Assembly (NCBI RefSeq): GCF_030812915.1
Contig: NZ_JAUSTQ010000003.1
Span: 1-64,000 of the forward strand
DNA length: 64,000 bases
Source of the DNA: Alkalibacillus salilacus
GTDB taxonomy: Bacteria; Bacillota; Bacilli; Bacillales; Alkalibacillaceae
Direction: 5' to 3'
A program made the position numbers and the translations under genes. The notes below the pieces were generated by a model that ran no database searches, was not told the origin of the DNA, and saw only the letters and a program-made list of their open reading frames with translations. Each line of letters opens with the position of its first letter. Positions within the stretch are counted from its first letter, which is position 1. Positions 1 through 64,000 of the stretch are shown piece after piece.

Positions 1-95
1 TGGACACTAAAAAAGATGACCCCGAATCAATATCGAGGTCACCTTTTAGCCGCCTAGTTTTTTATTAAATTGTCCACTTTTAAGGGTACAGTTCA
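1..95. mobile_element. possible right end of an IS3-family insertion sequence
   Basis: Bases 70-95 (TTGTCCACTTTTAAGGGTACAGTTCA in two parts: TTGTCCACTTTTAAGG then GTACAGTTCA) look like the terminal repeat of IS3-family elements, which typically end in TCA preceded by a GTCC-pyrimidine tract. Bases 14-48 form an imperfect hairpin (GATGACC / GGTCACC arms) bounded by A and T tracts, as expected for a terminator behind a transposase gene. No transposase reading frame is visible because the element would lie to the left of the window. This is a call from motif resemblance only. Confidence 0.4.
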
Positions 96-116
96 TTAAT
101 AAGAGGAAATGGCTTT

Positions 117-647
117 TTAATTTGACCAATATTCTTGGATGAATTCATCCCGACCTGATTTCACGCGATCGGCTTCATATTCTTCTGGATTTTTTTCATG
201 AAAATGTTGGTGATATTCTTCAGCTGGATAGAAGGTTTCAGCTGGCTTAATTTCAGTTACAATTGGTTTATTAAATTTTCCTGATGCTTCAAGTTGTTGT
301 CGACTAGCTTCTGCTATTTCTTTTTGTTCATTAGTATGATAAAAAATAGCCGTACGATACTGAGGACCTCTGTCGTGAAATTGTCCGTCTGGGTCAGTAG
401 GGTCGATTTGTTTCCAATATAAGTCTAAAATTGTGTTATAATCTATTTTGTCAGGGTCATATGTAATTTGTACGGATTCAAAGTGACCGCTTTGACCAGA
501 TTTTACCTGCTTATAAGTTGGATTTTCGATGTGGCCACCAGTATAACCAGAGATGACACTGTCAACTCCATCCCATTGATCGAAGGGTTTTACCATACAC
601 CAAAAACAACCACCAGCAAATGTTGCGTATGCTTTTTGTTTGCTCAT
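117..647 (-). CDS. msrA: peptide-methionine (S)-S-oxide reductase MsrA
   Basis: This cytoplasmic repair enzyme reduces the S-epimer of methionine sulfoxide in proteins, with thioredoxin as electron donor. The 176-residue protein has the family signature GGCFWC near residues 12-17, with Cys14 as the catalytic nucleophile, followed by SGYTGG and the HFESVQITYDP region. Length and motif order are normal for a single-domain MsrA without a fused MsrB. I chose the ATG at 647 because AAGGAG lies 8 nt upstream; a GTG three codons earlier overlaps that ribosome binding site. No msrB lies next to it. Confidence 0.95.
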   Translation of the reverse strand: MSKQKAYATFAGGCFWCMVKPFDQWDGVDSVISGYTGGHIENPTYKQVKSGQSGHFESVQITYDPDKIDYNTILDLYWKQIDPTDPDGQFHDRGPQYRTAIFYHTNEQKEIAEASRQQLEASGKFNKPIVTEIKPAETFYPAEEYHQHFHEKNPEEYEADRVKSGRDEFIQEYWSN

Positions 648-715
648 ATTAATCACTCCTTAAATCGTCTATTGATTATAGCAATTTTTTTCATAAGACG
701 AAAGACAACCGCCTT

Positions 716-747
716 AAAAAAAGCTGCCAATCATGTGATTAGCAGCT
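716..747 (-). terminator. rho-independent terminator of the small membrane protein gene
   Basis: The arms AGCTGCCAATCA (722-733) and TGATTAGCAGCT (736-747) pair with one mismatch. On the minus strand the hairpin is followed by a run of T. The stem includes the stop codon of the upstream gene. Confidence 0.8.
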
Positions 748-892
748 ACAAACTTCGTTTTCCTGTAATTAGTTGATAAATAAATACAATGCCTGCTACA
801 ACGAGTAGGAGATGGATGAGTCCACCCGCTATTTCTAATACAAAACCAATCAGCCATAATGCTAAAATGATAATAATAATAGTCCAAAGCAT
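746..892 (-). CDS. lmo0937-family small membrane protein (48 aa)
   Basis: This short frame encodes 48 residues beginning MLWTIIIIILALWLIG and ending in LITGKRSL. It has two hydrophobic stretches (about residues 3-20 and 25-42) separated by a glycine-rich turn (EIAGGLIH). The MLWTII start, GGxxHLLLV core and LITG plus basic tail are characteristic of the lmo0937 family of tiny Firmicute membrane proteins, whose function is unknown. GAGGTG lies 6 nt before the ATG, and a terminator follows immediately, so it is probably a monocistronic gene. It is below the size cut-off of many gene finders. Confidence 0.85.
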   Translation of the reverse strand: MLWTIIIIILALWLIGFVLEIAGGLIHLLLVVAGIVFIYQLITGKRSL

Positions 893-1010
893 TTTAATCA
901 CCTCAATTATAGGATTACCCTAATTTCAAATCTTTCAATCAAATTATCACTATTTTTCAATATTTTTTGCTAAAATGTTGTTAGACTGTTTAGATTAATG
1001 GAGGTACATA

Positions 1011-3047
1011 ATGAAAAAAACATTTGTTTTAATTCCCATTCTTATATTCGTCTTAGTAGCTTGTTCGGATGAAGAAGTCGTGATTCCTCATGATAGCATG
1101 GGAGATTACATTGCCCTATGGGAAGAGAATTCATTTCAAGAGATGTATGATCAATATTTAACTTCAGATGCTACAGAGTCATTTGGAGAAGAAAATTTTG
1201 TTGAGCGTTATAATGATTTGTATAACGATTTAGAAATAAGTAACCTGTCAGTAGAAATGACTAATAATAATGAAGAACATTTAACAGAGCTTCGAGAAAA
1301 TATTGAAGATCGTGACGAATATGAAATGCCTCTTAAAATTTCATTCTCTACATTAGCGGGCGATGTTGAATATGAAGTTGACGTTAATATGACTAAACAG
1401 GCAGCTGACGATCATGAGGATTTAGAAGAAGATCGTTGGTTAATTAATTGGAAGCCAGAATTAATTTTACCTGGATTAGAAAAGAATGAAAAAGTTTCTC
1501 TAGAGCGGAATGAGGGAAGAAGAGGAGATATCTTAGACCGAAATGGTAATGCTCTTGCAACATTGGGTGAGGTGTATGAAGTTGGCATTACACCTGAGCA
1601 ATTTGATGAGTCTAATTTAGATGAACTAAGTGAATCATTAACAGTATCTAATGAGTACATCCAAAATAAATTAAACCAAAGTTGGGTTGAACCGAATTAT
1701 TTTGTTCCAATTCGAAATATTGGGATTAACGAAGAGGATGTAGTAGAAGATGCGACAAGCGTTTCGGGTGTCACAACAAGAGTTAAAACAGATCGGGTTT
1801 ATCCTTATGGAAAAGCTGCTGCTCATCTAACTGGGTATATTGGGCCGATTACAGCAAGTGAACTTGAAGAAAGAGAATCAGAAAGTTATAGTTCAAATGA
1901 TGTTATTGGTAAACGTGGTCTAGAACAATTGTTTGAGGATCAACTACGCGCTGAAGATGGTGTAGCAATCGTTATTGAAAAAAATAATGGATCTAATACG
2001 ACTGTAGTTGAGAAAGAACCTGTGGACGGTGAAACAGTAGAAACAACTATAGATATGAATGTACAAGAGACATTATATGATATTGTAAAAGAAGAAGCGG
2101 GTACAGCTACAGTCATGCACCCACAAACTGGTGAAGTGTTAAGTTTATTAAGTTTTCCAACTTTTGATCCGAATCAATTTGTCATGGGTATGTCAAATGC
2201 TGAATACGACGAAGTTACATCAAATGAAAACAACCCAACACTTAACCGATTTGCATCTAACTATTCACCAGGATCTACGATGAAGTTGTTAACTAGCCTT
2301 GTTGGGTTTAAACAAGATGAATTAAGCCCTGAAGAAGTCGAACAAATCGAAGGCTTACGTTGGCAAAAAGATTCTAGCTGGGGAGACTATTACGTGACTC
2401 GAGTGAGTTCGAATTATTCAGAAGTCGATTTTGATACTGCTATGACTCATTCTGACAACATTTATTTCGCTCGACTAGGGTTGGATATAGGTGCAGATCC
2501 TTTAGCAAGCGGATTGCAATCATTAGGTTTTGGTGAACCTTTACCGTTCACTTACCCTTTACCAGCGTCTCAAGTATCGAATTCAGGTGAAATTACATCA
2601 GAAGGTATGTTAGCTGATACATCGTTTGGTCAAGGTGAAGTTCTCATTAACAACACACATTTGGCCTCTATTTATAGCGGTGTAGCAAATGATGGCGAAT
2701 ATATGAAACCTAAGTTGTTGTTAAATGAGCAAGATGAGGTTTGGTTAGAGGATGTTGTAACAAACGAGGAAAATCAAATTTTACAAGATGCATTAAGAAG
2801 TGTTGTAACAGATGGATCAGCTACACAAATTGATCTTGATGGCAAAGCAATGGCAGGTAAAACAGGAACAGCAGAACTAAAATCAAGTCATGAAGAGAAC
2901 GACGGTAAACAAAACGGACTCTTTGTCAGTTATGACCAAAATAATCCTGATTTATTATTAAGTTTGTTAGTTGAAGGGGTACAAGATCGAGGTGGAAGTG
3001 GCGCTGCTGTCGATTTGAGCAAACAATTCTTTGAAACTTATGAATAA
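1011..3047 (+). CDS. pbpC: class B penicillin-binding protein with NTF2-like domain (PBP3/PbpC type)
   Basis: This is a 678-residue D,D-transpeptidase acting outside the membrane in peptidoglycan cross-linking. The N-terminus is a lipoprotein signal with the lipobox LVAC near residue 18. Next come an NTF2-like MecA_N domain (about 25-150), a PBP dimerisation domain (about 160-330, including RRGDILDRNG) and the transpeptidase domain. The three catalytic motifs are visible: STMK with nucleophile Ser422, SDN at 481-483 and KTGT at 617-620. The architecture matches Bacillus PbpC and staphylococcal MecA, but low beta-lactam affinity cannot be judged from sequence. Transcription ends at the shared terminator directly downstream. 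Confidence 0.9.
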   Translation: MKKTFVLIPILIFVLVACSDEEVVIPHDSMGDYIALWEENSFQEMYDQYLTSDATESFGEENFVERYNDLYNDLEISNLSVEMTNNNEEHLTELRENIEDRDEYEMPLKISFSTLAGDVEYEVDVNMTKQAADDHEDLEEDRWLINWKPELILPGLEKNEKVSLERNEGRRGDILDRNGNALATLGEVYEVGITPEQFDESNLDELSESLTVSNEYIQNKLNQSWVEPNYFVPIRNIGINEEDVVEDATSVSGVTTRVKTDRVYPYGKAAAHLTGYIGPITASELEERESESYSSNDVIGKRGLEQLFEDQLRAEDGVAIVIEKNNGSNTTVVEKEPVDGETVETTIDMNVQETLYDIVKEEAGTATVMHPQTGEVLSLLSFPTFDPNQFVMGMSNAEYDEVTSNENNPTLNRFASNYSPGSTMKLLTSLVGFKQDELSPEEVEQIEGLRWQKDSSWGDYYVTRVSSNYSEVDFDTAMTHSDNIYFARLGLDIGADPLASGLQSLGFGEPLPFTYPLPASQVSNSGEITSEGMLADTSFGQGEVLINNTHLASIYSGVANDGEYMKPKLLLNEQDEVWLEDVVTNEENQILQDALRSVVTDGSATQIDLDGKAMAGKTGTAELKSSHEENDGKQNGLFVSYDQNNPDLLLSLLVEGVQDRGGSGAAVDLSKQFFETYE

Positions 3048-3085
3048 AAAATGAGTGGTCAGATTTTTGACCACTCATTTTTTAT
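3046..3085. terminator. bidirectional terminator between pbpC and the glycerophosphodiesterase gene
   Basis: AAAAATGAGTGGTCA and TGACCACTCATTTTTT form a long perfect stem with A and T tracts on both sides, serving the two convergent genes. The stop codon of the minus-strand gene lies inside the stem. Confidence 0.9.
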
Positions 3086-4028
3086 TTTCAATATCTTGCA
3101 TAACATCTATTAATAAATCCGGTCTGTCAGTAATAATACCGTCTGCACCAGAATTTAATAGTTGACGCATGGTTTCTTCATCATTGATTGTCCAATAAAA
3201 AACGTTAAGACCTAATCGTTCAGCACCGTCTATCAGGGAAGTGGATGTCAAATCAAAACCGCTTTCTGAGGTAGGTATTAATGTAGCATCAATACTCGGA
3301 TTATACAAATTTCTCATCAATAGTTTATGAGTAAGCACAAAATTGCGAATTTCTTGACGACCTCCAGAAGTCGCGACATTAAAGGGGTCTCTACGTTGAA
3401 ACTGTTTAATAATATTATGATCAAATGATCCGATTAAAACTCTGTCTTGCATATTATATTGATCAATTAAATTAATTAATCTAGTAATCATTTCATCAAT
3501 ACGATGGTCCGGGTTTGTCACTTTTATTTCTAAAATAAATTTTTGATTTGGAAACGCTTGAAACAGTTCCTGTAAGGTGATCAATTCTAGACCTTTCCCA
3601 CGATAAGCATAATGACCGTCACGATCTTTGAAATAATAACCCGCGTCTAATTGTTTTAATTCTTCAAGTGTGAAATCAGCCACATGTCCTGTTCCATCAG
3701 TTGTACGATCAACTGTTGCATCATGTATGTTCATTAAATAACCATCTTCACTTATATGTAAATCAGTCTCTAAAGCATCCACCCCTAATTGATCAGCATA
3801 TTTGAAAGCTGCCATTGTTGAAGAAGGTCTTAATTCTTCACCTCCTTGATGAGCAATCACCATAGGCTTGTCTTGTTCAAAAAAAGGCTTTGATTCAACA
3901 GAATGAAACACAATCTCATTAAAAACAATATACAATAGCACCACTGTTACTAAACTAACTATGGTTACTTTACTTAGCTTAAAATTGAAAATCATCACCT
4001 CAGTCAAAGATATAATTGCGTTTTTCAT
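3075..4028 (-). CDS. membrane-anchored glycerophosphodiester phosphodiesterase
   Basis: The protein hydrolyses glycerophosphodiesters to glycerol-3-phosphate and an alcohol. It carries one N-terminal transmembrane segment (about residues 19-41), so the catalytic domain is probably extracellular. The GDPD TIM barrel begins at about residue 55 with MVIAHQGG and includes the ALETDLH and IHDATVDRTTDGTG metal/catalytic motifs. It ends with FYWTINDEE and GADGIITDRPD, as in the family. HQGG replaces the more common HRG, with the catalytic His kept. The first ATG has only a weak ribosome site; an internal ATG at codon 12 sits too close to a GAGGTG, so the exact start is uncertain. Confidence 0.88.
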   Translation of the reverse strand: MKNAIISLTEVMIFNFKLSKVTIVSLVTVVLLYIVFNEIVFHSVESKPFFEQDKPMVIAHQGGEELRPSSTMAAFKYADQLGVDALETDLHISEDGYLMNIHDATVDRTTDGTGHVADFTLEELKQLDAGYYFKDRDGHYAYRGKGLELITLQELFQAFPNQKFILEIKVTNPDHRIDEMITRLINLIDQYNMQDRVLIGSFDHNIIKQFQRRDPFNVATSGGRQEIRNFVLTHKLLMRNLYNPSIDATLIPTSESGFDLTSTSLIDGAERLGLNVFYWTINDEETMRQLLNSGADGIITDRPDLLIDVMQDIENKK

Positions 4029-4085
4029 AACCTTTTTAGTTAAGTGAAATATTAGATAACCATAATAATATTATGTAAACATACT

Positions 4086-4113
4086 TTGAGAATTATATTG
4101 ATAATGGTATAAT
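4086..4113 (+). promoter_or_regulatory. sigmaA-type promoter of the CDGSH gene
   Basis: TTGAGA and TATAAT are separated by 16 bases, and the -10 box ends 23 bases before the ATG of the CDGSH gene. Confidence 0.6.
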
Positions 4114-4136
4114 ATATGAAAGAAGGGAGGGGTAGT

Positions 4137-4340
4137 ATGAATGATGAAAAGCCTATTGTTCAAATAAGAGATAATGGATCTATCTTAGTAAAAGGTGATG
4201 TTACATTATTGGATGCTGAAGGTAATGAATATCAAACAAAACCAGCATTTTCGCTTTGCCGTTGTGGCGCTTCTCAAAATAAACCGTTTTGTGATGGGTC
4301 ACATAAACAGATTAATTTTCAAGATGTTTCACGGGCATAA
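4137..4340 (+). CDS. CDGSH iron-sulfur domain protein
   Basis: This is a 67-residue single-domain protein of the mitoNEET-like family that binds a redox-active 2Fe-2S cluster through three cysteines and one histidine. The binding motif CRCGASQNKPFCDGSH is complete at about residues 43-58. No membrane anchor is present, so it should be cytoplasmic. I chose the ATG at 4137 because GGGAGGGG lies directly upstream; an earlier in-frame ATG at 4116 would place the ribosome site inside the coding region. It is monocistronic between its own promoter and a strong terminator. Its physiological electron partner is unknown. Confidence 0.88.
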   Translation: MNDEKPIVQIRDNGSILVKGDVTLLDAEGNEYQTKPAFSLCRCGASQNKPFCDGSHKQINFQDVSRA

Positions 4341-4349
4341 TTACATATT

Positions 4350-4387
4350 AAATCCCCTTTGTGTTCATTTTACACAAAGGGGATTTT
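4350..4387. terminator. bidirectional terminator
   Basis: AAATCCCCTTTGTGT (4350-4364) pairs perfectly with ACACAAAGGGGATTT (4372-4386) between two convergent genes. Confidence 0.9.
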
Positions 4388-4388
4388 A

Positions 4389-4748
4389 CTATTTTTCTTG
4401 AAAATGAAGGAATGCGTCATGAGCGAATGTCACACCTTGACTCCAAGCTGCGCCTCCACCTAAAGCAATCGCTACACCAATTGCTTCTAATACTTCTTGT
4501 TCTTCCGCCTGATGTTCAGCAGCCCCTTTGGCATGATACACCATGCAATAGTGGTCTTTCGTATAGACAGCAATGCTTAAGGCGATTAATTGTTTTGTTT
4601 TCTTGTCTAAGGATCCCTCTTTAAAGGCTGAATCGGTAAACCGAAAATACTGTTCAGTCAATTCCGGTAAGTTTTTCTCTACTTCGCTTGTTTTTTCTTT
4701 TACATAAAGCAGTACATCATTGAAATTATCATGATTCTCATGATTCAT
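4389..4748 (-). CDS. carboxymuconolactone decarboxylase (AhpD-like) family protein
   Basis: The 119-residue all-helical protein belongs to the CMD/AhpD family. It shows LTEQYFRFTDSAFKEG followed by LDKKTKQLIALSIAV and the reactive segment HYCMVYHAKGA. The family usually has CxxC followed by H at this point. Here only one cysteine precedes the YHAKGA segment, so a thiol-disulfide peroxidase activity is doubtful. The likely start is the ATG at 4748, preceded by AAAGGTG; an upstream in-frame GTG overlaps the ribosome site. Substrate is unknown. Confidence 0.8.
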   Translation of the reverse strand: MNHENHDNFNDVLLYVKEKTSEVEKNLPELTEQYFRFTDSAFKEGSLDKKTKQLIALSIAVYTKDHYCMVYHAKGAAEHQAEEQEVLEAIGVAIALGGGAAWSQGVTFAHDAFLHFQEK

Positions 4749-4944
4749 AGTTATCACACCTTTCTTTATTAATGTGATTTAATAACGTTAGGTTATTCAT
4801 TTTATTTCCGGAGTTGCTCTAATTTTGAACCGATCATGACAAATATCGATTAAATAACTTGTCAAAATTATAAACATTTTGACCTGAATTGTTTGATTTA
4901 TATAGTATTTGCGCTTGCCCGGGAAATAATTCTTTAGATTTATA

Positions 4945-4974
4945 TTTACAAAGTTGTTGTAAAATTGGTACAAT
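4945..4974 (+). promoter_or_regulatory. candidate sigmaA promoter of the chemoreceptor gene
   Basis: TTTACA and TACAAT are separated by 18 bases upstream of the chemoreceptor. No clear sigmaD box is visible in the 260-base gap 4749-5018, which otherwise holds nothing recognisable. Confidence 0.4.
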
Positions 4975-5018
4975 TTAAGACATATCATTAAGTCGAGAAA
5001 TGTCGAGGGGGAATACAT

Positions 5019-6788
5019 ATGAAATCAATTAAATTTAAGCTAACAGCCATTATGTTAGCACTATTAATCATTCCACTAGTGATTATTGGCTATATTTCTT
5101 ATAGTCAAACGTCATTTTTGGAAAACACAATCATTCCTAAAAACGTGATTGAATCAGAAACGAGTGAGGCAACAGAAGTCTTTAATGAGTACGAAGAATT
5201 ACTGACGTCAATAACTGAGGAAAATGAGATCAACTATAACAACACAGATATTCCGAGTGCGAGCACAAACTATGATAATATGCCTACAACAAATGACGAA
5301 GACTTAACCGACTATTATCAGTCATTTTTTGAAGAACGAAGTGGTGGCCACGAATATATCTTGAATTTATATATGGGTACACCTGATGGGAGCTTGTATT
5401 TAGATAACATCCCAGATGCAGATTTAACTGGGTATGACGCGACAGAGCGTGAATGGTATCAATTAGCTTCTGAGCAACAAGGCGAAGTTGTTTGGACAGA
5501 ACCTTATATTGATGCAGCAACAAATCAATCGATTATTACATTAGCTAAAACCGTAACAAATGACCAAGGGGAAGTAATTTCGGTGGCAGCAATCGATTTC
5601 GAGATGTCTAAATTAGCCACATTAGTACGTAATGAGAATGCTCAAACTATATTTATCATTGGCTTAATTGCTGTCATATTCGGTGGCGTGGCTGTTTATT
5701 TATTTATTCGTTACATGAATAGACAAATGACTCAATTAGAAACAGGCCTTAAAAATGTCGCGAACGGAGATTTGACTCAGCCAATTGACGTAACTTCAGA
5801 AGATGAATTTGGTCGTTTGGCAGAAGAATATAACCAAATGATTGATCAAATGCACGCTTTAATTAAAAAAGTTGTCGAATCATCTGAACAAGTTGCTGCA
5901 TCTTCTCAACAACTCAATGCAAATGCAGATGAAACTTCTAAAGCTGCCGAACAAATTGCTCATTCAATTCAACAAGTATCAGAAGGGCATGAACATCAAT
6001 CACGTCAAGTGCATGAATCAACTGAATATGTATCAGAAATTTCCAACGATATTCAAGAAATTTCTTCTCGTGCTGAACGCGTTAATGAATCATCAGAAGA
6101 GACGTCTAAACAAGCTGCGGATGGAGAACAGGTTGTCCAGCAAGCCGTCCAACAAATGGATGAAATTAGCGATAATACATCTTCAACACGAGACATTATT
6201 CAGAACTTAAATGAACGTTCAAAAGAAGTCGAGAAGATTTTAACCATTATTAATGATATATCAGAACAAACGAATTTACTGGCATTAAATGCAGCTATAG
6301 AAGCTGCTCGTGCAGGAGAACATGGTAAAGGCTTTGCTGTTGTTGCGGATGAAGTAAGAAAATTAGCCGAGCAATCAACAGAATCAACAAGTCAAATTTC
6401 TTCAATTATCAATGAGATTCAAGAGCAAACAAAAGAAGCAGTCGACTCTATGGAAAATGGTGTTGAAAACGTAGATCAAGGGAAAGAGCTTGTTCATAAA
6501 GCTGGTGAATCCTTTGAGGATATCGCTCAAGCTGTTAATTCGGTTTCAGATCGAATGAAAGAAGTATCTGATTCCATACAGCAGATTGATGAACGGAGTG
6601 GTAAATTAGTTCAATCGATGGAAGCTGTTTCTGAACAAACTGAAAAATCCTCTGGACTAGCTGAAGAAGTTGCGAGTGCAGCTGAAGAACAATCAGCAAG
6701 TGTTGAAGAAGTGACTTCAGCAACTGATGCGCTATCCCATATGGCCGAAGAACTACAAAAAGCTGCTAATCAATTTAAAGTGAAATAA
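5019..6788 (+). CDS. methyl-accepting chemotaxis protein
   Basis: This is a 589-residue membrane chemoreceptor. It has a first transmembrane helix at about residues 7-28 and an extracellular PDC/Cache-type sensor (about 30-208, including EREWYQLA and the [12 protein letters not shown] segment typical of dCache domains). A second helix lies at about 210-230, followed by a HAMP domain to about 285 and a long coiled-coil signalling domain. The conserved hairpin [19 protein letters not shown] lies near residue 414 and marks CheA/CheW binding. GAGGGGG lies 8 nt before the ATG. No flagellar or che genes are adjacent, so the ligand is unknown. Confidence 0.95.
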
Positions 6789-6790
6789 TC

Positions 6791-6824
6791 AAAAAAGCTG
6801 TCACATTTGTGGCAGCTTTTTTTT
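6791..6824 (+). terminator. terminator of the chemoreceptor gene
   Basis: AAAAGCTGTCAC and GTGGCAGCTTTT form a near-perfect stem followed by a long T run. Confidence 0.9.
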
Positions 6825-6921
6825 ATAGAAAATTGTTATGTTAATAAAGCAAATTAATTTCATTCCATCACAGATATTGATAGGATATGAAGTGACATAA
6901 ACAATTGAAAGGAAAATCTTT

Positions 6922-7926
6922 ATGACAAATTTAAATATACCATTATCCGTACTAAATTTAGCACCTGTTCGCGAAGGTGGCGATCAAAAGCAAGCAATTG
7001 ATGATCTTGTCGATTTAGCTCAAGCGACTGAAGAAATGGGTTATGAACGTTATTGGATCGCTGAACATCACAATACACCAACCCTAGTCAGTTCAGCTAC
7101 ATCAATGTTAATCAAGCATACATTGGAAAATACAAACTCTATTCGAGTTGGTTCTGGTGGCGTGATGTTACCGAATCATTCTCCGCTAATCGTAGCTGAA
7201 CAATTTGGCACGATGGAAACATTATATCCAAACCGTGTTGATCTAGGTCTAGGGAGAGCACCTGGTACTGATCAATTAACTGCTAGTGCCATTAGACGGT
7301 CAAACCATGATGCTGTTCATGATTTTCCTTCTGACATTAAAGATTTATTGCAATACTTTGGACCAGAGAATAAACAGGGTTATGTTAAAGCATTCCCAGG
7401 TGTCGGCAAAGACGTTCCCTTATATATATTAGGTTCGTCGACTGATTCAGCACGATTGGCTGCTAATCTTGGCCTGCCATATGCTTTTGCAGCTCATTTC
7501 GCTCCACATCAAATGGATGCTGCTATTGATCTATATCGTCGAAACTTCCAACCATCTGAGTATTTAAGTGAACCTTATATGATGATTTGCTTAAACGTCA
7601 TTGCAGCTGAGACGGATGAGGAAGCTAAATTTGAAAAGACGACGTTAGATCAGTTCTTTTTAAATGTAGTGCGAGGAACAAGCAATCCACTAAGCCCTCC
7701 AGATGAAGATGTCATCAATCAATTTAGAGATGCAGAATGGCAAATGGTTCATAATATGTCTAAAACCTCACTGGTTGGAAGTCCTGAAACGATTAAAGAA
7801 CAATTAACGCAGTTTCAATCACGATATGACATTGATGAATTAATGGCCGTGACCTATATTTATGATCGCGATAAACAAAAACGTTCCTATCAGATATTAA
7901 AAGATGTCGTAGATGGTAACGTTTAA
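6922..7926 (+). CDS. LLM-class flavin-dependent oxidoreductase (luciferase-like, MsnO8/YhbW type)
   Basis: The 334-residue protein has the luciferase-like TIM-barrel fold that uses reduced FMN and oxygen. Diagnostic segments are VLNLAPVREGG near the start, GYERYWIAEHHNTP at about 39-52, RVGSGGVMLPNHSPL, and RVDLGLGRAPGTD, all typical of the single-component YhbW-like branch. The substrate cannot be deduced. Its stop codon is directly abutted by the stop codon of the convergent minus-strand gene at 7927, with no terminator between them. A second LLM protein and an FMN reductase lie 1.4 kb away. Confidence 0.88.
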   Translation: MTNLNIPLSVLNLAPVREGGDQKQAIDDLVDLAQATEEMGYERYWIAEHHNTPTLVSSATSMLIKHTLENTNSIRVGSGGVMLPNHSPLIVAEQFGTMETLYPNRVDLGLGRAPGTDQLTASAIRRSNHDAVHDFPSDIKDLLQYFGPENKQGYVKAFPGVGKDVPLYILGSSTDSARLAANLGLPYAFAAHFAPHQMDAAIDLYRRNFQPSEYLSEPYMMICLNVIAAETDEEAKFEKTTLDQFFLNVVRGTSNPLSPPDEDVINQFRDAEWQMVHNMSKTSLVGSPETIKEQLTQFQSRYDIDELMAVTYIYDRDKQKRSYQILKDVVDGNV

Positions 7927-8802
7927 TCAACTAACTGCTTTAAGCTGAATAGCATTAATATCACTTGCATCAGCAATAAGGAGTTGGCGGTCAGCATCAA
8001 CGAAGGTAGCGAGGTTTGTGTCTTGATTTATATGCACGAAAAGCCGAACGGAAATCGAATCACCGTTAACAGTAACCGTTGTTAACGGTGTACCTGGATT
8101 CAATTTTTGTAGTAAATAAATGAGTGACGTTTGATTGGAATCAATTAAACGATTTAACTGTTCGATGACTTGATGATAGTAAGTCTTGATGGTGTAATTT
8201 GTTTGATCTTGTTCATCTAATAATATTCGTTGCAAGTACTCAAGATCTTTAATATGGTTATCCATCTCAATTTGAACTTGCGAAGTTTTGTTTAGTTGAT
8301 TAGCTGCGCAATCGATTTTGTGTAAAACTTCATCAAGTTGGTTATTGATTAGATTATCTTGATCAATGAGTGTATTAGTTACACTATCAAGCTTGTGAAT
8401 AGCTTCATTTTGCTTTGCCATCAGAGTTTCAAGTTGATTATTGATCTGATTTTCTTGTTTAATGAGCTGATTAGTTAACCCACTTAATTTATCTAACTTC
8501 GCGTCATGACGCATTAATTGGTGACTAATATGGCCGAAATGATTACTGGATTTGAGGTCAATTTGTTTTGTTTTTTCTATTAACTGGAGTATATTTTGTT
8601 GCAGTTGATCTTGGTTAGCATCGGATCGAATTGCATGTTCATTTAGTGCGAAAAGCTGCTGAAATACTGATTGCATAAGTAATAGTAATCGATTTATTTT
8701 AAGTTGATTTGTATGACTGTGTTCTTTTTGAGTATCTGTTTTTACAAAAGAATGCTGTTGTGAAGGATTAAAATTTTGGTTTAAATAAAGCTTTGCGACC
8801 AT
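7927..8802 (-). CDS. coiled-coil protein with C-terminal domain shared with the neighbour at 8911; putative spore-surface protein
   Basis: I do not recognise this 291-residue protein as a named family. Residues about 90-200 are glutamine/asparagine-rich heptads with a tandem repeat of about 37 residues (LTNQLIKQENQINNQL then TNTLIDQDNLINNQL), predicting a long helical stalk. The last ~65 residues (KLNPGTPLTTVTVNG ... NLATFVDADRQLLIAD) match the whole of the 71-residue protein encoded at 8911-9126. There is no signal peptide or transmembrane segment. A sigmaK-like promoter lies upstream, which suggests mother-cell expression and a place in the spore coat or exosporium; this is inference. Start is the ATG at 8802 with a modest GGGG ribosome site. 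Confidence 0.7.
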   Translation of the reverse strand: MVAKLYLNQNFNPSQQHSFVKTDTQKEHSHTNQLKINRLLLLMQSVFQQLFALNEHAIRSDANQDQLQQNILQLIEKTKQIDLKSSNHFGHISHQLMRHDAKLDKLSGLTNQLIKQENQINNQLETLMAKQNEAIHKLDSVTNTLIDQDNLINNQLDEVLHKIDCAANQLNKTSQVQIEMDNHIKDLEYLQRILLDEQDQTNYTIKTYYHQVIEQLNRLIDSNQTSLIYLLQKLNPGTPLTTVTVNGDSISVRLFVHINQDTNLATFVDADRQLLIADASDINAIQLKAVS

Positions 8803-8832
8803 ACACTACGACCCCTATAATCTTAGTTATAT

Positions 8833-8859
8833 TATCATATGTAATAAAGCCCAAATGGT
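8833..8859 (-). promoter_or_regulatory. candidate sigmaK promoter of the coiled-coil gene
   Basis: Read on the minus strand, AC is followed after 16 bases by CATATGATA, matching the sigmaK pattern AC-N16-CATANNNTA. The -10 element ends about 30 bases before the ATG at 8802. Confidence 0.45.
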
Positions 8860-8860
8860 T

Positions 8861-8897
8861 AATAAAAGAAGGGAGCCAATATGAATGACTCCCTTCT
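8861..8897 (-). terminator. terminator of the small paralogue gene
   Basis: AGAAGGGAG (8867-8875) pairs perfectly with CTCCCTTCT (8889-8897), and on the minus strand a TTTTATT tract follows. Confidence 0.85.
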
Positions 8898-8910
8898 AGA
8901 ACTGATTTAT

Positions 8911-9126
8911 TTAAGTGTCAATTTCAATCATGTCGATTCGGTTACAGTCAGCAACTAATAAATCGTCGTCATCTTGAACGAAATAGGCTAAATTTGAATC
9001 GGAATCAAGTGATGCGAAATATTGTGCTGGTTCAGATTCACCGTTTACAAAGACTTCATTAACAGGTGTACCTGGGTTAAGTGTTTCGAGTAATTGACAT
9101 ACAGCAGATTGGCTATTTTGACTCAT
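8911..9126 (-). CDS. small acidic protein, stand-alone copy of the LNPGTP domain (putative spore protein)
   Basis: This 71-residue acidic protein consists of a single domain: TLNPGTPVNEVFVNGES, then NLAYFVQDDDDLLVADCNRID. It aligns over its full length with the C-terminus of the coiled-coil protein at 7927-8802, so the two are paralogues and probably partners. The likely start is the ATG at 9126, with a GGGGGG ribosome site 8 nt upstream. An in-frame GTG at 9135 overlaps that site. A CATAAGATA sequence upstream (minus strand of 9171-9179) fits the -10 box of sigmaE/sigmaK promoters, but no convincing -35 is seen. Function is unknown. Confidence 0.75.
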   Translation of the reverse strand: MSQNSQSAVCQLLETLNPGTPVNEVFVNGESEPAQYFASLDSDSNLAYFVQDDDDLLVADCNRIDMIEIDT

Positions 9127-9285
9127 AGTTAACACCCCCCGTTAAATAGATTTTCCTGATCAGGATACTATATCTTATGGTGGTTCAAGCTAAACTACTT
9201 GTTCTAATAACCAAATTAATAAAAAATGAGTAGTTTATAAGAGGTTTAATAGTCTATAGACGAAATAGATGAAAGGTGATCATAA

Positions 9286-10341
9286 ATGGAACAATATCGG
9301 ATTGACCCGAGTAAAGGATTAGAATTTGGTTTATATACATTAGGCGATCATTTGCCAGATCCTCATACTGGTGAAAGAATTTCTGCTCAAACCCGTTTAA
9401 ATGAAATCATTGAATTATCACAGCTTGCTGAACAAGCAGGATTGGACTTTTTTAGCGTTGGAGAAAGTCATCAAGAATATTTCACAACACAAGCACATTC
9501 TGTCGTACTTAGTGCAATCGCCCAAGCAACTGAAAAAATAAAGATAGCCAGTTCATCGACGATTATTAGTACACTCGATCCTGTACGCGTTTTTGAAGAT
9601 TTTGCAACGGTGGATCTAATATCTGATGGGCGTACTGAAATTGTCGCAGGTCGTGCATCACGCGTTGGTAACTTTGAATTACTTGGCTATCCTTTACGCG
9701 ATTATGAAGAGTTGTATGAAGAGAAATTTGAACTGCTTAATTTAATCAATCAACAAGAAGAAGTCACTTGGCAAGGGAAGCACCGCGCGCCACTTAATCA
9801 GGCGCGTGTGATTCCTCGACCTAAACATGGCTCATTACCGATTTGGCGAGCAGTTGGTGGATCACCATCAAGTGCTGTGAAGGCGGGCTATGCTGGTGTA
9901 CCCATGTTTATGGCTCATTTAGGAGGGCCAGCATCAGTATTTAAGCGAACCGTTGATGCTTATCGCGATGCAGCAAAACAGGCAGGACATAATCCAGATG
10001 AGTTACCCGTTGCAACAGCTGGCTTTTTCTATGCAGCTGAGTCATCTCAAAAAGCATTACAAGACTTATATCCGCATATTAATGAAGGAATGAAGAAAAC
10101 GAACGGTCAAGGCTTTCCGAAGCAAAACTTTGCTCAAGGCGCTGATCCTCACAATGTTATGAATATCGGTAGCCCACAACAAATTATTGAAAAGATTTTA
10201 TATCAACATGAACTATATGGCCATCAGCGTTATATTGCTCAAATGGATTTTGGCGGGATGCCGTTTGATAAACTAAAACGTAATATTGATTTAATCGGCT
10301 CAGAGATTTTACCAGTAATTAGGAAATACACAAAACAGTAG
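9286..10341 (+). CDS. LLM-class flavin-dependent monooxygenase
   Basis: The 351-residue protein is a luciferase-like monooxygenase with LEFGLYTLGDHLPDP at the N-terminus, DFFSVGESHQEYF (about 58-70), the FMN-phosphate region RTEIVAGRASRVGNFELLGY, and LPIWRAVGGSPSS. It is of the two-component type, because an NAD(P)H-dependent FMN reductase starts 15 nt downstream and can supply reduced flavin. The two genes form an operon that ends at a strong terminator. The oxidised substrate is unknown. Confidence 0.88.
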   Translation: MEQYRIDPSKGLEFGLYTLGDHLPDPHTGERISAQTRLNEIIELSQLAEQAGLDFFSVGESHQEYFTTQAHSVVLSAIAQATEKIKIASSSTIISTLDPVRVFEDFATVDLISDGRTEIVAGRASRVGNFELLGYPLRDYEELYEEKFELLNLINQQEEVTWQGKHRAPLNQARVIPRPKHGSLPIWRAVGGSPSSAVKAGYAGVPMFMAHLGGPASVFKRTVDAYRDAAKQAGHNPDELPVATAGFFYAAESSQKALQDLYPHINEGMKKTNGQGFPKQNFAQGADPHNVMNIGSPQQIIEKILYQHELYGHQRYIAQMDFGGMPFDKLKRNIDLIGSEILPVIRKYTKQ

Positions 10342-10356
10342 AGGAGGGGGAAGAGT

Positions 10357-10923
10357 ATGAAAGTTGTTGTTTTGTCAGGCTCTATTGTTGGTTCGAAAAC
10401 ACGAACAGCAATGGATTATACAATGGCATCTTTAGAAAAACAATACCCTGAAATCGAAACCACCTTAATTGATTTAAAAGATTATGACATCCAATTTAGC
10501 GATGGTAGAAATTATTTAGATTATCCTGGTGACACAAACTATGTCACACAAACCATTATGGAAGCTGATGCGATCATCATCGGAACACCAATTTTTCAGG
10601 CATCGATTCCAGCAACATTAAAGAACATTTTCGATTTATTACCAGTTGATGCATTTCGCGATAAAGTTGTTGGCATGTTAGCAACAGCCGGATCAGCTAA
10701 GCATTATTTAATATTAGAACAACAACTTAAATCTATCTTAGGTTATATGAAAGCGCAAATTGTGCAGTCATATGTATTTATTGAAGAGATAGATTTTGAT
10801 CAGAAACAGATTGTAAACGATGACGTATTAGCGCGAATTGATCGCTTAGTTGAAGATACAATTATACTAAGTGAGACGTATCAACAAATTAAGCAAGCGA
10901 AAGAGGATCAATACGATTTTTAA
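10357..10923 (+). CDS. NAD(P)H-dependent FMN reductase
   Basis: The 188-residue flavodoxin-like protein starts with VVVLSGSIVGSKTRTAMDY, the FMN-phosphate loop of the SsuE/FMN_red family. It continues with ADAIIIGTPIFQASIPATLKNIFDLLP, the flavin isoalloxazine-binding segment. It reduces FMN with NAD(P)H and most likely feeds the luciferase-like monooxygenase 15 nt upstream in the same operon. A strong GAGGAGGGGG ribosome site precedes the ATG. Confidence 0.9.
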   Translation: MKVVVLSGSIVGSKTRTAMDYTMASLEKQYPEIETTLIDLKDYDIQFSDGRNYLDYPGDTNYVTQTIMEADAIIIGTPIFQASIPATLKNIFDLLPVDAFRDKVVGMLATAGSAKHYLILEQQLKSILGYMKAQIVQSYVFIEEIDFDQKQIVNDDVLARIDRLVEDTIILSETYQQIKQAKEDQYDF

Positions 10924-10925
10924 CG

Positions 10926-10970
10926 AGAAATCCTGATGTTAAATCAATAATTTAGCATCAGGATTTCTTA
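10926..10970 (+). terminator. terminator of the monooxygenase operon
   Basis: GAAATCCTGATG and CATCAGGATTTC form a stem extended by AAA/TTT next to the loop, followed by a T-rich stretch. Confidence 0.85.
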
Positions 10971-11059
10971 TATTTAACGATGTAGGTTTGGATTCGGACT
11001 AATTAAATTCATTTTTAGGTTTACATAACATTGATTATACCAAGTTAATGATATAGTTT

Positions 11060-11102
11060 AACAGGCGCTTAACACCGTCAAACCGAGTGTTTTACGCCTG
11101 TT
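11060..11102 (-). terminator. stem-loop downstream of the MFS gene, probable weak terminator
   Basis: AACAGGCG (11060-11067) pairs with CGCCTGTT (11095-11102), and inside it TAACAC pairs with GTGTT. There is no good T run. The rest of the gap 10971-11154 holds nothing recognisable. Confidence 0.5.
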
Positions 11103-11154
11103 CATACTAGTTATACAATTATTATACGAAACTTATATAAAAGTTGCACAATTA

Positions 11155-12318
11155 TTATACTTGTTGTTGATCTTCCCTGATTTGCTCATGAGTAACTGTT
11201 TGTTTTGGTCCAATCAATATAGCAATTAATCCAATCATGCCAGAGATTATAAACGTTACGCTATAACTCCATAAACTAATCCACGTCCCTGCTAACGTTG
11301 AACCGAACACTTGGCCTAGCGCTAGTAATAAAAACGGAATCCCAATCCCTAGTGATGCATTGGTTATGAATACTTTAATTCCCCATACAAGTAATACACC
11401 TGAAATAAATATATAAGCAGCACCGAAAATCCCCGCTGAGGCAATCGCCATTACACCGTTCGTCGGGAATAACGCTAAAATAATGGACCCGCTTGCTAAA
11501 ACGACTCCCCCTACCTTATATGCTGTCGGTAAACCTATTGTTTCAATCATTGAACCTGAAAATCCTCCTAGAATTCCAAAAATTCCAATCATCACCCAAA
11601 AAAGTGATAATTGCCAATCAGGATAATTACCCGCTATTTCTATAAATGTACGAGAGAAAGTCCAAAATGCTGCTGTAGATACACCTAGAATAAGTGATGC
11701 AATGATGAGTGGTATAGCACCTTTCACACCTTTGATTGAAAGTTCACCTATTTGGAAGAAAGATGTTCGCTCTGTTTTTGGAATCACACGATAATTCCAA
11801 ATCAGGACTAACAACGTTAAAATAGCATAGATTAGATAAGTTATACGCCAATTTGGTGATAAAACAATCGCACCTAATCCTGATAGTATAATCCCTAGAC
11901 TTGTACCTGAATTAATCCAGGTGTTTGCTTTACCTTGCTCAGCACGATTAATCCATAATGAAATAGCAGCTCCGTATGGTGGTGAGATTAACCCTGTACT
12001 ACTGCCCGCAAGTAATACGCCGAAGCCTAAAACCCAAGCATTCGGAGTCATAGTAATAATCATTAGTCCTACTACGGCTGCGGCACCTGCTAATAGGATC
12101 ATCTTTCTTGGCCCATCTCGTGTAGTTAAAACAGTTGAATAAATAATAGTAAAACAATAAGCTAAATAAAATAATGATGAAATCAACCCTGATGTAAACT
12201 CAGACATATTTAAAGTGCTGTTGATGTCCGGAAGTAATAATCCGAAACTAAAACGAGCTAAGCCATATGTGACAGCAATCATCGTAACTCCTGGTAAAAC
12301 GAGTTGAGAAAATCTCAA
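11155..12318 (-). CDS. MFS transporter (YbfB-like)
   Basis: This is a 387-residue inner-membrane major facilitator superfamily protein with about 12 hydrophobic helices. RFSQLVLPGVTMIAVTYGLARFSFGLLLPDI at the N-terminus is typical of YbfB/CynX-like permeases, and the loop TTRDGPRKMI corresponds to the MFS motif A between helices 2 and 3. The substrate is not predictable. It lies downstream of a divergent-free TetR gene on the same strand, and both are preceded by the same palindromic operator, which suggests co-regulation and an efflux role. Confidence 0.85.
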   Translation of the reverse strand: MRFSQLVLPGVTMIAVTYGLARFSFGLLLPDINSTLNMSEFTSGLISSLFYLAYCFTIIYSTVLTTRDGPRKMILLAGAAAVVGLMIITMTPNAWVLGFGVLLAGSSTGLISPPYGAAISLWINRAEQGKANTWINSGTSLGIILSGLGAIVLSPNWRITYLIYAILTLLVLIWNYRVIPKTERTSFFQIGELSIKGVKGAIPLIIASLILGVSTAAFWTFSRTFIEIAGNYPDWQLSLFWVMIGIFGILGGFSGSMIETIGLPTAYKVGGVVLASGSIILALFPTNGVMAIASAGIFGAAYIFISGVLLVWGIKVFITNASLGIGIPFLLLALGQVFGSTLAGTWISLWSYSVTFIISGMIGLIAILIGPKQTVTHEQIREDQQQV

Positions 12319-12346
12319 TTCAACTCCCTCTCTTTCTTAGTTTAGA

Positions 12347-12362
12347 TAGAACGTCCTTTCTA
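12347..12362. promoter_or_regulatory. candidate TetR operator before the MFS gene
   Basis: TAGAACGTCCTTTCTA is a TAGAA-N6-TTCTA palindrome between the TetR gene and the MFS gene. An equivalent site occurs upstream of the TetR gene at 12962. Confidence 0.6.
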
Positions 12363-12378
12363 TTAATGAGTATAGAAA

Positions 12379-12933
12379 TTATGACGCATGCCCTACTAGA
12401 ATGCGTGCCATTGCAACAGAATGCTCAGTTGCTTGTTCAGCTCCAATTAATGTTGTCATAGAGGTTGTCCCTTCTAATAATAGAGTCATCTGATGTGCTA
12501 GGTCATGATCTTGATCCTTCCCTTTTGCTTGGGCAAGTTTCTTGAAATACTGCAATAGTTTTGCTTTATGGCCCCTCGCGATGGCTTCGATTTCGTTATC
12601 TTCACCAGAATAATCTTCAATTGCTCTAAGGAACATATCGCCTTGATAAGACTCTTCTTTCAGCCATTTTCCGTGCGCTTCTACCGCAAGAATAAATGGT
12701 GAATCAGCATCCGACTCAATATATGAATCAAGATACGTCCAATACCTGCTTTCGCGTTGTCTTAATACTTCTTCAACGAGATTATCTTTAGAATTAAAAT
12801 GATTATACAACGTCATCGTTGCCACATTTGCTTCTTGAATAATTTGTTTTAAGCCAACACCACGAAACCCATATTGATAAAATAAATCTTCAGCTACACG
12901 GAGTAATTGTTCTCGTTTAACAGAATAGCTCAT
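12379..12933 (-). CDS. TetR/AcrR-family transcriptional regulator
   Basis: The 184-residue repressor has an N-terminal helix-turn-helix (about residues 9-50: LFYQYGFRGVGLKQIIQEANVATMTLYNHFNSKDNL), characteristic of TetR proteins, and a ligand-binding helical C-terminal domain. It probably represses itself and the MFS gene 60 nt downstream, because a TAGAA-N6-TTCTA palindrome precedes each of them. GAAGGTGG precedes the ATG. Its inducer is unknown. Confidence 0.9.
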   Translation of the reverse strand: MSYSVKREQLLRVAEDLFYQYGFRGVGLKQIIQEANVATMTLYNHFNSKDNLVEEVLRQRESRYWTYLDSYIESDADSPFILAVEAHGKWLKEESYQGDMFLRAIEDYSGEDNEIEAIARGHKAKLLQYFKKLAQAKGKDQDHDLAHQMTLLLEGTTSMTTLIGAEQATEHSVAMARILVGHAS

Positions 12934-12961
12934 TAAAATGCCACCTTCATTATATATTAGA

Positions 12962-12977
12962 TAGAACGGTCATTCTA
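12962..12977. promoter_or_regulatory. candidate TetR operator before the TetR gene
   Basis: TAGAACGGTCATTCTA is a palindrome with the same half-sites and spacing as the site at 12347-12362. Confidence 0.6.
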
Positions 12978-13040
12978 CCCTTACTCTAGCAACCTATCTA
13001 AATTGGTGTCAATTCCAAAGACTTATGCAGAAAAATTCAA

Positions 13041-13055
13041 ATGTAACCGCTTTTA
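13041..13055 (+). promoter_or_regulatory. candidate CcpA cre site
   Basis: ATGTAACCGCTTTTA matches the cre consensus WTGNAANCGNWNNCW at all but one position. It lies just upstream of the acyl-CoA synthetase promoter, which is consistent with carbon catabolite control as known for Bacillus acsA. Confidence 0.45.
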
Positions 13056-13064
13056 TTCATAACC

Positions 13065-13093
13065 TTCTCACAATTCATAATCTAAGTTATAAT
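13065..13093 (+). promoter_or_regulatory. candidate sigmaA promoter of the acyl-CoA synthetase gene
   Basis: TTCTCA and TATAAT are separated by 17 bases, with the -10 box 45 bases before the ATG. Confidence 0.5.
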
Positions 13094-13138
13094 AAGTGTC
13101 AGATTAATAACTTAACAGAAACGGAGTGAATAGTTGTT

Positions 13139-15085
13139 ATGACAAGAGCAGTATGGCATCCAAGTGAAAGCGATTTAACGAATACCCGTCTTTATCAGAT
13201 GATGAATTGTCTTGGTTTCGAAGATTATGATCGATTTCATCAATACTCTGTTCAAGATATTGCGACTTTTTGGCACGAAGCAGAACAAGAACTTGGAATT
13301 AATTGGTTTGAACCATATGACCAGGCATTAGATTTAACAAATGGTGTGATGTATCCTGAGTGGTATGTTAATGGAAAAATGAATGTTGCCTATAATGCAG
13401 TGGAAAAATGGGCACATAATCCAGATTATCAAAAACAACATGCTTTGATTTGGGAGAGTGATGCTGGAGATACACGCAAATTCACGTTTAAAGAGTTAGA
13501 TGAAGAAGTGAATCGTGTGGCTAATGGTTTACTAGATCAAGGTGCACAAAAAGGTGATATTTTTACGATTTATATGCCAATGATCCCTGAAACGACGATT
13601 GCTATGCTCGCCATCTCCAAAATTGGCGCGATCTTCTCACCCGCCTTTTCTGGTTATAAAGCAGAAGCTGTCGCCACACGAATTAATGCTGCTGAAGCCA
13701 AATATTTAATAACAGTCGATGGCTTTCATCGTGGTGGTAAAACCGTTAATTTAAAAGATGATGCTTCGGAGGCTGTTCAAGCAACTTCATCCATAGAAAA
13801 AGTCTTTGTTGTTGAACATGCACAAAATGATGTGAGTTGGAATAATGAAGTTGATATTCGTTGGCAAGATGTTCGTTCTTCCAATGATTCATTTAAATCA
13901 GTCCATACGAACGGCAATGACCCTTATATGATTATTTATACGTCTGGTACCACTGGTAAACCGAAAGGTGCGCTACATACGCATAATGGTTTTCCGATCA
14001 AATCAGCGTTTGATGCCGGAATTGCGATGGATGTCTCAGCTGGTGACACGCTTTTCTGGTTTACTGATATGGGTTGGATGATGGGCCCATTCTTGGTTTA
14101 CGGCGGTTTATTAAACGGTGCTACGATTTTAATGTTCGAAGGGACTCCTACCTACCCTGAACCTGATCGGATCTGGGATATTGTCGAACGACATAATGTC
14201 ACCCATCTTGGTATTGCACCAACACTGATTCGAACACTCATGACGTTAGACGAATCTTATGTAACGAAACATGACCTATCTTCACTTAAATTAATTGGTT
14301 CAACAGGTGAGCCATGGAATGAAGAACCATGGATGTGGCTATTCGATAAAGTATGCGGAGGTCGAATTCCGATTTTTAATTATTCGGGTGGTACGGAAAT
14401 TTCAGGCGGTATTTTTGGAAATGTACTGGTAAAACCGATAGCACCAGTTGGGTTCAATGCTGCCTTGCCAGGTATGGATGTTGACGTTTATGATCAAGAT
14501 GGTGAGCGTGTCGAAAACGAGGTTGGTGAACTTGTCATTAAGCAGCCTTGGGTTGGTATGACAAATGGTTTTTACAAAGAAAATGAGCGCTATGAAAACA
14601 CATACTGGAATCGATTTAAAGATACGTGGGTTCATGGTGACTGGGTGATTCATGATGACGAAGGATTTTATACCATCACTGGACGCTCAGACGATACGTT
14701 AAATGTGGCAGGGAAACGATTAGGTCCTGCAGAATTAGAATCGATATTTGTTGAACATGATGACGTCGTAGAAGCTGGCGTGATCGGTATCCCAGATGAT
14801 GTTAAAGGTGAGAAACCAATTGCCTTTGTTGTACCTAAAGGCGAAGATTATGATGAAGGAAAGTTAAAAGATGAGCTAATCAATCATGCGATTGACCGTT
14901 TAGGTAAAGCAATTGCACCAAGAACATGTCATATAGTCGATGATCTACCAAAAACTCGAAATGCAAAAGTGATGCGCCGTGCGATTAAATCAGCTTATTT
15001 AAATAAAGACGCTGGTGACTTATCGGCATTAGAAAACCCTCATGTCGTCGATCAAATTCGCGAAATAGGTAAGCAAAAAACTTAA
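13139..15085 (+). CDS. AMP-forming acyl-CoA synthetase (acetyl/propionyl-CoA synthetase-like)
   Basis: The 648-residue enzyme activates a short carboxylic acid to its CoA thioester via an acyl-adenylate. It has the length and layout of the acetyl-CoA synthetase branch. The P-loop YTSGTTGKPKGALHTH lies near residue 269, GSTGEPWNEEPW follows, then WVHGDW and the hinge TGRSDDTLNVAGKRLGPAELE. The C-terminal adenylation lysine lies in KTRNAKVMRR near 611. It is monocistronic, with its own promoter, a possible cre site and a terminator. The exact acid is uncertain: acetate, propionate and acetoacetate are all possible. Confidence 0.85.
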   Translation: MTRAVWHPSESDLTNTRLYQMMNCLGFEDYDRFHQYSVQDIATFWHEAEQELGINWFEPYDQALDLTNGVMYPEWYVNGKMNVAYNAVEKWAHNPDYQKQHALIWESDAGDTRKFTFKELDEEVNRVANGLLDQGAQKGDIFTIYMPMIPETTIAMLAISKIGAIFSPAFSGYKAEAVATRINAAEAKYLITVDGFHRGGKTVNLKDDASEAVQATSSIEKVFVVEHAQNDVSWNNEVDIRWQDVRSSNDSFKSVHTNGNDPYMIIYTSGTTGKPKGALHTHNGFPIKSAFDAGIAMDVSAGDTLFWFTDMGWMMGPFLVYGGLLNGATILMFEGTPTYPEPDRIWDIVERHNVTHLGIAPTLIRTLMTLDESYVTKHDLSSLKLIGSTGEPWNEEPWMWLFDKVCGGRIPIFNYSGGTEISGGIFGNVLVKPIAPVGFNAALPGMDVDVYDQDGERVENEVGELVIKQPWVGMTNGFYKENERYENTYWNRFKDTWVHGDWVIHDDEGFYTITGRSDDTLNVAGKRLGPAELESIFVEHDDVVEAGVIGIPDDVKGEKPIAFVVPKGEDYDEGKLKDELINHAIDRLGKAIAPRTCHIVDDLPKTRNAKVMRRAIKSAYLNKDAGDLSALENPHVVDQIREIGKQKT

Positions 15086-15094
15086 TCACCAAAC

Positions 15095-15126
15095 AAAACC
15101 GCTCAGACTATAATCTGAGCGGTTTT
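15095..15126 (+). terminator. terminator of the acyl-CoA synthetase gene
   Basis: AAAACCGCTCAGA pairs perfectly with TCTGAGCGGTTTT. Confidence 0.9.
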
Positions 15127-15144
15127 AATAATTGGTATTATCAT

Positions 15145-15399
15145 TTAGTTTTCACTAATTCCGTAAGCAAATATTAATAAAATAACAAAATACAAAACGA
15201 AGCCATTAAGAACAGAACCTATTATAATATACCATATCCTCTTCGAAGCAATTGCTAGAATGATACCAATGATCGATAGTCCTGTAAATACACTAATTCC
15301 TAACTGAATATTCACGTTTGGTCCTCTGGTGAGTAAAAAAAAGACAATACTGATAATTACCATGGTGATCGATAAAACTCCAAACACGTGTTTTCTCAC
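15145..15399 (-). CDS. small membrane protein of unknown function
   Basis: An 84-residue protein with three predicted transmembrane segments (FGVLSITMVIISIVFFLL, LGISVFTGLSIIGIILAI, and IIIGSVLNGFVLYFVILLIF). I do not recognise the family. I chose the GTG at 15399 because GGGAGGAG ends a few bases before it. The longer frame starting at the ATG 15429 would contain that ribosome site inside its coding region. It stands alone between two unrelated genes. Confidence 0.65.
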   Translation of the reverse strand: MRKHVFGVLSITMVIISIVFFLLTRGPNVNIQLGISVFTGLSIIGIILAIASKRIWYIIIGSVLNGFVLYFVILLIFAYGISEN

Positions 15400-15466
15400 C
15401 AAGCTCCTCCCTTCTATTATAAAATTCATACAAACCCAGATTATAGTTTACATAATATCGTTATAG

Positions 15467-17113
15467 TTAACTATTGCCGATTGTTTTTCCGACGATGCGT
15501 CCTGTAAATAAACATCCTCCTAAGAATGTGCCTTCTAAAGCTCGATAACCATGTATACCTCCGCCACCGAAGCCTGATGCTTCACCAGCTGCATAAAGTC
15601 CTGTGATTGGTTTTCGTTGTTGGTTTAACACCTGTCCAGACAAATTGGTTTGTAAGCCTCCAAGTGTCTTTCGACTTAAAATATTCAACCGAACCGCAAT
15701 TAACGGGCCATGTTTAGAGTCTAGGAGTTTATGTGGTTTGGCCGTACGAATGAGTTTATCCCCTTTGTAAAACCGCGATCCACGTAAAGCTGTAATTTGT
15801 AAGTCTTTCGTAAATTGATTATCCATTTCACGATCTCGTGCTTCTATTTGTGATAAGATATGCTGTTCGTCTAGCAAATTTTCGCCACTCAGTTGATTCA
15901 TTTCAGTTACTAATTCTGTTAGATTATCAGCGACAACAAAGTCCTCACCTTGTTCTTTAAAAGCTTCCACTGGTCCTGGAGCTCCGGGTAAAGCACGCTT
16001 TAACACTTTCTTAATACTCTTTCCGGTTAAATCAGGATTTTGTTCAGAACCGGACAATGCAAATTCCTTTTCGATAATGCTCTGTGTCAAAATAAACCAG
16101 GAGTAATCATATCCCGTTTTCATAATGCTCTCTAATGTTCCGAGAGTATCAAAGCCTGGAAAATTAGGAGACGGTAAACGATTACCTTCAGCATCAAGCC
16201 ATAAAGATGACGGTCCTGGTAATATCCGAATTCCGTGATCGGACCATACAGGATTATAATTTTTAATTCCTTCTGTGTAATGCCACATACGATCTTTATT
16301 AACGACGTTAGCACCACTTTCTTCTGCTTTTTGAATCATCTTGCCATCGACATGATCTGGGACACCTGAAATCATCTGTTTCGGAGGTGGCCCTAGACGT
16401 TCAGGCCAATTTTCTCTTATTAGTTTAAAATTAGCTCCGATTCCTCCTGTTGCAATCACGACATGGTCAGCCTTATAGTGAAATGAATCTTTTACTTCTC
16501 GACTGCTTTTTTCACCGCGCTCGCTTTCGTCATCGACTAACACAGATCCTTCTACACCTACAACAGCATTATTTTCTTTAAGTAGTGAATTAACTTGATG
16601 ACGCGGTAGATAAGTCACTAAGCCGCCGTCAATGTATTTTGATACAAGCTTTTTAAAAGGATCTAGTATCCCAGGGCCTGTTCCCCATACAATATGAAAT
16701 CGAGGAACTGAATTGCCGTGGCCATCAGCTAAATATCCTCCACGTTCAGCCCAGCCAATGACAGGGAAGAAACTAATGCCTAAATTCTTGAGCCATTGTC
16801 GTTTCTCATTTGCTGCAAAGTCCAAATAAGCTTCAGCCCATTGTTTTCCCCAATCATCATGTTCACCTTGATCAAATGCCGCCGAGCCAAACCAATCTTG
16901 TCTAGCTAAATCATATGAATCTCGAATCCCCATTCTACGTTGTTCTGGACTATCAATTAAAAATAAACCTCCAAATGACCACCAGGCTTGGCCTCCAAAC
17001 GATGATTCTGGTTCTTGATCAAGTAATAAAACATGTTTACCATAAGCAGCAATTCCTGAAGTTGCAACAAGGCCGGATAAACCAGCACCGATTACAATCG
17101 CATCGTACTTCAT
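15467..17113 (-). CDS. FAD-binding dehydrogenase (ketosteroid-dehydrogenase/fumarate-reductase-like)
   Basis: The 548-residue flavoprotein has an N-terminal Rossmann dinucleotide motif, VIGAGLSGLVA (about 7-17). VIATGGIGANF lies mid-protein, and the C-terminal FAD segment GLYAAGEASGFGGGGIHGYRALEGTFLGG closes the family fold of FAD-dependent fumarate reductase and 3-ketosteroid-1-dehydrogenase homologues. The substrate is not predictable. There is no heme or signal sequence, so it should be a soluble cytoplasmic oxidoreductase. It lies just downstream of the leucine catabolic operon but is separated from it by a terminator. Confidence 0.85.
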   Translation of the reverse strand: MKYDAIVIGAGLSGLVATSGIAAYGKHVLLLDQEPESSFGGQAWWSFGGLFLIDSPEQRRMGIRDSYDLARQDWFGSAAFDQGEHDDWGKQWAEAYLDFAANEKRQWLKNLGISFFPVIGWAERGGYLADGHGNSVPRFHIVWGTGPGILDPFKKLVSKYIDGGLVTYLPRHQVNSLLKENNAVVGVEGSVLVDDESERGEKSSREVKDSFHYKADHVVIATGGIGANFKLIRENWPERLGPPPKQMISGVPDHVDGKMIQKAEESGANVVNKDRMWHYTEGIKNYNPVWSDHGIRILPGPSSLWLDAEGNRLPSPNFPGFDTLGTLESIMKTGYDYSWFILTQSIIEKEFALSGSEQNPDLTGKSIKKVLKRALPGAPGPVEAFKEQGEDFVVADNLTELVTEMNQLSGENLLDEQHILSQIEARDREMDNQFTKDLQITALRGSRFYKGDKLIRTAKPHKLLDSKHGPLIAVRLNILSRKTLGGLQTNLSGQVLNQQRKPITGLYAAGEASGFGGGGIHGYRALEGTFLGGCLFTGRIVGKTIGNS

Positions 17114-17149
17114 TTAATCACACCCTCATAAGTTTGATCATCTAATCAA

Positions 17150-17196
17150 TAAAAAACAGCATAGCTAAACCTATATTAGGTCTATGCCATGCTGCT
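17150..17196 (-). terminator. terminator of the leucine catabolic operon
   Basis: On the minus strand GCAGCATGGCATAGACCTA pairs imperfectly with TAGGTTTAGCTATGCTG, followed by a TTTTTT run. Confidence 0.85.
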
Positions 17197-17204
17197 TAAA
17201 ATCA

Positions 17205-18743
17205 TTATACTGGATAAACACCGTGCTTACGTTCTGTGAATTGTACGTTCTTCGATTGATAAACATCAAGTCGTTGCGTTAAAGCACCTCGTAAATTATT
17301 TGGTTCAACAATGTCATCAACAATCATTTCGGATGCCAAACGATAAATGTCGATATTTTCTTTGTATTCTTCATGTTTCTCTTTAATAAATTCTTGTCTC
17401 TCTTCTTCTGGTAATACGGCTATTTTATTCGCATACACTGCATTAACAGCTGCCTCTGGTCCCATGACAGCAATTTGTGCAGTTGGAAGTGCAATGGTGA
17501 CGTCTGGATCAAACGCTGGTCCTGCCATGGCATATAAGCCAGCTCCATATGCTTTTCGTACAACAACACAAATTTTAGGTACGGTAACCTCACTCATAGC
17601 TGAGATCATTTTAGCCCCATGGCGAATAATGCCTGCTCTTTCTACCTTCGTTCCAATCATGAACCCAGGGATATCGGCTAAGAAAACAAGTGGAATATTA
17701 AAGGCATCACATAATTGAATAAATTTAGCGGCTTTATCAGCTGAATCATGGAACAACACGCCACCTTTTTGACGTGGTTGATTAGCAATAATACCGACTG
17801 ATTTACCGTCGATTCGAGCTAATCCCGTAATTAACTCTTTAGCGAATTCGCGCTTAATTTCGCAGAAACTGTCGTTATCAATTAAACGATTGATTAACTC
17901 GTACATATCGAATGGAGCGTTCTGATTTTCTGGGATTAAATCGCTAATGGTTTTGTCGAATTGTCCTGGTTCAACTGGATCGTGTTCATTCGGCTGTGTT
18001 CTAAAGTTTTGCGGAAAATAAGTTAAATACTTTTGCACATAATCAATTGCTTCTTGTTCGCTTTCGACTAGCACGTCACCAACACCAGAAACAGAACAGT
18101 GCATTTTGGCTCCGCCCATTTCTTCAAGTGATACCTGTTCTCCAATGACTTTTTCAGCCATTCGTGGTGAGCCTAAATACATCGAAGCATTGCCCTCAAC
18201 CATGACGACAATGTCACAAAAGGCAGGTATGTACGCTCCGCCGGCCGCAGATGGTCCAAATAATAAGCATACTTGCGGGACTCGTCCGGACATTTTTACT
18301 TGATTATGAAAGATACGACCTGCGCCGCGCCGATTCGGGAACATTTCAATCTGATCAGTAATTCTTGCACCAGCAGAGTCCACTAAATATAACATAGGAA
18401 CTTCTAATTTCATGGCGGTTTCTTGTATACGAATGATTTTCTCTACTGTGCGCGCTCCCCAAGAACCCGCTTTAACTGTTGAATCATTCGCCATCACAGC
18501 GACTGTTTCGCCGTTTAACTTGCCTAAGCCTGTCACGACACCATCTGCTGGAAGAGATTCATCAACGCAATTAGCAAAAAAGGCATCTTCTACATTTAAA
18601 TCATCGTCTAAAAGCATGTTAAGTCTGTCACGGACAAACATTTTACCTTTTTCAGCGTTTTTTTCGTGGTATTTTTCTGCTCCACCTTTTTCGATTCGTT
18701 CGCGCATCGCTTGGTGCTGTTCTTCAAATGCCACCTTAATCAC
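17205..18743 (-). CDS. acyl-CoA carboxylase carboxyltransferase subunit (methylcrotonyl-CoA carboxylase beta, YngE-like)
   Basis: The 512-residue carboxyltransferase transfers CO2 from carboxybiotin to an acyl-CoA. It has the paired crotonase-fold halves of PccB/MccB proteins, with VDSAGARITDQIEMFP and GPSAAGGAYIPAF in the N-terminal half and LADIPGFMIGTKVERAGIIRHGAKM in the C-terminal half. It is the last gene of a run in the order acyl-CoA dehydrogenase, ligase, biotin carboxylase, biotin carrier, HMG-CoA lyase, hydratase, carboxyltransferase. That order fits 3-methylcrotonyl-CoA carboxylase in leucine breakdown (B. subtilis yngE). Propionyl-CoA carboxylase is an alternative only if context is ignored. 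Confidence 0.9.
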   Translation of the reverse strand: MIKVAFEEQHQAMRERIEKGGAEKYHEKNAEKGKMFVRDRLNMLLDDDLNVEDAFFANCVDESLPADGVVTGLGKLNGETVAVMANDSTVKAGSWGARTVEKIIRIQETAMKLEVPMLYLVDSAGARITDQIEMFPNRRGAGRIFHNQVKMSGRVPQVCLLFGPSAAGGAYIPAFCDIVVMVEGNASMYLGSPRMAEKVIGEQVSLEEMGGAKMHCSVSGVGDVLVESEQEAIDYVQKYLTYFPQNFRTQPNEHDPVEPGQFDKTISDLIPENQNAPFDMYELINRLIDNDSFCEIKREFAKELITGLARIDGKSVGIIANQPRQKGGVLFHDSADKAAKFIQLCDAFNIPLVFLADIPGFMIGTKVERAGIIRHGAKMISAMSEVTVPKICVVVRKAYGAGLYAMAGPAFDPDVTIALPTAQIAVMGPEAAVNAVYANKIAVLPEEERQEFIKEKHEEYKENIDIYRLASEMIVDDIVEPNNLRGALTQRLDVYQSKNVQFTERKHGVYPV

Positions 18744-18752
18744 CCTTTCTGT

Positions 18753-19532
18753 CTATTTCCCTTTAAATTGTGGTTGTCTTTTGTCTTTAAACGCTTGTAA
18801 GGCTTCCAAACGATCTTCAGTTGGGATCGTCGTTAAATAATAATGACGTTCGATTTCAAGACCTGTTGCTATATCACGTTCATAACCGCGTTCAATCGCT
18901 TGTTTAGCAGCACGAACACCAATTGGTCCATTGGCTGAAATTTGATTAGCTAAAGTTATAGCTTGGTTCAATAATTCATCTGGACTTACACTTTCTTCAA
19001 TTAAACCGATTGATTGCGCTTCTTCACTACCGAAGCGTTTCGCTGTTAATATATAATACTTTGCCTTAGCAAGCCCGATTAACTTAGCTAAACGTTGGGT
19101 TCCTCCAGCTCCTGGTATAATGGCTAATGATGTCTCAGTAAGACCCATTTTCGCTTTATCACTTGCTATACGAATATCACAAGCTAGTGATAACTCTAAA
19201 CCACCACCGAAAGCGGCACCATTAATGGCTGCGATCGTTGGTACTGATAACTGTTCGACACGACGTACAAGGCCACCAATAGAACGAACTGTTTTAACAA
19301 CTTCTTCTTCTGTCATCGTTTGACGTTCTTTTAAATCAGCACCTGCACAAAATGCCTTCTCACCTTTTCCAGTTATTATTAAGGCTCGTAAATCTTCATG
19401 AGATTCGATTTTATCTAGTGCATGATGAAAATCCTCTATAAGCTGTGTTGAAAAAGCATTCGCTGCATATGGACGATTTAAGTATAAAATACCGACATGG
19501 TCCGTTTGCATCTGCCATATTACTGTACTCAT
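18753..19532 (-). CDS. enoyl-CoA hydratase/isomerase (methylglutaconyl-CoA hydratase, YngF-like)
   Basis: The 259-residue crotonase-family enzyme has the CoA-binding and oxyanion segments KAFCAGADLKER (about 60-71) and INGAAFGGGLELSLACDIRIAS (about 103-124), plus the catalytic glutamate region LTETSLAIIPGAGGTQRL. In this operon it most likely hydrates 3-methylglutaconyl-CoA to HMG-CoA, between the carboxylase and the lyase. It lies 4 nt from the HMG-CoA lyase gene. Confidence 0.88.
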   Translation of the reverse strand: MSTVIWQMQTDHVGILYLNRPYAANAFSTQLIEDFHHALDKIESHEDLRALIITGKGEKAFCAGADLKERQTMTEEEVVKTVRSIGGLVRRVEQLSVPTIAAINGAAFGGGLELSLACDIRIASDKAKMGLTETSLAIIPGAGGTQRLAKLIGLAKAKYYILTAKRFGSEEAQSIGLIEESVSPDELLNQAITLANQISANGPIGVRAAKQAIERGYERDIATGLEIERHYYLTTIPTEDRLEALQAFKDKRQPQFKGK

Positions 19533-19536
19533 CGCA

Positions 19537-20439
19537 TCACATCCTTCTAGCTAGTTCCATTTGTTTACTGGGTAAAGGCTTATCTAAATGCTTCTCGATT
19601 GCTAATCCTGTATTCGTTAACTTATCCAAATTCACACCTGTCTCGATCCCCATTTCAGTGAGCATATGAACTAAATCATCTGTTGCGACGTTGCCTGAAG
19701 CGCCTTTAGCGTACGGGCAACCACCTAAGCCACCTAAAGAGCCATCAAATGTACGGAAGCCGTGTTCTAACGCGACATACGTATTAGCAAGTGCCATCCC
19801 ACGTGTGTCATGAAAATGTAAGGCTAAATGATTTTGATCAAAACGCTCTTTCATCGATGATAAAACGTTGTGAACTTGGACGGGATTAGCGACACCAATT
19901 GTGTCACCAATAGATAATTCATCAATGCCCATTGAAAACAGATTGTCACATACTGACATCACTTGATTAACGTCAATTTTCCCTTCATATGGGCAACCAA
20001 AAACAGTGGAAATATAACCTCGAACTGATTTTCCTTCCTGTTTAGCACCATCAACGACTTCTTGTAGGACAGGATAAGTTTCATCAATCGATTTATTGAT
20101 GTTCTTTTGATTATGCGTCTCACTCGCTGACATGAAGATCGACACCTCATCAACATCAGCTTCAATAGCTCGTTCTAATCCTTTTAAATTAGGAACAAGC
20201 GCCGCATAAGTCAAATCATTCTTTCGATCAATCCCTTTAGCAACCTCGACCGCATCTTTTAATTGTGGAATCCATTTAGGATGAACAAACGATGTTAACT
20301 CGATATAAGATAAGCCGCTTTCAGATAATTGATTAATTAAACTAATTTTAGCCTCAGTATCAATAAGTGTTTTTTCATTTTGTAGACCATCACGTGGTCC
20401 CACTTCTTTAATCGTCACATCTTGTGGTAGACTAACCAT
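19537..20439 (-). CDS. mvaB: hydroxymethylglutaryl-CoA lyase (YngG/MvaB)
   Basis: The 300-residue TIM-barrel enzyme cleaves HMG-CoA to acetyl-CoA and acetoacetate, the last step of leucine degradation. The metal/substrate motif VGPRDGLQNE lies near residue 12. DTIGVANP and HFHDTRGMALAN follow, and the signature GSLGGLGGCPYAKGASGN contains the catalytic cysteine. Acetoacetate formed here may be used by the ligases encoded in the same operon. Confidence 0.93.
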   Translation of the reverse strand: MVSLPQDVTIKEVGPRDGLQNEKTLIDTEAKISLINQLSESGLSYIELTSFVHPKWIPQLKDAVEVAKGIDRKNDLTYAALVPNLKGLERAIEADVDEVSIFMSASETHNQKNINKSIDETYPVLQEVVDGAKQEGKSVRGYISTVFGCPYEGKIDVNQVMSVCDNLFSMGIDELSIGDTIGVANPVQVHNVLSSMKERFDQNHLALHFHDTRGMALANTYVALEHGFRTFDGSLGGLGGCPYAKGASGNVATDDLVHMLTEMGIETGVNLDKLTNTGLAIEKHLDKPLPSKQMELARRM

Positions 20440-20463
20440 AACTGAAACTCCTTTTAGGGTGGA

Positions 20464-20676
20464 TTATTCAATAATTGCGATAACGTCCCCTTCGTTAACG
20501 AAATCTTCTTCTTTTACTTTCAATTCTTTAACAGTACCAGTGACTTCTGCCGCAATCGGAATCTCCATTTTCATAGATTCTAAGATGACGACATCCTGAC
20601 TAGAATCGACCGAATCTCCTTCTGAAATCATCACTTTCCAAACGTTACCTGCCATACTTGCTTTTACTTCTGCCAT
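20464..20676 (-). CDS. biotin carrier protein (biotin/lipoyl attachment, YngHB-like)
   Basis: This is a 70-residue single biotinyl domain with the acceptor motif ESMKMEI, in which Lys36 is biotinylated. MAGNVWKV at the start and GDVIAIIE at the end match the usual beta-barrel strands. It shuttles carboxybiotin between the biotin carboxylase encoded 12 nt upstream and the carboxyltransferase subunit further downstream. It is a separate polypeptide rather than a fused alpha-subunit domain, as in B. subtilis. Confidence 0.93.
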   Translation of the reverse strand: MAEVKASMAGNVWKVMISEGDSVDSSQDVVILESMKMEIPIAAEVTGTVKELKVKEEDFVNEGDVIAIIE

Positions 20677-20688
20677 AAGTGTTACCTC

Positions 20689-22032
20689 CTATTGTTTGAC
20701 CATAAATTCATTAATAAATGATGTTCGCGTTTCAGCTCGTTTAAAGGCTGGAGCTTTTGCTACATCAATTAAGAACGGGATGTTTGTTTTGATACCTTCT
20801 ACTTTGTATTGAGATAAAGCTTGTTCAAGCTTTTCGATCGCTTCATCTCTTGTTTCACCATATACGATTAATTTTGCTAGCATTGGATCGTAATAAGGTG
20901 TGACTTGGTATTGTCCATGAACACCGACATCATTTCGAATTCCTTCTCCTTCAGGTGGTTCAAAAGCCGTTAATTGTCCTGGAGATGGGAAAAATGTTTT
21001 CGGATCTTCTGCATAAATACGTGCTTCAATCGCATGTCCTTTTAACTTAACATCTGATTGCTGGATATCTAGCGATTCACCATAAGCAATCTTCAACTGT
21101 TGTTCTACTAAATCAATACCTGTTACAAGTTCCGTGATGGGATGTTCAACTTGTAATCTCGTATTCATCTCGAGAAAATAAAAGTTTTCATTTTCATCAA
21201 CTAAAAATTCAATGGTTCCTGCATTTACATAATTAATCGCTTCTGCTGCCCTAACAGCTGCTTGCCCCATTTTGTCACGCGTCCTATTGCTGATTAATGG
21301 CGAAGGTGCTTCTTCAATCACTTTTTGGTGACGACGTTGAATGGAACACTCACGATCATTTAAATGAATCGTGTAGCCTTGCTGGTCAGCTAATACTTGA
21401 ATTTCAACATGGTGAGCATCTTCAATGACTTTTTCGATAAACATGGTGCCATTACCGAAAAATTGTTCAGCTCGGCGCGCATTACTTTCAAAGGCTTTGG
21501 CCAGTTCTTGTTCATCATAAACAATCTGCATACCAATGCCTCCTCCACCATGAGCAGCCTTAACCATCACAGGATAGCCGATTTCAGCCGCGAACGACCG
21601 GGCATCATCGACAGATTCAATTGGGTCATTTGTTCCTGGAATGATAGGAACATCTGCGTTTTCCATTGTTTGTCTAGCTGTTAATTTACTTCCCATGCGA
21701 TTGATCGACTCAGACGATGGCCCAATAAATGTAATGCCGGCATCTTCAATTTGTTTGGCAAAATCAGTATTTTCACTTAATAAGCCATATCCAGGATGAA
21801 TGGCTTCAACTTTTGTTTGCTTAGCTATATCGATGATTTTTTCGATATTCAAATAACTCTCATTTACTTTCGGCCCACCAAGCAAATAAGCTTCATCTGC
21901 TTCCGTAACAAAAGGGGCATCAGCGTCTGCTTCTGAGTAAACAGCGACTGTTTTCACATTTAATTGCTGACAAGTCTTAATAATACGTAAAGCAATTTCT
22001 CCGCGATTGGCGATTAAGATTTTGTTAAACAT
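20689..22032 (-). CDS. acyl-CoA carboxylase biotin carboxylase subunit (YngH-like)
   Basis: The 447-residue ATP-grasp enzyme carboxylates biotin with bicarbonate and ATP. Visible motifs are KILIANRGEIALRI, HPGYGLLSEN, the glycine-rich lid KAAHGGGGIGMQ, EVQVLAD-type and EMNTRLQVEHPITELVTGIDLVEQQ, all in the expected order. I chose the ATG at 22032, preceded by GGGAG. A longer in-frame start at 22053 would overlap the gene before it. Confidence 0.93.
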   Translation of the reverse strand: MFNKILIANRGEIALRIIKTCQQLNVKTVAVYSEADADAPFVTEADEAYLLGGPKVNESYLNIEKIIDIAKQTKVEAIHPGYGLLSENTDFAKQIEDAGITFIGPSSESINRMGSKLTARQTMENADVPIIPGTNDPIESVDDARSFAAEIGYPVMVKAAHGGGGIGMQIVYDEQELAKAFESNARRAEQFFGNGTMFIEKVIEDAHHVEIQVLADQQGYTIHLNDRECSIQRRHQKVIEEAPSPLISNRTRDKMGQAAVRAAEAINYVNAGTIEFLVDENENFYFLEMNTRLQVEHPITELVTGIDLVEQQLKIAYGESLDIQQSDVKLKGHAIEARIYAEDPKTFFPSPGQLTAFEPPEGEGIRNDVGVHGQYQVTPYYDPMLAKLIVYGETRDEAIEKLEQALSQYKVEGIKTNIPFLIDVAKAPAFKRAETRTSFINEFMVKQ

Positions 22033-22045
22033 GATATCGCTCCCT

Positions 22046-22357
22046 TTATTCAAATTGTATTCCTAATTGTTCTTGAGCTACTTCTTTAAGTCGAATTTTT
22101 TGGATTTTACCGCTTGGTGTGGTTGGGAATTCGTCAGTAAATAAAACATAATCGGGTTTGTCATGATCTTCTCTTAGTTCACAATAAGCTCTTATTGATT
22201 GTTCTGTAATCAAATTATCATTTGGAATCACCCAAGCAATAACCAGTTCACCCTGCTTAGCATCAGGTATGAAAACAACCTTCGCATCCTCAACTTGTTC
22301 ATGCGATGCGATAAATTGTTCTAATTGATATGATTCAGGAATTTGTTCATGTTGCAT
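22046..22357 (-). CDS. stand-alone AMP-binding C-terminal domain of an acyl-CoA synthetase
   Basis: The 103-residue protein corresponds only to the mobile C-terminal subdomain of acyl-adenylating enzymes. ASHEQVEDAKVVFIPDAKQGE is followed by DKPDYVLFTDEFPTT and the catalytic-lysine segment PSGKIQKIRLKE. It aligns with the end of the full-length ligase encoded 15 nt upstream, so it looks like a duplicated and diverged fragment. It has its own ribosome site (GAAGGTG) and start codon, so it may be a translated remnant or a regulatory partner of the ligase. No adenylation core is present and it cannot act alone. Confidence 0.75.
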   Translation of the reverse strand: MQHEQIPESYQLEQFIASHEQVEDAKVVFIPDAKQGELVIAWVIPNDNLITEQSIRAYCELREDHDKPDYVLFTDEFPTTPSGKIQKIRLKEVAQEQLGIQFE

Positions 22358-22372
22358 CTTATCACCTTCACT

Positions 22373-24010
22373 TTAATCTTTTGCTATTAAATCTTCAGCC
22401 TGTTGACGAAGTTTGAACTTCTGAACCTTGCCACTCGCTGTCATTGGATACTCATCGGTGAATTGAATATATCTCGGTACTTTATGATAAGCAATATGAC
22501 CTCGACAATAGTCTTTTAATCCATCTTCTGTTAACGTTGAATCTTCTTTAAGGATGGTCCAAGCCATCAATTCTTCTCCATATTTGGCATCTGGAACTCC
22601 CACAACTTGAACATCTAAGACATCATCGTGCTGGATTAAAAATTCTTCAATTTCACGTGGATAAATATTTTCTCCCCCGCGAATGACCATGTCTTTCATA
22701 CGACCGGTAATTTTCACATAGCCTTCATCATCTATTTCTGCTATATCACCCGTGTGTAACCAACCATCACTGTCGATTGCGTTACGTGTCTCTTCCTCAT
22801 TATTGTAATAACCTTGCATCACATGATAACCTCTAGTGCATAATTCTCCAGGTTCATTGGTTTTTACTTCTTGGTTTGTACCAGGCTCTACTATCTTAAC
22901 TTCGACATTAGGATGTTGTTTTCCTACCGTACTGACTTTTCTTTCGATCGGGTCATCAGTCGTTGTCTGAGTGATAGCAGGTGATGACTCTGTCTGTCCA
23001 TACGTAATCGTAATTTCAGATGCTCCCATATTCTCCATCACATCTTTCATCACATCAATCGGACAATTTGAACCTGCCATAATTCCAGTTCTTAAATGAG
23101 GAAATTCATAGTCATTGAAGTTAGGATGATTAAGCTCAGCAATAAACATGGTAGGCACACCATGAAGGGCTGTGCATTGTTCTTCAGACACAGCAGCTAA
23201 CACTTTCTCAGGATCAAACTGTTCAACTACCACCATTGTCGCTGCTTTCGAAACGGCAGCTAGTGTACCTAAGACACAACCAAAACAATGGAAAAATGGA
23301 ACAGGGATACACAGACGATCTTGTTCCGTAAAGCTCATGCATTCCGCAATTTGTTTTCCGTTATTGACAATATTGTAATGAGAAAGCATAACCCCTTTAG
23401 GGAACCCTGTTGTACCTGAGGTGTATTGCATATTAATCACATCATGTTCATTAAGTGACGATAACCTTTGAGTCAGTTCCTCATCTGATATATGATCGCT
23501 TGCCTGAACCACATCATGCCATGTATAGCAGCCTACATAGGATTTGTCGCTAAGTACGATGATATTTTTTAAATGTGGAAATTTATCAGATTGTATGTTT
23601 CCTTTTTCTTGATTAGCTAAATCTGGAATCAATTCTTTAACAATATCAATATAAGACGTACCTTTAAAAGATTCCGCAAGTATAAGTGTAGAAGACTCAG
23701 ATTGTTTTAATAGATATTCTAATTCTTGCGCTTGATAGCTTGTGTTAACGGTAACTAGTACTGCACCCATTTTTCCTGTTGCGAATTGTGAAGTTAGCCA
23801 TTCGGGTTTATTATCAGCCCAAATCGCAACGTGATCGCCTTTATCAATTCCAAAAGCCATAAACCCTTTTGCAACGCGATTAACTTCTTCGTTAAATTGC
23901 TTATACGTCCACCGAATTCCTTTTTCAGGATAGACAGCTGCTTCGTAGTCTGGGAAGTTGTTTGCCTGCTGTTCAATTAATTCACCAATCGTTAGATTTG
24001 TAAGTGGCAT
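22373..24010 (-). CDS. acyl-CoA synthetase (YngI-like, leucine/isovalerate cluster)
   Basis: The 545-residue AMP-forming ligase activates a carboxylic acid to its CoA ester. It has the P-loop MQYTSGTTGFPKGVMLSHYN (about 195-214), ITYGQTESSP, GWLHTGDIAEIDDEGYVKITGRMKDMVIRGGENIYP and a C-terminal SGKVQKFKLR catalytic lysine. By gene order it is the counterpart of B. subtilis YngI. A short chain or branched acid, or acetoacetate, is the likely substrate. Confidence 0.88.
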   Translation of the reverse strand: MPLTNLTIGELIEQQANNFPDYEAAVYPEKGIRWTYKQFNEEVNRVAKGFMAFGIDKGDHVAIWADNKPEWLTSQFATGKMGAVLVTVNTSYQAQELEYLLKQSESSTLILAESFKGTSYIDIVKELIPDLANQEKGNIQSDKFPHLKNIIVLSDKSYVGCYTWHDVVQASDHISDEELTQRLSSLNEHDVINMQYTSGTTGFPKGVMLSHYNIVNNGKQIAECMSFTEQDRLCIPVPFFHCFGCVLGTLAAVSKAATMVVVEQFDPEKVLAAVSEEQCTALHGVPTMFIAELNHPNFNDYEFPHLRTGIMAGSNCPIDVMKDVMENMGASEITITYGQTESSPAITQTTTDDPIERKVSTVGKQHPNVEVKIVEPGTNQEVKTNEPGELCTRGYHVMQGYYNNEEETRNAIDSDGWLHTGDIAEIDDEGYVKITGRMKDMVIRGGENIYPREIEEFLIQHDDVLDVQVVGVPDAKYGEELMAWTILKEDSTLTEDGLKDYCRGHIAYHKVPRYIQFTDEYPMTASGKVQKFKLRQQAEDLIAKD

Positions 24011-24038
24011 GAGGCATCCCCCTATATAATTTAAATAT

Positions 24039-25181
24039 TTAGCAACCTAATTGACGTGCAATAACGAGACGTTGAATCTCAGAAGTTCCTTCACCAATTT
24101 CGAGTAATTTAGCATCACGTAAGTAACGTTCAACTTCATATTCACGCATATAACCATATCCACCATGAATTTGAATAGCCTGATTAGCAGCTCTAAAAGC
24201 GGTTTCAGTTGCAGTTAATTTAGCCATAGCAGCTTCTTTAGAGAACGGCTTGCCTTGGTCTTTTAACCAAGCAGCTTTTAACACAATGTTACGTGCAAGT
24301 TCGATTTCTGTTGCCATATCAGCTAACTTAAATTGAATCGCCTGAAAAGAAGAAATAGGCTGGCCAAATTGTTGGCGTTCTTGCGCATAGGCTAGCGCAC
24401 GGTCTAATGATGCTTGAGCAATGCCAAGGCCTAAAGCTCCAATCGAGATTCGCCCACCATCTAAAGTCTGTAAAAACTGTTTGAAGCCTTTTTCAGGGTC
24501 ACCTAGTAGATTTTCACGTGGTACACGCACATCTTCTAAGACAATTTCGGCCGTATTGGAACCACGAACACCCATTTTGTCGTAATTGTCCGTAATCGTA
24601 AGACCATCAGTATCAGTAGGCACGACGATCGCAGAAATAATGTTTTTACCTCGTTCATCTTTTCCTGTGACAGCGGTTACAATTATCTGTTTAGCATACG
24701 ATGCATTGGTGATATAGCATTTCTCACCATTAATAATAAAATCATCACCATCAACCTTGGCTGTTGTTTTGGTACCCCCTGCATCTGAACCTGCGTTTGG
24801 CTCAGTTAAACCAAAAGATCCTAATGCCTCGCCTTTAGCTAATGGAACTAAAAATTTCTGTTTCTGTTCTTCGGTTCCGAATTGATATATTGGTGATGAA
24901 CCAAGCGAAACAGAAGCGGCATAGCTTAATCCTGTACTACCACAAACACGCCCGATTTCTTCAACTGAAAGTGCGTAAGTGATCGTATCGCCACCAGATC
25001 CTCCGTACTCATCAGGATACGGAATCCCGAGGAGGCCTAATTCACCCATTTCTTTAAATAAATCTTCTGGAAATTCTGCGTTGACATCGATATCAATTGC
25101 TCGAGGTTGGATTTTGGCTTCTGCAAAATCACGAACCATTTTGCGGGTCATTTCTTGCTCTTCGGTTAATGTGAAGTCCAT
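24039..25181 (-). CDS. acyl-CoA dehydrogenase (isovaleryl-CoA dehydrogenase type, YngJ-like)
   Basis: The 380-residue FAD enzyme oxidises an acyl-CoA at the alpha-beta bond and passes electrons to [22 protein letters not shown] and [11 protein letters not shown] are the flavin and substrate signatures. The C-terminal [23 protein letters not shown] and [15 protein letters not shown] segments close the family pattern. It is the first gene of the operon, behind a palindromic operator. In this context isovaleryl-CoA is the most likely substrate, feeding the 3-methylcrotonyl-CoA carboxylase. Confidence 0.9.
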
Positions 25182-25199
25182 TTAAATTTCCCCTTTTAT

Positions 25200-25219
25200 C
25201 AGACCGACTAGTTGGTCTG
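25200..25219. promoter_or_regulatory. candidate TetR-family operator of the leucine catabolic operon
   Basis: CAGACCGACTAGTTGGTCTG is a 20-base palindrome centred on ACTAGT, with one mismatched pair. It lies 19 bases upstream of the dehydrogenase ATG, on the regulator side of the operon, a normal site for repression. Confidence 0.7.
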
Positions 25220-25256
25220 TTATTAGTATAAATAAAAAGCTTATTTATTTAAGCCT

Positions 25257-25865
25257 TTATAAACTACTCATTTGCAGATATTCTTTTAACACTTGATCCG
25301 TTAATACCCCTCGAAATAAAATGTCAATGTAAATTTCTGCGATGTCATCTATGTTCAATTCTCCATCGCGTTGATACCACATATAAGTCCAGTTAACCAT
25401 ACCGAGAATGGACATGCTTGTAATCGTGGTTGGTAAATTGTCACGAAACTCTCCTCTTCTCTGACCTTCTTCGATGACTTCTATAACGATCCGTTTGAAT
25501 TGATCACGCTTTTGTTTAATTAGCTCTTCATATTCAGGTTTTAGGTATTTGTTTTCTTGATAGAAAACAACAATATGTTCCTGGTATAAATCAAAAACAC
25601 GTACAAACGAATATAAAATGCCATGTAGTTGTTGGACTGGTCGTTCATGTTGCAGTTTCGCTCGGTGCGCTTCGTTCAAGACATACGAGATAAATAAGTC
25701 GTGAATGACATAAAGCAATTCATCTTTTGATTGAAAATAGTGATAAAAACCACCTTTAGATGTTTGGCAGTCTTCCACTATGTCTTTAACTGATACACCG
25801 TGAAATCCGTTCTCTGAAAACAAGTTCAAAGACGATTGAATAATTCTTTCTTTTAACTGTGTCAT
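25257..25865 (-). CDS. TetR/AcrR-family regulator of the leucine catabolic operon
   Basis: The 202-residue regulator has an N-terminal helix-turn-helix (LFSENGFHGVSVKDIVEDCQTSKGGFYHYFQSKDELL split over about residues 14-50), typical of FadR/LiuR-like TetR proteins that respond to acyl-CoA. It lies directly upstream of, and on the same strand as, the operon, with a 20-base palindrome between them. The start was set at 25865 because AGGA lies 6 nt upstream; the longer frame to 25886 lacks a site. Ligand identity is inferred only from context. Confidence 0.88.
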   Translation of the reverse strand: MTQLKERIIQSSLNLFSENGFHGVSVKDIVEDCQTSKGGFYHYFQSKDELLYVIHDLFISYVLNEAHRAKLQHERPVQQLHGILYSFVRVFDLYQEHIVVFYQENKYLKPEYEELIKQKRDQFKRIVIEVIEEGQRRGEFRDNLPTTITSMSILGMVNWTYMWYQRDGELNIDDIAEIYIDILFRGVLTDQVLKEYLQMSSL

Positions 25866-25926
25866 AATCTTCCTACCTTTTGTCAATATTTTAACACAAT
25901 TTTGACAAGTATCAATGGGTAAATTT

Positions 25927-25955
25927 AAAGAGGTAGTCTTATTAATGACTACCTC
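25927..25955 (-). terminator. terminator of parC
   Basis: GAGGTAGTC pairs perfectly with GACTACCTC, followed on the minus strand by TTTAAATTT. Confidence 0.8.
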
Positions 25956-25963
25956 TTGTTTAA

Positions 25964-28426
25964 TTACTCTTCACCTTCATGATTGAACCATTTCGTATAT
26001 TCAGGTTGGACATAGGTGTTAATAACTTCACCTTTTTGGTCAGTATCAATCATAAAGGAACCATTGTTTTGTCTCGTTTGTTCTTTAACTTCGATTGGTA
26101 ATACGGTGTGAACTTCATTGTTTTCTGTATGGATGACAACTGAATGATCATCTTTAACAACATGGAAGCCGACGATATGATGTGGTTTCTGTTTAAGTTC
26201 TTTAAGCATAACTAAACCACGTTGTGCTCGAGATCCTTGTTCGAATTGGTCAATGGACATACGCTTACATGCACCACGCTGCGTGACGACAAAAAGTTGC
26301 GGATTGGTTAATTCATCGAACACTTCCCCATTAACGATCCATTCTTGTTCTTTTAGATTCATAGCTTTGACGCCTGCTGCCTTAACACCAACAGCTTTCA
26401 CATCTGCTTCATGATACCATAATCCATATCCAGTCTGTGAGGTCACGAAAATTTCTTGATGACCATTAGTTAAATGAACATTAACGACTTCATCATCACC
26501 CTTCAGTTTCATACCAACAATTGGTCGATTATAGCGCTGTACTTTAAAATCAGACAATAGAGATTTTTTAATCATGCCTTCACGCGAGATCGAAAGAATA
26601 TAATGATGTTCATCAAATTCTCTAACAGGAATGGCCTTAATAACACGCTCTGATGAATCAATAGGTATTAAATTGGCAATATGTTGCCCCATATCTTTCC
26701 ACTTAATATCAGGCAATTCATGAACAGGCATATATAAATAATGACCTTTATTTGTAAACAGCAGTAATGTATCAGTTGTATTCACTTCAAAGAGATGGGT
26801 TAAATAATCTTCATCTTTTTTCTGGAGGTCATCGATATTAGAAGCTCCAAATGAACGTAAACTTGTCCGCTTAATATAGCCTTCACGTGTTAAGGAAACA
26901 ACAATATCTTCTGAAGGTACCATAACTTCTAAGTTTATTTGTAAATCTTCTACTTCATCTTGGATTTGTGTCTGTCGTTTTTCTTTATATGATTTTTTAA
27001 CGCGTTTTAAATCAGTCTTAATCACGTCTAGAAGTTTATTTTCATCGGATAAGATCGTTTGTAAGTAAGCGATTCGTTCATTTAATTCTTTAGCTTCTTC
27101 CTCTAACTGTGTCACATCTGTGTTGGTTAAACGATAAAGTTGTAACATAACAATTGCTTCTGCCTGTTTCTCAGAGAATTGATATTGATTTTGTAATTGA
27201 ATTTTTGCATCTTTTTTATCATTGGCTTGCCTAATTGTTGCAATGACGTCGTCTAATATCGAAACGGCATAAATTAAACCTTCAACAATATGAGCGCGAT
27301 CTTGTGCTTTTCTTAAATCGTGTTCTGACTGACGTTTTATAACTTCTCGTTGATGGCTTATATAAGCATCAAGGATACCGTGAAGGGTCATAACTGTCGG
27401 TGTTTTATCGGAAATGGCTACCATATTAAAGTTAAACGATACTTGCAGATCAGTATTCTTGTATAGATAGTTTAAGACACTTTGACTGTCGATGTCCTTT
27501 TTCATTTCAATGACAATTCTAAGTCCAGTACGATCACTTTCATCCCGAACTTCAGAAATGCCTTCAACTTTACGTTCTAAACGAAGCTCGTCCATTTTTT
27601 TGACAAGTGTCGCTTTATTGACATCGAAAGGCAACTCATTAATGGCAATCTGTTCACGACCACCTTTAAGTGTTTCGATTTCGGCTTGACCACGTACGAC
27701 TATTTTACCTTTACCTGTTTCATAAGCCTTTCGGATACCATCCTTGCCTTGAATGATCCCGCCAGTTGGAAAATCAGGACCAGGTAACTTCTTCATCAAT
27801 TGATCAATTGATGCATCAGGGTGTTCAATCTTGTAAATTACTGCATCAATAACTTCAGCTAGGTTATGTGGTGGTATGTCTGTTGCATAACCAGAAGAAA
27901 TCCCTGTTGAACCGTTAACGAGAAGATTGGGATATTTCGCAGGTAAAACAATGGGTTCATAATCAGTGTCATCAAAATTAGGGATAAAATCGACTGTTTC
28001 TTTGTCGATATCCTGCATTAATTCTGAAGCAATTCCTGAAAGTCTTGCTTCAGTGTAACGCATAGCTGCAGGGGGATCTCCGTCAACACTTCCGTTATTT
28101 CCGTGCATCTCAACTAATTCTTTTTTAACTTTCCAGGATTGACTCATTCTAACAAGTGCTTCGTAAACAGACGAGTCCCCATGAGGGTGGTAGTTACCAA
28201 TCACGGTTCCGACTGTTTTGGCCGATTTACGAAACGGCTTATCATGTGTATTTTTCTCTTGGTGCATAGCATATAAGATACGGCGTTGCACGGGTTTTAA
28301 GCCGTCTCTTACATCCGGAAGAGCACGGTCTTGAATAATGTATTTACTATAACGACCAAAACGGTCACCTATTACTTCTTCTAATGGTAAATCTAAATAC
28401 TTTGCTTCTTCAGCCAAATTTTTCAC
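25964..28426 (-). CDS. parC: DNA topoisomerase IV subunit A
   Basis: The 820-residue breakage-reunion subunit decatenates daughter chromosomes together with ParE. The catalytic tyrosine is Tyr124 in AAMRYTEARLS. The quinolone-determining region HPHGDSSVYEALVRMSQ has the wild-type serine at 85. The C-terminal half carries the beta-pinwheel blades (for example LLFTNKGHYLYMPV and LFVVTQRGACKRMS), and lacks the GyrA-box QRRGGKG, so it is ParC rather than GyrA. parE is 2 nt upstream, as in B. subtilis. Confidence 0.97.
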   Translation of the reverse strand: MKNLAEEAKYLDLPLEEVIGDRFGRYSKYIIQDRALPDVRDGLKPVQRRILYAMHQEKNTHDKPFRKSAKTVGTVIGNYHPHGDSSVYEALVRMSQSWKVKKELVEMHGNNGSVDGDPPAAMRYTEARLSGIASELMQDIDKETVDFIPNFDDTDYEPIVLPAKYPNLLVNGSTGISSGYATDIPPHNLAEVIDAVIYKIEHPDASIDQLMKKLPGPDFPTGGIIQGKDGIRKAYETGKGKIVVRGQAEIETLKGGREQIAINELPFDVNKATLVKKMDELRLERKVEGISEVRDESDRTGLRIVIEMKKDIDSQSVLNYLYKNTDLQVSFNFNMVAISDKTPTVMTLHGILDAYISHQREVIKRQSEHDLRKAQDRAHIVEGLIYAVSILDDVIATIRQANDKKDAKIQLQNQYQFSEKQAEAIVMLQLYRLTNTDVTQLEEEAKELNERIAYLQTILSDENKLLDVIKTDLKRVKKSYKEKRQTQIQDEVEDLQINLEVMVPSEDIVVSLTREGYIKRTSLRSFGASNIDDLQKKDEDYLTHLFEVNTTDTLLLFTNKGHYLYMPVHELPDIKWKDMGQHIANLIPIDSSERVIKAIPVREFDEHHYILSISREGMIKKSLLSDFKVQRYNRPIVGMKLKGDDEVVNVHLTNGHQEIFVTSQTGYGLWYHEADVKAVGVKAAGVKAMNLKEQEWIVNGEVFDELTNPQLFVVTQRGACKRMSIDQFEQGSRAQRGLVMLKELKQKPHHIVGFHVVKDDHSVVIHTENNEVHTVLPIEVKEQTRQNNGSFMIDTDQKGEVINTYVQPEYTKWFNHEGEE

Positions 28427-28428
28427 TC

Positions 28429-30381
28429 CTAGTTAAGCAATCGATCGTTGTCTAAAATTGTATCGTCTTCTTCCATTCCAAATGCAACATTAGATTCAAT
28501 CCACTTACGTCGAGGCTCTACTTTATCGCCCATAAGCGTAGTCACTCGTCGTTCCGCACGTGCCACATCATCAATCGTCACTCGAATTAATGTACGGGTT
28601 TCTGGATTCATCGTTGTTTCCCATAATTGTTCAGCATCCATTTCACCTAAACCTTTATAACGCTGAACGGTGTAACCATTCTTATATTCTTTTAATAGTT
28701 TCTCCATCTCATCATCGTCCCAAGCATAGGATTCCTTATATTGCTTTCCTTTACCTTTTGAGACTTTGAACAGTGGTGGTAAAGCAATGTAAACTTTACC
28801 TTGTTCGATGAGTGGTTTCATATAACGGTAAAAGAATGTCAGTAATAACACTTGAATGTGCGCTCCATCGGTATCAGCATCTGTCATGATAATGACTTTA
28901 TCGTATTGTGCATCATCAATATTGAAATCCGGGCCTACACCTGCATTAATGGTATGAACGATCGTTGATATTTCTTCGTTTTTGAAAATGTCATCAATCT
29001 TGGCTTTTTCGGTATTAACGACTTTTCCTCGAAGGGGTAATACCGCTTGGAAACGACGGTCACGACCTTGTTTGGCAGAACCTCCTGCTGAATCACCCTC
29101 AACTAAAAACAATTCATTTTTAGCTGCATTTTTTGACTGAGCAGGGGTTAATTTACCGCTTAAAATAGAATCACGACGTTTACGTTTTTTGCCGTTACGA
29201 GCCTCTTCACGTGCTTTACGAGCAGCTTCACGAGCATCACGTGCTTTGATTGCTTTTTTAATCAGCATTTTAGAGGTGTTTGGATTTTCTTCTAAGAAGT
29301 AAGCTAATTTCTCTGCAATCACGCTATCAACAGCGCTTCTCGCTTCTGGCGTCCCTAGTTTGCTTTTCGTTTGGCCTTCAAACTGCAGTAATTGTTCAGG
29401 GATTCTTACAGAAATAATCGCTGTTAAGCCTTCTCGAATATCATTACCATCTAAATTTTTATCTTTTTCTCTTAATAGCTGCATTTTTCGAGCATACTCA
29501 TTAAATGCGCGTGTTAAGGCTGTTTTTGCTCCTGATTCGTGCGTTCCGCCATCTTTTGTTCGAACATTATTAACAAACGATAAGATGCTTTCTGAATATC
29601 CGTCATTAAACTGCATCGCAAAGTCTACTTCAATTTCCTTCACTTCACCTTCAAGTGAAACAACTTCATGTAAAGCATCTTTTTCTTCGTTTAAATAATG
29701 CACAAATGATTGTAAGCCATCTGGATACACATAAGATTCTTCAGCGCCTTCACGTTCATCTTTTAAGACGAGTTTGATCCCTTTTAATAAGAAAGCAGCC
29801 TCTCGTAATCGTTCAGAGAGTGTTTCAAACTGATAATGCGTTGTCGAAAACATTGATTCATCTGGTTTGAAGTGAATGGTAGTGCCTGACTTTCGAGTAT
29901 TGCCCACTTCTGTTAAAGGTTGTTTCACCTTTCCGCCATTAGCAAATACAATGTCATGGCGTTTACCATCACGGCAAATCGTTACCTTCATCCATTCAGA
30001 TAAAGCATTCACGACAGACGCACCAACACCATGTAGACCGCCACTTGTTTTATAGCCGCCTTGACCAAATTTTCCTCCAGCGTGAAGTATGGTAAAAATT
30101 ATTTCTGGAGTTGGTTTACCCATTTTATGCATGCCGGTTGGCATACCACGTCCAAAGTCAGTCACAGAGATTGATTCGTCTTTATGTATGGTGACGGTGA
30201 TCGTATCACCATAACCCGCAAGCGCTTCATCAACCGCATTATCTACTATTTCAAAAACGAGATGGTGAAGCCCACGGTGGTCTGTACTACCAATGTACAT
30301 ACCTGGACGTTTTCGGACGGCGTCTAAACCTTCTAGAACTTGAATTGAGTCATCGTTGTATTGTTCAAATGAATGCGTCAC
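28429..30381 (-). CDS. parE: DNA topoisomerase IV subunit B
   Basis: The 650-residue ATPase subunit pairs with ParC. It has the GHKL ATP site (EIVDNAVDEALAG at about 45-57, DFGRGMPTG, GGLHGVGASVVNALS). The TOPRIM domain follows, with VEGDSAGGSAKQGRDRRFQAVLPLRGK (split over about 428-455), and DADTDGAHI binds the metal. It is the promoter-proximal gene of the parEC pair. Confidence 0.97.
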   Translation of the reverse strand: MTHSFEQYNDDSIQVLEGLDAVRKRPGMYIGSTDHRGLHHLVFEIVDNAVDEALAGYGDTITVTIHKDESISVTDFGRGMPTGMHKMGKPTPEIIFTILHAGGKFGQGGYKTSGGLHGVGASVVNALSEWMKVTICRDGKRHDIVFANGGKVKQPLTEVGNTRKSGTTIHFKPDESMFSTTHYQFETLSERLREAAFLLKGIKLVLKDEREGAEESYVYPDGLQSFVHYLNEEKDALHEVVSLEGEVKEIEVDFAMQFNDGYSESILSFVNNVRTKDGGTHESGAKTALTRAFNEYARKMQLLREKDKNLDGNDIREGLTAIISVRIPEQLLQFEGQTKSKLGTPEARSAVDSVIAEKLAYFLEENPNTSKMLIKKAIKARDAREAARKAREEARNGKKRKRRDSILSGKLTPAQSKNAAKNELFLVEGDSAGGSAKQGRDRRFQAVLPLRGKVVNTEKAKIDDIFKNEEISTIVHTINAGVGPDFNIDDAQYDKVIIMTDADTDGAHIQVLLLTFFYRYMKPLIEQGKVYIALPPLFKVSKGKGKQYKESYAWDDDEMEKLLKEYKNGYTVQRYKGLGEMDAEQLWETTMNPETRTLIRVTIDDVARAERRVTTLMGDKVEPRRKWIESNVAFGMEEDDTILDNDRLLN

Positions 30382-30443
30382 TTATAATTGTCCCCTTTCT
30401 AATTCGCTAAACAAGTGCTGTCTTTATTTATTCGGGAAAACAT

Positions 30444-30475
30444 GAGAAATCCCTGCTATTTAGCAGAGATTCCTC
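30444..30475 (-). terminator. weak stem-loop between yneT and parE
   Basis: GAAATCCCTGCT pairs imperfectly with AGCAGAGATTC around an ATTT loop. A clear T run is missing, so this is a weak terminator at best. Confidence 0.4.
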
Positions 30476-30483
30476 AATCCATA

Positions 30484-30897
30484 TTAACTGCCAATTGTGA
30501 CAGCATGAACGACTTTTATGCAAGCATCCATAATCACAGTAAAATCATTTTCTTGAAGAAGTTCATGAGCTTCTTCATTCACGATACCTAGTTGTGCCCA
30601 AAACACACGACAATCAGTAGTCAATGCGTCATGTGCTACATCAACAAGGTGTTCAGGTCTACGAAAAACGTTAATAATATCAATTGATTCTTCTACTTCA
30701 CTAAGTGATGAATAACTTTTTTCGCCAAGAACTTCAGTGGCATTAGGATTGATTGGGATAATCTTATAACCACGATCTTGCATGATTTTTGCAATTTGAT
30801 GTGAAGTGCGATCAGGCTTGTCCGATAATCCTACGACCGCAATCGTATTGGCATTGATTAATATTTCGCGCATTTTTTCTTGTGTTGGGTTTTCCAT
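30484..30897 (-). CDS. yneT: CoA-binding domain protein YneT
   Basis: The 137-residue protein is a Rossmann-type CoA-binding fold: NTIAVVGLSDKPDRTSHQIAK is followed by GYKIIPINPNATEVLGEKSYSSL and VDIINVFRRPEHL. The ending VIMDACIKVVHA is also typical. The precise role of this family is not known. ATG at 30897 follows AGGAGCG; a longer frame lacks a ribosome site. It lies between parE and plsY (divergent), the same order as in B. subtilis yneT-yneS. Confidence 0.9.
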   Translation of the reverse strand: MENPTQEKMREILINANTIAVVGLSDKPDRTSHQIAKIMQDRGYKIIPINPNATEVLGEKSYSSLSEVEESIDIINVFRRPEHLVDVAHDALTTDCRVFWAQLGIVNEEAHELLQENDFTVIMDACIKVVHAVTIGS

Positions 30898-31056
30898 AAT
30901 ATCGCTCCTAAAAAAATGTGATAATACTAGGATAGCGTGTTTAGCAATATTTCTCAACTTTCGTTTTACTCATTCTTAAAATTTAACATCTTCTTTCTTC
31001 TCCATACATTTGATAAAATAAAGTGTATTATAAGAAGCCAATAAAGGAGGGATTAA

Positions 31057-31638
31057 ATGTTTTATCTTTTATTTAGTGTGATTGCTTATCTATTTGGTTC
31101 TTTTCCATCTGCACTTATAATCGGTAAATTATTTTATCAAATTGATATAAGAGAACACGGTAGCGGCAATCTTGGTGCAACAAACGCCTTTAGAGTTTTA
31201 GGAGTCAAAGTAGGTTTAATTGTTACAATCCTTGATATATTGAAAGGTACGGTACCAGTTGTCATGGTGGTTATACTAGCCCCTGAATTGCAACCACTTA
31301 TTGTTGGTGGTTTCGCAGTGATTGGCCACATATTTCCGATTTTCGCTAAGTTCAAAGGTGGTAAGGCAGTAGCTACTTCGGGCGGTGTTGTACTCGGGGT
31401 GAGCCCTGTGTTATTCGCTATTCTTATTGGGTCATTTTTTGTTTTCTTAAAATTATTCAAGTATGTATCATTAGCGTCTATTCTTGTAGGGCTTACGGCT
31501 GTAGTGACATCAATTATCATGCAAGATATTCCTTTAATCATTGTGACTTGTTTTCTAGCGTTCTTTGTTATTTATCGTCACACAGATAATTTAAAACGTA
31601 TTAAAAATAAAACTGAGCCTAAAATAACGTGGTTTTAA
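31057..31638 (+). CDS. plsY: glycerol-3-phosphate acyltransferase PlsY
   Basis: The 193-residue polytopic membrane enzyme transfers an acyl group from acyl-phosphate to glycerol-3-phosphate, the first step of phospholipid synthesis. The three family motifs are seen: [32 protein letters not shown] and [22 protein letters not shown]. About five membrane helices are predicted. AAGGAGGG precedes the ATG. It runs divergent to yneT, as in B. subtilis. Confidence 0.97.
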
Positions 31639-31651
31639 ATAAGGTGATTAA

Positions 31652-32821
31652 GTGAAAAAACAAATTGGATTAGTCATAACAGGTTTCATCATAGTTGTAA
31701 TGGGCATAACCTTTATCTTACAGGAACAATCGAATCAGTCGACTTATACGGCGGATAAACTAACGAGTATGACACACGATCTTTCTAATAAAGAATCACG
31801 AAAGTCAATCACATTAAATGCTGTTGGGGATATTTTAATTCATGATCGTGTCTATAGTGGCGCTAAGGAAGGACAAACCTATGATTTTAAACCGATGTTA
31901 TCCATGATTAAGCCACAACTTGAATCAGCTGACCTTCTATTTGCTAACCAAGAAACAATGTTAGCTGGTGAGGAACTGGGTTTATCAGGATATCCTCAAT
32001 TTAATGCGCCTAAATCCGTCGCAGATGCTTTAAAATACGTATCTACTGATATTGTATCGTTGGCAAACAACCATACATTAGATTATGGACAAGAGGCTAT
32101 AGAAAAAACAACTAATCATCTAAATGATTTATCAATCGATTATATTGGATCTTACCATAGTGAATCTGATCAACAAGAAGCTCGAATTTTAGAAAAGAAC
32201 GGTATATCAGTCGGTTTTACTGCTTATACTTATGGAACTAATGGCATTCCTCGCCCAGAAGATAAAGACTATTTAGTTCAATATATAAATGATGGAAACA
32301 TCAAGGAAGATATTAATGAAATTGAGGATCAAGCAGATTTCACCGTCGTTAGCCTTCATTTTGGTAACCAATATGAACCGTTACCAACTGAGGATCAAAA
32401 AGAGTTGGTTCGAGAGTTAACTGAAGCGGGAGCAGATATCATTCTCGGGCATCATCCTCATGTTCTTCAACCATTCGAACAGGTAAAAACTGAAAATCAT
32501 CAATCAGTTGTTATCTATTCTTTGGGTAATTTTTTGTCAGGTCAACGTGAATTTGACCGACGAATAGGTGGAATCCTGCAGCTTCAACTAGATAAAGGAT
32601 TATTCAATCAAACAAGTGAGACATCTGTTTCAAATATACGATTTATGCCTACATATGTAGAATTTGATGATCAAGGTGACATCATGCATGATGTAGAAGT
32701 TGTTCCGCTCATTGACAGTTCTATAACTGATCTTGATACAAATTATAACGATGTTGAAAACCACATGAAACATTACTCAGAGCAAATACAAGTCGTGCCA
32801 CACCTTGAGCAAGTTCAATAA
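31652..32821 (+). CDS. CapA-family (poly-gamma-glutamate biosynthesis-like) membrane-anchored metallophosphatase
   Basis: The 389-residue protein has one N-terminal transmembrane anchor (about 5-22) and a secreted calcineurin-like phosphoesterase domain of the PGA_cap/CapA type. The metal motifs are LNAVGDILIHDRV (about 47-59), ANQETML, SLANNHTLDYG and ADIILGHHPHVLQP, with SLGNFLSG after them. It starts at the GTG 31652, which follows AAGGTG, 13 nt after plsY, so both are probably cotranscribed. CapB/C genes are absent nearby, so capsule polyglutamate synthesis cannot be claimed. Confidence 0.85.
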   Translation: MKKQIGLVITGFIIVVMGITFILQEQSNQSTYTADKLTSMTHDLSNKESRKSITLNAVGDILIHDRVYSGAKEGQTYDFKPMLSMIKPQLESADLLFANQETMLAGEELGLSGYPQFNAPKSVADALKYVSTDIVSLANNHTLDYGQEAIEKTTNHLNDLSIDYIGSYHSESDQQEARILEKNGISVGFTAYTYGTNGIPRPEDKDYLVQYINDGNIKEDINEIEDQADFTVVSLHFGNQYEPLPTEDQKELVRELTEAGADIILGHHPHVLQPFEQVKTENHQSVVIYSLGNFLSGQREFDRRIGGILQLQLDKGLFNQTSETSVSNIRFMPTYVEFDDQGDIMHDVEVVPLIDSSITDLDTNYNDVENHMKHYSEQIQVVPHLEQVQ

Positions 32822-32822
32822 A

Positions 32823-32852
32823 TTGAATCCAACAATTTCAATCATGTATAAT
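32823..32852 (+). promoter_or_regulatory. candidate sigmaA promoter of folE2
   Basis: TTGAAT and TATAAT are separated by 18 bases, immediately after the CapA-like gene. No Zur box could be seen. Confidence 0.5.
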
Positions 32853-32899
32853 ATATATTGTGCTTATGCTCTTCTCAAGAACTGAAAGGAGTCCTCGAT

Positions 32900-33817
32900 A
32901 TGAACGAAGCAGTTAAAAAACAGTTACCTACGAAATCTGAGCGACATAAATTATTTGGATCTGTTGAGCCAGGTCCTAAAACAAAACCAATGGAAAAGAA
33001 TAAAATGAAAGATTTACAGAATACAAAAAAAGATTTTCTGTTTGAATTAGATGCTGTTGGTGTGAGTAATGTTAAACATCCAGTTACGCTAAAAAGTCAA
33101 TTAGAACCCAAGACACAAACAACCGTCGCACAATTTCACTTTGCCTCTTCTATTTCCCAAGATTCTAAGGGTACGAATATGAGTCGGTTTACAGAGCAAC
33201 TTCATTCTTATTATCAAAATGGCTTCACTTTGGATTTTGCGACACTTAAATCATTTGTATTTGATCTTCAACAACGTCTTGAACAAAAAGATGCGGAGTT
33301 AACGGTATCTTTCCCTTGGTTTTTTGAACGTAAAGCCCCTTATTCTGAGCAAGCAGGTTTAAATCATGCAGATGCTTGGATGCGTGTCCGTTATCACGAA
33401 GAATTTGGATATGACCTTAAAGTCGGTTTAACAGGTACGATTACAACGCTTTGCCCTTGTTCAAAAGAGATCAGCGAATATAGTGCCCATAACCAACGAG
33501 GTAATATTGAAATGGAAGTTACTTTACAGCCTGAGTTTGATGATACACTTTACGATTGGAAACACATGCTATTAGAAGCAGCTGAATCTAACGCAAGCGC
33601 TCGAATTCATCCAGTTCTTAAACGACCAGATGAAAAAATGGTCACCGAACAAGCTTATGAAAATCCGCGTTTTGTAGAAGATATGGTTCGACTTGTTGCG
33701 AGCGACTTGTATGAATATGAAACAGTCGAGCAATTTTCGGTTAAGTGTGTGAACGAGGAATCAATCCACTTACATGATGCGATTGCATCCATTAGTTATG
33801 ATAAACGCGAAGAGTAG
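32900..33817 (+). CDS. folE2: GTP cyclohydrolase FolE2 (type IB)
   Basis: The 305-residue enzyme converts GTP to dihydroneopterin triphosphate, the first step of folate synthesis, without the zinc requirement of FolE1. The signature LTGTITTLCPCSKEISEYSAHNQRG carries the cysteines of the metal site, and FELDAVGVSNVKHPV and FPWFFERKAPYSE are typical of the family. I chose the ATG at 32900, preceded by AAAGGAG. The longer frame at 32858 is not supported. yidD follows 9 nt downstream. In Bacilli folE2 is often zinc regulated, but a Zur operator is not evident here. Confidence 0.93.
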   Translation: MNEAVKKQLPTKSERHKLFGSVEPGPKTKPMEKNKMKDLQNTKKDFLFELDAVGVSNVKHPVTLKSQLEPKTQTTVAQFHFASSISQDSKGTNMSRFTEQLHSYYQNGFTLDFATLKSFVFDLQQRLEQKDAELTVSFPWFFERKAPYSEQAGLNHADAWMRVRYHEEFGYDLKVGLTGTITTLCPCSKEISEYSAHNQRGNIEMEVTLQPEFDDTLYDWKHMLLEAAESNASARIHPVLKRPDEKMVTEQAYENPRFVEDMVRLVASDLYEYETVEQFSVKCVNEESIHLHDAIASISYDKREE

Positions 33818-33826
33818 TGTGATAGG

Positions 33827-34063
33827 ATGAAACATCTTTTTATATGGCTTATAAAAGGTTATCAACAATTTATTTCACCCTTGTTAGGGCCTACATGTCG
33901 GTTTCATCCGACATGTTCGTCCTATAGCCTAACAGCGTTTGAACGGTTTGGTTTCTTTAAGGGGTTTTATTTATCGATAAAACGCATTTTAAAGTGTCAC
34001 CCATTTAATGCTGGTGGTTTTGATCCGGTACCAGAAAAACAGGATCAAAAAAGCCGTGGTTAA
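33827..34063 (+). CDS. yidD: membrane protein insertion efficiency factor YidD
   Basis: The 78-residue protein has the family core [32 protein letters not shown] and [16 protein letters not shown], with three conserved cysteines. YidD assists membrane insertion alongside YidC/OxaA. In this genome it is cotranscribed with folE2 instead of with rpmH-rnpA. A strong convergent terminator ends it. Confidence 0.93.
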
Positions 34064-34079
34064 TTAACTACGGCTTTTT
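34047..34079. terminator. bidirectional terminator between yidD and yneQ
   Basis: AAAAAGCCGTGGTTAA pairs with TTAACTACGGCTTTTT (one mismatch), with A and T runs on both sides. Confidence 0.85.
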
Positions 34080-34380
34080 AAATAGAACGAAAGCGTCTTA
34101 ATTGTTCAAGTTTTCCTTCCGCTCGTAATATATCCTCTTCAAATTGACCGATTAAGTCAAAATGCGGGTATACTTCATCAGCATGGATCCATTCAGGTTT
34201 TAATCCATAGCGACGTCCCCATGCTTTTAAATGTTCAATATTTTGACAACCTACTTTAGTTACTGTTTTATGACCAGGAAAACGATCATCTGCCCAGTAA
34301 TGCGTTAAAAATGCGATTTCTCCAGCTTCAACCTGACGCTTCCAACGTCTTAACTCTTCTCGTTTAATCCCGAACGCCAT
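34078..34380 (-). CDS. yneQ: YneQ family conserved protein
   Basis: The 100-residue protein matches the YneQ family by sequence (GIKREELRRWKRQVEAGEIAFLTHYW, then RFPGHKTVTKVGCQNIEHLKAWG) and by position next to yneP. Function is unknown. The ATG at 34380 follows AGGTG and overlaps the end of yneP by 17 nt, indicating translational coupling. A GTG at 34389 is an alternative start. Confidence 0.85.
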   Translation of the reverse strand: MAFGIKREELRRWKRQVEAGEIAFLTHYWADDRFPGHKTVTKVGCQNIEHLKAWGRRYGLKPEWIHADEVYPHFDLIGQFEEDILRAEGKLEQLRRFRSI

Positions 34381-34801
34381 TAGTTTCACCTATTGCTTCC
34401 AAATAAGCATTGTGCCAATTTGGATAATGTTTACGGATGGAGATCGGTTTAAAGTTTTGTTTTTTAACACAAACGTGCGAAGACGAACCTGTTACAGCTA
34501 AATCACCATTTCCAGTGTATACTTCATAACCATAGATGATTCGAAATCCATCATACGAACTGATATATGTTTTAACAGAAGCGGTTTCCCCATATGTTAA
34601 AGGGTCCTTGTATTGTGCATTAATATCGACTACTGGAGACACAATACCATCACGTTCCATATCGGCATAATTAAATCCTAGTTGCTCAATTAAATGAGTT
34701 CGACCAATTTCAAACCAAACTAAATAATTAGCGTGATAAACAACGCCCATTTGATCCGTTTCCTGGTAACGTACTTTTATATCGGTTACATTTATGACCA
34801 T
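34364..34801 (-). CDS. yneP: acyl-CoA thioesterase (4-hydroxybenzoyl-CoA thioesterase-like, YneP)
   Basis: The 145-residue hotdog-fold thioesterase begins VTDIKVRYQETDQMGVVYHANYLVWFEIGRTHLI, in which the Asp in ETDQMGVVYH aligns with the catalytic acid of the family. It hydrolyses acyl-CoA; the natural substrate is not known. It is cotranscribed with yneQ. GAGGGAGAG precedes the start. Confidence 0.9.
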   Translation of the reverse strand: MVINVTDIKVRYQETDQMGVVYHANYLVWFEIGRTHLIEQLGFNYADMERDGIVSPVVDINAQYKDPLTYGETASVKTYISSYDGFRIIYGYEVYTGNGDLAVTGSSSHVCVKKQNFKPISIRKHYPNWHNAYLEAIGETNGVRD

Positions 34802-34840
34802 TTTGTCTTCTCTCCCTCTTACATCAACTTAAATATTATT

Positions 34841-34873
34841 TTAAAATAAAAAGGCTAGCTGTGGCTAGCCTTT
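34841..34873 (-). terminator. terminator of tlp
   Basis: AAAGGCTAGC pairs perfectly with GCTAGCCTTT around a 4-base loop, followed by T-rich sequence on the minus strand. Confidence 0.85.
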
Positions 34874-34879
34874 CGATTA

Positions 34880-35116
34880 TTATTTTTGCCGTTTTTGATG
34901 AGCATGTTCATCCCGTAATTCATCGCGCATACCGTCGACAGCTTCTCTTCTTCTTGCATTCTTTTTCTTAATTTCTTCCTCTTGAAATTCAGACGCTGTT
35001 TCCATTGAATCTTCAGCTTCTTGCATATTTTCTAAAGTATTATTCAGGTTTTCCTGAATCTTTTTCAAATTATCTCGACGTTCATCAGGATTTGGTTTCT
35101 TTTGATGTTGACTCAT
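34880..35116 (-). CDS. tlp: small acid-soluble spore protein Tlp
   Basis: The 78-residue hydrophilic protein matches the Tlp family, with PNPDERRDNLKKIQENLNNT near the start, EAEDSMETAS in the middle and KKKNARRREAVDGMRDELRDE near the end. Tlp is made in the forespore and binds in the spore core, and its presence shows that the organism forms endospores. A sigmaG-like promoter lies 32 nt upstream of the ATG, and AAGGAGG is the ribosome site. Confidence 0.93.
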   Translation of the reverse strand: MSQHQKKPNPDERRDNLKKIQENLNNTLENMQEAEDSMETASEFQEEEIKKKNARRREAVDGMRDELRDEHAHQKRQK

Positions 35117-35147
35117 CGTTACGCCTCCTTAAAATTGTTACAGTCGT

Positions 35148-35177
35148 TAGTATAAGCAAATTACTTTTAGCTATACA
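35148..35177 (-). promoter_or_regulatory. candidate sigmaF/sigmaG promoter of tlp
   Basis: On the minus strand TGTATA (35177-35172) is followed after 17 bases by TATACTA (35154-35148). The -35 fits the GHATR sigmaG consensus, and the -10 differs from CATAMTA by one base. It overlaps the end of the upstream small gene. Confidence 0.5.
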
Positions 35178-35317
35178 CGAGACTGTTTAGAAGGCGTTAT
35201 TCCTAATCTGGAATCTAACTTATCATAAATTTTGTCTAGTTCTTGTGGGTTGTTCAAAATTTTTTCTTTTTCAGATTGAATGAGCCGTTGAAACGTTAAA
35301 TGGTCTTTCTTTCGCAT
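35171..35317 (-). CDS. FbpB-like small basic protein (48 aa)
   Basis: This short frame codes for MRKKDHLTFQRLIQSEKEKI, continuing with a run of helix-forming residues and ending QSRV. The pattern MRKK, F, L, N/E-rich helix and KLD...R resembles the FbpB family of small basic proteins that assist iron-sparing regulation in Bacillus. No Fur box is seen. The start codon lies in the right arm of an 11-bp hairpin (35314-35360), and the ribosome site AAGGAG lies in its loop. It is too short for many gene finders. Confidence 0.65.
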   Translation of the reverse strand: MRKKDHLTFQRLIQSEKEKILNNPQELDKIYDKLDSRLGITPSKQSRV

Positions 35318-35360
35318 AATGGCTGATTCTCCTTTTTGCTCTTTAGGATAGCCATTATGC
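35314..35360 (-). promoter_or_regulatory. inverted repeat covering the start codon of the FbpB-like gene
   Basis: GCATAATGGCT (35314-35324) is the exact complement of AGCCATTATGC (35350-35360) with a 25-base loop. Read as mRNA, the start codon sits in the stem and the ribosome binding site in the loop. Confidence 0.7.
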
Positions 35361-35373
35361 TAGAAGAATATAC

Positions 35374-35958
35374 TTAATCTAGTTCTTTTATTTTTTGTTC
35401 CATATCGTCATACGAAAGTGGTCCAACATGCCGAGGTATTTGGACTTCACCCTCAGTATTGATGAAATACGTTGTTGGTAAGCTTAAGACTTGATAACGT
35501 ACATTCACTTCTCCAGTCTTGTCCATTAAAATTGGAAATGATAAATCAAGCTCATTCACAAATGATGACACCTTATCTGTGTTGGTTTCCTGTGATGTTG
35601 CATTAACCCCTAAAATCACAACATCTTCGCCATATTCATCAGATATTTCTTGCATATGAGGCATCTCAGCTCTACAAGGTGGACACCATGTAGCCCAAAA
35701 GTTTATAAATACTTTCTGACCACGATAGTCAGCTAATTCAACTTCTTCCCCGTCTAATGTCTCAAGTTTAAAATTTGGCGCCTGCTCTCCTACTTCAATT
35801 TCATCTGTCTCTATATCAACACCTTCTGGTTGTACAAAAATCCCTTCACCTGATGTCTCATTATTTTCATCAGAATTAGAAAACCAAGTATTATAGACCA
35901 CAACCCCAACTAATATACCAATCAGAGTTAATCCAATGATGCGTTTTGTTAATTTCAC
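35374..35958 (-). CDS. yneN: ResA/TlpA-like membrane-anchored thiol-disulfide oxidoreductase (YneN)
   Basis: The 194-residue protein has one N-terminal membrane anchor (about 6-26), then a thioredoxin-fold redoxin domain with VGEQAPNFKLETLDGEEV and the active site WATWCPPCRAEMP at about 92-104. It should act outside the membrane in disulfide exchange or cytochrome maturation. ccdA, encoding a candidate electron donor, lies about 15 kb away. It overlaps the upstream membrane protein gene by 4 nt, as expected for a coupled partner. It occupies the B. subtilis yneN position near citB. Confidence 0.9.
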   Translation of the reverse strand: MKLTKRIIGLTLIGILVGVVVYNTWFSNSDENNETSGEGIFVQPEGVDIETDEIEVGEQAPNFKLETLDGEEVELADYRGQKVFINFWATWCPPCRAEMPHMQEISDEYGEDVVILGVNATSQETNTDKVSSFVNELDLSFPILMDKTGEVNVRYQVLSLPTTYFINTEGEVQIPRHVGPLSYDDMEQKIKELD

Positions 35959-36632
35959 TTACGCAACGCTCCCCTCTTATGACGTACATCTATAATCCAC
36001 TCAGTGATATAAGTTACAACAGCAATAGCAAGAACTGTCATGACCTCAAAGATCAATATATCCAAAGAGTTGTCCAACACTCTAAATAGCACCCAATTGA
36101 TCCCAACCCAACGAATTGTCCCTAATATTTGGGACCAATCTAATGGATTTGAATTGAAGCAATATATAGCCACAATTACCATATAAACAATGATTTCTAA
36201 AAGCGCTAGAATGGAATAACCATAAATCAGTGAAATGATTTGTTCTATGCCCAACAATATAATTATAGCTAGTAACCACCATGCGATTTGCCATTGATAA
36301 GATAAACGAAAATAACGTTTTTGCCTAATACTATATAATAACAAAGCTATAATACCGAATAATAACCCGAGATTACCTCCATCAAAGTATATGATGGTAA
36401 TTGGATTCTCAATTAAATCTGCAGGTTTTTTCAAAAAATAGCTTAATTTCCAAATAACGATGAAAACAAACCAATATTCGAAGATGACATCGGCTGGCTT
36501 TTTGTCAATTGGTTGTGTACTTTTTCGCTTAAACATGAAATAACCTAATATGCCAGATAAAATTATACCACCAATGTAAAATAATAAAGGTAAATATAAA
36601 TTGAGTGGTCCAATTTGGATGATGTCATTCAT
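35955..36632 (-). CDS. polytopic membrane protein linked to the ResA-like thioredoxin
   Basis: The 225-residue protein has about seven hydrophobic helices and no motif that I recognise; a glycine-rich FDGGNLGLLFG segment recalls prolipoprotein diacylglyceryl transferases, but the match is too weak to name it. Its stop overlaps the start of the thioredoxin gene by 4 nt, so the two are translationally coupled. They may form a redox-coupled membrane pair. It starts at an ATG at 36632, divergent from the catalase gene. Confidence 0.75.
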   Translation of the reverse strand: MNDIIQIGPLNLYLPLLFYIGGIILSGILGYFMFKRKSTQPIDKKPADVIFEYWFVFIVIWKLSYFLKKPADLIENPITIIYFDGGNLGLLFGIIALLLYSIRQKRYFRLSYQWQIAWWLLAIIILLGIEQIISLIYGYSILALLEIIVYMVIVAIYCFNSNPLDWSQILGTIRWVGINWVLFRVLDNSLDILIFEVMTVLAIAVVTYITEWIIDVRHKRGALRK

Positions 36633-36776
36633 AGTCTTTCACTCCTATCACCTATTCTATCAAACAGGAACAAATTATCATCTAGACACGATTTACGATT
36701 CCATGACAATTATGAATCATATGAATAAACTTGGATTTATTTAACAAACTAATGATTGTCTGAGGAGGTTATATTT

Positions 36777-38888
36777 ATGAATCGTAAACAACGTGATGCA
36801 AAACAAGAACAGTTGAAAGCTTTCAAAAATTCTAATGAAAGCCAGTCATTATCAACTGACCAAGGGACGAAATTACCCAATACATCGGAATCTCTTACTG
36901 CTGGTGAACGTGGGCCTACTTTAATGGAAGACTTTCATTTTCGCGAAAAAATGACTCACTTTGATCATGAACGAATACCTGAACGTGTCGTACACGCAAG
37001 GGGGTTTGGAGTACATGGCGTATTTAAACCCTACGAATCATTATCCTCTTTAACAAGTGCTTCGTTTTTACAAGATCCGAATGTAGAAACACCTGTATTT
37101 GTGAGGTTTTCAACAGTTGTAGGTTCGCGTGGTTCAGCTGATACTGTACGTGATGTACGGGGGTTTGCGACTAAGTTTTTCACTGAAGATGGTAACTTTG
37201 ATTTAGTGGGAAACAATATGCCGGTCTTTTTTATCCAAGACGCTATTAAATTTCCGGATGTTGTCCATGCCATCAAACCAGAACCTGATAATGAAATCCC
37301 ACAAGCTTCAGCAGCTCACGATACATTTTGGGATTGGGTTGTTCATAACCAAGAATCAGCACATATGATTATGTGGTTGCTGTCAGATCGCGGAATCCCT
37401 CGAAGTTTTCGTATGATGGAAGGTTTTGGCGTCCATTCATTTAGACTTGTTAATCAACAAGGCCAAGCACATTTCGTGAAATTTCATTGGAAGCCGTTGC
37501 TTGGTGTGCACTCTTTGACTTGGGATGAAGCACAGAAAATTGCTGGTAAGAATCCGGATTTTCACCGCCAAGACCTCTGGGATGCCATCAATAACGGTGA
37601 ATACCCAGAATTTGAACTAGGCATTCAGGTTATTGAAGAAGGGCAAGAACATCAATTCGATTTTGATATTTTAGATCCAACCAAAATTTGGCCAGAAGAG
37701 CAAGTACCAGTTCAAAAGGTTGGAAAAATGACACTGAACCGAAACCAAGATAATTTCTTTGCTGAAACTGAGCAGGCCGCATTTCACATCGGAAATATTG
37801 TGCCAGGAATTGATTTTACTAATGATCCGTTATTACAAGGTCGCTTGTTTTCATATTTAGACACACAGTTATTACGTTTAGGTGGCCCTAATTTTCATGA
37901 AATTCCAATCAATCGGCCGATAACACCTGTTCACAATAATCAACGAGACGGTTTTCATCGCATGACAATTAATCAAGGGAAAGTCGCTTATAGCCCGAAT
38001 GGCATAGCTCATAATAATCCGCAACCTGTGTCTAAAGAGCAACAAGGTTTCGAACATTATGAAGAAAAAGTTGAAGGAAAAAAAGTTCGGAAACGTAGTG
38101 CTAGTTTTAATGATCATTTTTCCCAAGCAACACTTTTTTACAATAGTCTATCTGAGCATGAAAAACGTCACTTGTTCAAAGCATTTCATTTTGAAGTCGG
38201 AAATGTTAAGGACCCTGCGATTAAGCAGCATGTCGTTGAAATGTTTAACCATGTGAGTCATGAGCTAGCCAAGAAAATCGCTGATGGTGTTGGTGTCAAA
38301 GCTCCACAGCCACTCAATGAAGAAATGACTCAACAAAAATCAAACGCCTTAAGTCAAGCTCAAACGGTATTCACGCCGAAAACGCGTAAAATAGCGATTT
38401 TACTAGCAGAAGGTTTTAAATCAGAGGATGTTAAATCATTTATGTCGATGATGGAACAACAAGGTGTCCATGTCGAAATAGTAAACCGTAATTTGGGTCA
38501 GGTTAAAAGCATGAATCAAGAACCCATTCAAGTTAATCAAAATTACTCAACGACCTATCCAGTTTTATATGATGGCTTATTTATTCCTGGTGGTGCCCAA
38601 CACATACAAGAACTACTTAAACATCATGAGGGCAAAAGTTTTGTTAAAGAAATGTTCACCCATGCTAAAACAATTGGAGTGAGTCAAGAAGCAGTTGATT
38701 TATTGACTCAGGTATTACCTTCATCAATTCAAAATATTTCACCAAAATCATCGAGTGAAGTCTTTAATGATCACGGCATACTCTCAACATGGTCTGACGA
38801 TCTCACTCGCTTCAACGAACTGTTTATCCAAGCTTTATCCCAACATCGCCATTGGGAACGCGAATACATGGATGAGAAACAAGCATAA
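36777..38888 (+). CDS. katE: large-subunit heme catalase with C-terminal DJ-1/PfpI-like domain (KatE/HPII type)
   Basis: The 703-residue catalase decomposes hydrogen peroxide. The N-terminal region [15 protein letters not shown] carries the essential histidine, and [27 protein letters not shown] carries the catalytic asparagine region (NMPVFFIQD). The proximal heme tyrosine lies in [18 protein letters not shown]. From about residue 545 a flavodoxin-like class I glutaminase domain follows ([16 protein letters not shown]), as in HPII. I chose the ATG at 36777, preceded by GAGGAGG; an earlier in-frame ATG at 36756 is disfavoured. Confidence 0.95.
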
Positions 38889-38985
38889 AATTCTAATGCA
38901 AAACAAAAACAATGGAAACAAAGTTGTAGAACAACAAAATATCAGAGTTAAAAGTATGAAACTAAACCTTATAATGCAAAGTAAA

Positions 38986-39026
38986 ACCCGGACGATTTTT
39001 ATGAAAAATAAATCGTTCGGGTCTTC
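38986..39026 (+). terminator. terminator downstream of katE
   Basis: ACCCGGACGATTT pairs with AAATCGTTCGGGT, followed by CTTCT. The gap between it and the gene end holds no clear gene. Confidence 0.7.
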
Positions 39027-39043
39027 TAATTAAATGACGCTCC

Positions 39044-39296
39044 ATCAAAACACTTCGCTTGGTTCTACGTGACATAAGCTCAACATCAGCTCTGCTAAGG
39101 CAATCGGTGTGTTTCCTTTACCGGGGCACGGCTCGAGCCAGGCAGCTACATCGAATAAGCTTCTTTGCTACTTGCACCGAGGAAGCCTACTTCGAAGCAT
39201 TGACTAGCAGACGCAGGTGCATCCCTCAGCCCCAAAATGGGGCTTCCGGGCTCTCGAGGACACGTGCTGTTCCCGCAGGCGTCTACGTGTTTTGAT
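39044..39296 (+). repeat. ~250 bp repeat element, copy A
   Basis: The element is bounded by inverted ATCAAAACAC (39044-39053) and GTGTTTTGAT (39287-39296). Its core (39124-39227) is 104 bases that match the core of copy B (40687-40790, reverse strand) at all but 3 positions. The core is notably GC-richer than the surrounding AT-rich DNA. Frames seen in it are not real genes. Similar interspersed repeats occur in other Bacillaceae genomes, so it may be a non-autonomous element. Between 38889 and 39372 this is the only recognisable content apart from the terminator. Confidence 0.75.
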
Positions 39297-39372
39297 TCCG
39301 CTTTATTACTGTTCACCCATTCTTACTTCAAACATTCGTCTTTGTTAATTTAAGTGTAATAATTCACAAATA

Positions 39373-39825
39373 TCACTTAGTATTTAAAGGCGTTGGAATT
39401 ACAACTGCATTACACGCCTTTTCATAATATTCAATTGGTCCTGCTTCTCCAATCACAGCATATTCATAACCTATTCCATCCATTTCATTTAAACATAAAT
39501 GTAGCAGTGTATAGCCTATACCTTGCCCTCTTTTTGAAAAACTAGTTCCCATCGGTCCAAATAATCTTTTTTTATTTCGCACAACATCAAAGCAAGCAAA
39601 TCCAACAATTTCCTCATCATCTAAAGCAATAAAAATAGGCACATTTTTATTTAGAAGTCCGCTTTCAATAGAATCTAGCCAACCATTTCCAAATTCTTTT
39701 TCGACAAAGTTTTTTAACGCTTTCGCATCATATTTCTCTACTTTTCTAAAAGTTATATTGGATATCAGTATATCTGGGAACGAATAATCCTTTAAAGAAA
39801 CAGCCATATCTCTCGGGTGAGACAC
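39373..39825 (-). CDS. GNAT-family N-acetyltransferase (second half of a frameshift-split gene)
   Basis: The 150-residue frame holds the core of a GNAT acyltransferase: ITFRKVEKYDAKAL, then VPIFIALDDEEIVGFACFDV and the acetyl-CoA motif SKRGQGIGYTLLHL. It has no good start codon; GTG at 39825 is only the first available one. The upstream reading frame stays open to about 39940 and reads sensibly (SDFLNEGHLVDTIFRINDY), continuous with the Clp_N frame if one base is inserted in the A6 run at 39923-39928. I therefore read it as the acetyltransferase half of a Clp_N-GNAT fusion gene. Substrate is unknown. Confidence 0.75.
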   Translation of the reverse strand: MSHPRDMAVSLKDYSFPDILISNITFRKVEKYDAKALKNFVEKEFGNGWLDSIESGLLNKNVPIFIALDDEEIVGFACFDVVRNKKRLFGPMGTSFSKRGQGIGYTLLHLCLNEMDGIGYEYAVIGEAGPIEYYEKACNAVVIPTPLNTK

Positions 39826-39920
39826 TATTTCAAGAATACTTGACGTATTTATTCCATCAAATATTAAACTTGTTGAATAGTCATTGATTCTAAAAATTGT
39901 ATCGACTAAGTGTCCTTCAT

Positions 39921-40238
39921 TTAAAAAATCTGATTGAATCGTTCCTTTCTATTATTTGCAATTTCTAGTACCTGTTCAGTGGACAAGGAAATATTTATTT
40001 TAAAAGGTTTATAATTAATCCCATTTTCAGCCTTATCAAAATATATTTTATTAACTCGTTCATTTAAAGTATTCCAAAGTTTTGGGTAACTAATATTTAG
40101 CTCAGCGCACACAGAAGTTCTTTCGAGCAAGATACCTAATAGTAAATGAACTGGATAAACAATCTTATTAGCTCTTTCAGCTTCCTTTTCTGCATTCTTA
40201 AGAACTCTTAAAGTACGCTCAGTAAATTTCAAGAACAT
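39921..40238 (-). CDS. Clp N-domain protein (first half of a frameshift-split Clp_N-GNAT gene)
   Basis: The 105-residue frame begins MFLKFTERTLRVLKNAEKEA and continues with KIVYPVHLLLGILLERTSVCAEL, the double helical motif of the ClpA/ClpC N-terminal domain. It has a good ribosome site (GGGAGCG) at its ATG and ends at a TAA in the middle of an A6/T6 homopolymer at 39921-39928. A one-base slip there would link it to the GNAT frame. Alone it lacks any catalytic part. Confidence 0.7.
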   Translation of the reverse strand: MFLKFTERTLRVLKNAEKEAERANKIVYPVHLLLGILLERTSVCAELNISYPKLWNTLNERVNKIYFDKAENGINYKPFKINISLSTEQVLEIANNRKERFNQIF

Positions 40239-40602
40239 CGCTCCCTTTTTCCAATCGTTTAATAACTGTATAAAACGGATGAGAATTCTTATTATAACAA
40301 GGAAAATTTTTATAGGTTCTATTCAACTAATTCGCTAGATCATTTTAAGGTATTTACACAATCTTTCTAAATATTTTAACATAAAAGATCAATTCATCTT
40401 CAAACCGTAATTGTATCTTAAATACTTTAGAGAACTCTTAGAAGCACTTCTTTTTCATCGCTTTTCGTCTTATATATACATATAGATGGAACAATAAAAC
40501 TTTTCAATGGTATGTTTAGATTAACTTCTTTTGTTTTAATAGTATAAAACAAGAATGACAAACAAGGATCTTGCATGCTTTTTTGTTTCATCAAACTTCT
40601 AA
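40239..40602. other. AT-rich intergenic region with no recognisable content
   Basis: I see no conserved gene, RNA or operator in this stretch between the Clp_N gene and copy B of the repeat. Confidence 0.6.
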
Positions 40603-40830
40603 GTTGGCGTCAGGTGAGGAGCGTAGGTGGTGACGCCTGCGGGAACAGCACGCGACTCGAGACCCCGCAGGCCATGCTTTTCGGCCGAGGGATGCACCTG
40701 CGTCTGCAAGTCAACGCTTCGAAGTAGGCTTCCTCGGTGCAAGTAGCAAAGAAGCTTATTCGATGTAGTTGCCTGGCTCGAGCCGTGCCCGCGGCAAGCA
40801 TCCACCGTAAGCGGATCACATGATGCCAAC
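40603..40830 (-). repeat. ~250 bp repeat element, copy B (inverted relative to copy A)
   Basis: The element has inverted ends GTTGGCGTCA (40603-40612) and TGATGCCAAC (40821-40830). Its core 40687-40790 is the reverse complement of the copy A core with 3 differences in 104 bases. The two copies face each other across a 1.3 kb segment holding the Clp_N-GNAT gene. The frames predicted inside are artefacts. Confidence 0.75.
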
Positions 40831-40896
40831 GGCCACCATCAAACATTCACGATAAATTGTGTATCTACCCCAACAAATATTTTAGTGCCAGAAACG

Positions 40897-40930
40897 AAAA
40901 AACCAGCCAATATAGAATTGGCTGGTTTTT
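40897..40930 (-). terminator. terminator of acnA
   Basis: AAAAAACCAGCCAAT pairs perfectly with ATTGGCTGGTTTTT; on the minus strand a T run follows. Confidence 0.9.
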
Positions 40931-40937
40931 CACTATT

Positions 40938-43646
40938 TTATACTGTTTCTAATTTTTGACGTAGAACCATTTGTAGAATTCCACCGTGACGGTAGTAATC
41001 AACCTCTACATCACTGTCGAAACGAGCTGTTACTTCAAATTCTTTCTTATCTCCATTAGGACTTGTCGCTGTTACTTTGACGAGATCATGTGGTTTAACG
41101 TCTTCTGTCACATGAACATCAAAGTGTTCCTCACCTGTTAAGCCTAAGGATTCGATGCTGTCCCCTTCTTGGAATTGCAGTGGTAGGACACCCATCATAA
41201 CTAAGTTTGAACGGTGAATACGCTCAAAGCTTTGAGCTATCACTGTTTCAATACCTAGTAAGTCTGTACCTTTCGCTGCCCAGTCACGAGAACTACCCAT
41301 TCCGTAGTCATGACCAGCAATGACACATAGGCCAGTGCCATCTTCTTTATATTTCATTGCAGCATCATAAATTGGCATAACATCTCCTGTTGGCCAATAC
41401 GTTGTGAAACCACCTTCTTTGCCACCACCGATTTCATTACGAATTCGAATGTTAGCAAATGTACCACGCATCATCACTTCATGGTTACCACGACGTGAAC
41501 CATAAGAGTTGAAGTTACGCGGTGAAACGCCATTGTCGATTAAATAGCGACCTGCTGGCATATCTTTTGGAATGGCACCAGCTGGTGAAATGTGGTCCGT
41601 TGTAACTGAATCACCGAACTTACCAATCACACGAAGATCTTCAAGTGGTTTGACTTCTTTCGGATCTTTTGACATTTCTTCGAAGAATGGTGGGTTTTGA
41701 ATATAAGTTGAGTTTTCATCGAACTCATATAATGGTTCATCTGTAGTTTGGATCTTGTTCCATTCTTCATTTGAGTTGAACACTTCTTCGTATTCTTTAC
41801 GGAAGATTTCAGGTGTAACAACTTCAGCAATCTGAGCTTTGATCTCATCTGATGAAGGCCAAAGATCTTTGAAGTAAACATCTTCACCATTATGGTCTTG
41901 GCCAATTGGTTCATTTAAGATATCAATATCTACAGTACCAGCTAATGCGTAAGCAACTACTAGTGGTGGTGATGCTAAATAGTTTGCGCGCACTAATGGG
42001 TGAATACGACCTTCGAAGTTACGGTTACCAGATAGAACAGATGATACCGTTAAATCTTCATTCGCAATCGCTTCTTCGATTTCAGGAAGTAATGGGCCCG
42101 AATTACCAATACAAGTTGTACAACCATAACCAACTAGGTTAAAGCCTAGGTGATCAAGGTATTCCATTAATCCAGAGTTTTCTAGATAGTTTGTAACAAC
42201 TTTTGAACCTGGTGCTAATGATGTCTTAACGTAATCTGGCACCTCTAGTCCTTTTTCTACTGCGTTCTTAGCAAGAAGACCCGCACCTAACATAACGTGT
42301 GGGTTAGATGTGTTTGTACAAGACGTGATGGCGGCAATCGCTAGAGCACCTGTCTTCATTGTCGTTTCACTACCGTTGTTAAATTTAACGACAGCTTCTT
42401 TATCTTTGTCTTTCGCATCAAGTCCAAAGCCATGATTACCAGCTGGGGCTGTTAAGGCTTCGTTAAATGACTCTTTCATTTGAGAAAGAGGAATTAAGTC
42501 TTGAGGTCGTTTAGGACCTGATAAGTTTGGTTCTAGTTCTGATAGATCAATTTCTACAAGCTCTGAAAACTCAGGATCCTCTTGATCAGGTGTATAGAAT
42601 AAATCGTTATTCTGAAGATATTCTTTAACCATTTGTACATGGTCTTCCGTACGACCAGTTAAGCGCATATAATCAAGTGTTTCATTATCTACTGGGAAGA
42701 AACCACATGTTGCACCATATTCAGGAGCCATGTTTGAGATTGTTGCACGGTCTGCAAGTGGCATTTCTGTTAGACCAGGACCGAAGAACTCAACAAATTT
42801 ACCAACAACATTCTTCTCACGTAACACTTGTGTAACTTTTAATGCTAAGTCCGTCGCAGTTGTTGCTTCTGGGAAGCTTCCTACTAATTTAACTCCAATA
42901 ACATCAGGTGTTGGAACATACGATGGTTGACCAAGCATACCTGCTTCGGCTTCGATACCACCAACACCCCAACCTAGAACGCCTAGGCCGTTAATCATTG
43001 TTGTATGTGAGTCTGTACCAAATAATGTATCTGGGAATGCATCATAAGAACCATCATCTTGTTCTTGTTCATGGACAACATTTGCAATGTACTCAAGGTT
43101 AACTTGGTGTACAATTCCTGTTGCCGGTGGAACAGCACGATAGTTATTAAATGCTTTTTGTGCCCAGTGTAAGAATTCGTAACGTTCTTTGTTACGATCG
43201 AACTCCATTTCCATATTGACACGTAAGGCATCTGGAGTACCGTAACGGTCAACTTGTACGGAGTGGTCGATAACAAGGTCCACTGGTACTTCAGGATTGA
43301 TTTGGTCTGGACTTCCACCCATATCAACCATTGCTTTACGTAGTGACGCTAAGTCAACGACAGCTGGAACACCTGTAAAGTCCTGTAGAATAACACGAGA
43401 AGGTTTGAATGGAACATCTACCTTTGCCCCTTCTGCCCACTGTGCTAATTTTTCCACGTGTTCATTTTGAATAACATGTCCGTCTTGTTGACGAAGAATT
43501 GATTCTAGAAGCACACGAATTGAATAAGGTAGTTTTGAAATTTTTCCATAACCTTGTTCTTCAAGTGCTTTGAGATGGTAATAGTTATACGTTTTACCAT
43601 TCAGTTCAAACTGCTTTTTCGCTTTGGCAGCATGACTTTCTACCAT
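40938..43646 (-). CDS. acnA: aconitate hydratase AcnA (CitB)
   Basis: The 902-residue monomeric aconitase isomerises citrate and isocitrate in the TCA cycle through a 4Fe-4S cluster. The cluster cysteines lie in [11 protein letters not shown] and in [14 protein letters not shown]. The swivel domain has [15 protein letters not shown] and [16 protein letters not shown]. In Bacillus the apo form also binds iron-responsive elements. It is in its B. subtilis context (citB). Aconitase of this size without extra domains is AcnA, not AcnB. Confidence 0.97.
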
Positions 43647-43793
43647 GTTACTTACCCCCTTAACATATGTAATGTCTCATTTCATCAGTTTATAAGCGTA
43701 TTCTACAGAAAACACATTATTTCTGCACGTATTCATTTTATATTAAAACGGTATAGAAGTAAAACGATAAAAACAAATTTTATAGTTTCATTG

Positions 43794-45191
43794 CTAGATT
43801 AATTGATCAATCTTTGAAATCGCCAAAATAATAGAATCATGTTCGTTTGAATCGATTGTTCGAAAATCAAAATAGACCTTTTCGTTTTCAACTCTAGCAA
43901 TAATCGCAGGTTGATTGAGTCGCAATAATTCTGTTACATGTTCAGCTTTTGCCTCATCAAAAGTCATGACAAGACTGTGTGATGGCAACGTAACTTCAGG
44001 CAATGTTCCACCACCGACTTGTGCCGTTGTCTGCTCAATCGATACATTAATATTTTCTAAGACTGGTAACCTGTTGATAAAAGACTGTACTGATTGCTTG
44101 ATTTGTTCATCCTTTTTTAAAACAGCTTCTAAAGTTGGGATCTCTTCATAAGAACCCGCTTCAAACAGTCGAAGTGTTTCGTCAAGAGCTGCATAGGTCA
44201 TCTTATCAACTCGTAAAACACGATTAAGTGAATGAGATCTTATCTGTTCTATATAGTCTTTCTTACCTGCAATGATACCTGCTTGCGGGCCTCCTAGTAG
44301 TTTATCAACACTAAATGACACAAGGTCGACTCCATAGGCAATGACTTCTTGGACAGTTGGTTCATCACTGATTCCATTTTCGCTCAAATTATATAATAAC
44401 CCACTTCCTAAATCCTCATATAACACCACACCATGCTGTGTCGTTAATGGTTTAAGTTCTTGTCGATTAACACTTGCTGTAAAACCTTCCATATAAAAAT
44501 TACTCTGATGGACCTTCATAATCATCTTTGTCTCTTCGCAGATCGCCTTTTGATAATCACTTAAGTGTGTTTTGTTCGTGGTTCCTACTTCATGAAGAAT
44601 CGCCCCACTTTCTTCCATGATTTCAGAAACTCTGAAACTACCACCGATTTCGACTAACTCACCACGTGATACGATAACTTCTTCCCCTTGGGCCAAAGCA
44701 CTCAATACTAAAAACACAGCAGCAGCGTTATTGTTAACAACGATTGCTGCTTCAGCACCTATCAATGTTTTAATACGTTCTTCAACTAAATCGTGACGAG
44801 ATCCTCTTCTCCCTGTTGTTAAGTCATACTCTAATGTAGAATAGCTCTTGGCTACTTCTGTGACGCGGTTTGCGGCAGTATCGGCTAATCGAGATCGGCC
44901 CAGGTTGGTGTGAATGATCGTCCCAGTAGCATTAATAACAGATTGCAATGCTTTTCTTTGCCTTGCCTCTAATAGTTTAAACGCATACGATAAAGTAACT
45001 TCATATAAATTACCCTCATTCCAAGATGAAGGGGCCTGATTATTTAATATAGTTGAACGAATGTCGCTAGTGACTTCTTGAAAGACAGATTTCAACGAAT
45101 CGAAGGGAACCCCTTCTTGATTGATCATCGTTTGACTTTGATCATCATTTAATAATTGATCTATGGCCGGAATTGATCTTAGCAATGTCAT
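43794..45191 (-). CDS. selA: L-seryl-tRNA(Sec) selenium transferase SelA
   Basis: The 465-residue PLP enzyme converts Ser-tRNA(Sec) to Sec-tRNA(Sec) using selenophosphate. SVINATGTIIHTNLGRSRL at the N-terminus, RRGSRHDLVEERI, VVNNNAAAVFLVLSAL, and the PLP-lysine segment VSFSVDKLLGGPQAG (Lys297 in this numbering) are diagnostic. I chose the ATG at 45191, 9 nt after AGG; a longer frame to 45248 would run into a hairpin. It is last in a SelW-like gene to SelA series and completes the toolkit with SelD, SelB and tRNA-Sec nearby. Confidence 0.95.
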   Translation of the reverse strand: MTLLRSIPAIDQLLNDDQSQTMINQEGVPFDSLKSVFQEVTSDIRSTILNNQAPSSWNEGNLYEVTLSYAFKLLEARQRKALQSVINATGTIIHTNLGRSRLADTAANRVTEVAKSYSTLEYDLTTGRRGSRHDLVEERIKTLIGAEAAIVVNNNAAAVFLVLSALAQGEEVIVSRGELVEIGGSFRVSEIMEESGAILHEVGTTNKTHLSDYQKAICEETKMIMKVHQSNFYMEGFTASVNRQELKPLTTQHGVVLYEDLGSGLLYNLSENGISDEPTVQEVIAYGVDLVSFSVDKLLGGPQAGIIAGKKDYIEQIRSHSLNRVLRVDKMTYAALDETLRLFEAGSYEEIPTLEAVLKKDEQIKQSVQSFINRLPVLENINVSIEQTTAQVGGGTLPEVTLPSHSLVMTFDEAKAEHVTELLRLNQPAIIARVENEKVYFDFRTIDSNEHDSIILAISKIDQLI

Positions 45192-45233
45192 GTTAATCGC
45201 CTCATTTACTTTATATACTCGGATAACAGTCGT

Positions 45234-45263
45234 AACCTCCATTAGCACTAGCTAATGGAGGTT
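45234..45263 (-). other. 13-bp intercistronic stem-loop between the selenoprotein gene and selA
   Basis: AACCTCCATTAGC (45234-45246) pairs perfectly with GCTAATGGAGGTT (45251-45263) around a 4-base loop. It sits 2 bases after the stop codon of the SelW-like gene. Without a T run it is more likely an mRNA-processing or attenuation element than a plain terminator. Confidence 0.65.
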
Positions 45264-45265
45264 CA

Positions 45266-45499
45266 TCATGATTTCATATCATTAATGATAGCATTAATGT
45301 CTGGAAACTCACCTGTATCTAGTTTTGAATAGATTTTCTGATCATTTACTGATATTTCAAATGCGCCGCCTGAAGATGGAATTAGTTTCATTTCTACAAT
45401 CTCATGGCGAAATTCTGTAAATAATTGATCTGCGAAACTCGCAGCTTTAGGAGCATAGTTTCACTGCATACAAAATTCAATTGATACTCGATAACTCAT
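45266..45499 (-). CDS. SelW/Rdx-family selenoprotein with in-frame TGA (CxxU)
   Basis: The frame is interrupted by one TGA at 45463-45461. Reading it as selenocysteine gives 77 residues with IEFCMQU at positions 7-13, then NYAPKAASFADQL and IPSSGGAFEISVN, and ending in TGEFPDINAIINDMKS. The CxxU motif at the end of the first strand, and the SGGxFEI segment, match the SelW/Rdx family of thioredoxin-like selenoproteins, in which cysteine homologues have CxxC. A good ribosome site (GAGGAGGG) precedes the ATG. Translation needs the SelB, tRNA-Sec and SECIS found next to it. A plain ORF finder misses it. Physiological partner is unknown. Confidence 0.88.
45430..45444 (-). promoter_or_regulatory. 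candidate bacterial SECIS hairpin of the SelW-like mRNA
   Basis: On the minus strand CTGCGA-GTT-TCGCAG forms a perfect 6-bp stem with a 3-base loop that starts with G. The loop lies 22 bases after the UGA, within the usual bacterial SECIS range. Confidence 0.65.
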
Positions 45500-45624
45500 A
45501 ACTTGTCCCTCCTCTAGTGTTTGACTATTAGATTAGTAAAAATACAGACTTTTTGCAACAATCTAGATTGGAATGATAGTCTTTTTTTGAAACATGTAAT
45601 AAGCTGGTATCAGGGGGTGAACCT

Positions 45625-46686
45625 ATGAGTCGTGATCGAGAAGAAATTGTTCGGTTAACATCTTTATCAACAAAAGCTGGTTGAGGATGCAAACTCGCAC
45701 CAAGCGAGCTGACTCAAGTGTTGGGTCAAGTAGAATCAAAAACAAATAATCAAAACGTTTTATATAGTCAAAATAGTGCTGATGATGCTGGTGTTTACTA
45801 TATTGATGATCAACTTGCTATGGTACAATCAGTTGATTATTTCACACCTATTGTGGATGATCCTTATCAATTTGGCCAAATTGCCGTTGCCAATGCAGTA
45901 AGTGATATCTACGCGATGGGAGGCGATGTTAAAACAGCTCTAAATATCGTCGGTTTCTCTGTTGAAAAATATGGATCAGATATATTAGCTTCTATTTTAC
46001 AAGGTGCTGAGGATAAGATGGCTGAAACAGGTGGTGCCATTATTGGAGGTCACTCCATTGATGATGATGAACCTAAATTCGGTTTAGCTGTCACTGGATT
46101 CGCTCATCCCAATCATATATGGACAAACGGAAATGCTAAGCCTGGTGATCAATTGATTCTAACCAAACCAATCGGAACAGGTATTGCAACGACTGCCATT
46201 AAAAAAGGTTTAGCTGATGAATCCCTTCAAACAACAACCATTAATTGGATGGGTCAGTTAAATAAACGAGCGAAGTCGATTTTACAACAATACCGACCTA
46301 ATGCTGTGACTGATGTTACAGGGTTTGGTTTACTAGGGCATGCTTATGAGATTGCTGAAAACAGCCACGTTCTTCTTTCAATTAATTATGATTCGGTTCC
46401 TGTAATTGAAGGTGTTGATAATTATCTTAAACAAGGTGCTGTACCTGGTGGATCTAAAGCCAACTTATCATGGCTTAAAGACTATGTTACATTCGATTCT
46501 AATTTAAACCGTGATGACCAATTGTTATTAACGGATGCTGTAACATCTGGTGGGTTGCTGATATCATTGAATCCTCAGGACGCAGAACAATTCATACAAG
46601 AGATGAATGAATCACCTGACCATTTAGCGGTAACAATTGGTGAAGTGGTTAATCATCAAACGCCACATATAATGGTGTCATATTAG
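45625..46686 (+). CDS. selD: selenophosphate synthetase SelD, itself a selenoprotein
   Basis: SelD makes selenophosphate from selenide and ATP. The conventional reading frame begins at a TTG at 45718, but an upstream ATG at 45625 with a GGGGG ribosome site is in frame and separated only by one TGA at 45682-45684. Reading TGA as selenocysteine gives a 353-residue protein starting MSRDREEIVRLTSLSTKAGU, followed by GCK. Sec20 lies at the catalytic position, where many SelD have Cys, and Lys23 is the conserved partner. Later motifs are TPIVDDPYQFGQIAVANAVSD and GGAIIGGHSIDDDEPKFG. It is divergent from the SelW-like gene. Confidence 0.93.
45694..45727 (+). promoter_or_regulatory. candidate SECIS stem-loops of selD
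   Basis: Two hairpins follow the TGA. CTCGC-ACCAA-GCGAG (45694-45708) is close. GACTCAA-GTG-TTGGGTC (45711-45727) has a G-starting loop 33 bases after the UGA, which fits the bacterial SECIS rule better. Confidence 0.5.
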
Positions 46687-46713
46687 CACGAGTTTTTGAT
46701 TGTAAAACTAGAC

Positions 46714-46747
46714 AAATCCGGACGGAGCAATTCCCGTCCGGATTTAT
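46714..46747. terminator. bidirectional terminator between selD and selB
   Basis: AAATCCGGACGG pairs perfectly with CCGTCCGGATTT around an 8-base loop and is flanked by T/A tracts. Confidence 0.9.
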
Positions 46748-46748
46748 T

Positions 46749-48623
46749 TTAAGTCCAATATCGATATTGCTCCTCTCGTCTTGTCTTCTCTAATTGGTCA
46801 CAAGTTTCTAAGAAAGGAATTATATATTTCCTTGAAATTTGTAATTGCTCCTTGGCTTCCTTTAAAGAAAACTGCTTAGGACACGCATGGTAAAGTGATT
46901 GAACAGCATGATAAAAACAATCATAATGAACAACTAATTCTTCAGTTAATTGAATAATGAGTTGCTTAGATAAACAATAATCTTTTAATGATTCAACTGT
47001 TGCTGCCTCTAACTCAGGGAAATACGTCCTCCATTCTTTTACTGTTAATCCATCTTCATATAAGTGATTTAAACCTCTGTTAACAGTTTCTCTGATTTCA
47101 CTAGGAATATAAGGTTCAAATTCAGGGAGTTTAACTAAGTGTTGCTCTTGAATCATACAATGACTGTTTACCCATTCATTTAGGATTTTCTTTTGGGTTT
47201 TATCAGGTGCATCAATGGTTTGCATGACAATCGATTTATCTAGACCAGTTTCCATAGGATATTGATTATGGAAGTTCTGCAATTGATTAAAAACCTGATG
47301 ATATTGACTTTCTAACCACGCTTTCGATGCAAATGATTGATCGATTTGAATAAGTGATTGCGTCTTTAGTAATTGTTCTAATAATGCAGTAACTTCGGCT
47401 TCTTGTAAGTTTAAGACGTTTGCAATTTCGCCTTCAGTTAAAAGTGGTTCTTCTTGATGCAAATAATCTATTAATTGTTCACTTGGTGATTGTACCGATG
47501 ACCTTTTAATTGTATCCACTGTTTGTTTTCCAAATTTGTGTTTCCTAGCAGGAGCGTGCACCACTTTACCCCCACCAATTGTTTCTTTAGGGCTAGCACG
47601 TCTTAATACAAATAAATCATGCCTAAATGCATACACTGATTCCTCAAGTTCAAGTTGCGCGTAAACTGTTTCTTCAGCTTCATGAATTTCATTGCGATCA
47701 AATAAAATTATTCGTCCGTACACTTCACTCGTTCCAATATGTAATTTAATCGGGCTTCGCTGTTTAATGGTTTGTTGTAAATACCGAGAAGTCTGAATTT
47801 CAACATCTAGACGATATGCTTCTACTTGATTAGGGTGATTAGTTAACACATCTCCTCGTTTAATAGTATCAGATTCAAGCCCTTTAATCGCTAAGGCAGC
47901 CCGGCTACCAAGTGATGCTGATTCTACCGTTCGACCAAACTGTTCAATACTTTTTACACTCACCGAACGATTGCTAGGCTGAACATATAATTGGTCACGG
48001 TTATACACCACTCCATCTAACACCGTGCCACGAACGACCGTACCAATCCCGTGAATTTGAAAGGCTTGGTCAATGGGCATACGAAAGTAACCCATCGAAT
48101 TACGGTATGGCGAAACTTCAAGAAGCTGCAATAAAGCATGCTTTAAATCGGCAATTCCTTTCTCTGATTGCGAATCGACTAAATGAATTGGAGCTTGTTC
48201 AAATACTGTATCATGAGTGTATCGATTTAATTCTTCTAATACGAGTTGTAACCATTCATCATCCACTAACTCTATTTTCGTAATTACAATCATCGTATTT
48301 TGGATCTTTAAATAATTTAAAATTTCGAGATGTTCAACAGTTTGTGGCATTACCCCATCATCTGCAGCCACAACTAACACTGTTTTATCAACACCTGAGA
48401 CTCCTGCAATCATTTGTCTTATAAACCGTTCATGTCCTGGTACATCAATAATTGATAAAGTCATCCCGTCATCTTCATACAATGGAGCATAACCTAATTC
48501 AATTGAAATGTTTCGCTCCTGCTCTTCTTGTAATCTATCTGTGTTAATTCCTGTTAAAGCTTCAGTTAATTTGGTTTTTCCGTGGTCTATATGGCCGGCC
48601 ATACCTATTGTGTATTGTTTCAT
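46749..48623 (-). CDS. selB: selenocysteine-specific elongation factor SelB
   Basis: The 624-residue GTPase delivers Sec-tRNA(Sec) to UGA codons marked by SECIS. The G domain starts at once with [34 protein letters not shown] and VVITKIEL (TKIE in place of NKxD, as in SelB) follow. The C-terminal third consists of winged-helix repeats that bind the mRNA hairpin. It shares a terminator with selD. Presence of SelB confirms that the TGA readings above are real. Confidence 0.96.
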
Positions 48624-48646
48624 GTCTATTATGTCACCATCTAAAC

Positions 48647-49732
48647 TTATTTAAAATCGATCTTGAAGATACTCCCTTGAGGTTCGCGGTCTAAAATACT
48701 TAATTCAGCATGATGATTCTGCAATATATCTAACGTAACCATTAAGCCTAGTCCGGTACCTTTATCTTTTGTCGTAAAAAACGGTTGCCCTAATTTCTCC
48801 TTTAATGAATCAGGCACACCAGGACCTTCATCTATTACTTCTATAGTTAATATTTCATTCGTATTAATCCGTATTGTTATAATGCCTGGGTTTTCCATTG
48901 CTTCGATTGCATTTTTTATTAGATTAATGAATACCTGCTTCAGTTGCATCGGATCACAGTAGATTTCATGTATTTCAACGTCAGTTTCTAACACGAGATC
49001 GATATCATTCATTCTAGCTTGCGAACGCATAAGCATACAAATATCTTCAAGTATTGAAATGATATTTGCTTGTTCAAACTCGTTCGGAGAAGGTTTTGCA
49101 ATATACAACATTTCTGTTGAAATAGCTTCTATTTTTTCAATTTCATCTTTCATAATGGCTAGATACTCTTCCTTACCTTCGATGCCTGTTTCGAGAAGTT
49201 GGAGGAAACCTTTTAAAGATGTTATTGGATTTCGAATCTCATGAGCAATACTAGCTGCTAATTGTCCAGCTGTTGAAAGCTTTTCTGAACTAATTAACAT
49301 TTGTTGAGCTTGTTTATGCTCCATAATATCTTGAATAACTGATACATAAAATGGTTTGTTTGTATCAGGATCCACAATCTGTCCAGAGTTTGCAAGACAA
49401 TCAATATACTCACCATCTGAATTTAATAGACGAAATTCATGGCTCTTTTTATCATCAATTGGTAACGTTTTAACTAAGTCTCGTAACGAATCACGGTGCT
49501 CAGGGTGAATATATTGTAAAATCGATTGTTTCATTAATTCATCTCGTTCATAACCAAACACATGGTAGACTGATTTACTAACGAACGCTATTTCGAGAGA
49601 TTCATCATATATAATTTTAACTGCCATAGAATGCTCATCACACCAATAATGTGAAGCTTCTATTAAGCTACTGTTAGGAACATCATTCTGTATGGCATTC
49701 ATATCTAAAAAGGTTAACGGTTCGTGCAACAT
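48647..49732 (-). CDS. PAS-domain sensor histidine kinase (KinA/KinE-like)
   Basis: The 361-residue soluble kinase has no membrane segment. A PAS domain (about 40-145, including VFGYERDELMKQSILQYIHPEHRDS) precedes a HisKA dimerisation helix with the phospho-acceptor in SIAHEIRNPITSLKGFLQL. The ATPase motifs NLIKNAIEAM, VIDEGPGVP and TTKDKGTGLGL follow. Its form fits sporulation phosphorelay kinases; no response regulator is adjacent. Start at 49732 was chosen because GAGGAGG lies 9 nt upstream; TTG 49750 would overlap it. It is upstream of, and divergent from, tRNA-Sec. Confidence 0.9.
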   Translation of the reverse strand: MLHEPLTFLDMNAIQNDVPNSSLIEASHYWCDEHSMAVKIIYDESLEIAFVSKSVYHVFGYERDELMKQSILQYIHPEHRDSLRDLVKTLPIDDKKSHEFRLLNSDGEYIDCLANSGQIVDPDTNKPFYVSVIQDIMEHKQAQQMLISSEKLSTAGQLAASIAHEIRNPITSLKGFLQLLETGIEGKEEYLAIMKDEIEKIEAISTEMLYIAKPSPNEFEQANIISILEDICMLMRSQARMNDIDLVLETDVEIHEIYCDPMQLKQVFINLIKNAIEAMENPGIITIRINTNEILTIEVIDEGPGVPDSLKEKLGQPFFTTKDKGTGLGLMVTLDILQNHHAELSILDREPQGSIFKIDFK

Positions 49733-49918
49733 TGCAAATGTCCTCCTCAATCAGGCGAATTTATTACAAACTATGAATGATGATATCAAAATATTACAAC
49801 AAATATTATTTTACCGAAATTTTTGTCAATTGTCTAAAATTTATCAAAATGATTCTGTATTAAGAACAATTATACTAAATAATGAATTTAATTCAATATT
49901 TTCAAAAAACGTTTAAGT

Positions 49919-49946
49919 TGCGCATAGTTTAATCAACTTGTATAAT
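49919..49946 (+). promoter_or_regulatory. candidate promoter of tRNA-Sec
   Basis: TATAAT at 49941-49946 is a perfect -10 box 17 bases before the tRNA. The TTGCGC 16 bases upstream is a weak -35. Confidence 0.5.
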
Positions 49947-49962
49947 CTTATTTGGATATTAT

Positions 49963-50059
49963 GGGGCTGGTTACAGTGCTGGTGCTTGTCACGGTCTTCA
50001 AAACCGTTCGGGAGGCGCGTGCCGTCTCTGGTGGGTTCGATTCCCACACAGTCCCGCCA
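49963..50059 (+). tRNA. selC: tRNA-Sec (anticodon TCA)
   Basis: The 97-nt molecule is longer than a standard tRNA. The anticodon arm ACGGT-CTTCAAA-ACCGT (49991-50007) puts TCA at 49998-50000. The acceptor arm GGGGCTG pairs with CAGTCCC, and discriminator G plus an encoded CCA follow at 50056-50059. A long variable arm, GTGGG/CCCAC T stem and extended acceptor region fit bacterial tRNA-Sec. Its complement of selA, selD and selB lies within 5 kb. Confidence 0.95.
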
Positions 50060-50086
50060 ATGCAAATTATGAAGCGAGTGAGGTCT

Positions 50087-50542
50087 ATGTCAACTACGAT
50101 TGGAATTCTATTACTGATATGGTCGTTTATCATGCTTGTTTTACTAGTAATCGGTGGCTATTTCATGTTTCGCAAGTTTTTGAAAAAGCTACCTAAAGAA
50201 GATGGTAAATCAATTATTGATTGGGAAGAATACTATGTTAATCAGACAATTGACCTGTGGAGTGAAGACCAAAAAGCTTTACTTAATGAATTAGTTGAGC
50301 CAGTTCCTGATATATTTCAAGATGTGGCGAAACAGAAAATTGGTGCTAAAATTGGCCAACTGGCACTTGAGCGCCGGGCAAATAGCATAACATTAGACCT
50401 GCTTATTGAAGGTTATATACTAGCAACCCCTAAACGAGATCATAAATTCTTAATCAAACGTTTAGAAGAAAAAGAAATCGATTTTTCGCCCTATGAACAT
50501 TTGCTAGAACGAAATTATAAAAGCGGAAGCCAAGGAACATAA
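50087..50542 (+). CDS. yneK: DUF2621 family membrane protein YneK
   Basis: The 151-residue protein has one N-terminal membrane helix (TIGILLLIWSFIMLVLLVIGG) followed by FRKFLKKLPKEDGKSIIDWEEYYVNQTIDLW, the core of the DUF2621 family. Function is unknown. It occupies the yneK position next to ccdC. The start at 50087 is set by GAGG 6 nt upstream; the longer frame to 49952 is an artefact that runs through the tRNA-Sec gene. A strong terminator follows. Confidence 0.9.
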   Translation: MSTTIGILLLIWSFIMLVLLVIGGYFMFRKFLKKLPKEDGKSIIDWEEYYVNQTIDLWSEDQKALLNELVEPVPDIFQDVAKQKIGAKIGQLALERRANSITLDLLIEGYILATPKRDHKFLIKRLEEKEIDFSPYEHLLERNYKSGSQGT

Positions 50543-50560
50543 CCTTGACTTCCGCTTTTT
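50519..50560. terminator. bidirectional terminator between yneK and ccdC
   Basis: AAAAGCGGAAGCCAAGG pairs with CCTTGACTTCCGCTTTT (one mismatch) and lies between convergent genes. Confidence 0.9.
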
Positions 50561-51046
50561 TTATGATAATGTCGCTTTTAATTTCATGAATTTAACTAGC
50601 ATGCCAATCCGCCAAGTTACTAGCATAGCAAATGCTAATAAATAAAACATAGAGCTGGTCTCACCTACTGAGATGGATTCGCCTACTGCTAATTTCCAAG
50701 CTACTCGAATGACCAGCAAACCAATTAAAACAATACCTAATGCTTTAGACGGTTTTAAATAAATATCCTGATCGTATATTTCAAATTTAGACGTAAGAAT
50801 AAGCACTATTGAAAATAGTAGTCCAACCGTTATGGCTTCTAAAACTAAAAGCCATTCAATTCGAAAATATGGAAATGCAAACATCAGTGCGCCCGTGCTC
50901 ATAAACAAAGGGGGTAATAAGATTTTTTTAATACTTGCTGGTTTTTTCGAAGCCCTCTGTCGGACCACAATCATACCACTAGCCATGATCATAGCCATAA
51001 TCGTTATGGCCGTTGCAACAAGTGGATGATCCAAGAATGAAAACAT
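50561..51046 (-). CDS. ccdC: CcdC-family cytochrome c biogenesis-associated membrane protein (YneJ)
   Basis: The 161-residue protein has about five membrane helices and matches the CcdC/YneJ family (RQRASKKPASIKKILLPPLFMSTGALMFAFPYFRI and the DIYLKPSKALGIVL segment). B. subtilis CcdC neighbours ccdA but is not essential for cytochrome c maturation. The gene for an orphan MrpB-like protein precedes it by 2 nt, so the two are cotranscribed. Confidence 0.88.
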   Translation of the reverse strand: MFSFLDHPLVATAITIMAMIMASGMIVVRQRASKKPASIKKILLPPLFMSTGALMFAFPYFRIEWLLVLEAITVGLLFSIVLILTSKFEIYDQDIYLKPSKALGIVLIGLLVIRVAWKLAVGESISVGETSSMFYLLAFAMLVTWRIGMLVKFMKLKATLS

Positions 51047-51048
51047 GA

Positions 51049-51492
51049 TTATTCAACCTCTTCTTCTTTTGAATCAGTCGCAATTGTTAAAATGATGGTC
51101 ATGCTTACGCCAATCACAGCCAAATATATTCCAAAATCAAAAATTAGAGCTGTTGACAGGTGGGTCTTGCCTAAGATTGGTAACTGAAAATACGCCGCAT
51201 TTTGTGATAAAAATGGCTCGCCGAAGATAAAACTTCCGACACCGAACAAAGCAGCAATACCAACACCGACAATAAATAGGGTTGTGAAATTGATCGGCAA
51301 TATTTTCGTTATTTTTTCATAACCGTAAGTCATATACATTAGAATAATTGCAGCAGCTGTCATGAGGCCTCCAATAAAGCCTCCTCCAGGTGCATTGTGA
51401 CCAGCAAAAAATAAATAAATTGAGAAACCGAGTAGAATAAATGTGATCAGCTGTGTCATTGTTTTTAAGATAATATCATTTTGATTAACCAT
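51049..51492 (-). CDS. orphan MrpB/MnhB-like Na+/H+ antiporter subunit
   Basis: The 147-residue membrane protein has four helices and the MnhB signature FAGHNAPGGGFIGGLMTAAAIILMYMTYG. In other bacteria MrpB is one of about seven subunits of a cation/proton antiporter. Here no other mrp gene is adjacent, and it sits between ccdA and ccdC. It may be a component shared with a distant Mrp complex or a repurposed subunit. AAAGGAG precedes the start. Confidence 0.85.
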   Translation of the reverse strand: MVNQNDIILKTMTQLITFILLGFSIYLFFAGHNAPGGGFIGGLMTAAAIILMYMTYGYEKITKILPINFTTLFIVGVGIAALFGVGSFIFGEPFLSQNAAYFQLPILGKTHLSTALIFDFGIYLAVIGVSMTIILTIATDSKEEEVE

Positions 51493-51563
51493 ATACGTCT
51501 GTTTCTCCTTTAATCTAGACCTTGTATGTTAATTATAGGTGATTCGATACATCCATTCAATCT

Positions 51564-52268
51564 TTAAAAGCCTTGGAATCCAAATAAATTGGCTAAATAT
51601 GATGTGATGATTTTTAACCAGTCAAAAAATAGAACAAAACCTAATACAATTAAGACATAACCTCCAATTGTCATGACTTTTTGTGCATATTTTTTAATCC
51701 AATTCATCTTGCCAATAAAGAATGACATGATGAAGAACGGAATTGAAAAGCCAAGTGAATAGGCTGACATCATCACGACACCTGATTCAGGATTTGTGGC
51801 AGCAAGCGATAGAATCGCTGCTAGGATAGGACCGGTGCATGGTGTCCAACTCATTGAAAAAGCTGCACCAATTAATAATGTACCTAAATAACCCACTGGT
51901 CGATTTTTAAACGTGACTTTTCTCTCCTTCATTAGGAAATCAAAGTTGAAAAAGCCAATCATTACTAAACCAAAGAAAATAATTAATATAGCGCCGATTT
52001 GTCGAATTAAATCACTGTAAGCATATAGAGTTCCGCCTATAAATGATGCAGTAAAGCCAAGCATAATAAACACAGAAGAAAAGCCGATTAAGAAAAATAA
52101 GGTATGTAACATACTTCGTTTTCTTAACATGGCTTTATCATTTTTAAGCTCTTCTACACTCATTCCTGTCACGTAAGACAAAAAGACAGGATATAAAGGT
52201 AAAACACAAGGTGATATGAACGTGAGAATTCCTGCTCCAAATGCAAGAAAAATATTTAAATCCGTCAT
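51564..52268 (-). CDS. ccdA: cytochrome c biogenesis protein CcdA
   Basis: The 234-residue membrane protein has six helices and carries electrons from thioredoxin to extracellular thiol-disulfide proteins. Its two redox cysteines lie in FISPCVLPLYPVF and MSWTPCTGPILAA, in the first and fourth helix. The ResA-like YneN protein at 35374-35958 is a plausible partner. Its position between tkt and ccdC matches B. subtilis. Confidence 0.95.
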   Translation of the reverse strand: MTDLNIFLAFGAGILTFISPCVLPLYPVFLSYVTGMSVEELKNDKAMLRKRSMLHTLFFLIGFSSVFIMLGFTASFIGGTLYAYSDLIRQIGAILIIFFGLVMIGFFNFDFLMKERKVTFKNRPVGYLGTLLIGAAFSMSWTPCTGPILAAILSLAATNPESGVVMMSAYSLGFSIPFFIMSFFIGKMNWIKKYAQKVMTIGGYVLIVLGFVLFFDWLKIITSYLANLFGFQGF

Positions 52269-52373
52269 GGTATACGCTCCTAATCCTATTCTTACATTTA
52301 TATACTACCATCGTATCAAACATTACGCTCGTTTGTAGGCTTATTCATTGACGGTTTTATGAAAATCACTAAT

Positions 52374-52406
52374 AAAAAAGAATGGGCATCGCACCCATTC
52401 TTTTTT
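52374..52406 (-). terminator. terminator of yneF
   Basis: AAAAAAGAATGGG pairs perfectly with CCCATTCTTTTTT, with a T run on the minus strand. Confidence 0.9.
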
Positions 52407-52407
52407 A

Positions 52408-52656
52408 TTACTTATCTTTTTTCTTTTTCTTATCGTCATTGTCCATCTGTTGTGTCATGGACTTCATCATTTGGTTGATTTTCTTCTGCGATGGCTTTTG
52501 TCCCATCTGCATCATCATCGTACGTAACATTTGCTCATTGATTGGTGGGTTCTTCTTCAAATAACTCATCATTGTCTTACGAGCAATAAAAAAGCCTGCA
52601 AGAAGGCCAAGAATCAATGTGGCAATAGCAATTAATACAACCCATAGTATATCCAT
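52408..52656 (-). CDS. yneF: YneF (UPF0154) small membrane protein
   Basis: The 82-residue protein has one N-terminal membrane helix ([20 protein letters not shown]), then [39 protein letters not shown], the conserved block of the UPF0154 family. A lysine-rich tail is normal. Function is unknown. It sits between sirA and ccdA as in B. subtilis. Confidence 0.93.
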
Positions 52657-52725
52657 TGCTTCATTTTCCTCCTATCTCGTTGTCTTTATACAGTATAGTA
52701 AAACTTATCTACTATGACAATAGCT

Positions 52726-52754
52726 TTTCAGGAAGTCTTGTCGAATTCCTGAAA
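52726..52754 (-). terminator. weak stem-loop downstream of sirA
   Basis: TTTCAGGAA (52726-52734) pairs with TTCCTGAAA (52746-52754). There is no T run. Confidence 0.4.
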
Positions 52755-52775
52755 TAGTACCTATACATGGTCAAA

Positions 52776-53207
52776 TTAGATCGTAATATCAAAGGCGCGA
52801 TTGGTTAACGGAAGGATCCAACCACACTCTATGGTATCGTAATTGACGATAAACGTTCGCGGGTTCCACTGTTTTAACCAAGGAAATAAAACATATTCGA
52901 GTTGTGAAAATGACTGAGTATAAACATTAATCGCTTCGTTAGTTCCTGTTACGACTATTTGTTCCTGTCCTTTATGTAACACAACTTTTTGTTGATCTAA
53001 TTGAGCTAGGTATTGATGACTTTGATCATAATAAGCCCATGCTTGAATAAAATGCATAAATGAAGGCTGGTCTAAAACAGTACTAACTAATTGTTCATCT
53101 AAAATCTTGTCATGACATTGCTTCAAAAAACGATATAATACATCAACTTTATAATAAAAATCATTCACATAGTCTGGTTTTACAAAATATAAGGAATATT
53201 GATACAT
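52776..53207 (-). CDS. sirA: sporulation inhibitor of replication SirA
   Basis: The 143-residue protein matches the SirA family, with HYKF-like N-terminal strand MYQYSLYFVKPDYVNDFYYKVDVLYRFL, a central helical part and a C-terminal NYDTIECGWILPLTNRAFDIT segment. SirA binds domain I of DnaA and stops replication at the onset of sporulation. It sits just downstream of tkt in the normal Bacillus order, and its presence further supports spore formation. Divergence from the model protein is considerable, but the position makes the call safe. Confidence 0.85.
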   Translation of the reverse strand: MYQYSLYFVKPDYVNDFYYKVDVLYRFLKQCHDKILDEQLVSTVLDQPSFMHFIQAWAYYDQSHQYLAQLDQQKVVLHKGQEQIVVTGTNEAINVYTQSFSQLEYVLFPWLKQWNPRTFIVNYDTIECGWILPLTNRAFDITI

Positions 53208-53303
53208 GAATTGCCCTCCTTTTGGACAAGCGTATCAATATTCCTAATCAAAATTTGTCGTTTTCACACTATACGCTGATGAAAACTTGATCGAAAGCTA
53301 GTA

Positions 53304-55313
53304 TTATTTGTTTAATGCTGCTTTTGCACGTTTTACTACATTTTCAACATTAAAGCCATAATTTTCTACAACTTCTCCACCAGGTGCTGATGCGCCGAAT
53401 GTATCAATGCCAAGAATATCACCATTGATACCTACATAACGCTCCCAACCAAATGGTGAAGCCATTTCAACAGCTAAGCGATTAGTTACATTAGGTGGAA
53501 GAACTGTTTCTTTGTATTCTTCAGACTGTTCTTCAAAGCGTGCCCATGATGGCATACTCACAACTTGCGCATCGATTCCTTCTTCTTTCAGTTGTTCACT
53601 TGCTTTATAAACAAGCTGCACTTCTGAACCTGTTGCTAAAAGAATTAGATCTGGTTGTTCTTTGTCTGCGTGTTTTAATACGTATGCACCTTTACGCACA
53701 CCTTCACGTGCTAACTCATCTGTTTCAGGTAACACTGGTAAGCCTTGTCGTGTTAACACTAAAGCAGTCGGATGATCTGTCGATTCAACTGATAATTCCC
53801 ATGCCATTTTCGTTTCATTAGCATCTGCTGGGCGAATCACGTCGAGATGTGGCATTGCGCGTAATGATGGTAACTGTTCAACTGGCTCGTGTGTAGGACC
53901 ATCTTCACCAACCGCAATAGAATCATGTGTTAACACATATGTGACTGGTGCGCCCATTAATGCTGAAAGACGTAGAGCTGGGCGTAAGTAATCACTAAAG
54001 ACAAAGAATGTACCACCATAAACTTCTACACCACCGTGTAAAGCCATACCGTTCAAGGCAGCTGCCATCGCAAATTCACGGACACCAAACCAAATATTAC
54101 GACCACTATAGTCAGCAGGTTTAAAGTCGTCCTCGCCTTTTAATGTTGTTTTATTTGATCCAGCTAAATCAGCACTACCGCCGATTAAATTAGGAATGTT
54201 TGCAGCTAATCCATTTAATACTTCACCTGAAGCGGCACGTGTTGCTAAAGCTTTAGAATTCTCATCATAATCTGGTAAGTCAGCGTTCCATCCTGCCGGT
54301 AGGTCGCCGTTAATTGCACGTTCAAAATCTTTTGCTAGTTCAGGATGTGCTTGTTTATAAGATTCTAGAAGCTCATTCCATTTCGCTTCTACTTGAGCAC
54401 CGCGATCTTGTACTTTCTCTTTGAAGTCGGCTTTTACTTCATCTGGGATGTAAAATGATTCTTCATAATCCCAACCATAATGCTCTTTGGCTAATTTCAG
54501 TTCGTCTTCACCAAGTGGAGCGCCATGTGCGTCTGCTTTACCTGATTTATTAGGTGCACCATAACCGATTACTGTTTTTACTTCGATCATTGTTGGTTGT
54601 TCAGTATTTGCTTTCGCTTCTTTTAACGCCTTTTCAATCGCGTCAGTATCATTACCGTCTTCTACAACAATGACATGCCAACCGTATGCTTTATAGCGGT
54701 CTTCAATACTTTCAGAGAATGAACGGTTTAGGTCACCATCAAGTGAAATATCATTTGAATCATACATCACAATTAGTTTTCCAAGTTTTAAATGACCTGC
54801 TAATGATGCGGTTTCTTGAGAGACACCTTCCATTAAGTCACCATCGCCACATATAGCATACGTGTAATGATCAACAACTTGATGATCTTCCGTATTATAT
54901 TTTGCAGCCAAGAAGCGTTCAGCCATCGCTTTACCTGTAGCCATTGCCAAACCTTGTCCAAGTGGGCCAGTTGTTGCTTCTACGCCGTCCGTATGCCCGT
55001 ATTCTGGATGACCTGGTGTTTTAGAACCCCACTGACGAAACGATTTTAAATCATCTAACGTAACATTATATCCAGACAAATGAAGCAATGAATATAAAAG
55101 CATTGAGCCGTGCCCAGCTGATAAAACAAAGCGATCACGATCAAACCATGTTGAATGATTCGGATTGTGATTCATTATTTTAGTCCATAGTGTATAGGCC
55201 ATTGGTGCAGCACCCATTGGCATTCCTGGGTGACCTGAACTTGCATTTTCAACTGCATCAATAGTTAGTGTTCTAATCGTATTAATTGATAATTGTTCTG
55301 TCGTTTGACTCAT
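53304..55313 (-). CDS. tkt: transketolase
   Basis: The 669-residue TPP-dependent enzyme transfers two-carbon ketol units in the pentose phosphate pathway. The TPP site is [24 protein letters not shown] with [10 protein letters not shown], and the N-terminal [22 protein letters not shown] and the pyrimidine-domain [19 protein letters not shown] are as expected. [22 protein letters not shown] follows. It is monocistronic here. Confidence 0.97.
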
Positions 55314-55402
55314 AACTAAATTCTCCCTTCAATATTGCGATTCTGTTAGATTTATCAACATTTCTATTCTAACAAAAAACACCAACAAATATCGTCATAA
55401 AT

Positions 55403-55636
55403 TTAATGTTTTTTATTATTTTCTTGCTCTTGCTTTAATTTATCAGGTGTTACATCCTGTCCTTCTGGGTCCACGACTTTCATGGACTGTAATTGGCCTT
55501 TAAATGATGAACGGAATGCTTTTAAGTATTCTTGGCGTAGTTCCTGTTGTTCCTTCTCTTCTTTCTTATTTAATCCTTTGGTCTTCTTTTTGTTTGCCAG
55601 TTCATTAATCCGGTCAAGTTTATTTTGAGATAACAT
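55403..55636 (-). CDS. ynzC: DUF896 family protein YnzC
   Basis: The 77-residue protein has the DUF896 core LDRINELANKKKTKGLNKKEEKEQQELRQEYLKAF, a helical hairpin. In B. subtilis YnzC is controlled by LexA. It lies between lexA and tkt, as in B. subtilis, but the cell-division inhibitor yneA and recombinase yneB are missing from this interval. AAAGGAG precedes the start. Confidence 0.93.
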   Translation of the reverse strand: MLSQNKLDRINELANKKKTKGLNKKEEKEQQELRQEYLKAFRSSFKGQLQSMKVVDPEGQDVTPDKLKQEQENNKKH

Positions 55637-55742
55637 TATGATACTCCTTTTGCCTTTATCCTTTTATATTGCCTTAAATTTTCTATTCCAAACTTTATTT
55701 TAAATCGTACACCATGTAAAAACAAGAATTGTGTTCAAAACA

Positions 55743-55756
55743 CGAACGAACGTTTG
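55743..55756. promoter_or_regulatory. LexA/SOS box with overlapping lexA promoter
   Basis: CGAACGAACGTTTG matches the Bacillus SOS box CGAACnnnnGTTYG. The lexA -35 TTGTTT (55754-55759) overlaps it, and TATAAT lies at 55777-55782, giving a 17-base spacer. This indicates lexA autoregulation. Confidence 0.85.
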
Positions 55757-55837
55757 TTTTTTGTGTGAATAGTTGGTATAATGTAACTATTATTAGGAAG
55801 CTATTCTATCATGGGATATGGTGATGAGGTGAGCGGA

Positions 55838-56458
55838 ATGACAAAATTATCAAAACGACAAAAACAAATTTATGAGTTTATTTCGGAAGAAGTCCGAGCG
55901 AAAGGGTATCCACCATCTGTTCGTGAAATTGCTGAAGCTGTTGGTTTAGCATCCAGTTCAACAGTTCATGGACATTTATCACGATTAGAAGAGAAAGGTT
56001 ATATCCGACGTGATCCAACCAAGCCACGTGCAATCGAAATCACACATGAAGATCAACAAACCGTACAAGAGCGCCATGCTATGTACGCACCACTGATTGG
56101 TAAAGTAACAGCGGGTGAACCTATTACAGCTATAGAGAATATCGAGGAATATATTCCTTTACCTAATACTCAAGCAACAGTTGATGATGATGTGTTCATT
56201 TTATCAATTCAAGGTGACAGTATGATTGAAGCCGGTATTCTGAATGATGACTTAGTTATCGTACGTAAGCAAGCCACAGCAGCAAATGGTGATATTGTTG
56301 TTGCTATGACTGAACAAGATGAAGCTACGGTCAAGCGTTTTTTCCAAGACAGCCATCAATATCGCCTTGAACCAGAAAATACATCCATGGAACCCATCAT
56401 TTTAGATCACGTCACTATTTTAGGCAAAGTGATTGGCGTTTACCGTGATATTCATTAA
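55838..56458 (+). CDS. lexA: LexA repressor
   Basis: The 206-residue SOS repressor has an N-terminal winged helix ([48 protein letters not shown]) and a self-cleaving C-terminal peptidase domain. The cleavage site is Ala-Gly in KVTAGEPI, the nucleophile is Ser in [11 protein letters not shown], and the base is Lys in EATVKRFF. I chose the ATG at 55838, preceded by GAGGTG; the longer frame at 55811 is unlikely. Its promoter carries an SOS box. Confidence 0.96.
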
Positions 56459-56460
56459 TA

Positions 56461-56492
56461 AAACCCGCGTATGTTAAAACATACGCGGGTTT
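56461..56492. terminator. bidirectional terminator between lexA and the Y-family polymerase gene
   Basis: AAACCCGCGTATG pairs perfectly with CATACGCGGGTTT. Confidence 0.9.
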
Positions 56493-57747
56493 ATTCGTAA
56501 TGCCCACCAATCTTTTGACCACGATCGAGTGCGATTCCTCCCGATGTATAACTGCTAGCTCGCAATATAGCAGTCGAACCAAATCGCTCGCGGATATGAT
56601 CGACCGCTTCATTTAGCTGTTTCCTATCAGCACGATTATCAAATAAACTGAGTTGTGTCCCAATATCATCCGTTAAATTGGTTAAAGTAACGGATGCTTT
56701 ACGAATATGAGCGCCATCAGTATGAAACTCTTCAAACAATTGCATACACACATCATACATTTCCATCGTGTCATTTGTCGGAACATCAATCGACCGAGAA
56801 CGACTAAAATGTTGCCCTATTTCATCTGTATAACGAATCGCCAAATGTATTGTACGTCCTGCACGGTCATCACGCCTCGCTCTCCGGCATGCTTCATCAC
56901 ATAAATCAAGGAGACAGGCTTTGATTTCATCCTCAGTATAATCCCGAAGTAGCGTGATGCCATGACCGTACCCTTTTTGTTCTGTCTTGGTGAATTGGCC
57001 AATCACAGGACTTAAGTCAATTCCCCATGCATGCCAGTACAATTGTTCGCCCATAATGCCGAAGCGTTTTTTTAAATGTGATTGCGAAAATTGAGCTAAG
57101 TCCCCTAAGGTCACGATCCCCATACGATTAAGATGACCTTTCATTTTAGAACCAATTCCCCAAATGTTTTCGATTTCAATCGGCCACAGTTTGTCTGCGA
57201 CCTGTTCATAACGACATTCACTGATCCCATTCGGTGATTTTTTCGCATGTAAGTCCATCACTACTTTCGCCAGAAACTTATTATCACCAATGCCAATGAC
57301 CGAATCAATCCCAAATTGTTCGTGAATACTCGATTTAACTTTTTCTGCGATCGTGTGAGTTGATCCATATAAAGGTTCTAAACCATCGACTGTTAACCAT
57401 AATTCGTCAACAGAATAGACATGAATCGCTTCTTTTGGAACAAAGTGCATCATTAATTTTGTAATCTCTAAGGATACTGTTAAATAATCACCCATATGAG
57501 CTGGGGCAATCACGATATTAGAGTCTTCAGGCAGCTCAAAATAACGACTCACATTGCTGATACCGTGTTTCTTTTTCAAAGCAGGAGATGCAGCCAACAC
57601 AATACTGCCACGTCGATTCGGATCACCAACAACAGCTAATAGTGCTGTTTGCGGATTGAGTCCTCTTTTCATGCATTCAACACTCGCATAAAATGAACGC
57701 ATATCAATACAAAGAACATCATGCCTCGGGTATAAACGATAATCCAT
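56491..57747 (-). CDS. uvrX: Y-family DNA polymerase (UvrX/YqjW type)
   Basis: The 418-residue lesion-bypass polymerase has CIDMRSFYASVEC as its first catalytic motif and VYSVDELWLTVDG as the second, both with their metal-binding acids. GIGDNKFLAKVVMDLHAKK and the helix-hairpin-helix IWGIGSKMKGHLNRMGI follow. A C-terminal clamp-binding motif QLSLFD is present. It ends the SOS-controlled operon with the YolD-like and WYL-like genes upstream. Confidence 0.92.
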   Translation of the reverse strand: MDYRLYPRHDVLCIDMRSFYASVECMKRGLNPQTALLAVVGDPNRRGSIVLAASPALKKKHGISNVSRYFELPEDSNIVIAPAHMGDYLTVSLEITKLMMHFVPKEAIHVYSVDELWLTVDGLEPLYGSTHTIAEKVKSSIHEQFGIDSVIGIGDNKFLAKVVMDLHAKKSPNGISECRYEQVADKLWPIEIENIWGIGSKMKGHLNRMGIVTLGDLAQFSQSHLKKRFGIMGEQLYWHAWGIDLSPVIGQFTKTEQKGYGHGITLLRDYTEDEIKACLLDLCDEACRRARRDDRAGRTIHLAIRYTDEIGQHFSRSRSIDVPTNDTMEMYDVCMQLFEEFHTDGAHIRKASVTLTNLTDDIGTQLSLFDNRADRKQLNEAVDHIRERFGSTAILRASSYTSGGIALDRGQKIGGHYE

Positions 57748-57760
57748 TATAGCGACACCT

Positions 57761-58090
57761 TTATTCCATCATATCTTTAATATGTCTGAGGGGAATCCAT
57801 TCACGTTCATCATCCATCGTTTGAATTCGCACGGCTTGATCCTGTTTACTCCAGTCTAGAACCCATCCGTTCATCTCTCGAAATTCATTAGCTTTATAAT
57901 AAACAATATGAATAGGTTGCCCCGTTTGATAAGCCTCGGTTAACACATGAATATAATAACTAAGCTGTTGGTCGTCTAACATTGGTGGTTGTCGATCGTT
58001 TTGTACTTGCCATATATCTTGAAGTGCATCAACATGCTCTGGAAGCATGAGTGACGTCCATTTAATACTGCCGCGATCATGGTGCATCAT
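57761..58090 (-). CDS. YolD-like family protein
   Basis: The 109-residue protein carries the YolD motif DRGSIKWTSLMLPEHVDALQDIW and a second PIHIVYYKANEFREMNGWV segment. YolD-like proteins are usually encoded with Y-family polymerases, as here, and may modulate them; the mechanism is not known. The start at 58090 follows GGAGG; the longer frame to 58129 has no ribosome site and would overlap the preceding gene. Confidence 0.9.
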   Translation of the reverse strand: MMHHDRGSIKWTSLMLPEHVDALQDIWQVQNDRQPPMLDDQQLSYYIHVLTEAYQTGQPIHIVYYKANEFREMNGWVLDWSKQDQAVRIQTMDDEREWIPLRHIKDMME

Positions 58091-58094
58091 GAGT

Positions 58095-58322
58095 TTAAGC
58101 CTCCATTTGTTTACTTTGATTGTGATCAATCGGATAAATAGCTAAGATATTAGCTTTTTGAAAGGAACGAACAGCCTGCCGTGTAAAACAATAAGCAAGA
58201 ATTCGATGATCTTCCATTTTAATAATCGTCACCGTTCGTTGCGTCATATTATTGTGATGATCAATGTAGACCATTTCTAATTTCTTATTGTAACGAAGTG
58301 ATGATGGTAATAACTGTCCCAT
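58095..58322 (-). CDS. short WYL-like domain protein in the SOS polymerase operon
   Basis: The 75-residue protein resembles an isolated WYL-type domain (LEMVYIDHHNNMTQRTVTIIKMEDHRILAYCFTRQAVRSFQKANIL). Its role is unknown, but it is the first gene of the operon and follows an SOS box. GAGGAGG precedes the ATG. The call rests on pattern resemblance only. Confidence 0.75.
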   Translation of the reverse strand: MGQLLPSSLRYNKKLEMVYIDHHNNMTQRTVTIIKMEDHRILAYCFTRQAVRSFQKANILAIYPIDHNQSKQMEA

Positions 58323-58344
58323 AATTGATAACCTCCTCGATATA

Positions 58345-58358
58345 AGAACGTTTGTTCG
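58345..58358. promoter_or_regulatory. LexA/SOS box of the Y-family polymerase operon
   Basis: AGAACGTTTGTTCG is, read on the minus strand, CGAACAAACGTTCT, matching CGAACnnnnGTTC. It lies between the -10 box and the first gene. Confidence 0.8.
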
Positions 58359-58359
58359 T

Positions 58360-58389
58360 ATTATAGCATCCCCTCCTTCTTAAAAGCAA
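58360..58389 (-). promoter_or_regulatory. sigmaA promoter of the Y-family polymerase operon
   Basis: Minus-strand TTGCTT (58389-58384) and TATAAT (58365-58360) are separated by 18 bases, and the SOS box follows directly. Confidence 0.65.
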
Positions 58390-58460
58390 TACATTTTATA
58401 CCCTTCCACTAAATAACAATTAAATGGTCATAAATTCTTTACAAGGATCTTAATACAGTT

Positions 58461-58489
58461 TTTACTTTTCGAGCTAGGGAATTTATAAT
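58461..58489 (+). promoter_or_regulatory. candidate promoter of the DinB-like gene
   Basis: TTTACT and TATAAT are separated by 17 bases. Between it and the gene is a short reading frame (58507-58554) of about 15 codons that may be nothing. Confidence 0.45.
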
Positions 58490-58575
58490 ATATGTGAGGA
58501 AATAGGATGTTTACTCGTAAGTTAGCCAATGGGGTGACAGTCAATTTTATTTAAAATTATTATTTAAGGAGTTGA

Positions 58576-59034
58576 TTGGTATTGGAACACTTCAAAAATA
58601 TGTTTAACCATTTGTACTGGTCTAATAACAAGATTCTAGAGTGCTTACACAATAATGACAATAAAAACGCTAGGAGGTTATTCGCACATATTTTGTATGC
58701 TGAACAAGTATGGTTTGCAAGATTGAAAAAGGAGACCTCTCCACTTTCATCGTTATGGGTGGAGGATATCAATGTTGCGGAATGTGCAAAACTTGCCTAC
58801 GAAAACGAGTTGAGTTATACAACATATATAAATCAGTTAAATAACTCTGATTTAGAGCAGTCAATAACATATCAAAATAGCCAAGGATTAGAATTTGAAA
58901 CTCCAATTAAAGAAGTTCTCACCCATGTTGTTCTCCATGGTCAATATCATCGCGGACAAATCAATTTACATTTACGTATAAATGGTGACAAACCAGTTAA
59001 TGTCGATTATATTACCTATAATAGAAATAGGTAA
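58576..59034 (+). CDS. DinB/YfiT-family four-helix protein
   Basis: The 152-residue protein belongs to the DinB-like superfamily of metal-binding four-helix bundles. The metal histidines are visible at HILYAEQVWFARL (about 36) and HVVLHGQYHRGQINLHL near the end. Such proteins are often thiol-dependent transferases; no substrate can be named. TTG at 58576 lies 4 nt after AAGGAG. TTG at 58582, giving MEHFKNMF, is an equally likely start. It is transcribed away from the SOS operon. Confidence 0.85.
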   Translation: MVLEHFKNMFNHLYWSNNKILECLHNNDNKNARRLFAHILYAEQVWFARLKKETSPLSSLWVEDINVAECAKLAYENELSYTTYINQLNNSDLEQSITYQNSQGLEFETPIKEVLTHVVLHGQYHRGQINLHLRINGDKPVNVDYITYNRNR

Positions 59035-59046
59035 CTTAATTAAAGT

Positions 59047-59069
59047 CGAGCTGGTGCAGCACCAGCTCG
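59047..59069. repeat. perfect palindrome after the DinB-like gene
   Basis: CGAGCTGGTGC and GCACCAGCTCG are separated by a single A. No T run follows, so it is a stable structure rather than a canonical terminator. The rest of 59070-59389 holds no clear gene. Confidence 0.5.
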
Positions 59070-59389
59070 GCCCCCTACTGGGTATTAAGGCTAAATTAAA
59101 TAAACTAATTTTTAAATATTCACCTATGCTAAAATAACTTTGATTGAGGTTCTTGCAATTGATGTAAAGCGTTCTACAAGCGAAGCTCTTTTGCATAAAT
59201 CATAACAACATCAACATCCACCCCGTTTGATTAATTCCACAATTTTTTGCTTTAAGGATTCATCTACACACATCTTTTTTTATACCTTTCCGTAGTATCT
59301 ACTTTATAATAAGTTCATTTCTTTTCCGTATATTTCTACTCTTAATATAAACACTATTATTGCCAGTAATTTAATTAAGGAGTGGTTAT

Positions 59390-60241
59390 TTGTTTTATCA
59401 CGTAAAGGAACTTCAATACAACGCGAAACCATCAAAACCAGACGCTGTTTATGCCAAGAAACTACAAGAAATACTAGGTGGACAGTATGGTGAAATGACG
59501 GTTATGATGCAGTATCTATTTCAAGGATGGAACTGTCGAGCAGAAAACAAATATAAAGATATGATTATGGATATCGCAACGGAAGAAATTGCCCACGTAG
59601 AAATGATCGCTAACATGATTGCACAACTTCTAGATGGCGCTCCAGCAAATGATCAAGAACAAGCTGCGAAAGATCCTGCAGTCGAAGCCGTATTAGGCGG
59701 TATGAACCCTCAACATGCTATCGTCAACGGCTTAGGTGCCCAACCGAACGATAGCGTCGGTTACCCTTGGTCAGCTCGCTATACGGTAGGTAGCGGAAAT
59801 TTACTTGCTGATTTCCGTGCTAATTTAAACGCCGAGTCACAAGGAAGACTACAAGTATGCCGACTTTATGAAATGACGACAGACCCTGGTGTTAGAGATA
59901 TGCTTTCCTTCCTCATTGCTCGTGACAAGATGCACCAAAATCAATGGATGGCAGCTATTGAAGAATTAGAAAGAACTCAGGATGCTGTCGTACCAAGTAC
60001 ATTCAATCCACAACATGAAAAACAAGAAGTAGCTTATACTTTCTATAGCTTCTCTGAAGGCACAGAGAGTCAACAAGGAAGCTGGGCAAACGGTCCTACA
60101 ATGGATGGAAAAGGAACATTTGAATATATCCAAAACCCAGAACCAATGGGACAAATTCCAAACCTTAAACCTGGACCACCTTTCATTCACGGGACTCCAC
60201 CGACAAACTTGAAAAACGGTGAGCAATCCCCTCCTCAATAA
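59390..60241 (+). CDS. manganese catalase (dimanganese, KatN-like)
   Basis: The 283-residue ferritin-like enzyme breaks down hydrogen peroxide with two manganese ions. KLQEILGGQYGEMTVMMQYLFQGWNC holds the first ligand helix and ATEEIAHVEMIANMIAQLLDG the second. DFRANLNAESQGRLQVCRLYEMTTDPGVRDMLSFLIARDKMHQNQW holds the others. Related proteins such as CotJC occur in spore coats, but this full-length form may be cytoplasmic. It starts at TTG 59390, 7 nt after AAGGAG. It is followed by a strong terminator. Confidence 0.93.
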   Translation: MFYHVKELQYNAKPSKPDAVYAKKLQEILGGQYGEMTVMMQYLFQGWNCRAENKYKDMIMDIATEEIAHVEMIANMIAQLLDGAPANDQEQAAKDPAVEAVLGGMNPQHAIVNGLGAQPNDSVGYPWSARYTVGSGNLLADFRANLNAESQGRLQVCRLYEMTTDPGVRDMLSFLIARDKMHQNQWMAAIEELERTQDAVVPSTFNPQHEKQEVAYTFYSFSEGTESQQGSWANGPTMDGKGTFEYIQNPEPMGQIPNLKPGPPFIHGTPPTNLKNGEQSPPQ

Positions 60242-60247
60242 TTTAAT

Positions 60248-60284
60248 AACAACACCCAGAGTTTTTGCACTTTGGGTGTTGTTT
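60248..60284 (+). terminator. terminator of the manganese catalase gene
   Basis: AACAACACCCA pairs perfectly with TGGGTGTTGTT, followed by T-rich sequence. Confidence 0.85.
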
Positions 60285-60414
60285 CTAATGCTACAGAATA
60301 AGTCGGTAGCAATTCGTTTGGGTTTATTAAAATGCTTTCCCCTTTAGTCCCAACAACTGATTCTTGCTATTTAGTTTCTAATGATATTAAACAAAACTTA
60401 AAGGAGATCTATAT

Positions 60415-61113
60415 ATGCCTATAATAGAATTGATATCTAGGCTAGCTATTGCGTTCATTACCTTGTTAGTCCTAACAAGGCTAATGGGAAGAAAAGAAAT
60501 CGCACAATTGACCTTTTTTAATTTTGTATCAGCAATATCGATCGGTACTATAGGTGCTTCTCTTGCGATTGACTCATCATTTAGCGTTACAAATGGAATA
60601 ATAGCATTATTAACTTGGAGTGCCTTTACAATTTTTATTGGCTTTTTGGATTTAAAATCCCCACTATTTCGAAATACCGTTGAAGGGCAACCGGTAATCC
60701 TTATACAAAAAGGTGAGATTATGGATAAAGCTCTTCAAAAAGTACGATTAGACCTCGATGCTTTAAACACGTTATTACGCAAAAAGAATGTCTTTGAAAT
60801 ATCCGATGTAGATTATGCAATTTTTGAAACAGACGGAACGCTTTCAGTTATGAAAAAAGAAACCAAGCAACCTTTAACTAAAGGGAATATGAACATTACA
60901 CAAGCAACTGATATGACATTCCCTACCTCTGCATCTGTAATTTCAGATGGTAAGATTCAAGAAAAAAACCTTAAAAAGTTGAATATTGATAATGAATGGG
61001 TAGAGCAACAATTAAGACTATCAGGGATCAATTCCATTTCAGATGTGTTCTATGCTGAAGTTCAGAAAGATGGAACGTTATATATTGATACCAATAATGA
61101 CAGTTCACTCTAG
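60415..61113 (+). CDS. DUF421 family membrane protein (YetF/YdfS-like)
   Basis: The 232-residue protein has two or three N-terminal membrane helices and the family signature RLMGRKEIAQLTFFNFVSAISIGTIGASLA. The YetF C-terminal domain follows (GQPVILIQKGEIMDKALQKVRLDLDALNTLLRKKNVFEISDVDYAIFETDGTLSV). In Bacillus, related proteins affect spore properties. Function is unproven. AAAGGAG precedes the start. Confidence 0.9.
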   Translation: MPIIELISRLAIAFITLLVLTRLMGRKEIAQLTFFNFVSAISIGTIGASLAIDSSFSVTNGIIALLTWSAFTIFIGFLDLKSPLFRNTVEGQPVILIQKGEIMDKALQKVRLDLDALNTLLRKKNVFEISDVDYAIFETDGTLSVMKKETKQPLTKGNMNITQATDMTFPTSASVISDGKIQEKNLKKLNIDNEWVEQQLRLSGINSISDVFYAEVQKDGTLYIDTNNDSSL

Positions 61114-61146
61114 CTCATTGCTATTAGATCACAGCAGATGTTTATT

Positions 61147-61180
61147 CATACACTTAAAAGCAGGAATATTTAAGTGTATG
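61147..61180 (+). terminator. stem-loop after the DUF421 gene
   Basis: CATACACTTAAA (61147-61158) pairs perfectly with TTTAAGTGTATG (61169-61180), followed by GACAATTTT. Confidence 0.65.
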
Positions 61181-61277
61181 GACAATTTTATGGAAAACAA
61201 TAGTTCCTAACGACTTTTTCAAAATTTACCGTAGAACAACCCCCCTTAAACTTTGATATGGTAAGGCGTCCCACACT

Positions 61278-61312
61278 TAAAAAAACTCTTAGCAACAAGG
61301 GTTGCTAAGAGT
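61278..61312 (-). terminator. orphan terminator in minus-strand orientation
   Basis: ACTCTTAGCAAC (61285-61296) pairs perfectly with GTTGCTAAGAGT (61301-61312), and on the minus strand a run of seven T follows. No minus-strand gene lies upstream of it in the window. The rest of the 61114-61400 gap holds nothing else. Confidence 0.7.
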
Positions 61313-61400
61313 GAGAATGAGTTAAACTGATTCAAAAGAATTTTCCTCTTTTCTGTATATTACTACCTTTTATTTAAATATTACTAAGGAGTGATTCAAA

Positions 61401-62663
61401 ATGCCATACAAAGAACAAATCCCAATTGATAAAGGCATAGATAATAGCTTAGCCATGATGAGAGAAGGCTATTTATACATATCAAATCGACGGAAGCGTT
61501 TTGGAAAAGATATTTTTGAAACTCGGTTGTTAGGCGGACAAAAAGCGGTTTGTATTGCAGGAGAAGAAGCTGTTAAAGTTTTTTATGATGAGTCAAAAAT
61601 TAAGAGACAAGGTGCAGCACCAAAAAGAATTAGACAAACTTTATTCGGCGAAAAGGCGATACAAACAATAGATGATACTAGTCACAAACATCGAAAACAA
61701 TTATTTATGTCGTTGATGACGGAAAAACAGCTACAAGATGTTGTAAATATCTTCAAGAAAGAATGGGCATCAGCTATTGATAAATGGGAAAGTGAGAATG
61801 AAGTCATTTTATACCATGAGGTAACTAAAATATTAGCTATTACAGCTTGTAAATGGGCAGGTGTACCGTTATCTCAAAGTGATGCGAGCCTAAGAGCCAG
61901 TCAATTAGAGAAGTTATTCGATTCCGCTGCAGCCATTGGTCCAAGACATTGGAAGGGAAGACAAGCTCGTAATGCTTTAGAATTGTGGCTTCAAAAAATA
62001 ATTAAGGATGTTCGCAATAGTAAACTTGAAACACCGGAAGAAACAGCATTACACCGTATGGCTTGGTATCGCGATACGAATGGAAAACTTTTAAATACCG
62101 AGGTAACCGCAGTAGAGGTCCTCAATATTTTACGTCCTATTGTAGCCATATCAGTATATATTGTATTTGCCGCATTAGCATTATTTGAAAACCCAGAGGA
62201 GAAGGAAAAGCTTTTAAATGGCGATGAGGATGTCTTTGAATTGTTTATTCAAGAAGTTCGTCGGTATTATCCTTTTTTCCCTTTTACCACAGGAAGGGTA
62301 CGTGAAAATTTTCTTTGGAAGGGCCATGATTTTAAAAAAGAGAGCCTTGTGTTATTAGATATTTATGGGACAAATCACCATCCTAATTTATGGGATAACC
62401 CTGAACAATTTACACCTGACCGTTTTAAAGAAAGAGAAGAAAGTCCATACGATCTTATTCCTCAAGGGGGCGGGGATTATTATAAGGGGCATCGATGTCC
62501 TGGAGAATGGCTAACTGTTGAAGTAATGAAATCCAGTTTAGATTTGCTCGTTAATCATATGGAATATAACGTACCTAAACAGCAGAATTTACGTTATAGC
62601 ATGATGCGAATACCAAGCTTGCCTAAAGACAGATTTATAATGGATCGAGTGAAGAAAGTCTAA
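61401..62663 (+). CDS. cypC: cytochrome P450 of the CYP152 fatty-acid peroxygenase family (CypC-like)
   Basis: The 420-residue enzyme hydroxylates fatty acids with hydrogen peroxide. DKGIDNSLAMMREGYLYISNRRKRFGKDIFETRLL at the start is typical of B. subtilis CypC. LRPIVAISVYIVFAALAL contains the active-site Arg-Pro that binds the fatty-acid carboxylate in place of the usual acid-alcohol pair. EVRRYYPFFPFTTGRVRENF is the K helix region, and the heme ligand is Cys in GGGDYYKGHRCPGEWLT. A good ribosome site (AAGGAGTG) precedes the ATG. Confidence 0.93.
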   Translation: MPYKEQIPIDKGIDNSLAMMREGYLYISNRRKRFGKDIFETRLLGGQKAVCIAGEEAVKVFYDESKIKRQGAAPKRIRQTLFGEKAIQTIDDTSHKHRKQLFMSLMTEKQLQDVVNIFKKEWASAIDKWESENEVILYHEVTKILAITACKWAGVPLSQSDASLRASQLEKLFDSAAAIGPRHWKGRQARNALELWLQKIIKDVRNSKLETPEETALHRMAWYRDTNGKLLNTEVTAVEVLNILRPIVAISVYIVFAALALFENPEEKEKLLNGDEDVFELFIQEVRRYYPFFPFTTGRVRENFLWKGHDFKKESLVLLDIYGTNHHPNLWDNPEQFTPDRFKEREESPYDLIPQGGGDYYKGHRCPGEWLTVEVMKSSLDLLVNHMEYNVPKQQNLRYSMMRIPSLPKDRFIMDRVKKV

Positions 62664-62686
62664 GAGATGCATGGAATAAATAATAC

Positions 62687-62717
62687 ACACGTTAATTAAT
62701 TGTTGGAATTAGCGTGT
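62687..62717 (+). terminator. weak stem-loop after cypC
   Basis: ACACGTTAATT pairs with AATTAGCGTGT with one G-T pair. There is only a poor T run. Confidence 0.45.
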
Positions 62718-62766
62718 ATATGTCTTATTGTATCAAGTTTACTGACAAACAAACCTAAAGATAATG

Positions 62767-62807
62767 AAAAGCATGATATCATCTATTTCAGATAATATCA
62801 TGCTTTT
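62767..62807. terminator. strong stem-loop terminator
   Basis: AAAAGCATGATAT pairs perfectly with ATATCATGCTTTT. It could end the cypC transcript or that of the broken minus-strand gene. Confidence 0.8.
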
Positions 62808-62872
62808 GCCGTTCGTGCATGAGCGATTAAGTTTTTATGTTTGAGTAAAAGCATTGAGAAAATATATAGAGT

Positions 62873-63115
62873 TTACAAATAATAATCTAATAAACCTCCC
62901 GCAATTATTAACGCGACTCCCGAAATCAAATGCACCTTCTTCTCACTAACTTCAGTATACTCAAACATTATAAAGAAAACTAAAACTGTCCCTAGAAATT
63001 GAATTGGCGATAACAAATAATTTCCATTTTGAAGATATAAAAAATCAAGCCTTTAATAAATACCCGAAACCAAGCCTAAGGCAAATATGTATATAGGGAT
63101 TCTAAGATTAATCAT
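62873..63115 (-). pseudogene. small membrane protein gene with an in-frame TAA stop
   Basis: The minus-strand frame from ATG 63115, with GGGAG before it, runs MINLRIPIYIFALGLVSGIY, then meets TAA at 63055-63053. It continues in the same frame with a hydrophobic stretch (LLSPIQFLGTVLVFFIMF, and later VHLISGVALIIAGGLL) to a natural stop at 62873. The two pieces read as one membrane protein of about 80 residues interrupted by a single nonsense codon. TAA is not read as selenocysteine, so this is a decaying gene. Family is unknown. Confidence 0.55.
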
Positions 63116-63352
63116 CAAGCTCCCTCAATAAATTGGTTATTTATCCTTAATAAAAAATTGCTTGGCAAATCCATTTATCTAAATTATGCTTTGCTAGTAT
63201 TCATATTTTTTTATCATTTATAGTATACACTCATTATTTGTAACCAACATACTGTGAAGATCAATCGATAAATATTTCATCGTATTGAGATATTTTATGA
63301 AAAGCCGTATCATTAAATTAGTTTGATATGGAGGTTTCTGAGGAGGTCAAAT

Positions 63353-63538
63353 ATGCTTTTACTACTTGTTTACCTAATGTGGTTATTTATGCCTTTCGTT
63401 TTTGGGTTATTAATTTACATCATATATCATAATCTTCGCAGACCAAAAAATACAACTTCTTGGATTCTTATATGTTCAACTTCTATCATACTAACTTTCT
63501 TGGTATGGCAGTCATTGGGTGAACTTAATTTAATATAA
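63353..63538 (+). CDS. small membrane protein (61 aa)
   Basis: A 61-residue protein with two hydrophobic helices (LLLLVYLMWLFMPFVFGLLI and SWILICSTSIILTFLVW) around a basic loop HNLRRPKN. I do not recognise it. The ATG at 63353 follows GAGGAGG; an upstream in-frame start at 63323 lacks a ribosome site. Confidence 0.6.
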   Translation: MLLLLVYLMWLFMPFVFGLLIYIIYHNLRRPKNTTSWILICSTSIILTFLVWQSLGELNLI

Positions 63539-63698
63539 TATCTTTAAATATTTCTTGATTCGTATAGGTGGATTGATTTAAAAATCTAGTCCTCATGCGT
63601 TTGTCGAATGAATTGTTTAATTCACATTATGATTGAAGTCTCATGAACTAATCTTAAAAACATTTACTGCTACGCTAAAATAATTTCGGAGGGATAAA

Positions 63699-63863
63699 AT
63701 GACTTACAATCTATTTCTTTTACTAATAGTCGGTGGTTTCTTAGGTTTTCTGATATATGGGTTCTTGGGTGCTCTGCTAGGTTTAATCCTTGGCACACTC
63801 ATAAATATTTCAATGGAATTCCGAGAACTTAACGAGAAATTTAATAATAGAACGGAGTCATAG
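63699..63863 (+). CDS. small membrane protein (54 aa)
   Basis: This short frame encodes MTYNLFLLLIVGGFLGFLIY, then a glycine-rich second hydrophobic stretch (GFLGALLGLILGTLIN) and a polar tail ending NNRTES. GGAGGG lies 7 nt before the ATG. Function is unknown. It is shorter than many gene finders accept. Confidence 0.65.
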   Translation: MTYNLFLLLIVGGFLGFLIYGFLGALLGLILGTLINISMEFRELNEKFNNRTES

Positions 63864-63885
63864 AGTGGCTACCTTCTAAAATTAC

Positions 63886-63915
63886 AAAACCCCTTACCAA
63901 CTAAATGGCAAGGGG
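63886..63915 (-). terminator. terminator behind the displaced glnA 3' end
   Basis: CCCCTTACCA pairs with TGGCAAGGGG (one mismatch), and on the minus strand GGGG is followed by a TTTT tract. It lies 10 bases beyond the glnA stop codon, in the orientation that would end glnA. Confidence 0.75.
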
Positions 63916-63924
63916 CAACACACT

Positions 63925-63984
63925 TTAGTAAGTGCTTAAATATTGTTCTCTCTCCCATGGGTGAACTTGTGTGCGGAACGTGTT
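63925..63984 (-). pseudogene. glnA: displaced 3' end of glnA (glutamine synthetase)
   Basis: Read on the minus strand, this stretch codes for NTFRTQVHPWEREQYLSTY followed by TAA, which is the C-terminus of Bacillus type I glutamine synthetase. Directly upstream of the Asn codon an in-frame TAG (63985-63987) occurs, and the remaining 13 bases of the window show no resemblance to glutamine synthetase in any frame. The fragment is in the orientation and position expected from conserved synteny (glnA near lexA). It is probably the leftover end of glnA after an insertion. Confidence 0.7.
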
Positions 63985-64000
63985 CTAACTAAATAAACTT

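Follow-up and report, generated by a model that had tools for sequence, protein, structure and literature searches.

A SelW-like selenoprotein gene between selA and selD in Alkalibacillus salilacus and its pairing with SelA across the order

A short frame interrupted by a single in-frame UGA between selA and selD of Alkalibacillus salilacus is almost certainly a functional selW gene, in which codon 13 is decoded as selenocysteine (Sec) through SelB acting at a hairpin and the product is an Rdx protein of thioredoxin-like fold. The gene, its conserved UGA, a covarying hairpin, and the accompanying set of Sec genes are established here, while the fold is assigned by prediction and homology. The gene is located in a 64,000-nucleotide (nt) stretch of DNA, referred to below as the window, which corresponds to positions 1 to 64,000 of contig NZ_JAUSTQ010000003.1 (assembly GCF_030812915.1).

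RESULTS

A gene hidden by an in-frame TGA

The original prediction, made from the letters of the window, placed a SelW/Rdx-like gene at positions 45266 to 45499 without stating the strand. These coordinates are correct, and the gene lies on the minus strand. It starts with an ATG at 45499, ends with a TGA stop at 45268-45266, and is translated as MSYRVSIEFCMQUNYAPKAASFADQLFTEFRHEIVEMKLIPSSGGAFEISVNDQKIYSKLDTGEFPDINAIINDMKS. The only in-frame TGA is codon 13, which falls in the motif C10-M-Q-U13, the CxxU that had been proposed. A Shine-Dalgarno sequence precedes the start (ctagaggagggacaagtt-ATG). The gene and its signals are as follows:

45266..45499, minus strand: selW, SelW/Rdx selenoprotein of 77 amino acids (translation, Pfam Rdx, NCBIfam TIGR02174, conservation)
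45507..45514, minus strand: Shine-Dalgarno sequence GAGGAGGG of selW, a good one (sequence)
45461..45463, minus strand: UGA codon 13 of selW, predicted to be read as selenocysteine (TGA in all aligned loci)
45430..45444, minus strand: SECIS hairpin of selW, bacterial type, 6 bp, CUGCGA-GUU-UCGCAG, inside the coding sequence (covariation)

A mechanical list of plain open reading frames (ORFs) of at least 60 amino acids contains none in the window that overlaps selW, in agreement with the expectation that normal gene calling would miss the gene. The annotation gap expected at this place is present, but its size is 469 base pairs (bp) in the ORF list, or 433 bp when counted from the likely selA ATG (45191) to that of selD (45625), rather than 460. 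The same list starts selD late, at GTG 45718, so that its N terminus and Sec codon are lost; a gene finder that treats every UGA as a stop would miss selW and cut off the beginning of selD. Since the window holds 89 six-frame read-through frames of at least 75 codons with one TGA, the open selW frame taken alone is weak evidence. The gene is considered real because of its match to Rdx (E = 2.2e-19), its conservation, and the covariation of its hairpin. A scan for sigma-70 promoters around selW returned a chance-level result (three found versus 2.8 expected), and the same region showed no T-run terminator.

SelW belongs to the Rdx family

When the TGA is read through, the product scores 79.2 bits against Pfam Rdx (PF10262; cut-off 22.6), over profile positions 1-71 of 74, and 66.9 bits against NCBIfam TIGR02174 (SelT/SelW/SelH; cut-off 34.2). 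Its score against the SelTWH_Campy equivalog NF041051, 78.4 bits, is under the 88-bit cut-off, which leaves it outside that group. An AlphaFold model (pLDDT 89.8) predicts a strand at residues 3-10, a helix at 16-30, three further strands, and C-terminal helices. In the model, C10 and U13 are at the end of the first strand of a thioredoxin-like beta-alpha-beta-beta-beta-alpha fold, as is characteristic of the family. Foldseek matched the model to SelW-related structures, best to 2fa8 (E = 3.8e-9). The SelW-type fold expected beyond the TGA is thus supported by the Rdx match and by the model.

A profile made from 42 SelW sequences matched eight distinct Protein Data Bank (PDB) sequences: 2fa8, 3dex, 2p0g, 2obk, 2oka, 2ojl, 2ljk (C17orf37), and 2npb, the last being mouse SelW (E = 1.7e-5). 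The best three alignments (2fa8, 3dex, and 2p0g) cross the Sec position, and each has Cys there; in the five further chains, mouse SelW included, the matched range spans the Sec position. CxxC homologues therefore align on both sides of the TGA, the outcome that had been proposed as confirmation. The Rdx structures from Agrobacterium (2fa8), Streptomyces (3dex), and Vibrio (2p0g), as well as 2obk, 2oka, and 2ojl, share the fold and have a similar length, with identities of 27-40% in Foldseek. The first three differ from the protein described here in carrying Cys in place of Sec and hence need no selenium. Mouse SELENOW (2npb) has the Rdx fold in common with it (Foldseek TM-score 0.76, query-normalised; E = 2.8e-3; identity 20%). 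Vertebrate SELENOW natively contains CxxU, and the eukaryotic SECIS sits in the 3′ untranslated region, whereas the SECIS found here is within the coding sequence.

The UGA is conserved and the frame beyond it is under selection

To describe conservation, we refer to samples of the family (22 genomes), the order (397), and the phylum (398). One Rdx gene was found in 19 of the 22 family genomes, each with exactly one TGA, at the same motif place in all 19 loci. The order sample contains an Rdx gene in 164 genomes; exactly one internal TGA is present in every one of them (150 listed matches plus 14 read separately, the latter for TGA only), and no stop-free Rdx match was found among the 397 genomes. 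Across the phylum, Rdx was detected in 31 genomes; 28 of the matches contain a single TGA and 3 are stop-free, and one of these three (genome G576) does not cover the Sec position. Codon 13 is TGA throughout the 42 aligned loci, which include that of the window. The Sec codon is likewise TGA in 80/80 named loci, which are the best 80 of 488 confirmed relatives and come from Alkalibacillus, Piscibacillus, Pontibacillus, Cytobacillus, Neobacillus, and others.

The part of the frame after the TGA gave dN/dS values of 0.04-0.31 in 17 of 18 comparisons with family relatives; these are rough, since dS often exceeded 1, and for the remaining locus (L015) dS was not computable. Differences in this part number 265, 143, and 555 at codon positions 1, 2, and 3, respectively. 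An in-frame stop would also be expected if a nonsense mutation had inactivated a CxxC Rdx gene. The chances that selW is such a pseudogene are, however, negligible, given the single TGA common to all Rdx genomes of the order, the failure to find a stop-free match among them, the purifying selection evident from the codon-position counts, and the covariation of the hairpin. A chance frame was likewise rejected on the basis of TGA conservation and downstream purifying selection. The check on relatives thus came out as anticipated for a selenoprotein gene: they keep one TGA, and the frame beyond it is maintained.

A bacterial-type SECIS hairpin follows the UGA

The selW hairpin starts 16 nt past the UGA, and 22 nt separate the UGA from the GUU loop, exactly the distance first proposed. 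We aligned 42 loci (40 distinct rows), which comprise the 19 family loci and the 23 best-scoring further ones. The stem is paired in 99.2% of cells, the outermost pair being missing in locus L021 and the innermost in L007, and four of the six pairs show changes on both sides. Among the best 80 of 488 relatives, six pairs form in 78 loci and five in 2; this set overlaps with the 42 aligned loci, at least Alkalibacillus haloalkaliphilus being in both. The loop starts with G in all 42 aligned rows and all 80 named loci. Bacterial SECIS elements have a G in a short apical loop. The selW hairpin agrees with this description in its loop G, its place just after the UGA and within the coding sequence, and its conserved structure.

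Cells of the stem changed on both sides number 28, compared to a mean of 8.5 in shuffles that did not keep relatedness, and none of 500 shuffles reached this value. Sliding the partner strand abolished the signal. One of the five covariation measures, the number of further pair types, was not above shuffles (6 versus 5.9). As many as 24 of the 28 cells fall in two pairs that link third codon positions: in 18 of them U-A becomes C-G, in most rows within a pair of alanine codons, and in 6 G-C becomes A-U. Since these compensatory changes are at third codon positions, the protein hardly explains them. In three further cells both residues change (A20V with A23T) and the pair is kept.

Other systems are known in which a hairpin past a stop codon favours its read-through, and the selW hairpin might do no more than this for a UGA decoded by another route, such as near-cognate suppression or as another amino acid. 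We consider this very improbable because a complete Sec machinery is encoded in the same cluster, SelA accompanies Rdx in all 164 genomes of the order sample, the hairpin after the UGA of selD has a similar core, and Cys at the Sec position of the three solved homologues fits Sec.

A hairpin model (R1) was built from 28 chosen sequences, 14 of SelW and 14 of SelD. In a genome-wide search, the selW hairpin ranked first with 26 bits; in the window, the selD hairpin scored 19.3 bits; both are training sequences of R1. Two other places were found genome-wide, both without a usable frame. Since neither the selD hairpin nor a SelL-type hairpin with the loop AGTT (see below) was among the genome-wide results, R1 does not provide a census.

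Sec machinery surrounding selW

Genes that define the Sec-decoding trait, selA, selB, selD, and that of tRNA-Sec, are all present within the window:

43794..45191, minus strand: selA, L-seryl-tRNA(Sec) selenium transferase (TIGR00474, 552.9 bits, cut-off 267.9)
45234..45263, minus strand: hairpin between selW and selA, 13 bp, perfect (sequence and fold)
45625..46686, plus strand: selD, selenide water dikinase, itself a selenoprotein (TIGR00476, 384.6 bits, cut-off 125)
45710..45728, plus strand: SECIS hairpin of selD, 8 bp, GUG loop (covariation)
46749..48623, minus strand: selB, selenocysteine-specific elongation factor (TIGR00475, 359.9 bits, cut-off 242.25; C-terminal winged helices, SelB-wing Pfam domains)
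49963..50059, plus strand: tRNA-Sec, anticodon UCA (ARAGORN; Rfam RF01852, 61.4 bits, gathering 47)

The selA frame is open from GTG 45248, and its likely start, chosen by inspection, is ATG 45191. U20 of SelD is encoded at 45682-45684. The hairpin past this codon has a covarying 8-bp stem with a GUU or similar loop and is paired in 98.8% of cells (34 loci). The likeness of the selW and selD hairpins is consistent with one SelB reading both.

Within the family, 20 of 22 genomes have a tRNA-Sec that scored above the cut-off. The two others (G006 and G007) are also without SelW; SelD gave no match in G006 and a weak SelD-like match without a stop in G007. Genome G005 has tRNA-Sec and SelB and no match to SelW or SelD. 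Since its contig ends ~90 bases past selB, where selD and selW would follow, their absence is likely an assembly gap. Two observations concern selD itself. In G015 (loci L061 and L064; G015:C1:9024-10037), selD contains two TGA (one of them the Sec codon), two TAG, and four TAA codons in an assembly of 82% completeness, so that either the gene has decayed or the sequence contains errors. G019 holds a second, divergent selD-like match (L063; G019:C1:204287-205285) with 43% identity and one TGA.

The 13-bp hairpin between selW and selA contains GGAGG in its 3′ arm and is not followed by a T-run. This hairpin, together with the position of selA, which follows on the same strand in nearly all named loci, could mean that selW is mainly a selenium-sensing leader of selA, with UGA decoding and the intergenic hairpin tuning selA expression. 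Against this, the intergenic hairpins of 18 family relatives vary in sequence, some resembling ordinary terminators, and the SelW protein is conserved from end to end, with 11 columns invariant and 17 nearly so, as for a working enzyme. A mainly regulatory role is therefore highly unlikely, and we continue to regard selW as a gene for a working selenoprotein.

SelW is paired with SelA across the order

The original prediction pointed to the adjacency of the gene to selA. In the family, SelA is at most 1.5 kb from SelW in 19/19 loci and SelD in 13/19. For the order sample, SelA matches were accepted at E = 1e-100 or better, because weaker ones were taken to be other PLP enzymes; this threshold yields 180 genomes, the tool's own cut-off 224, and E ≤ 0.001 gives 237. 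SelW is present in 164 of the 180, and no genome among the 397 has SelW without SelA. Since the other 16 SelA genomes have no Rdx match, the pair is not strictly obligate. Only one of these 16, G121, has FdhA matches holding an internal TGA (two matches).

Distances were calculated from 150 listed Rdx places and 150 listed SelA places (149 genomes). We excluded 23 Rdx genomes whose SelA place was not among the matches listed, which left 127. Among the matches listed, SelW and SelA lie within 5 kb of each other in 121/127 genomes, with a median gap of 367 bp between matches; the claimed adjacency thus holds order-wide. In the six far genomes, again among the matches listed, the two are 84-96 kb apart (three genomes) or on different contigs (three). 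Four of the six (G263, G304, G362, and G399) have a second, unlisted SelA match, so that a copy of SelA may lie nearer.

The best 80 of 488 loci show the same arrangement. In 79/80, SelA follows downstream on the strand of SelW, the exception being L144, with no SelA within its 12 kb. SelD is found on the opposite strand in 63/80, SelB in 37/80, and tRNA-Sec in 22/80.

SelW is not the only candidate client of the Sec machinery

The prediction had also suggested that SelW may be the main target of the Sec system. In the window's genome, FdhA gave only weak matches, inside a 1229-residue frame, and no selenouridine synthase (SelU) scored over the cut-off. In the family, 0/22 genomes have an FdhA match with an internal stop, and 7/22 have a SelU. 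A search for AhpC-TSA proteins in five genomes of the genus revealed a third selenoprotein candidate in the window's genome, a TGA frame at G000:C6:6573-6860 with the motif U-P-V-C (UxxC). The candidate itself is placed at L157:1559-2119 (plus strand), about G000:C6 6558-7118. A hairpin, CACGC-AGTT-GCGTG, follows the TGA, and both are kept in the orthologue from G002 (L158). The nearest NCBIfam family is “SelL-related redox protein,” with 84.7 bits, below the cut-off of 120.

Other genomes of the genus differ. Peroxiredoxin TGA frames were detected in G003 (L159) and G004 (L160:1323-1934, minus strand), with U in F-T-F-V-U-P-T-E at the presumed peroxidatic position and an AGCAGC-AGTT-GCTGCT hairpin; they are closest to PrxU and below its cut-off of 270 bits, the G004 protein scoring 152.8. 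In G001, all 10 AhpC-TSA matches are stop-free. SelW and SelD are thus found in each of the five genomes, and the further selenoprotein candidates vary among them.

The result for G001, together with the findings for FdhA and SelU in the window's genome, would fit SelW being the only Sec client besides SelD there. We consider this unlikely, since the UPVC frame and its hairpin are present in the same genome and kept in an orthologue, and since the search covered few selenoprotein families. The PrxU-like frames of G003 and G004 weaken the sole-client proposal in the same way. The suggestion of a main target thus stands in part: SelW is the constant partner of SelA, and neither FdhA nor SelU was found in the window's genome, but SelD and the SelL-related candidate also use, or would use, Sec. 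Overall, SelW is the constant client of the Sec machinery and probably not its only one. That it is the client mainly keeping the Sec trait in the order is a tentative proposal, to which we give slightly less than an even chance.

Two other regions of the window were noted. Positions 4389-4757 (minus strand) encode an AhpD-like protein with a carboxymuconolactone decarboxylase fold, whose nearest families include selenoproteins; it has DxxC at what we take to be the place of the CxxC of AhpD. The region 40550-40900 has a GC content of 51%, compared to 37% for the window, and contains two overlapping ORFs of no clear sense.

DISCUSSION

The following scheme draws on established SelB/SECIS decoding and on the complete gene set of the window, from which we infer Sec insertion at UGA 13. 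SelD, by way of its own Sec, would supply selenophosphate, which SelA would load on tRNA-Sec. When a ribosome reaches the UGA at codon 13 of selW, SelB-GTP with Sec-tRNA(Sec) would bind the hairpin 17-31 nt downstream, and selenocysteine would be inserted. The product would be a 77-residue Rdx protein whose CxxU pair ends the first strand. SelW is most likely a small thiol/selenol oxidoreductase in which U13 would act as the nucleophile and C10 would resolve it as a selenenylsulfide; judging by the fold and by CxxU proteins in general, its reductant may be thioredoxin or bacillithiol. In the order as a whole, SelW would be a client retained in most genomes that have SelA (164/180).

The gene adds one more SelW-like selenoprotein to an established family. 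Like other bacterial members (PF10262, TIGR02174, NF041051), it has CxxU in a single Rdx domain; it differs from them in its location between selA and selD and in scoring below the Campylobacter cut-off of NF041051. SelW-like selenoproteins were reported in 2005 for G. sulfurreducens and C. jejuni (PMC1242214). A survey from 2006 gave 10 bacterial SelW-like sequences and, among organisms that contain Sec, very few Cys homologues, if any; it counted three Bacillales selenoproteins and attributed maintenance of the Sec trait largely to FdhA and/or SelD (PMC1794560). For epsilonproteobacteria, a 2015 study noted that annotation had overlooked the small SelW genes entirely and that these share a 5/6-bp apical hairpin located a few nucleotides past the TGA (PMC4607533). 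The annotation miss and the post-TGA apical hairpin described there are alike to those presented here, and the phylum is different. In more recent work, SelW-like proteins were found in 35 of some 5200 organisms (2016; PMC5029168), and the family was named prominent in marine samples by a 2021 survey (PMC9402790) and a 2022 review (PMC9312934).

Our literature search covered open-licence texts and within that scope returned no description of an order-wide SelW-SelA pairing. We regard this pairing as a modest addition to known SelW biology. The wider count matters more than the single gene: the Sec form of SelW occurs in 164/397 genomes of the order, although this number and the 35 of 2016 are not like for like, since many more genomes are now available.

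A bolder reading would make selW and selA an order-wide functional pair, in which SelW keeps the Sec trait alive and the selW UGA also reports the selenium supply and tunes selA. We consider this a long shot. If it were true, these bacilli would use selenium on account of one 77-residue redox protein, which would also serve as the gauge of that use. Aside from this possibility, SelW is always found with SelA in the order sample, while the window's genome is without FdhA. Many of these bacilli are aerobic and cultivable, and their small selenoproteomes would allow a direct test of what SelW does.
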